Source of the DNA: a virus
Reading direction: 5' to 3' (one strand)
DNA: 21,742 nucleotides
IMG/VR virus record: IMGVR_UViG_3300030103_003691
Location: 1-21,742 of that record
Positions 1-21,742 of the stretch are shown one piece after another. The notes under the pieces are model-generated. The model was not told the DNA's origin. It worked only from the letters and a program-made list of their open reading frames with translations, and ran no database searches. The stretch's first letter is position 1; the number at the start of each line of letters is the position of its first letter. A program made the translations under genes and the position numbers.

Positions 1-1182
1 ACACCTGGAACAACTGTAGATAATATAACAGGAGATATTACAAATCCTGATGGAACCTATGGAGGTAACATTGTTGATGAATTTAAGACAACTGCTCCTC
101 AAAGTGGATTTTTAGCTTCGGGAGCAGCAGGTGGCGCAAATCTTCCATCTATTTCAGATGTAAAAGTTCAAGGAGGGTTATCACCCACAGAAGCAGAAAC
201 ATTAGCTGGTTACACACCATCAACTTCTATAACACCCGCTGACACAGAACAAACTATTACAGAAAAAATTGCAAGTTTTCTTAACGTAGACAAAAATAAA
301 CTTAATAAATCAGCTGTAACATCTGCACTTAATTTAGTTGCGGGACAAGCTTTAAACACTGTTATACCAATAGCCTCTGTTTTTAATTTAGTAAAAGATG
401 CTTTTGTAAAATCACCAGAAGAAAAAGCTGCAGAGAATGCAGCTGCACGGCAAAATATAGATGAAGCAGCAGCCATTACGCAAAGATTAGAAAAAGAAAC
501 AACACCACAAGATATTATAGATGATAGAGGTAGAGGACAAATACCTACAAAAGATACAAAAACTACTGTAGTTGATAGACCAACAATGGCAGATATAGCG
601 GGACCAAGTGATGACAAAGATGATGGACCATCAACAGATGATTTTGCAGATGATTTTGATGACGGCACCATGACAGGAGCAGCAGCTACCACAACAGGTG
701 GAGATCCGGTTGGTGGTTTTTTTGATGCTGTTGATAAGGCAGCAGCTGATGCTAGATCAGATGCAATGGGTGGTGATAATACAGGTTTTAGCGGAGATAC
801 AGGAGTAGGACAAGACGCGGGCACATCTGGAGGAACGGGTGGTAGACGAGGTGGAGCTGGAGGAAATGGTGGCGGTGGCGGCGGTAAGATCGTCTGTACC
901 ATGATGAACGAATCATATGGCTTTGGATCATTCAGAAACAAGATTTGGTTGAGACACTCAAAAGATTTGGCACCAGAATATCAAAAAGGATATCACAAGA
1001 TATTCTTACCGTTAGTTAAATTATCTAAAACAAATAAAATTTTAAAAAAAATATTAGAACATATTGCAGTGCATAGAACCATTGACATCAGACAAGAGTC
1101 TAGAGGCAAGATGCATTTATTAGGTAGGGTATATAGAAAAATACTGGAGCCTATTTGTTATTGGGTAGGTAGACATGGCTAG
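1..1182 (+). CDS. Probable virion/tail protein, 5' truncated by window edge
   Basis: Frame 1 is open from the first base to a TAG at 1180-1182, giving 393 visible residues; the true start lies upstream. The first in-window ATG (586) is mid-protein, because coding quality is continuous across it. Visible order: a Thr/Ala/Asp-rich segment, an acidic stretch around 590-670, a Gly-rich linker (about 795-885) and a compact C-terminal module of about 98 residues beginning KIVCTMMNESYGFGSFRN. I associate that module with structural proteins of marine podo- and siphophages, where it follows a disordered Gly/Ala-rich region; this is memory, not a search. The gene precedes a small membrane protein by overlap. 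A role as tail or internal virion protein is inference. Confidence 0.75.
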   Translation, partial: TPGTTVDNITGDITNPDGTYGGNIVDEFKTTAPQSGFLASGAAGGANLPSISDVKVQGGLSPTEAETLAGYTPSTSITPADTEQTITEKIASFLNVDKNKLNKSAVTSALNLVAGQALNTVIPIASVFNLVKDAFVKSPEEKAAENAAARQNIDEAAAITQRLEKETTPQDIIDDRGRGQIPTKDTKTTVVDRPTMADIAGPSDDKDDGPSTDDFADDFDDGTMTGAAATTTGGDPVGGFFDAVDKAAADARSDAMGGDNTGFSGDTGVGQDAGTSGGTGGRRGGAGGNGGGGGGKIVCTMMNESYGFGSFRNKIWLRHSKDLAPEYQKGYHKIFLPLVKLSKTNKILKKILEHIAVHRTIDIRQESRGKMHLLGRVYRKILEPICYWVGRHG

Positions 1183-1351
1183 AAAATCAGCATTACAGAA
1201 AATAGAGGATCATGAGAAACTTTGCAGGATAATGCAAAAACAAACCTTTGATCAGATCAAAGAGATGAAGGCACAGATCGTTAGAATAGAAAGATTATTG
1301 ATTGGAACAGCGGCCTTCATAATAATAAGTCTGATAGATAAGGTCCTCTAG
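1175..1351 (+). CDS. Small coiled-coil plus transmembrane protein (XhlA/holin-like)
   Basis: This 58-residue protein starts MARKSALQKIEDHEKL. Residues 8-40 are charged and heptad-like, and residues 41-56 (LLIGTAAFIIISLI) form one hydrophobic segment near the C-terminus. That layout resembles XhlA-type hemolysin/holin accessory proteins. The ATG overlaps the end of the preceding gene by 8 bases, suggesting translational coupling. Its TAG shares the palindrome CTAG (1348-1351) with the stop codon of the convergent helicase gene, so the two genes end back to back with no room for a separate terminator. A membrane or lysis role is inferred from topology only. Confidence 0.7.
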   Translation: MARKSALQKIEDHEKLCRIMQKQTFDQIKEMKAQIVRIERLLIGTAAFIIISLIDKVL

Positions 1352-2778
1352 ATCCAGGCTTTTAATTCTTCACCCATCACCTGACTTGCTATGTTGACTT
1401 TCTTACGCAAGGCTTTTACGATTCTTTCATCAACGGTGTCCTCACACATTATATCTATATAAGTCATGGGTTTCTCTTGACCTATACGATCTATTCTAGC
1501 TTCTGACTGTTGACGTTTCTCTAGATCATAACCATTAGAATAATAAACCATATTACTGGCCGCTGTAAGTGTGATACCATATCCACCTGTCTGAGGTGTG
1601 CCTATGAAGAATCTACACTTCTCATCATCTTGAAAACGTTTTATGTTCTGTTGTCTCTCATCCTGTGGTGTCAAACCATAATAGTCTACAAAAGAATCCT
1701 GACCAAACTCCTCAGATATAGCTTTTATTATCTGTCTGACATCACTCTGCCAGTGGGCCCAGATAACAACCTTGCCCTCTATCTCACCCAAAACATTTAA
1801 TAATTCATCTAATCTATTGCTTTTAAGTTCTTGTATGGTGCCATCATCAGCCTTGAAATGACCACAGGTTATTTGTTGTAGCCTCATCAATTGAGTCAGT
1901 GCATTTGCTGTTGTGATCATCTTACCATTCAATATTGCAAGTGCTTCTTTTTTCATCTGCGTATATACCTTGAATTGATCTGGTGTTAGTTGCACCATAC
2001 GTTTCATAAATGTTTTCTTTGGTAGATCCAAACAATCATCTTTCAATACACGATAAGAAAAATTTTTTAATTTATCTGAAAGCTCGCCAAGGTTACGATA
2101 ACCAACCACGATCTGCACAGAACGACCACCAAAATTTGCTGTTTTCATTACAGCGTATCTGGTTCTAAACGAGTAATAAGAGTTATGATCCAAGAGCCAG
2201 GGGTCAAGGAACTCGCACTGTTTGTATAGATCTAATGGTGATTTAGTTACAGGAGAACCTGTGAGTATTCTCTTATATTTTGCATTAACACCAAGTGATA
2301 CTATATTTTTTGTACGTTTAGCTTCTGGATTTTTTATTGTTGTTGATTCGTCAATGGCCATCATAGTGTCATGTGAGTTTATAAATTTTGCAGCAAAGTC
2401 CACACCTTTTTTGGTAGACAGCGCTTCAACATTCATACATAATATATGTAGATCAGTTCCTGTTTTGAACAATGTGTTCAAAGTTTGTTGTTGTTGTTTT
2501 GTGATATTTGCCTGCCACAATACAGACACTTTCTCTATATGATCTGGTAAGTGTGTTGGTATCTCAGAACTATACCAATTTTTATATACACCTTTTGGTG
2601 CAATAATTAATACACCATTGATCTTACCTTTGTCATAAAGCATTGCAACATTGTCTATTAATACTTTAGATTTACCTGTACCCATTTCCATAAAATAAGC
2701 AAAAGCTTTTTTCTCCCAAGACATTTCTAATGCTTTGAGTTGATGTGCGTATGGTTTTGTCTTAAATTTATAATTCAT
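1348..2778 (-). CDS. Snf2-family (SF2) DNA helicase/translocase
   Basis: This 476-residue protein carries a complete SF2 motor. Motif I is EMGTGKS (31-37), motif II is IDEST (142-146, a DEAH-box variant), motif III is LTGSP (172-176), and the second RecA lobe has GGYGITLTAA (398-407) and motif VI RIDRIGQ (428-434). RIGQ in motif VI and a DEST-type box are typical of Snf2 proteins, which translocate on duplex DNA. It has no added chromatin or nuclease domains and is a minimal phage-type motor. It is the only long minus-strand gene in the left half and is divergent from the replication operon across a short promoter region. The start is the ATG preceded by AGAAAGAAA. A role in remodelling or recombination during replication is likely; the exact task is unknown. 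Confidence 0.92.
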   Translation of the reverse strand: MNYKFKTKPYAHQLKALEMSWEKKAFAYFMEMGTGKSKVLIDNVAMLYDKGKINGVLIIAPKGVYKNWYSSEIPTHLPDHIEKVSVLWQANITKQQQQTLNTLFKTGTDLHILCMNVEALSTKKGVDFAAKFINSHDTMMAIDESTTIKNPEAKRTKNIVSLGVNAKYKRILTGSPVTKSPLDLYKQCEFLDPWLLDHNSYYSFRTRYAVMKTANFGGRSVQIVVGYRNLGELSDKLKNFSYRVLKDDCLDLPKKTFMKRMVQLTPDQFKVYTQMKKEALAILNGKMITTANALTQLMRLQQITCGHFKADDGTIQELKSNRLDELLNVLGEIEGKVVIWAHWQSDVRQIIKAISEEFGQDSFVDYYGLTPQDERQQNIKRFQDDEKCRFFIGTPQTGGYGITLTAASNMVYYSNGYDLEKRQQSEARIDRIGQEKPMTYIDIMCEDTVDERIVKALRKKVNIASQVMGEELKAWI

Positions 2779-2791
2779 AATTTCTTTCTGG

Positions 2792-2824
2792 TTGACAACC
2801 TAGCAAATATAAAATAGAAGTCAA
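2792..2824. promoter_or_regulatory. Divergent promoter region between helicase and replication operon
   Basis: On the plus strand TTGACA (2792-2797) is followed after 17 bases by TAGAAG (2815-2820), and the next ATG lies only 7 bases further on. On the minus strand TTGACT (2825-2820) is followed after 16 bases by TAGGTT, toward the helicase gene. The two -35 elements face each other as an inverted repeat (TTGAC...GTCAA). The -35 on the plus strand is perfect; both -10 elements are weak. The plus-strand transcript would be close to leaderless. Confidence 0.55.
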
Positions 2825-2827
2825 GCC

Positions 2828-3184
2828 ATGAAAGAAAAAATAGTTTACGTTATACAGGAAATACCAGGTACAAAAACAGGTAACCCAAAAATAAATATTA
2901 TCGGTGCAGGTAAATACGGTAAGTTTAAATTTTTACTTCCTGAATTATCACAGATTATTTTTTCTCCTGGTCCATTGATTTATAAATTAAGAACTTTACT
3001 AAAAGATTTTACATCAGAGGATTATTTATTATTAACAGGTGACCCTGCTATTATTGGGGTTACATGTTCTATAGTTTCTGATATGACTAACGGTAGATAC
3101 AATTTATTAAAGTGGGACAAACAAGAAAGACAATATTATCCAATTGAGATAAACTTATATGAAAGAGGAAAGATAGATGAGTGA
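2828..3184 (+). CDS. Conserved phage hypothetical protein
   Basis: This 118-residue protein begins MKEKIVYVIQEIPGTKTG. It has no recognisable catalytic motif. The central part (about 60-90) reads like a compact alpha/beta unit with the segment DYLLLTGDPAIIGV followed by NGRYNLLKWDKQERQYYPIE. I have an impression of this segment from other marine phage genomes at the head of replication operons, but cannot assign a function. It is the first gene after the divergent promoter, has no clear ribosome binding site (the ATG follows GTCAAGCC), and overlaps the next gene by 8 bases. Confidence 0.85.
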   Translation: MKEKIVYVIQEIPGTKTGNPKINIIGAGKYGKFKFLLPELSQIIFSPGPLIYKLRTLLKDFTSEDYLLLTGDPAIIGVTCSIVSDMTNGRYNLLKWDKQERQYYPIEINLYERGKIDE

Positions 3185-3737
3185 TTTACAAAAAATGTTT
3201 ATTGAGGATGCACCTCAACAAGTAAATGAATTAAATAATGTTGAGTCATTATCTAGCCATGTTTTAGAATTACAAAGGTTAGAAGATGAAATTAAAATTG
3301 AAGAAGAAAGATTATCTAGAAAAAAACAACAAGCAGATAAACTTTCACAACAAGTAATACCAGAAATTATGGACTCTATGAAATTAAAAACCATGAAACT
3401 AAAAGATGGTTCTGCGATAGAGGTGAAAGAGATTTACAGCGCAACGATTCCTATAGATAAAAAGGAAGGCGCATTTAACTGGCTTCGAAACAACGACTTG
3501 GGTGATTTGATTAAGAATGAAATCACTGTTTCCTTTGGTCGTAACGAAGATAACAAGGCGAGCGATTATGCGAACCTTGCCGAGAGCAATGGGTACCAAC
3601 CGGTTCAAAAGCTTAAAGTGGAACCCATGACTCTCAAAGCACTATACAGAGAGCGAGTCGAAAAAGAATTAGATTTGCCTTCTGAACACTTTAACCTGTT
3701 TAAGGGAAACAAAACTAAAATAACAAGGAACAAATAA
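3177..3737 (+). CDS. Coiled-coil phage protein of unknown function in replication operon
   Basis: This 186-residue protein has a long charged helix (about 25-65, rich in Glu, Lys and Gln) typical of a coiled coil. A small domain follows (about 70-110, starting with MDSMKLKTMKLKDGSAIEVKE), then a basic C-terminal part. The arrangement recalls siphovirus Gp157-like proteins, but I would not assign that family. Codon use changes inside the gene: the first 85 codons favour AGA and TTA, whereas about 3440-3680 uses CGA/CGT, GCG and TTG more and is visibly richer in G+C. It sits just before the putative ssDNA-binding protein, so a replication or recombination role is plausible. Confidence 0.88.
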   Translation: MSDLQKMFIEDAPQQVNELNNVESLSSHVLELQRLEDEIKIEEERLSRKKQQADKLSQQVIPEIMDSMKLKTMKLKDGSAIEVKEIYSATIPIDKKEGAFNWLRNNDLGDLIKNEITVSFGRNEDNKASDYANLAESNGYQPVQKLKVEPMTLKALYRERVEKELDLPSEHFNLFKGNKTKITRNK

Positions 3738-3738
3738 T

Positions 3739-4500
3739 ATGAGTGAAGAAACAAGAGACATAGCAACAAAACAAAGCGGATCATTAGCAACTTTAGACTT
3801 TGTATCAGATTCAGGAATGGGTCTTGAGAACGTTGACAAACAAGATCTTGCTTTACCTTTTCTGAAACTGTTACAATCAGGATCAGATGAGACTAAAAAG
3901 AAACATGCAAAGTATGTGGAAGGAGCTGAGGCTGGTATGTTCTATAATACAGTGACAAAGAAACTGTATAATGGAGAGAAGGGGATAGAGGTTATTCCTG
4001 TATTCTACAAGATGACATATCCAGAGTGGGCACCTTTCGAGAAAAGAGAAGGTAGACCTATCCATAATGACAGAGGACCTGGTATTATGGCGAAGACAAC
4101 TCAAAATGATCGTAACAAAGATATGTTGGACAATGGTAACGAGATTATCAAGACAGCAAATCATTTTGTGATTATCAATGGTGAGAGACCTGAGAAAGCT
4201 TTGATGACAATGAAGTCAACACAGTTGAAGGTCAGCAGACAATGGAATTCTCTGATGGAGAATGAATTTGAAACTGATCCAGGTAGTGGTAAATCTTTAC
4301 AAGCACCTACATTTTCTAGAATCTATAAATTAAATTCTGTTGAAAACTCAGGTAGCTTTACTTGGCATGGTTATAATGTGTCTATGATAAGAAAAGTAGA
4401 CAATGCCGGCCTGTATCAGATGGCTAGAGATTTCTATAACTCTTTGAAAAACAGTCAGCAAAAAGCTGAGGCTGTAACTCAAGAGGAATCTAACTACTAA
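3739..4500 (+). CDS. Possible ssDNA-binding/replication accessory protein
   Basis: This 253-residue protein follows its neighbour after one base. It has a largely beta-rich middle (about 50-200) and a polar C-terminal tail ending in EAVTQEESNY. An acidic tail ending in an aromatic residue is what phage and bacterial ssDNA-binding proteins (for example T7 gp2.5) use to contact replication partners. The position directly before the primase also fits. No OB-fold motif can be proven by eye, so the function is inference. The last four residues, ESNY, are identical to those of the primase encoded next. Alternative: a recombination mediator of another family. Confidence 0.9.
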   Translation: MSEETRDIATKQSGSLATLDFVSDSGMGLENVDKQDLALPFLKLLQSGSDETKKKHAKYVEGAEAGMFYNTVTKKLYNGEKGIEVIPVFYKMTYPEWAPFEKREGRPIHNDRGPGIMAKTTQNDRNKDMLDNGNEIIKTANHFVIINGERPEKALMTMKSTQLKVSRQWNSLMENEFETDPGSGKSLQAPTFSRIYKLNSVENSGSFTWHGYNVSMIRKVDNAGLYQMARDFYNSLKNSQQKAEAVTQEESNY

Positions 4501-4510
4501 TTCTACTCTT

Positions 4511-4585
4511 ATGGAGCAGATAGGAGCGGCAAAGCGAGAGTGGAGCCGCTCCGACCCGGGATCTTTATGGTTGAAAAATTTATAG
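4511..4585 (+). promoter_or_regulatory. Leader with GC-rich stem-loop and 24-codon upstream ORF before the primase
   Basis: The gap before the primase is strikingly GC-rich. It holds a perfect 8-bp inverted repeat, GGAGCGGC (4523-4530) and GCCGCTCC (4545-4552), with a 14-nt loop and no following T-run, so it is not a standard intrinsic terminator. An ATG at 4511 opens a 24-codon frame (MEQIGAAKREWSRSDPGSLW...) that ends at 4583-4585, just inside the primase gene in another frame. Together they could tune primase translation; this is inference. Confidence 0.4.
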
Positions 4586-6135
4586 AATTATTTACTGGAT
4601 ACCAAGGTGACTTTGGTATAGCCGACATGTCTTCGGCACAATTAGACACAGACAAAAATAAACTCAAACCAAACTACGAATGGGCTGGTAGACCTATCAC
4701 ACAAGGTGATTATAAAGATCACATTGAGGGTAAGATATCTATCGGTATACAACCATGTAGATTAGATAAAACTGTGCAGTTTGGTTGCATTGATATAGAC
4801 TCAAAAGATTATGCTAGTTTTAAGGTAGAAAATTATCTGGCATTGTTTCAACAATTTAAATTACCATTGATACCACTATTATCTAAAAGCGGAGGACTGC
4901 ATTGTTATTTGTTTTTAAAAGAACCAATACCAGCTGTCGATCTGATCTCGGCATTGAAATCTTTTCTACTGCCACTTGGATTAGATCCTGACACAGAGGT
5001 TTTTCCAAAACAGAAAGAATTAAAGGAAGATGACAAAGGAGAAATAAAACCAGGTAACTTTATAAACCTACCATATTATAATAACGGCAGTACAAAAAGA
5101 TATGCAATCGACAAAGACAATAACAAATTAGATCTAGAAAAATTTATAGAAGTAGCTAACCAAAACAGAATTGGCAGAAAAGAATTAGAAAAATTAGTAG
5201 AAGAAACTTACAGAAATATTTTAATAGGAACAGACCCAGAGTTTGAGGATGGTCCACCATGTCTAGCTCTATGTTCTAAAAGAAAATTAGATGATGGTAG
5301 AGATAGGTTTATGTATAATTACATGGTCTTTGCAAAAAAGAAATACAAAGATAAATGGCCAGATCAAGTTGCAAAAGCAAACTATAGTTACCTGGAAGAC
5401 CCATGGGATAAAACAAAATTAGATTCTAAGATAACAGCCTGGAAAAAAGATACTGCAGGTCATACATGCTATGAGGATCCAATACAAAGTAAATGTATGC
5501 GTACACTTTGTTTTTCAAGACCGTTTGGTGTTAAGTCTGATAGTATCACAATGTTTCCAGATATTACAGACTTTGAGATTATAATGTATGCAGAACCTGA
5601 GTATAGATTTAATGTTGTATTACCAGATGGAACCAAAGAGGGTGTTGTTGCAAATCATAGAAGACTGATAACAAAACAAACAGAACTATTAGATCTTATA
5701 TGGGAACAGACAGGAATATATCATGAGCCATTAAAACCAAAAGACTTTAGAGCGAAACTCACAGAGCTTAGAAAAAATTCTACCAAGATATCTCCACCAG
5801 CAGGCACACAGATAGAGGATAGATTGAATGAAGAACTATATCAATATTGTGTTAATGGACCAAGAGCAAAACAGAGAATACAGATAAACAGTGGGTCTTG
5901 TTTGACAGAGGATGGTCATCACTTCTTTAGATTTAATTCTTTCATAGATCATCTAGGATCTAGTTGGAAGATACCAGAAGAGAGAATAGCACAAAAATTA
6001 AAAGACAAGTGTCAGGTTGAGTTTAATCACTCACTGAATGTAGATGGTAAAACAATCAAGGTATGTAGACTAAAACAATTACATATAGATAAGATAGAAT
6101 ACAAACCTGTAGAGAGAAAGGAGAGTAACTATTAA
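4567..6135 (+). CDS. Archaeo-eukaryotic-type (TOTE-like) DNA primase
   Basis: The chosen start is the ATG of MVEKFIELFTGYQG (522 residues). A GTG at 4540 would add nine residues encoded by the GC-rich hairpin and is less likely. The N-terminal half is an AEP primase fold: IDIDSKD carries the catalytic DxD pair (D76, D78), SKSGGLHCYLF carries the sxH motif (H112), and NFINLPYYN follows. A helical part then contains four cysteines (PPCL at 232, then about 301, 310 and 315 in HTCYEDPIQSKCMRTLC), spaced like the metal-binding part of PriL/PriCT-type regions. No helicase domain is fused. It would make RNA or DNA primers for the polymerase A encoded downstream. It ends in ESNY, and its TAA overlaps the next ATG. 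Confidence 0.88.
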   Translation: MVEKFIELFTGYQGDFGIADMSSAQLDTDKNKLKPNYEWAGRPITQGDYKDHIEGKISIGIQPCRLDKTVQFGCIDIDSKDYASFKVENYLALFQQFKLPLIPLLSKSGGLHCYLFLKEPIPAVDLISALKSFLLPLGLDPDTEVFPKQKELKEDDKGEIKPGNFINLPYYNNGSTKRYAIDKDNNKLDLEKFIEVANQNRIGRKELEKLVEETYRNILIGTDPEFEDGPPCLALCSKRKLDDGRDRFMYNYMVFAKKKYKDKWPDQVAKANYSYLEDPWDKTKLDSKITAWKKDTAGHTCYEDPIQSKCMRTLCFSRPFGVKSDSITMFPDITDFEIIMYAEPEYRFNVVLPDGTKEGVVANHRRLITKQTELLDLIWEQTGIYHEPLKPKDFRAKLTELRKNSTKISPPAGTQIEDRLNEELYQYCVNGPRAKQRIQINSGSCLTEDGHHFFRFNSFIDHLGSSWKIPEERIAQKLKDKCQVEFNHSLNVDGKTIKVCRLKQLHIDKIEYKPVERKESNY

Positions 6136-7571
6136 TGAGATATAAAGTAGTGGGTCCTCCAGGTACAGGTAAAACAAGAAGATTACTAAATGAAGTGCAA
6201 AAATATGTTGATAAGGGGACGCCTCTTAATCGTATAGGCTACTTTGCTTTTACTCGTAAGGCAGCAGGTGAGGCAAGAAATAGATTTTTAAAAATAAAAA
6301 CAGAACTTACAAAGAAAGATATAAAATATTTTCAAACATTACACTCTTTGGCATTTAACAGATTAGGACTCAAAGAAGAAAACGTTATGCAGGATCTTAA
6401 TTACAAAGCCATAGGTGATACTTGTGGCATACAGATAAAATATGCATCTTATGAGATAAATAATTGGAACGGTATATTTTCATCAGATAGCGAGTATCTA
6501 GGATTGATAAACTTGGCAAGAGTTAAACAGATACCTGTATTGGATCAATTAGATCTCAACGAACATTTATCTAAGATAGAGAGAAACAAATTAGATGCGA
6601 TAGAAAAAGAGATAAACAACTATAAAAAAACATACGGTCTTATCGATTTTACAGATATGATACAGAAATTTTTAGATAAGAAAGATATACCAGAGTTTGA
6701 TGTGATATTTGTGGATGAAGCACAGGACCTATCACTAATACAATGGTCTATGATTAATACTATAGAGGAACATACCAAATGTGATGTGTGGGTTGCAGGT
6801 GATGATGACCAAGCAATATTTGGTTGGGCTGGTGCAGATGTTGATTCTTTTATAGACTACGATGCAACAGAGATACCTCTTACAAAATCTGAAAGAGTGC
6901 CAAGTAGTATACAAAAAATAGCATTAGATGTCATTGATAGAATACAAGATAATAGGATTGACAAAGAATATTTTCCAAAATCTGAATCTGGTGAGATATA
7001 TGAGAGATATAAATTATCAGACATAGATATGTCCACAGGTGATTGGTTGATATTAACCAGAACGAAATCATTATTAAAACCGATACCAACTTATCTAAAA
7101 AAGAAAGGTTTATTTTTTAACACAGCACAGGGAAATAGTGTTGGTAAAAGTTTGTATGAAGATATACAATACTGGTCGCAATTACAGAAAAAAATTGTTC
7201 TTCCTGACATACAATTACAAAGAATCAAAGAGAGAATAAAAGGTCCCATGAATTTATCACTAAAATGGTATGATGCATTCAACAATGTATCTGACAGTCA
7301 GATAACCTACATGAAACTATTGTTACTTAATAATGAAGATCCAACAAAAGAAGCAAGAATAAAAGTATCTACCATACATGGTGCAAAAGGTGGTGAGGCA
7401 ACAAACGTTGTTTTGTTTTTAAATCACACAGCAAATACAATCAAAGGAGCAAAAAAATCTGTGTACAAACAGGATGAGGAATATCGTGTTTGGTATGTGG
7501 GTATCACAAGAACTGCTAAAAATTTATATCTAATAAAACCACATAACAAATCTAAGGAGTTTAAGATATGA
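6135..7571 (+). CDS. UvrD/PcrA-like SF1 DNA helicase
   Basis: This 478-residue protein has the full set of superfamily 1A motifs: Walker A GPPGTGKT (7-14), motif Ia GYFAFTRKAA (35-44), motif Ic QTLHSLAF (67-74), motif II FVDEAQD (192-198), motif III GDDDQAIFGWAGA (222-234), motif V STIHGAKGGE (412-421) and motif VI YVGITRT (454-460). It is shorter than UvrD (about 720), with reduced 1B/2B inserts, as in many phage helicases. SF1A enzymes unwind 3'-5'. With a stand-alone primase and no DnaB-like gene in this window, it may act at the fork or in recombination. TAATG coupling joins it to the primase. Confidence 0.93.
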   Translation: MRYKVVGPPGTGKTRRLLNEVQKYVDKGTPLNRIGYFAFTRKAAGEARNRFLKIKTELTKKDIKYFQTLHSLAFNRLGLKEENVMQDLNYKAIGDTCGIQIKYASYEINNWNGIFSSDSEYLGLINLARVKQIPVLDQLDLNEHLSKIERNKLDAIEKEINNYKKTYGLIDFTDMIQKFLDKKDIPEFDVIFVDEAQDLSLIQWSMINTIEEHTKCDVWVAGDDDQAIFGWAGADVDSFIDYDATEIPLTKSERVPSSIQKIALDVIDRIQDNRIDKEYFPKSESGEIYERYKLSDIDMSTGDWLILTRTKSLLKPIPTYLKKKGLFFNTAQGNSVGKSLYEDIQYWSQLQKKIVLPDIQLQRIKERIKGPMNLSLKWYDAFNNVSDSQITYMKLLLLNNEDPTKEARIKVSTIHGAKGGEATNVVLFLNHTANTIKGAKKSVYKQDEEYRVWYVGITRTAKNLYLIKPHNKSKEFKI

Positions 7572-7960
7572 GAGATGATCTGATGGTACAACAGCAGGTT
7601 ATAAACGCATGGCAGCACATGGTGGGTGTTATCTGTCTCAATCAAACCGGACGGAAGAAGGTCAAGAAACTACTACCATCATTCTTTGAAAGATTTCCTA
7701 CAGCAGAAGAATTATTGGAATCAGATAAAGAGACGATAGCAGAGATGTTAAAAGAGTTGGGTATGAAGAATGTTAGAGCCCATAGGATATGGAGGATGTC
7801 ACAGGAGTATCTGACATGGGATGGTAAGGACGCAACAGAATTATTTGGTATAGGTAAGTACGGCAGTGACAGCTACAGGATATTTTACAAGAATGAGATA
7901 CCGGATAATGTGCAGGATAAAGAACTTAAACGATATATAAGGGAGGAACTAGATGTCTAA
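7568..7960 (+). CDS. MBD4-like HhH-GPD DNA glycosylase (mismatch/uracil repair)
   Basis: This 130-residue protein matches the glycosylase domain of MBD4/Thp1-type enzymes. It has a helical start (NAWQHMVGVICLNQTGRKK, 13-31), then FFERFPTAEELLESD, then a hairpin-helix-hairpin-like LFGIGKYGSDSYRIF (92-106). Human MBD4 has the very similar HGIGKYGNDSYRIF, in which the Asp is catalytic, so D101 is the predicted catalytic residue. There are no clustered cysteines, so no [4Fe-4S] cluster of the EndoIII/MutY type, which also fits MBD4. There is no methyl-CpG binding domain; it is the bare catalytic unit. Likely reaction: removal of T or U opposite G after deamination. It overlaps both neighbours by 4 to 8 bases within the replication operon. 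Confidence 0.82.
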   Translation: MRDDLMVQQQVINAWQHMVGVICLNQTGRKKVKKLLPSFFERFPTAEELLESDKETIAEMLKELGMKNVRAHRIWRMSQEYLTWDGKDATELFGIGKYGSDSYRIFYKNEIPDNVQDKELKRYIREELDV

Positions 7961-8201
7961 AAAAAATAGAATGATAGATGATACACCAGAAAAAGAAAAT
8001 CCATACTTAAAACAAGTTTCGGGTACACACTATATGTATATGGAGATACAACCGGCAGAGTTTGTAAACAAGAATAAATTGCTTTTTGCGGAGGGTAATG
8101 CTATAAAATACATATGCAGGCACTCTCACAAAGGCGGAGTAGAGGACATAGATAAAGCTATACATTATTTAGAAATGATTAAGGAAAGAGATTACAAATG
8201 A
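7953..8201 (+). CDS. DUF3310 family phage protein
   Basis: This 82-residue protein carries the DUF3310 signature: GTHYMYMEIQPAEFVNKNKLLFAEGNAIKYICRHSHKGG shows the typical HY...IQPxEF, EGNxIKYxxRH and KGG elements, followed by EDIDKAIHYLEMI. Members are common in phages beside polymerases and nucleotide metabolism genes. Their activity is not settled, and they are sometimes called nucleotide kinase-like on weak grounds. It lies between the glycosylase and the polymerase with 8-base and 4-base overlaps. The family assignment is strong; the molecular role is not known. Confidence 0.88.
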   Translation: MSKKNRMIDDTPEKENPYLKQVSGTHYMYMEIQPAEFVNKNKLLFAEGNAIKYICRHSHKGGVEDIDKAIHYLEMIKERDYK

Positions 8202-10039
8202 TATTTAAAGCACAGACAGAATGGGTCAAACCCACAGAATTTCCTGATCTAAGATTCTGTGATGAGATAGCAATTGATTTAGAAACACATGATCCAGAGC
8301 TAAAAACAATGGGATCAGGTTCTGTGGTTGGTAAAGGTAAGGTTGTGGGTATTGCTATTGCAACAGATGGATATGCAGGGTACTTTCCTTTCGATCACGA
8401 GGGTGGTGGCAACCTAGAAAAAAACAAAGTAATTCAATGGTTTACAGATCTTTGTGCATCTGACTCCACAAAAATATTTCATAATGCGATGTATGATGTG
8501 TCATGGATCAGGTCAATGGGTATAAAAATAAATGGAAGAATTGTTGACACTATGATCGCAGCATCTTTGGTAAATGAAAATAGATTTAGATATGATCTTG
8601 GATCATTAGGTTGGGATTATTGTGGCCAAGGTAAAAATGAAACCGAATTAAATAATGCAGCAAAAGAGTGGGGAGTAGATCCCAAGGCAGACATGTGGAA
8701 GTTACCGTCAATGTATGTTGGCAATTACGCTGAACGTGATGCAGAGTTAACACTGGCACTGTGGAAGGTCATGCAAAAAGAAATAATAGATCAAGACCTA
8801 CAATCTATTTTTGATCTTGAGACAGATCTTTTTCCTTGTCTGGTTGACATGAGATTTCTTGGTGTGAGAGTTGATGTTCAAAAAGCTCATACAATGAAGC
8901 AACAGCTAGCATCAGAAGAAAAGCAACTCCTGCAACAAGTAGAAAAAGAAACAGGGATAGATACTCAAATATGGGCAGCAAGATCGATTGCCAAAGTTTT
9001 TGACAAACTAAATCTACCCTACGAGCGAACTGCGAAAACACAAGCTCCCTCATTTACTAAAAATTTTCTTTCTACTCATAAACATCCTTTGGTACAATGT
9101 ATATCAAAGGCAAGAGAGATAAACAAGGCACATACAACATTTATAGATACAATAATAAAACACGAACACAATGGTAGGATTCATGCAGATATAAATCAGA
9201 TCAGATCAGATTCTGGAGGAACAGTAACAGGGCGTTTCTCTTATAGCAATCCTAACCTACAACAGATTCCTGCTCGTAACAAAGATTTAGGTCCATTGAT
9301 CAGATCCCTCTTTATACCTGAGTCTGGTTGCGAGTGGGGATGCTTTGATTACAGTCAACAAGAACCAAGACTTGTAGTACACTATGCATCCCTAGATCAA
9401 GACACAAGCGTCTTTGGTGTAAAAGATTCTTACCAAGATGGCGACGCTGACTTCCACACAATTGTTGCAAAGATGGCAGATATACCAAGAGATCAAGCTA
9501 AGGTTATTAATCTTGGTTTGTTTTATGGTATGGGTAAGGCAAAATTACAGGCAGAATTAGGTGTATCAAAAGATAAGGCTGAGGAATTATTCTCTATCTA
9601 TCATGAGAGGGTACCATTTGTAAAAGCCCTTACCAGATCGGTATCTAACAGGGCACAGCAACGTGGACAGATAAGAACACTACTGGGAAGACTTTGCAGG
9701 TTTCACTTATGGGAACCTAATCAATTTGGCATACATAAAGCCTTGCCATTTGACCAAGCTCGCCAGGAATATGGAGCAGGCATCAAGCGTGCTTATACTT
9801 ACAAAGCTTTGAATAAATTGATTCAAGGATCTGCTGCAGATATGACAAAAAAATCAATGTTAGAATTATATAAAGAAGGTATTGTGGCACATATACAGGT
9901 CCACGATGAGTTGGATATTTCTGTAGAAGATGATAAAAAAGCAAAACGTATAAAAGAAATTATGGAATCCGCAGTTGAGTTGGAAATACCAAACAAGGTA
10001 GATTACGAAAAAGGAACCAACTGGGGTGACATAAAATGA
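8198..10039 (+). CDS. polA: DNA polymerase I (family A) with 3'-5' exonuclease domain
   Basis: This is a 613-residue T7/Pol I-type polymerase without a 5' nuclease domain. The exonuclease part shows AIDLETHD (D27, E29), FHNAMYDVSWI (94-104) and NYAERDAEL (176-184), the DEDD-type acidic set. The polymerase part shows DSGGTVTGRFSYSNPNLQQI (motif 1), FDYSQQEPR (motif A, D384), RDQAKVINLGLFYGMG (motif B, R431, K435, Y443) and QVHDELD (motif C, D570, E571). The residue four after the motif B Lys, equivalent to E. coli Phe762, is Leu439. This is the replicative enzyme of the phage and follows the DUF3310 gene with a 4-base overlap. Confidence 0.97.
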   Translation: MIFKAQTEWVKPTEFPDLRFCDEIAIDLETHDPELKTMGSGSVVGKGKVVGIAIATDGYAGYFPFDHEGGGNLEKNKVIQWFTDLCASDSTKIFHNAMYDVSWIRSMGIKINGRIVDTMIAASLVNENRFRYDLGSLGWDYCGQGKNETELNNAAKEWGVDPKADMWKLPSMYVGNYAERDAELTLALWKVMQKEIIDQDLQSIFDLETDLFPCLVDMRFLGVRVDVQKAHTMKQQLASEEKQLLQQVEKETGIDTQIWAARSIAKVFDKLNLPYERTAKTQAPSFTKNFLSTHKHPLVQCISKAREINKAHTTFIDTIIKHEHNGRIHADINQIRSDSGGTVTGRFSYSNPNLQQIPARNKDLGPLIRSLFIPESGCEWGCFDYSQQEPRLVVHYASLDQDTSVFGVKDSYQDGDADFHTIVAKMADIPRDQAKVINLGLFYGMGKAKLQAELGVSKDKAEELFSIYHERVPFVKALTRSVSNRAQQRGQIRTLLGRLCRFHLWEPNQFGIHKALPFDQARQEYGAGIKRAYTYKALNKLIQGSAADMTKKSMLELYKEGIVAHIQVHDELDISVEDDKKAKRIKEIMESAVELEIPNKVDYEKGTNWGDIK

Positions 10040-10048
10040 GGAATATTT

Positions 10049-10699
10049 ATGGCTTATCTAAACGCAAACATACCACCAGAGTATGCACAAATAAAAAAGG
10101 AGTATTTATATGATCTTAAGAAACATCATGGAGAAGTTGAAGACTGTATTATCTTTGGTCTTAGTTCTATCTCAGGCCGTGCTATTTTATTTCATGCGAT
10201 TATGGAGAATGGCGCTGTCTTTTATCGTCTCCCGATTTCTGCCTTCATTCAGAGAGGATTTAGACCGCAAGATGTTCCTAAACGTAGACTTGATGAACTT
10301 CAGCTTTGGAATTGTTTTAGCTATTATCCTTCTGTTCACATTTGGGATTTATTAGCAGGGACTTCAGGTAAGTATATAGGAAAAGATAAGAAGTGGCATA
10401 ACGGTAAATACTTATTTACCGTTGACTTTGCACATCCAGAGAGTAATATACTCGATATCGAACATTCAGAGATACCGCACGAACACAAGTGCGCACACAT
10501 AATTGCGTTAGATGACGGAAATTATGCGGCACAGCCAAACAATAGATGTATATGGGACCTACCTTCATTCACAGTGAAGGATAATATTCCTGACTGGAAA
10601 GTACAAACTTCAGAATGGAATGTAGAGGACTCTGGCAAATGGAAAACAGAAGATACCGACAGGTTCTTCTACGAGATTGAGGAGAAAAAAAATGATTAA
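10049..10699 (+). CDS. Conserved phage hypothetical protein after polymerase
   Basis: This 216-residue soluble protein begins MAYLNANIPPEYAQIKKEYL. It has an N-terminal segment like EDCIIFGLSSISGRAILFHAI, a middle with DLLAGTSGKYIGKDKKWHNG and a late HEHKCAHIIALDDGNYAAQPNN. I have the impression of similar proteins directly after DNA polymerase in other marine phages, but no function is known to me. The start is supported by GAGGA upstream. The part around 10180-10340 uses CTT, CGT and GTC codons more than the flanks, a mild sign of mosaic ancestry. Confidence 0.88.
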   Translation: MAYLNANIPPEYAQIKKEYLYDLKKHHGEVEDCIIFGLSSISGRAILFHAIMENGAVFYRLPISAFIQRGFRPQDVPKRRLDELQLWNCFSYYPSVHIWDLLAGTSGKYIGKDKKWHNGKYLFTVDFAHPESNILDIEHSEIPHEHKCAHIIALDDGNYAAQPNNRCIWDLPSFTVKDNIPDWKVQTSEWNVEDSGKWKTEDTDRFFYEIEEKKND

Positions 10700-10763
10700 G
10701 GGATTTATAAGAAAATGGATTTTAAGACCGATCAAAAGAATTAAAAATAAATTTTTCAAATGA
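10692..10763 (+). CDS. Tiny basic amphipathic peptide, hypothetical
   Basis: The frame encodes 23 residues (MIKGFIRKWILRPIKRIKNK then FFK), strongly basic with regularly spaced Ile, Phe and Trp, so it could form an amphipathic helix. The start overlaps the end of the upstream gene by 8 bases after an A-rich GGAGAAAA tract, and its TGA overlaps the next ATG. Both features suggest a translated link in the operon, but a frame this short could be chance. Confidence 0.4.
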   Translation: MIKGFIRKWILRPIKRIKNKFFK

Positions 10764-10936
10764 TAACTTGTAAAAAGTGTCATCACCCTTGCCATTGTCA
10801 AGAAGATTTACACGCAGATGAATATGGTGTCTGCACCTGTGAAAATTGCGATTGCAAGAAAACATATAAAAAAAGAAAAGACTATGACACTGACATGTCT
10901 TATGAGAATGAGGTTAGAAAAAGTAATGGAGATTAG
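10760..10936 (+). CDS. Cys/His-rich zinc-ribbon-like small protein
   Basis: This 58-residue protein carries eight cysteines: CKKCHHPCHC (4-13) and CTCENCDC (25-32). Two Cys clusters about 12 residues apart suggest a zinc knuckle or ribbon. The C-terminal half is charged (KKTYKKRKDYDTDM). It overlaps both the tiny upstream frame (ATGA) and a longer possible start of the next gene. Because this frame is so Cys-rich and ends properly at 10934-10936, I take it as real and start the next gene at 10941. Function unknown. Confidence 0.7.
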   Translation: MITCKKCHHPCHCQEDLHADEYGVCTCENCDCKKTYKKRKDYDTDMSYENEVRKSNGD

Positions 10937-10940
10937 TAAG

Positions 10941-11645
10941 ATGAATTATTATTTTACAGGGATACTTATTGTGTTAATGACATTACTTGCTTTCTGTGGT
11001 GGACCTGCACACGCAGGATCTACACAATCAAATGTAAGTGGATCTAACACTGCTATCGAAGGAGGATACACATCAACAGCAACCACAACATATCAATCAG
11101 GATCTAGTTCAACAAGCACAACAAATAATACAACAAACTCAGATATCAGATCAGCTCCTCCATCAGCCTCTGCACCGTCTTATAATTCTATGACACAGGA
11201 TGTCTGTAGTACAGGTGCATCTGTTGGTGTTCAAACATTTGGTTTAGGTTTTAGTGGTGGTAAACATTTTATAGATAAGAATTGTGAAAGATTAAAATTA
11301 GCAAGAATACTTAATGACTTTGGTATGAAAGTTGCAGCCGTTGCCATACTATGTCAAGATGAAAGAGTATTTGAGTCCATGATCCAAGCAGGCACACCGT
11401 GTCCGATTGATGGCAAGATAGGTAAAGAGGCAGAAGCATTATGGTCTAAGTATGATAATGAAAGACCAGACTATGATATATATGTAAAACGTATGAAGGC
11501 CAGAGAGAGAAAAGAAAAAGAATTAGCAAAAAAAAGATTAAGAGAGGAATTAAAAATGTCAAAAGAATTAGATAAGGTAGATAGAGATACTGCCAGAGAA
11601 GAAGCAAGAAAAAAGAAAGACATAGAATGGAAGGAGCCTAAATAA
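10941..11645 (+). CDS. Secreted conserved phage protein with signal peptide
   Basis: The start is placed at the ATG of MNYYFTGILIVLMTLLAFCG, which has GGAG nine bases upstream and yields a clean signal peptide (cleavage likely after AHA, about residue 25). An upstream in-frame ATG at 10818 would run through the Cys-rich gene and is rejected. The product is 234 residues. After the signal come a Ser/Thr-rich linker (about 26-75), a domain with spaced cysteines (QDVCSTGASVGVQTFGLGF, KNCERLKLARIL, AILCQDERVF, GTPCPIDGKIG) and a highly charged C-terminal helix (about 180-234). The four-Cys domain reads like a periplasmic fold with disulfides. It looks familiar from marine phages, role unknown. Confidence 0.82.
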   Translation: MNYYFTGILIVLMTLLAFCGGPAHAGSTQSNVSGSNTAIEGGYTSTATTTYQSGSSSTSTTNNTTNSDIRSAPPSASAPSYNSMTQDVCSTGASVGVQTFGLGFSGGKHFIDKNCERLKLARILNDFGMKVAAVAILCQDERVFESMIQAGTPCPIDGKIGKEAEALWSKYDNERPDYDIYVKRMKARERKEKELAKKRLREELKMSKELDKVDRDTAREEARKKKDIEWKEPK

Positions 11646-11770
11646 TGCCTAGACCTGTTCGTAAATGGATTGTTAGATTGAGAATGTGGTATGCAGATAT
11701 AAGGGGACATCATGGAAAAAGATGGAATTATGAACCAGGTGATTGGTACATGGGAAGGAAGAAAAAATGA
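11645..11770 (+). CDS. Small basic phage protein, hypothetical
   Basis: This 41-residue protein, MPRPVRKWIVRLRMWYADIR followed by GHHGKRWNYEPGDWYMGRKKK, is rich in Arg, Trp and Tyr. Its ATG overlaps the TAA of the secreted protein (TAATG), and its TGA overlaps the ATG of the next gene, so it is tightly tiled between two good genes. No domain is recognised. Confidence 0.65.
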   Translation: MPRPVRKWIVRLRMWYADIRGHHGKRWNYEPGDWYMGRKKK

Positions 11771-12147
11771 ATAAAAAACCGATGAACATATCAGAAGAAG
11801 CAGCAGTGCAAATGCCGATGAAGACCGTAGCCTCTCTGATAATTTTAGTTGCGATGGGTGTGTTTGCTTATACCGAGCTGACGGCCAGGTTGGTTTCGTT
11901 AGAGACATCACGTGAGTTGTTTGAAAATGATTTGTTAAAAAAAAGTGAACAGGTGCCCGTAGATCAGGAGCAACATTTTTTACTTGAGGATTTGTACAAG
12001 TCTGTTGAGAAAATGGAAAAAACTCAAGAGATGAATATGACAAACAAAGTTAACATAGAATTTTTAAACACACAATTAGACAAAGCATTAAAAGATATTG
12101 AAGATTTAAAAGATAAAGTAAGAGCAAACGGAAGCGGAGCACATTAA
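11767..12147 (+). CDS. Membrane-anchored coiled-coil protein (possible lysis accessory)
   Basis: The 126-residue product starts at MNKKPMNISEEAAVQMPMKT, with GGAAGGAAG upstream. One membrane segment (about 20-38, VASLIILVAMGVFAYTEL) is followed by an extended charged coiled coil (about 45-120). This N-in anchor with an outward coiled coil is the layout of Rz-like or other spanin/lysis helper proteins, but no sequence signature proves it. A TTG at 11743 would add eight residues with no advantage. The stop overlaps the next start. Confidence 0.8.
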   Translation: MNKKPMNISEEAAVQMPMKTVASLIILVAMGVFAYTELTARLVSLETSRELFENDLLKKSEQVPVDQEQHFLLEDLYKSVEKMEKTQEMNMTNKVNIEFLNTQLDKALKDIEDLKDKVRANGSGAH

Positions 12148-12359
12148 TGTCAGAGATGGTGATAGCCCTACTTATGATAATTAACGGAGAGATCAAGGAG
12201 GCACGTATACAGACGTCAATGTCTGAATGTCTCAAAGGAGCTAGGGTCGCTAAACGTTCTGCTAAATCCAATCTAAAATATCAATGTATCAAGTCTATGG
12301 CTGAACTTGAATTAAATATTGATGGGTCCAAATCAATCAAAAAACTTATACTAGAATGA
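12147..12359 (+). CDS. Small secreted-like phage protein, hypothetical
   Basis: This 70-residue protein has a short hydrophobic start (MVIALLMIINGEI), then MSECLKGARVAKRSAKSNLKY with two cysteines (C28 in SECLKG and a second in YQCIKS) and a final KSIKKLILE. The pattern of NGEIKEARIQ, ECLKG and two cysteines recalls small marine phage proteins placed next to secreted ones. The start is the ATG in TAATG, coupled to the upstream gene. A possible disulfide and an N-terminal anchor would place it in the periplasm; function unknown. Confidence 0.75.
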   Translation: MSEMVIALLMIINGEIKEARIQTSMSECLKGARVAKRSAKSNLKYQCIKSMAELELNIDGSKSIKKLILE

Positions 12360-13891
12360 GATGGCTGATAGCATTCTTATTCCTATTCACTGTTGTTAAT
12401 GCTGAAGAGATAACAACAGGTAATCTGATCACTAACGGAGATTTTGAGACAGGCAACACTAACGGTTGGACCACGTCTGGCGATGTTCAGGTATTGAATG
12501 ATTGTTGTGAGTTGAATGGTGTATCATCAAACTATGATCTAGAGTTTGGAGATAGTGGATCTATCAATCAGGATTTTAATCTATCTACCAACACGATAAC
12601 ACAGGACATGTTGGATAATGGTATAACATTAAACTCAAGTATAGACGCACAGAATGGTGAGTGTGGTGTTGCGGGTTGCTGGGGTGGACAGGGACCAGCC
12701 GATACATTCACAAATGTCTTAACAATCAAAGATGATGATGGCAATACACTTGCATCCAATACAACAATCAGAACAGATACGACCAACATAGATGGTGCCA
12801 TCTTTACAGATACATTAATATATAATGGTGCAGGATCAAATGTTGGTAACATAAATCTATCAGGATCAGATGGTAACGCTCCCAATTATCTCGGTGGACC
12901 TAACCTGGATAACATATCAGTGACCATGACTTATGACGATTCAGTCCTGTCAAATGAGTTGGTACAGGAGATAGGTAATATATTTGAGGAGTTGGAAGAG
13001 GAGATATTTCAAGAGTTTACGTTTGAGGAGATAGAGGAGATATTCGAAGAGATGGTAGCATTTTTTGAGGAACCACCATCAATGCAAGAGATGCCGATGG
13101 AGGAAGAGATAGTTTTCGAACCTGTCCTGATGGTGATCGAGGAGATGCCGATGGAGGAGGAGATGATAATAGAGGAGATGCCGATGGAGGAGATGCCAAT
13201 GGAGGAGGAGATGAAGCCCACATTCTTCACCATGGCCGGACCTGCAGAAGAGGAGATATACCAGGAGACAGAGGAGTTGATAACAGAATTTTTACCTATT
13301 GCCACAGAAGAGGAGGAGATGCCTCAAGAAGAGATGGTGGAAGAAGAGCCTGTCATGGAAGAAGAGACACCAAGAGAACCAGAATCTATGGCTTCAGCAC
13401 CGAGAGAAGAAATGGTTGAAGAAAAACAAGAAGAGGTTATAGAAGAATCAAATGAGGAAGAGATCAAAGAAGAGAAACCTACTAGCGAGACTCCTAACAA
13501 GTCCGCTGTTCAGACAAAAAAAATTGCCAAACAAAAAGCTATACAACAGAAAAAAGCTCTCGTTAAAAATCTAACAAAAGTTATGGAAAAGGTCGACAAG
13601 GATATAAAAAATATATCCAAAAATCTACAAATAAAAAATATAATCAAGATGAAAGCAATGACTACGGATCAGGTATCATTAGACAAGTATCAGGCAACAT
13701 CATTTTATAAGCCAAAAGACATATATCTAGATCAATTAAACCTTGTAGATAATAGGCTAATTTATTCTGATAAGAGTCTTGCAAGTTATATTCAAAATGA
13801 TAAGATGGAGATCAAAGCACGTAAACTTCAGAATATAAGATTACGTAAACAAAAGATCTTGATGGAGTTAGAGGTACTTAAAAATGGATAA
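12356..13891 (+). CDS. Large secreted protein: jelly-roll-like domain, acidic MPMEEE repeats, basic coiled coil
   Basis: This 511-residue protein begins with a clear signal peptide (MRWLIAFLFLFTVVNA, cleavage near residue 16). Residues about 20-200 look like a galactose-binding/carbohydrate-binding-module beta sandwich, with the telltale NGDFETGNTNGW opening, paired cysteines (NDCCEL, GECGVAGCWGG) and a closing LDNISVTMTYD. Residues about 205-385 are almost pure Glu/Met/Pro low complexity with repeated EEMPMEEE units. Residues about 390-511 are Lys-rich and helical. The frame overlaps its neighbours by 4 and 8 bases. A periplasmic or surface-acting lectin-like protein is the best guess; the repeat may be a spacer. 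Unusual size for a secreted phage protein. Confidence 0.85.
   Translation: MRWLIAFLFLFTVVNAEEITTGNLITNGDFETGNTNGWTTSGDVQVLNDCCELNGVSSNYDLEFGDSGSINQDFNLSTNTITQDMLDNGITLNSSIDAQNGECGVAGCWGGQGPADTFTNVLTIKDDDGNTLASNTTIRTDTTNIDGAIFTDTLIYNGAGSNVGNINLSGSDGNAPNYLGGPNLDNISVTMTYDDSVLSNELVQEIGNIFEELEEEIFQEFTFEEIEEIFEEMVAFFEEPPSMQEMPMEEEIVFEPVLMVIEEMPMEEEMIIEEMPMEEMPMEEEMKPTFFTMAGPAEEEIYQETEELITEFLPIATEEEEMPQEEMVEEEPVMEEETPREPESMASAPREEMVEEKQEEVIEESNEEEIKEEKPTSETPNKSAVQTKKIAKQKAIQQKKALVKNLTKVMEKVDKDIKNISKNLQIKNIIKMKAMTTDQVSLDKYQATSFYKPKDIYLDQLNLVDNRLIYSDKSLASYIQNDKMEIKARKLQNIRLRKQKILMELEVLKNG
13091..13213 (+). repeat. Tandem ATGCCGATGGAGGAGG-type coding repeats
   Basis: At least four near-identical copies start at 13091, 13145, 13178 and 13193, each encoding MPMEE(E). 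Spacing is irregular (54, 33 and 15 bases) but always a multiple of three, so copy number could change without breaking the reading frame. The local composition is purine-rich on the plus strand. Confidence 0.8.
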
Positions 13892-14204
13892 AATTAAAAA
13901 TCAATTAGCAGGTGTTGCAGCACTACTTGGTGTTATCGCAGCTATCGGTGGCGGATTTGTAAAATATGGCGAGATAGTAACAAAACTAGAAGCATTGGAA
14001 GGTGCGTCTGGTGGCACAGACTGGTCAGCTCAGATCGCAGTGTTAGAGGAAAAAGTATCTGCATTAGAAAATGTGGACACAACACATGAACATCCTGTTG
14101 AACATTCTCATACAAAAACTTTAATAAACGAAAAACAAATAGAATTACTTAAGGTACAAATAGAAGAGATCAAGGCTGCCTCTTCTAATCCACTAGCGAA
14201 TTAA
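13884..14204 (+). CDS. Holin-like membrane/coiled-coil protein
   Basis: This 106-residue protein begins MDKIKNQLAGVAALLGVIAA and has one membrane segment (about 8-28, including GVIAAIGGGF). A short coiled coil (about 45-62), a His-rich patch (THEHPVEHSH, 67-76) and a second helix follow. It lies immediately before the M15 peptidase, where phages often keep a holin or pinholin. The His patch is unusual and could bind metal. Overlap with the preceding secreted gene is 8 bases. The holin role is inferred from topology and position only. Confidence 0.8.
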   Translation: MDKIKNQLAGVAALLGVIAAIGGGFVKYGEIVTKLEALEGASGGTDWSAQIAVLEEKVSALENVDTTHEHPVEHSHTKTLINEKQIELLKVQIEEIKAASSNPLAN

Positions 14205-14208
14205 TTTG

Positions 14209-14685
14209 ATGAATCTTTCACGGAACTTCACTCTTCAAGAGTTAATAAAATCAGATACAGCGATACGTAAAGGTATTGATAATAATCCTAACGCAGATCA
14301 GATTGAAAAATTAAAAGATTTGTGTGAAAATATCCTACAGCCCGTTCGGGATCATTTTGGCAGAGTTAAGGTGACTAGCGGATTCCGAAGCGTGGATTTG
14401 TGTCAAGCCATCGGCAGCTCGGCTAGATCGCAGCATGCAAAAGCTGAGGCGGCAGATTTCGAATGTATTGGTGTTGACAATGCTGAATTATTTGATTGGA
14501 TAAAAAATAACCTCGAACCAGACCAGCTCATCCTCGAGTTCTACACTCCAGGTGAACCTAACAGCGGATGGATTCATTGTAGTTGGATACCTGAAGGTAG
14601 ACGTGCATCTTTTCTACACGCTTACAAATCAGAGGGTAAAACAAAATACAAACCAATATTAGGCAAAGCTAAAGATTTAGTATGA
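14209..14685 (+). CDS. M15-family peptidase, endolysin-like
   Basis: This 158-residue enzyme matches Peptidase_M15_3 (D-Ala-D-Ala carboxypeptidase/L-Ala-D-Glu endopeptidase-like). Motifs: TSGFRS (56-61), SQHAKAEAADFE (74-85, Zn ligands H76 and D83) and WIHCSW (121-126, Zn ligand H123). It probably cleaves cross-linking peptides in the host cell wall at lysis. The start is the ATG at 14209; the TTG just before it is unlikely. There is no signal peptide, so a holin would have to release it, and a holin-like gene lies directly upstream. The middle of the gene (about 14340-14460) is richer in G+C and CGG/AGC codons than its neighbours. Confidence 0.9.
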   Translation: MNLSRNFTLQELIKSDTAIRKGIDNNPNADQIEKLKDLCENILQPVRDHFGRVKVTSGFRSVDLCQAIGSSARSQHAKAEAADFECIGVDNAELFDWIKNNLEPDQLILEFYTPGEPNSGWIHCSWIPEGRRASFLHAYKSEGKTKYKPILGKAKDLV

Positions 14686-14909
14686 GCAAAAAAAGCACAA
14701 TATTTGCAGAGATAATAAAAAGAGCTAAAATGGTGGATGGTGTATGTCCATATTGTGCAGAGCACACATTATTAATATCTGTCGTGCAGGATTATTACAG
14801 ATGTTTGAATTGTGGTGGAGATATAGAACAGAAAGTAAATGGAAAGATAAGTTATCTTCCTGTAGATCTATCAGTAAAAGAAATAACAGAAGATGGCCAA
14901 GAAATCTAA
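14682..14909 (+). CDS. Zinc-ribbon small protein
   Basis: This 75-residue protein carries two CxxC pairs, CPYC (22-25) and CLNC (41-44), about 15 residues apart, the usual spacing of a zinc ribbon. A short basic N-terminal helix precedes it and an acidic tail follows. The ATG overlaps the peptidase stop (ATGA). Similar ribbons are frequent small phage proteins with no known role; DNA or protein binding is possible. Confidence 0.8.
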   Translation: MSKKSTIFAEIIKRAKMVDGVCPYCAEHTLLISVVQDYYRCLNCGGDIEQKVNGKISYLPVDLSVKEITEDGQEI

Positions 14910-15039
14910 AGGTTTATACGCAAAAATAGAGCACGTTCCAGTGTTTCATAAAACTTCGATTGGACGCAACCCTAGTTTGTGTAAAATGAACAAATCAAAA
15001 AGGAGACAATTTAAAGCCTACAAAGGCCAAGGGCGTTGA
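14893..15039 (+). CDS. Small basic phage protein ending in YKGQGR
   Basis: This 48-residue, strongly basic protein begins MAKKSKGLYAKIEHVPVFHK and ends with KMNKSKRRQFKAYKGQGR. The HVPVFHKTSIGRN and Y(K/R)GQG(R/K) elements look familiar from other marine phages, though I cannot name the family. It overlaps the zinc-ribbon gene by 17 bases. The next promoter's -35 hexamer (15036-15041) overlaps its stop codon. Confidence 0.72.
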   Translation: MAKKSKGLYAKIEHVPVFHKTSIGRNPSLCKMNKSKRRQFKAYKGQGR

Positions 15040-15064
15040 CAAGTATCAAATAATATCCTATATT
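15036..15064 (+). promoter_or_regulatory. Strong sigma70-like promoter
   Basis: TTGACA (15036-15041), 17 bases, TATATT (15059-15064): a perfect -35 and a good -10 at optimal spacing. Transcription would start near 15071 and give a 35-base leader to the gene at 15106. The -10 sits in TCCTATATT, a string found again in the promoter at 16306. Confidence 0.8.
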
Positions 15065-15105
15065 GTAGGTATGAAAGAAATAACAACAAATAGAAAGAAT
15101 AGATA

Positions 15106-15405
15106 ATGACTCATAAACTAGATTGTACTGAAAAAGCATGGGAAATAATGATGAAGCATACAACTTGGAGAAAACCATTGAGGATGACTTCAAAACGTCA
15201 AAGATATATTGATGTAATGTGGCCTAGATGGGAAAAATATAGAGACGCTATGATTAAAGCAGATTTATATCAAGGTTGCGCTTGGTCTGGTGATCGTAAA
15301 TATCCTAAAGTGGATATTAATACTAAAGAAAAATTTATTGAAAGTTTATTGACTCAACATTGTACAAGTCATACATTTAATATAACTTTGGAGAACGCAA
15401 GATGA
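15106..15405 (+). CDS. Hypothetical phage protein
   Basis: This 99-residue, basic, Trp-rich protein (WRKPLRMTSKRQRYIDVMWP, then WEKYRDAMIKADLYQGCAW) has an N-terminal cysteine and no recognisable domain. It is the first gene behind the strong promoter, so it is probably well expressed and early. Its end overlaps the next start by 4 bases. Function unknown. Confidence 0.8.
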   Translation: MTHKLDCTEKAWEIMMKHTTWRKPLRMTSKRQRYIDVMWPRWEKYRDAMIKADLYQGCAWSGDRKYPKVDINTKEKFIESLLTQHCTSHTFNITLENAR

Positions 15406-15584
15406 CAGATCAAACAAGATGGGGCATCGACATGGTGCAACAGAAAAACAAACAGAAGACCTACAAGGAACAGAAAGAGATAAGAGATGATATAGCTTTT
15501 TTTGTTTTCAATTGTAATGGTTTTCATCTAAAAAAAATGAAAGAAAGAATGGAGGAGTTAAAACATGAAAACAGTGACATGTAA
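15402..15584 (+). CDS. Hypothetical small protein
   Basis: This 60-residue protein begins MTDQTRWGIDMVQQKNKQKT and has a charged N-terminal half, a short hydrophobic stretch (IAFFVFNCNGF) and a helical, charged end. A GGAG ribosome binding site precedes the ATG, and it is coupled to its neighbour by a 4-base overlap. No family recognised. Confidence 0.7.
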   Translation: MTDQTRWGIDMVQQKNKQKTYKEQKEIRDDIAFFVFNCNGFHLKKMKERMEELKHENSDM

Positions 15585-15846
15585 TCTACTTAGAAAGAAT
15601 GAGGGGACAGGTAGAAAAAGAACGGTCACCCTGGATGTCGAGGGTATATCACAGGGACAGTGGTCTACATTTCTATTAGAATTAAATCTGATGAGAAAAG
15701 CATGGAAACCATACGGTGTGGAGGTAGATTTAAAAGCACCTAACATAAGAAAAATAATAAAAATAGGTACAAGTTATGGAGAAGCTCTTAGACAGAATAA
15801 ACGAAACAGCTATAAACTATCAAAAAACAGGGGACGAAAAATATAA
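15565..15846 (+). CDS. Hypothetical phage protein
   Basis: This 93-residue protein begins MKTVTCNLLRKNEGTGRKRT. The core (about 20-75, including WSTFLLELNLMRKAWKPYGVEV) looks like a small alpha/beta domain; the last 20 residues are basic and lie where the next frame starts. GGAGGAG ten bases before the ATG is a strong ribosome binding site. It overlaps the next gene by 71 bases, so its C-terminal end may be under little constraint. Confidence 0.75.
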   Translation: MKTVTCNLLRKNEGTGRKRTVTLDVEGISQGQWSTFLLELNLMRKAWKPYGVEVDLKAPNIRKIIKIGTSYGEALRQNKRNSYKLSKNRGRKI

Positions 15847-15982
15847 AAAACTTTGGTATAAATTAATAAAGGAATTTGCAGATGGATCTTATATTGCTAA
15901 ACGACGGATTGTATCAATTAGTGGCTGTCACAAAGGAGATGATGGAGGGTATATCATTACTGGAAAAAGTAGATTGCTTTGA
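15776..15982 (+). CDS. Hypothetical small protein, overlapping both neighbours
   Basis: This 68-residue protein begins MEKLLDRINETAINYQKTGD, with a regular helical start (LDRINETAINYQKTGDEKYK, then KLWYKLIKEFA) and a more beta-like end (RRIVSISGCHKGDDGGYIITG). Composition and periodicity look coding throughout. It overlaps the previous gene by 71 bases and the next by 101 bases, so either the neighbours' ends or part of this frame could be non-functional. Confidence 0.6.
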   Translation: MEKLLDRINETAINYQKTGDEKYKKLWYKLIKEFADGSYIAKRRIVSISGCHKGDDGGYIITGKSRLL

Positions 15983-16091
15983 TCTCTGTGATATACTACG
16001 TTTACATCTAGCCACATATTACGAGGCACCATACAATGTCCATGTCATGAACGATGACACCGGACATTTTTACGGATGTATCTGTCGTTAA
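15882..16091 (+). CDS. Hypothetical small protein
   Basis: The 69-residue product starts at the ATG of MDLILLNDGLYQLVAVTKEM, preceded by AAAGGA eight bases away. The C-terminal part (DILRLHLATYYEAPYNVHVM followed by NDDTGHFYGCICR) reads as an ordinary small domain. It overlaps the previous frame by 101 bases, and its TAA interlocks with the stop of the convergent minus-strand gene. No family recognised. Confidence 0.65.
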   Translation: MDLILLNDGLYQLVAVTKEMMEGISLLEKVDCFDLCDILRLHLATYYEAPYNVHVMNDDTGHFYGCICR

Positions 16092-16306
16092 ATGGTAGAA
16101 TTTTCCTTACAATCAAAGGCTGTGTAGATCCTAAATTCATCTATTGATTTTATATCAAAAGTTCTCAGTAATTCACTGGAATAGTCATAGCCATAAAAGG
16201 CACATTCATGGTAGGTATCAAACTCTATCACAGGGGTAGGTATTGACTTGCAATCGTTACCAGGAATTCCGCTACAGAGTAACATTAATAAAATAAATTT
16301 TGTCAT
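16088..16306 (-). CDS. Small secreted cysteine-containing protein on the opposite strand
   Basis: This 72-residue protein has a short signal-like start (MTKFILLMLLCSGIPGNDC), then IPTPVIEFDTYHECAFYGYD, a helix and an ending with EFRIYTAFDCKENSTI. Two or three cysteines (C19, about C34 and C66) could form disulfides. The FDTYHEC...F.C pattern resembles small secreted proteins I associate with marine phages. It is alone on the minus strand among plus genes: its stop interlocks with the upstream gene's stop, and its start codon abuts the -35 of a divergent promoter. No ribosome binding site is seen. Confidence 0.62.
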   Translation of the reverse strand: MTKFILLMLLCSGIPGNDCKSIPTPVIEFDTYHECAFYGYDYSSELLRTFDIKSIDEFRIYTAFDCKENSTI

Positions 16307-16333
16307 TGACTTTTAATATTATTATCCTATATT
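16306..16333 (+). promoter_or_regulatory. Sigma70-like promoter
   Basis: TTGACT (16306-16311), 16 bases, TATATT (16328-16333). The -10 is embedded in TTATCCTATATTA, close to the promoter at 15036. The leader to the gene at 16361 carries ACGAAAGGA, the same ribosome-binding string as the gene at 21644 (ACGAAAGG). Confidence 0.72.
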
Positions 16334-16360
16334 ATCATCATTAATAAACGAAAGGATCAC

Positions 16361-16534
16361 ATGACTGATATAACTAAATATCGCAATGTTTCACTAACAC
16401 ATGAAACATACAAGACTTTGATTAGGTTGTCTAAGGTATTATTGCCCGATGCACAATTGTCTATCTCAAAAACGATAGAATCAATAGCAAATGAGAAAGT
16501 AAAAAAACTTAATGGAAAGATGGGACAAAAATAA
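16361..16534 (+). CDS. Possible ribbon-helix-helix regulator
   Basis: This 57-residue protein begins MTDITKYRNVSLTHETYKTL. A short beta-like strand (YRNVSLT) is followed by two helices (HETYKTLIRLSKVLL and SISKTIESIANEKVKKL), the outline of a ribbon-helix-helix (Arc/CopG-like) DNA-binding protein. It has its own promoter, consistent with a small regulator. The fold is inferred from pattern only. Its TAA overlaps the next ATG by one base (TAATG). Confidence 0.7.
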   Translation: MTDITKYRNVSLTHETYKTLIRLSKVLLPDAQLSISKTIESIANEKVKKLNGKMGQK

Positions 16535-16683
16535 TGTTTACTATAACCGAAGAACAGAGAAAACAATTATTAGCTTACATGTGGCAAAGACCGTACGGTG
16601 AAGTTGCACAGCACATAGCGATGTTAGCATCATTAAAACCAACAGAAAGTAAAAAGGATGAGTCAAAAAAAGATCTGTCCTAA
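16534..16683 (+). CDS. Small helical phage protein, hypothetical
   Basis: This 49-residue protein (MFTITEEQRKQLLAYMWQRP, then YGEVAQHIAMLASLKP and a Lys/Ser/Asp-rich tail) is predicted helical. The (F/M)xITEEQRxxLLxYxxxRPxxEVAxxIxxL pattern looks familiar from marine phage genomes as a stand-alone short protein of unknown function. It overlaps the following gene by 26 bases. Confidence 0.7.
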   Translation: MFTITEEQRKQLLAYMWQRPYGEVAQHIAMLASLKPTESKKDESKKDLS

Positions 16684-16852
16684 CTGTCAAGGTAATGGTT
16701 TTGTTAAAACACACAAGGCCGCAAACCCTGCAAATGATACAGTGATGCAATGTACCATCTGCAATTCGGAAGGAGAAATACATGATAAGGAATTTGATGA
16801 GTATTTTGATACTCACCCTTTGCTTAAGCCATTGCAGCGTAAGCTCCACTGA
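16658..16852 (+). CDS. DnaJ-type zinc-finger-like small protein
   Basis: This 64-residue protein has CPNCQGNG (7-14) and CTICNSEGE (32-40), two CxxC-x-G-x-G-like half repeats as in the cysteine-rich domain of DnaJ, so one zinc site is likely. There is no J domain. The C-terminal third is acidic then basic. Such minimal zinc fingers are common in phages, with unknown partners. Confidence 0.78.
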   Translation: MSQKKICPNCQGNGFVKTHKAANPANDTVMQCTICNSEGEIHDKEFDEYFDTHPLLKPLQRKLH

Positions 16853-16893
16853 CATGCTTGACATTGGAGCAGGAATATATAGTGGGGTGACTC

Positions 16894-17079
16894 ATGAGCG
16901 ATAAAGGACCAAATGATCTAGAGTACAGGATAGAGTTTTTAACTAACCAAAACGACTATCTAAAACGATCTAACAGAAAACTAGTAGAGAAGAACAAGGT
17001 ATTGGAGGAGGAGTTTGATAGATTATTGGAGGAGAATAATAACTTTAGACTCGTCAGGAATCAAGGAAAGGTTCTGTGA
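16894..17079 (+). CDS. Short coiled-coil protein
   Basis: This 61-residue protein begins MSDKGPNDLEYRIEFLTNQN. Residues about 8-52 keep heptad spacing with Leu, Ile and Val at a/d positions (LEYRIEFL, LKRSNRKLVEKNKVLEEEF, LLEENNNF), so a coiled coil is expected. GGGGTG precedes the ATG. A TTGACA at 16858 lies upstream, but the nearest -10-like TATAGT is only 14 bases away. Its TGA overlaps the GTG start of the endonuclease gene. Confidence 0.72.
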   Translation: MSDKGPNDLEYRIEFLTNQNDYLKRSNRKLVEKNKVLEEEFDRLLEENNNFRLVRNQGKVL

Positions 17080-17510
17080 TAAGTGAGGTAGACATAGCCT
17101 ATATCGCAGGACTCTTTGATGGCGAGGGCTCAATACATTTCAAACGTGGCATAGAGAAGAAAAAGAAACATCGAGGCAAACCAGGATACAGATTATCAAA
17201 TAGTCTAAGATTATCCATGGAAATAACCATGACCGATGAGTCTGTTTTAATCTGGCTTCATGAAGTGTTAGGTGTTGGTACATTGAACCGTAAACCCAGA
17301 AAAGGTAGACGAAAGGATGGCACGAAGTATCTGATGCAATACCGATGGCGATGTGTGTTCAGAGACGCTTATCATGTATGCTGTCTGATATGGCCGTTTG
17401 CTCATACAAAGCTACCTAAGATACAGGAAGTGATAGAACATTACTCAACGCAAAATAGAGAGAATGTGATAGAGTTGGATAAGTATAGAAAGGCCATAAG
17501 TTCAGAATGA
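17076..17510 (+). CDS. LAGLIDADG homing endonuclease-like protein
   Basis: This 144-residue protein has one LAGLIDADG motif, IAGLFDGEGSIHF (about 9-21), with Asp/Glu near its end acting as the usual metal ligand. A beta-rich basic DNA-binding region (about 25-110, many Arg and Lys) and a C-terminal helix follow. One motif means it would work as a homodimer. The GTG start overlaps the previous stop (GTGA). It is free-standing, with no sign of an intron or intein around it, and is tightly coupled to the next gene, so it may be a domesticated or mobile nuclease. Basic patches and more G+C-rich codons distinguish it from the flanking accessory genes. Confidence 0.85.
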   Translation: MISEVDIAYIAGLFDGEGSIHFKRGIEKKKKHRGKPGYRLSNSLRLSMEITMTDESVLIWLHEVLGVGTLNRKPRKGRRKDGTKYLMQYRWRCVFRDAYHVCCLIWPFAHTKLPKIQEVIEHYSTQNRENVIELDKYRKAISSE

Positions 17511-17608
17511 TTACGGTCGGATATGGTATTGGTATGTTTGCCTATAATATGGTATGTCTGTTGATAGGTTTGATGATAATATACTACTTTATAAGAAATA
17601 TAAAATGA
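17507..17608 (+). CDS. Single-pass membrane microprotein
   Basis: The frame encodes 33 residues, MITVGYGIGMFAYNMVCLL followed by IGLMIIYYFIRNIK: one hydrophobic helix with a basic C-terminal end. Its start overlaps the endonuclease stop by 4 bases, and its TGA overlaps the ATG of the exonuclease gene. The tiling on both sides supports translation. Function unknown; a membrane-active peptide is possible. Confidence 0.55.
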   Translation: MITVGYGIGMFAYNMVCLLIGLMIIYYFIRNIK

Positions 17609-18294
17609 GATGGAATAGACTGTACGAGTACCCGGCTTCGATGCGAAGTTCGATCGAGGGCAAGCGTCATTACGAGATAACTGGCGAAAAGTTACCAAGT
17701 GTTACGACGATATTATCCGCAACACAGAGTGATGAGAAGAGAGAATCTATAGCCAGGTGGACATCTAGGGTAGGCGAGCAGGAGGCGGAAAGGGTCCGGG
17801 ATCAGGCGGCCAGCCGCGGTACAAACATGCACCTACATTTAGAGCGGTATATAGAAGGTAAGGGACACAAGGATCTGACCGACGAGGGTCAGGTGGCAGG
17901 CGACATGGCTCAGGTGATAATTGATAAGGGTTTATGCGATCTTTCTGAGATATGGGGCAGTGAGGTTACCCTATATTACCCAGGGTTGTACGCAGGTGCT
18001 ACAGACCTGGTTGGTGTATATGACTATGAGGATTCAATTGTTGACTTCAAACAATCGAACAAGCCCAAGCGTAAGGAGTGGATCGACGACTATTTCATGC
18101 AGCTGGGGGCATATGCGATGGCGCATAACCAGGTTTATGACACGGAGATCACACAGGGAGTCATATTGATGTGTACTCCAGACAAATATTTCCAAAAGTT
18201 TCAGATAAAAGGCAGAGAGTTTATCAGATATCAGCACAGATTCCTAGAGAGACTTGACAAGTATTATAATGGCCGAAATAAGGCAGAATCATAA
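17605..18294 (+). CDS. PD-(D/E)XK exonuclease, MGME1-like
   Basis: The 229-residue product starts at the ATG of MRWNRLYEYPASMRSSIEGK. Key features: LPSVTTILSAT (30-40), WTSRVGEQEAERVRDQAASR (52-71), a Thr-His region TNMHLHLERYI, then the nuclease core GSEVTLYYPGLYAGATDLVG (D134), DSIVDFKQS (D147, K149) and YFMQLGAYA (Q166). This order matches the RecB-like/MGME1 exonuclease family, which degrades ssDNA ends. A further upstream in-frame TTG (17554) would run through the membrane microprotein and is rejected. It may process phage DNA during recombination or degrade host DNA. Confidence 0.9.
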   Translation: MRWNRLYEYPASMRSSIEGKRHYEITGEKLPSVTTILSATQSDEKRESIARWTSRVGEQEAERVRDQAASRGTNMHLHLERYIEGKGHKDLTDEGQVAGDMAQVIIDKGLCDLSEIWGSEVTLYYPGLYAGATDLVGVYDYEDSIVDFKQSNKPKRKEWIDDYFMQLGAYAMAHNQVYDTEITQGVILMCTPDKYFQKFQIKGREFIRYQHRFLERLDKYYNGRNKAES

Positions 18295-18563
18295 AATTGC
18301 CACAATTAAAAAGTGAGGTTTTATGCGGTTGATCACCAGCCTATAGGTTTTTGGATATTGTTAAATTTGCGATTTGGGTTTAGAAAAAGAGAGGTGATCT
18401 GGCACTTTGGTGATCAGCAAGGAATACCAATGGTTTTAGAGCATAGGATTTTATGTGTATTATCCTATGTAATCGTTTAAATAGGGGCCGCGCGGGTACT
18501 TTGGATTTGATTTTTGCATTTAAAATTCTGGAAAACCTATAGGGGTGATGATAAGAAGATGGT
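18295..18563 (+). other. Gene-free stretch with nested inverted repeats
   Basis: No convincing coding frame is present on either strand. Inverted repeats: GATCACC...CCTATAGGTTTT (18331-18351) pairs with AAAACCTATAGGGGTGAT (18532-18549). CATAGGAT (18442-18449) pairs with ATCCTATG (18462-18469) across a 12-base loop. GGTGATC occurs twice more at 18393 and 18409. A GC island, GGGGCCGCGCGGGTAC, lies at 18484-18499. The layout suggests a structured RNA or a recombination/replication site; neither can be decided here. Confidence 0.6.
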
Positions 18564-18854
18564 ATGCCAAAGAAAAGAAGAAAAAGAAATGTGTTTGATG
18601 TTGCAACAGACATACCTTATCCAAAGGTAAGAGTTGAATGGATAGATTGTGTCAGTGATTCCGCATGGGCTACAGACAAGGAGTTTGATAAAATGAAGTT
18701 AGCTACACCTGTAAATGAAGGTTGGTTGTATTCAAAAGATAAGAAGTCAATCAAATTGTTTGCATCTTATGATAAGGATGAAGATGGAATTACTTTTGGT
18801 GATAGAACAATGATACCTACACCTTGGGTTAAAAAGGTTACAAAAATTAATTAA
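18564..18854 (+). CDS. Conserved phage hypothetical protein
   Basis: This 96-residue protein begins MPKKRRKRNVFDVATDIPYP, a basic start followed by a compact beta-rich region: VRVEWIDCVSDSAWATDKEF, then LFASYDKDEDGITFGDRTMIP and PWVKK. The ending (GDRTMIPTPWV) looks familiar from marine phages. It follows the structured noncoding stretch, has no strong ribosome binding site, and converges on the terminase gene with an 8-base overlap of their ends. Confidence 0.78.
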   Translation: MPKKRRKRNVFDVATDIPYPKVRVEWIDCVSDSAWATDKEFDKMKLATPVNEGWLYSKDKKSIKLFASYDKDEDGITFGDRTMIPTPWVKKVTKIN

Positions 18855-19362
18855 GTTTTTTTAGTCTAGGTAATCTTTTTTCTTTTACTCTCTCTTTAAC
18901 ATCTTCGGCTTTGACATCCTCTAACAGTGGTGAGTATTCTTCCAATATGCTTTTGAGTTCTTTCTCCATCTCCTCTTTGGACATGTCATCTAACTTACCA
19001 GTTCTGATTATCTTCTGTTCTACGTATAACCCTGCTGCCTTACCTCTTGCTACCTCAGCATTGTTTGCAGCCGAGAAAGCACCTTTCTTTAGTGCCTCCT
19101 GTCTGATCTTACCTAGTTCTGCTATATGTCTCTCGTAAGTGACCTCATATTTCTTTTGAAATTCTTCTCTGACCTCACCTATGTATTTTACCACGAGTGG
19201 ATATATTTTTGGGTTCTGTAATTCATATGCTGTCTGCCTTGCCCTATCCTTCTCATAGCCTGCTTCGATAGCACATTCATAGGCATACTTACGTCCCTCG
19301 TTTGTAACCAATAGGTTGGCAAACTTTCTTTGCATTTCTGTTAATTTCTTCGGTACTCCCAT
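18847..19362 (-). CDS. terS: Terminase small subunit
   Basis: The product has 171 residues from the ATG of MGVPKKLTEMQRKFANLLVT. The N-terminal part (LTEMQRKFANLLVTNEGRK, then YECAIEAGYEKDRARQTAYE followed by LQNP) is the helix-turn-helix region typical of small terminases. The centre (RHIAELGKIRQEALKKGAFS followed by AANNAEVARGKAAGLYVEQK) is the oligomerisation coiled coil. The C-terminal tail is charged. TerS binds pac or cos DNA and hands it to TerL, which is not in this window. A TTG at 19398 would add 12 residues read through a palindromic promoter and is rejected. It is on the minus strand, separate from structural genes. Confidence 0.85.
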   Translation of the reverse strand: MGVPKKLTEMQRKFANLLVTNEGRKYAYECAIEAGYEKDRARQTAYELQNPKIYPLVVKYIGEVREEFQKKYEVTYERHIAELGKIRQEALKKGAFSAANNAEVARGKAAGLYVEQKIIRTGKLDDMSKEEMEKELKSILEEYSPLLEDVKAEDVKERVKEKRLPRLKKLN

Positions 19363-19365
19363 AGC

Positions 19366-19398
19366 TTGACTTTTAACGTTACATGACGTAAAAGTCAA
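19366..19398. promoter_or_regulatory. Palindrome carrying two face-to-face promoters, leaderless both ways
   Basis: The arms TTGACTTTTA and TAAAAGTCAA enclose 13 bases containing ACGT twice. Reading plus: TTGACT (19366-19371), 17 bases, TAAAAG (19389-19394), 7 bases, ATG at 19402. Reading minus: TTGACT, 17 bases, TAAAAG, 7 bases, ATG at 19362. The layout is identical both ways, so each -35 overlaps the other strand's -10, and transcription would begin at or next to each start codon. No ribosome binding site is present on either side. Confidence 0.7.
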
Positions 19399-19401
19399 TC
19401 A

Positions 19402-19644
19402 ATGATAAGTGCAAGAGTATTAGCAAATCAGCTAAATAATTTTTTAAAATCACCAACATGTCAGAATGCTAGGGTGCAGGTCAAACTACCAAGAGGTGAG
19501 TTTCATTCTCCTGATGGTCACTTCGATATAAAATCAATAACATTGTTTGAGAATAATATAATAGGGTCTAGAGAATCCCATAGATTGGTCATCGAGATAG
19601 CCTCTGAGAGTTGGAGAATGGGTACAGTCAAAAAGAAAGTGTAA
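19402..19644 (+). CDS. Conserved phage hypothetical protein
   Basis: This 80-residue protein begins MISARVLANQLNNFLKSPTC. A short helical start is followed by strands (ARVQVKLPRGEFHSPDGHFD, ITLFENNIIGS, HRLVIEIASE). I have seen the MISARxLAxQLxxF and VQVKLP elements in marine phages but know no function. It is divergent from the terminase across the palindromic promoter and apparently leaderless. Confidence 0.8.
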   Translation: MISARVLANQLNNFLKSPTCQNARVQVKLPRGEFHSPDGHFDIKSITLFENNIIGSRESHRLVIEIASESWRMGTVKKKV

Positions 19645-19657
19645 CGTCAAAAATAAG

Positions 19658-20020
19658 ATGGGACCAGAGGCAAAATTCTACCAATATTTTAAGAAAAACA
19701 CACCGAATATATCTTACACAAGAATAGAAAATACAACATCATTAGGCACACCAGATGTGTTGGCATACAATAAAAACAATACATTTTTCACAATTGAATT
19801 TAAAGTTACAAAACGTTATTCTGTGAGGTTCTCACCCCATCAAATTTCCTTTCATGTGAGACATCCGAAGAACAGTTTCATCCTAGTCAAGACCCCTGAT
19901 GCTTGTGGCTTGAAACTTTATGAGGGGTTCAGGATTCGTGAGCTTGCCGCTTGCGGCTTGAAGCTTGATGCTTGCGGCTTGGGGCTTGAAGCTTGTCGCT
20001 TGCGGCTTGAGAGCTTGTAG
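19658..20020 (+). CDS. PD-(D/E)XK nuclease (resolvase-like) with repeat-encoded C-terminus
   Basis: This 120-residue protein has a small nuclease core: ISYTRIENTTSLGTPDVLAY (18-37, E24 and D33), TIEFKV (45-50, E47 and K49) and FSPHQISFH (58-66, Q62), the E, D...ExK...Q pattern of VRR-NUC/archaeal Hjc-like nucleases, which cut branched or junction DNA. The core ends near residue 80. Residues 80-120 (ACGLKLYEG... ELAACGLKLDACGLGLEACR) are encoded by a GCTTGNN heptanucleotide array and look like an added tail. The last 92 bases overlap a convergent minus-strand gene. Confidence 0.82.
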   Translation: MGPEAKFYQYFKKNTPNISYTRIENTTSLGTPDVLAYNKNNTFFTIEFKVTKRYSVRFSPHQISFHVRHPKNSFILVKTPDACGLKLYEGFRIRELAACGLKLDACGLGLEACRLRLESL

Positions 20021-20023
20021 CTT
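19901..20023. repeat. GCTTGNN heptanucleotide tandem array, large copy
   Basis: Two units at 19901-19914 are followed by a decayed gap, then nine perfect tandem heptamers from 19942 to 20004 (GCTTG followed by CC, CG, AA, AT, CG, GG, AA, TC, CG). An eight-base unit (20005-20012) and one more unit (20013-20019) follow. Two further units lie at 20059-20072. The first five bases are invariant while the last two vary freely. Confidence 0.93.
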
Positions 20024-20255
20024 CTTCGATATCGTTGTGTGGAACTGTTTCCTCTATAGCTTGTTGCTTGAGGCCCGGACCAGGTGCACGCTGCACTGGC
20101 GCCGTCGCGCTCGCTCCGCTAATGACCTGATCCGAATTTGAGACTGAGCGTCCGGGCTTATCTAGAATCCTCTGGAGCTCCTGTTGAGTCTCTTTATTAC
20201 GCTTGCGTAATTCTTTATAATAGTTTGGGTGTCTAAACATTTTAGTGAATTCCAT
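19929..20255 (-). CDS. Hypothetical basic protein with repeat-encoded C-terminus
   Basis: This 108-residue protein begins MEFTKMFRHPNYYKELRKRN. Residues about 5-35 (HPNYYKELRKRNKETQQELQ) look like a conserved helical unit. The rest is low-complexity: an Ala/Ser/Pro linker, then Gln/Ala/Ser/Lys-rich units (SSQAASDKLQAPSRKHQASS) encoded by the complement of the GCTTGNN array. The start overlaps the Gp88-like gene by 14 bases; a second ATG at 20240 (MFRHPNYY) is also possible. The N-terminal part is likely real; the tail may be a by-product of the repeat. Confidence 0.6.
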   Translation of the reverse strand: MEFTKMFRHPNYYKELRKRNKETQQELQRILDKPGRSVSNSDQVISGASATAPVQRAPGPGLKQQAIEETVPHNDIEEATSSQAASDKLQAPSRKHQASSRKRQAHES

Positions 20256-20844
20256 ATGATATATTTTTTATTTCAGAATTCCAACAATTTCTACAGGTGC
20301 CGCATTCATTGTTTTGCTGCGGGGCTGGACAGTTGGCGCCGTTATTCACCACGGTCGAGTAGTGCTCGAAGCTGCCCGCTGGTTCCTGGTCCACCATCGG
20401 CATACTAAATCTTATGATAAGGTTTTCAGGCTTGCTGGCCTGGTGCTTCTGGATCCATGCCTCACGTGTCGGCAGCCAGTGACGCTTGTCAGGTGTCAAC
20501 CTGCATACCTCGTAAATTTTTTCTAAGTGATCAAGATCCTGTACATCCCCTGAGTCGTGCCATCTAAATACATCAGGCTTCTTGCTGTTGATCAGGTGAG
20601 CCATTGCCTGGACCCATTGCGGGTGATTGATGGCTGCCAGCCTTCGATACTGTGCATCCTGAACAACCTTGAAGACATAACAACCTTTGAGCGCATAACA
20701 GTCATAGCAGGTGCTGCCTTTAATGTTTCTGAGCTTGGAGCCTGTCTTGCATTCCTTCGCAGGTAAACCTATCGACCAGCCAGGCATCTTTGACGGCTTG
20801 CTCAGGCTGCCGCCTATAATCTTTAATGCTTCATCTGTTTTCAT
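20242..20844 (-). CDS. Gp88-family (mycobacteriophage D29 Gp88-like) phage protein
   Basis: This 200-residue protein has two Cys clusters (C32, C46, C49, C55 and C172, C181, C184, C187) and a central FRWHDSGDVQDLDHLEKIYE (93-112), RHWLPTREAW (121-130) and IIRFSMPM. The combination of GSTCYDCYALKG, HDSGD, WLPTRE and CPAPQQNNECGTCRNCW fits the Gene Product 88 family. The conserved Cys sets imply metal or Fe-S binding; the activity is not known. Composition is richer in G+C than most of the window. It overlaps the small upstream gene by 14 bases. Confidence 0.75.
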   Translation of the reverse strand: MKTDEALKIIGGSLSKPSKMPGWSIGLPAKECKTGSKLRNIKGSTCYDCYALKGCYVFKVVQDAQYRRLAAINHPQWVQAMAHLINSKKPDVFRWHDSGDVQDLDHLEKIYEVCRLTPDKRHWLPTREAWIQKHQASKPENLIIRFSMPMVDQEPAGSFEHYSTVVNNGANCPAPQQNNECGTCRNCWNSEIKNISYGIH

Positions 20845-20989
20845 CTATAACCTCGTATTCTAACCAGCCATTGGCTTCATCGACGCCCATCATAAAATAC
20901 TTTAGCTGTTCATTAGTTTTAAATTCATAAGATTTTTTATCCTGAGGTTCTTTATCAGTGCCCCAGTGTATAGTTATTTGTTTAGTCAT
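20831..20989 (-). CDS. Small phage protein, hypothetical
   Basis: This 52-residue protein, MTKQITIHWGTDKEPQDKKS then YEFKTNEQLKYFMMGVDEAN then GWLEYEVIDENR, is acidic. The (T/I)xxWGxD...YxFK...ExxxFxxGVDExNGWxEYE pattern looks like a conserved small phage family. AGGAG lies about eight bases before the ATG, and a TTGACA-N17-TATAGG promoter lies just upstream, making it the first gene of the minus-strand Gp88 operon. Function unknown. Confidence 0.8.
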   Translation of the reverse strand: MTKQITIHWGTDKEPQDKKSYEFKTNEQLKYFMMGVDEANGWLEYEVIDENR

Positions 20990-21134
20990 ATTTCTTTCTC
21001 CTATAAACTCCTATAACACAATACAGGTCCCTTGTCAAGCTTGCTGCTTGGCGCTTGCAGCTTGCCGCTTGTTGCTTGCTGCCATTGACCTGCAGCCAGC
21101 GCCAGTGATTTATCAAAATTTTTTGTTTACTCAT
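20982..21134 (-). CDS. Doubtful 50-codon frame containing GCTTGNN repeats
   Basis: An ATG at 21134 with AAAGGA four bases upstream opens a frame (MSKQKILINHWRWLQVNGSK, then QQAASCKRQAASLTRDLYCV) that ends inside the next gene. Its middle is the complement of the smaller GCTTGNN array, and the operon promoter lies inside it. One extra A in the A6 run near codons 4-6 would switch to another open frame (KNFDKSLALAAGQWQQATSG...) that looks more protein-like. It may be a frameshifted or decayed gene. Confidence 0.3.
   Translation of the reverse strand: MSKQKILINHWRWLQVNGSKQQAASCKRQAASLTRDLYCVIGVYRRKKYD
21010..21038 (-). promoter_or_regulatory. Sigma70-like promoter for the Gp88 operon
   Basis: On the minus strand TTGACA (21038-21033) is followed after 17 bases by TATAGG (21015-21010); the leader then reads AGGAGAAAGAAAT before the ATG at 20989. 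The -35 directly abuts the last unit of the smaller GCTTGNN array. Confidence 0.7.
21039..21080. repeat. GCTTGNN heptanucleotide tandem array, small copy
   Basis: Six perfect tandem heptamers: GCTTG followed by CT, GC, CA, CC, TT, CT, then GCC. It is the same unit and orientation as the array about 1 kb away at 19942-20019. Confidence 0.92.
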
Positions 21135-21248
21135 AATTCCTTTCTTGCAGCTCCCGGTACAGGTTAAGATCTTACTCTTTCACCCTCTCGGCGGAAGCGG
21201 ACCAGCCAACGCCAGACTGTCTGTGTTCTAGCGGCGGCGGCGCGTTGA

Positions 21249-21325
21249 CTGATCCCAGATCTATCGGGAAGCATTGCGCGCGCTGTTATGGTAAAGACTT
21301 ACCATCCCAATAGATCAGGGATCAG
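21249..21325. repeat. GATC palindrome 1
   Basis: The left arm (21249-21269) begins CTGATCCCAGATCTAT, and the right arm (21305-21325) ends ATAGATCAGGGATCAG; 19 of 21 positions pair. The 35-base interior has GCGCGCGC and a perfect 7-bp hairpin, ATGGTAA-AGAC-TTACCAT (21288-21305). On the minus strand the two mismatches become U-U and G-U, so the RNA hairpin would be more stable there. Confidence 0.88.
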
Positions 21326-21385
21326 CTTTGGATGATGCCCAGACCATACCTGTGCATTTAATACTATTGTATGTCTCGTCCAAAT

Positions 21386-21449
21386 CTGATCCCAGATCCA
21401 ATCGCTATTGCTCGAGTCTTTAATGACATGCAATTGGATCAGGGATCAG
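21386..21449. repeat. GATC palindrome 2
   Basis: The left arm CTGATCCCAGATCCAAT (21386-21402) pairs with ATTGGATCAGGGATCAG (21433-21449) at 16 of 17 positions around a 30-base loop. The outer 13 bases are shared with palindrome 1, including the same A-A mismatch position. Confidence 0.88.
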
Positions 21450-21494
21450 GATCCAGTGAAGACGGCAAACCCCTTCGCGGTGTGACACTGGATC
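21450..21494. repeat. GATCCAGTG inverted repeat
   Basis: GATCCAGTG (21450-21458) and CACTGGATC (21486-21494) pair perfectly around a 27-base loop containing CCCCTTCGCGG. It starts directly at the end of palindrome 2. Confidence 0.8.
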
Positions 21495-21517
21495 TAATCC
21501 TAGCTAGTTTGAGTTTA

Positions 21518-21574
21518 TAAAGTCGGATACTAGCAAACGGACTTTAGTTTAAATGAATAAGTAAATAAACTAAA
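21518..21574. repeat. AT-rich inverted repeats upstream of promoter
   Basis: TAAAGTC (21518-21524) pairs with GACTTTA (21540-21546), and TTTAGTTTA (21543-21551) pairs with TAAACTAAA (21566-21574). The two hairpins share bases and so are mutually exclusive. They lie just before the TATAAT at 21580-21585. Confidence 0.7.
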
Positions 21575-21585
21575 TCCTATATAAT

Positions 21586-21616
21586 ACTTGACAGATTAAT
21601 TGTCAAGTGTTAAAAC
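21586..21616 (+). promoter_or_regulatory. Promoter with operator-like palindrome over the -35
   Basis: TTGACA (21588-21593), 17 bases, TAAAAC (21611-21616). The -35 is the left half of a perfect palindrome, ACTTGACA-GATTAAT-TGTCAAGT (21586-21608), as expected for a repressor site. Downstream ACGAAAGG is the ribosome binding site for the ATG at 21644. Confidence 0.68.
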
Positions 21617-21643
21617 AAAATTAATTTAACGAAAGGTAAAAAA

Positions 21644-21742
21644 ATGGAAAAACAAAAAAGAATAACACTTAACGCAGATAAGCGAAAAGTGATTGCTGAT
21701 GTATTTCAAGATCATTTTGAAAGTAATTCAAAATATAAGAAA
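21644..21742 (+). CDS. Start of a hypothetical gene, cut by window edge
   Basis: Thirty-three codons are visible, beginning MEKQKRITLNADKRKVIADV and then FQDHFESNSKYKK, helical and charged. GAAAGG lies seven bases before the ATG, and the gene has its own operator-like promoter. Too little is visible to name a family. The strong control signals suggest an important early or structural gene. Confidence 0.8.
   Translation, partial: MEKQKRITLNADKRKVIADVFQDHFESNSKYKK

Follow-up and report, generated by a model that had tools for sequence, protein, structure and literature searches.

The arrays of the 7-bp unit GCTTGNN found in the window, the 21,742-nucleotide stretch of IMG/VR virus record IMGVR_UViG_3300030103_003691 analysed here, are probably cis-regulatory DNA, namely multi-unit heptad operators built into the leftward sigma70-type promoters of HTVC023P-type pelagiphages. 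On the coding strand the gene-upstream arrays have the form (NNCAAGC)n and typically lead into a sigma70-type -35 box. HTVC023P-type phages infect SAR11, are reported among the most abundant viruses of the ocean and carry genes that are mostly of unknown function. In the phage collection the contig comes closest to Pelagibacter phage HTVC027P (MN698241) and to the uncultured 023Pt_psg01, a similarity that places it among the HTVC023P-type pelagiphages with HTVC027P as its nearest isolate. No description of these arrays in pelagiphages was found in the literature searched, which comprised papers outside subscription.

GCTTG cores at an exact 7-bp period form four arrays of 2, 10, 2 and 6 copies on the + strand of the window, accompanied by one degenerate heptad pair (Table 1). 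All of them share one orientation and no array occurs elsewhere in the 21,742 bp, so that the positions and the single orientation given by the sequence-only reading were correct, with unit boundaries right within 1-2 units. The pattern GCTTGNNGCTTG, with at most one mismatch, has 20 matches in the window versus 0.86 expected in shuffles. Period-7 5-mers with at least four copies have 10 starts in the window, all of them GCTTG, and 100 dinucleotide shuffles contained 0 sequence-complex 5-mers with four period-7 copies. Between positions 19600 and 21100 the + strand carries GCTTG 26 times and CAAGC once; the preceding 19.6 kb shows the opposite bias (GCTTG 3, CAAGC 16). The same region has a G+C content of 45% versus 37% in the preceding 19.6 kb, and HTVC027P shows this rise too, at 16-18 kb (44% versus about 34%). 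A search against Rfam delivered 0 matches.

Table 1. Features of the array locus in the window, with positions, strand and the observations on which each entry is based.
Feature	Position	Strand	Remarks
Promoter array, six heptads (NNCAAGC)n	21039..21078	-	ends directly at -35 box; same junction in relatives
-35 box TTGACA	21033..21038	-	0 bp from array; pattern recurs in relatives
-10 box TATAGG	21010..21015	-	17-bp spacer from -35; sequence and relatives
52-aa ORF, first gene behind array-promoter	20831..20989	-	function not assigned; family also behind array-promoters in relatives
Gp88-family protein, commonest cassette gene	20242..20844	-	PF17338, E=1.2e-26
ORF, counterpart of HTVC027P gp32	19929..20255	-	N-terminus conserved; C-terminal tail encoded by 3' array
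3' array, two heptads	20059..20070	-	core scan
3' array, degenerate pair (GCTTGTAGCTTC on + strand)	20013..20024	-	core scan; one mismatch
3' (closing) array, ten heptads	19942..20009	-	no promoter behind
Outlying heptad pair	19901..19912	-	inside nuclease-like ORF
Nuclease-like ORF, convergent	19658..20020	+	weak PHROG matches (phrog_2165, Holliday junction resolvase family); 3' end crosses closing array
Terminase small subunit (terS)	18847..19398	-	weak Terminase_2 match

Some further features of the window were recorded. To the right of the promoter array, positions 21249-21449 are non-coding and hold four alternating copies of CTGATCCCAGATC and GATCAGGGATCAG, which give large hairpins; similar pieces are visible in L349, L351 and 023Pt_psg01 (L327), and the stretch is possibly an origin or another regulatory site. 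At 21580-21608, just left of a rightward gene starting near 21644, TATAAT is followed by the palindrome ACTTGACA-GATTAAT-TGTCAAGT. The ORF at 17076-17510 matches LAGLIDADG endonucleases (PF00961, E=6e-6) and is probably a free-standing homing endonuclease. An AlphaFold model of Gp88 had a mean pLDDT of 58 and was discarded.

Viral contigs were scanned for four GCTTGNN units. Among the matches listed, nearly all represent the terS-terL interval beside the nuclease-like ORF, and the few exceptions among them are slippage-like or unrelated (L065, L101 and L037). Array flanking was scored around 79 Gp88 homologues; counting testable loci only (70 upstream, 73 downstream), arrays stand upstream of Gp88 in 69 and downstream in all 73, with 0 on the opposite strand. 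In the longer records, including the complete genome of HTVC027P (57.6 kb), arrays are confined to this one locus. The relatives 023Pt_psg01 and HTVC023P have 0 arrays, but the absence from all relatives that the sequence-only reading had named as evidence against itself is not the case. A blastn search with one array against known phages gave 0 matches although HTVC027P has arrays, and is therefore uninformative. In L394, L398, L399, L408 and L410, terS is inverted relative to the nuclease-like gene, Gp88 and the arrays.

Most of the array-less relatives L327 (023Pt_psg01), L347, L351, L383, L385 and L387 carry strand-biased runs rich in GCTTG and GCTC at the array positions. These runs have 4-, 7- and 8-bp spacing, and some are accompanied by GC-rich hairpins and T-runs. 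The ordered heptads may have grown out of such older, less regular sequence, and these loose GCTTG-rich stretches suggest that an earlier role of the motif may have differed from its present one.

Among 226 distinct gene-upstream arrays, TTGAC follows the last CAAGC at 0 bp in 111 and no farther than 15 bp away in 165; 57 lack a TTGAC within 20 bp. Between -35 and -10 the spacer mostly measures 17 bp, and TAGGAT, TATAGG and TATAAA lead among the -10 hexamers. On the minus strand of the window the order is CAAGC-TTGACA, 17 bp, TATAGG, the 52-aa ORF and Gp88. Promoter-abutting runs in relatives comprise 3-9 units, hence some have fewer than four heptads. Of the gene-upstream arrays 72% score 9.5 or more as promoters, versus 7% of the nuc-side arrays. 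With the loci from a scan for the composite element, the enlarged set contains 225 arrays, 173 of them with the -35 box at 0 bp, and 69 of 69 newly fetched composite-element loci carry markers of this phage group. TTGAC was found within 15 bp in 0 of 143 bacterial GCTTGNN arrays, and array plus promoter in 0 of 289 alphaproteobacterial genomes, taken as a group with SAR11 not singled out. In everything searched, the composite element is restricted to this phage group.

The phage arrays are shaped by selection on the core and not by slippage. Between close pairs, which are not independent of one another, each core position differs in 1.1-4.9% of cases in downstream and 0-2.7% in upstream arrays, compared with 30-36% for the two spacer positions and 10-12% for flanking DNA; a first-pass comparison had given 1.5% for the core, 19% for spacers and 9% for flanks. 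As arrays are defined by intact cores, the core rate may be biased, but by about twofold at most against a core/spacer contrast that is roughly tenfold. Intervals from GCTTG to GCTTG in the clade are exactly 7 bp in 1127 cases, the runner-up being 14 bp with 71. The proposal of selection on GCTTG every 7 bases is borne out by these figures.

An ordinary slippage microsatellite is extremely improbable. Some indels of 7, 14 and 21 bp do exist between close pairs, and some three-unit duplication occurs, because spacers at lag 3 (21 bp) are identical in 12.7% versus about 7.4% by chance. However, adjacent spacers are identical in only 3.8%, below the 7.5% expected, and neither the core and spacer rates nor the fixed promoter junction agree with slippage, which was rejected as the sequence-only reading had anticipated. 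For repeated template-driven addition, which it had offered as another origin, nothing was found in support. Bacterial GCTTGNN arrays retrieved with the same search pattern have 88% unit-to-unit identity. Genomes of Pseudomonas, Halomonas and Alcanivorax (L130-L209, L439-L458) hold many GCTTGNN heptamer arrays with identical units, and in these stretches, as read, exact tandem arrays almost always have period 7 and use several other cores besides GCTTG.

Maintenance of coding function in any frame had also been put forward for the repeat. In (NNCAAGC)n no stop codon is possible in any frame, so the CAAGC strand is indeed open throughout, but this fails as the reason for the repeat: the same fixed core stands in promoter arrays that are not coding, and synonymous positions keep it as well, grounds on which a protein-coding repeat (QAxSxKx tail) was rejected too. 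Several cassette ORFs, such as the gp32 counterpart of the window, end inside an array and thereby gain QAxSxKx tails.

The genes behind the arrays are diverse. The 241 distinct inter-array segments mostly hold one leftward gene each, and in 226 of them the longest ORF lies on the CAAGC strand. Gp88 is present in 141 of the 241, and the remainder represent at least 16 further families plus singletons. A -35 box within 15 bp of the array occurs with 38 downstream gene families and at exactly 0 bp with 24, and in the enlarged set 45 unrelated small-gene families stand behind array-promoters, with Gp88 the commonest. Because the loci share ancestry, locus counts are not counts of independent events and the number of gene families is the better measure. 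In L108 and L128 the Gp88 slot is occupied by an unrelated protein of 115-118 aa. The slot of L408 (4687-5397) was considered as a further non-Gp88 gene and rejected as such: it encodes a distant Gp88 (PF17338, E=2e-47) that is 21% identical to that of the window, a replacement within one protein family. A Pfam scan of ten cassette proteins gave nothing above threshold.

Since unrelated genes occupy the Gp88 slot, the arrays are not an attribute of Gp88 itself. The original description of arrays flanking a Gp88 operon is accurate for Gp88 but too narrow, as they are not tied to this gene and serve many interchangeable genes, with one promoterless closing array in addition. Because the genes behind array-promoters are interchangeable, array, promoter and gene together act in the manner of a cassette, open to an incoming gene.

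The 3' array is promoterless and sits at the meeting point of the leftward unit and the convergent nuclease-like ORF. Because no promoter is present there, a promoter model alone leaves this array unexplained. On the gp88 strand, 0 of 63 array-clade loci showed an intrinsic terminator before or after Gp88, and the array-less L383 and L385 have a clear intrinsic terminator on the 3' side of Gp88.

In HTVC027P the arrays at 17396-17428 and 17719-17737 directly precede the promoters of gp33 (Gp88) and gp34, the only genes of this phage with array-promoters. In its transcriptome gp33 and gp34 alone among 87 genes constitute "extra cluster 2", which peaks at 6-9 h and is separate from the early, middle and late genes (PMC12753301). 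A given gene pair would be singled out by chance once in 3741 cases, and once in about 86 on the assumption that neighbours share their expression; the link to expression comes from a single phage and a pair of adjacent genes. Neither "repeat" nor "promoter" appears in the main text of the transcriptome paper, in which HTVC027P is described as obligately lytic (PMC12753301). Gp30 of this phage (L330 15768-15944), an ArfA-like ORF beside terS with similar short ORFs in L103 and L069, likewise has its own expression cluster (PMC12753301).

The chances are about even that the locus represents an undescribed phage system in which a protein reads (NNCAAGC)n at 0 bp from the -35 box, giving a shared expression window to open-ended, swappable single-gene cassettes, with the closing array in place of a terminator. 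A gene-upstream array (NNCAAGC)3-9 typically ends at the -35 box and is followed by the 17-bp spacer, a -10 box resembling TATAGG or TAGGAT, a ribosome-binding site and usually one short gene. The putative protein would place one protomer on each 7-bp unit and polymerise along the array in fixed register, so that the promoter-proximal protomer could contact RNA polymerase at the -35 region and thereby set a shared expression time. The 3' array would act as a roadblock or as a looping partner, and a new gene would come to share the switch by insertion behind a copy of the array-promoter. The effect could be either activation or repression, and the binder could come from phage or host.

Candidates for this binder were sought among the phage genes. 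The gp35 gene to the right of the arrays was rejected, as it is present in 18 of 31 array loci and also in the array-less HTVC033P. TerS as reader of the arrays is not supported, since its sequence does not track them. Presence and absence of all HTVC027P ORFs in array-bearing versus array-less genomes yielded no exact tracker, a comparison limited by partial contigs.

Other functions of the arrays were weighed against the operator reading. It is unlikely that they are an RNA-level element, in which the leftward transcript would carry (NNCAAGC)n between genes and a TRAP-like RNA-binding oligomer or a termination factor would act on it. The array orientation is always that of the leftward genes, arrays also stand at the 3' end of the unit, a place without intrinsic terminators, and GCTTG is unable to pair with itself, which would leave such RNA unstructured. 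However, the gene-upstream arrays lie upstream of the -35 box in fixed register and are therefore outside the transcript of the very gene they precede; for the 3' array an RNA element could still hold. Rather less probable is a recombination linker, with the arrays kept as short homologies for the exchange of cassettes between co-infecting phages. The slots do hold many unrelated genes in varied combinations, and high-identity alignments end in arrays 33 times versus 17.5 expected, but this excess is only 1.9-fold and arrays are gene boundaries and prone to indels anyway. Moreover, homology would not fix five core bases while the spacers diverge, nor the 0-bp junction with the -35 box, and exchange at arrays may be a side effect.

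A packaging (pac) site bound by the ring-shaped small terminase encoded nearby is very improbable. The locus lies between terS and terL in constant orientation relative to the genome, and the TerS weakly matches Terminase_2, the family of the SPP1/SF6 TerS, for which pac has direct repeats (PMC4737164). Against this, arrays are absent with TerS proteins 77% identical to that of the window (L337, L338) and present with others of 61-65% identity, at loci with inverted terS the arrays remain oriented with the nuclease-like gene and Gp88, and the arrays are at least two, lie apart and are each linked to a promoter. Iterons of a replication origin have slighter prospects again: tandem direct repeats at one locus per genome with large inverted repeats nearby would be in keeping with them, but the arrays go with the promoters of swapped genes, their number and position vary with the cassettes, and the replication genes are located elsewhere.

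Among known systems, the best reading is by analogy with plasmid pSM19035, whose heptads the phage arrays may resemble in their mode of action. The Omega/ParB operators (parS) of pSM19035 consist of 7-10 copies of 5'-WATCACW-3' per site, are located at promoters and are wrapped by Omega with one dimer per heptad, with several sites per replicon (PMC9499535). In both systems 7-bp units built on a five-base core follow one another without gaps, from several up to ten at a site, and several such sites are located at promoters. The phage arrays abut promoters (111 of 226 at 0 bp, 165 at up to 15 bp) and contain at least four contiguous heptads, with 10 and 6 cores in the window, although some promoter-abutting runs of relatives have fewer. 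In contrast to pSM19035, the phage core is CAAGC/GCTTG rather than ATCAC and departs from the WATCACW consensus, the units have one orientation only where omega sites mix both, and the phage unit has an extra promoterless closing array and many unrelated genes behind its arrays. RHH/Omega genes, searched as RHH_1 (PF01402) and Omega_Repress (PF07764), gave 0 matches in eight array-bearing phage records, several of them incomplete.

A survey describes tandem heptamers as the most abundant short repeats in prokaryotic intergenic regions, with no clear indication of their function (PMC6344855). They share the 7-base period and often the GCTTG core with the phage arrays, but the bacterial GCTTGNN units are 88% identical to one another and lack TTGAC within 15 bp in all 143 arrays.

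Two phage systems invite comparison as well. In the PeSL cassettes of T4-type phages, a promoter/stem-loop element at gene boundaries travels with small interchangeable genes. Both systems have promoter elements at a gene boundary with interchangeable genes (45 families here), but the shared element of the pelagiphages is a heptad array abutting the -35 box; of hairpins, only the terminator type was scored, with none on the gp88 strand at either flank of Gp88 in 63 loci. The stoperators of mycobacteriophage L5 are asymmetric repressor sites that are oriented with transcription and scattered between phage genes. They are single 13-bp motifs, in contrast to contiguous 7-bp arrays fused to promoters.

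If the proposed system is real, a shared switch and the list of the genes under it would have been identified from sequence alone. It predicts an undescribed heptad-binding protein that would be retrievable with the array as bait, and would provide a selected, functional case of a heptamer array. It would also show how a lytic phage can take up new genes that are already wired for expression.
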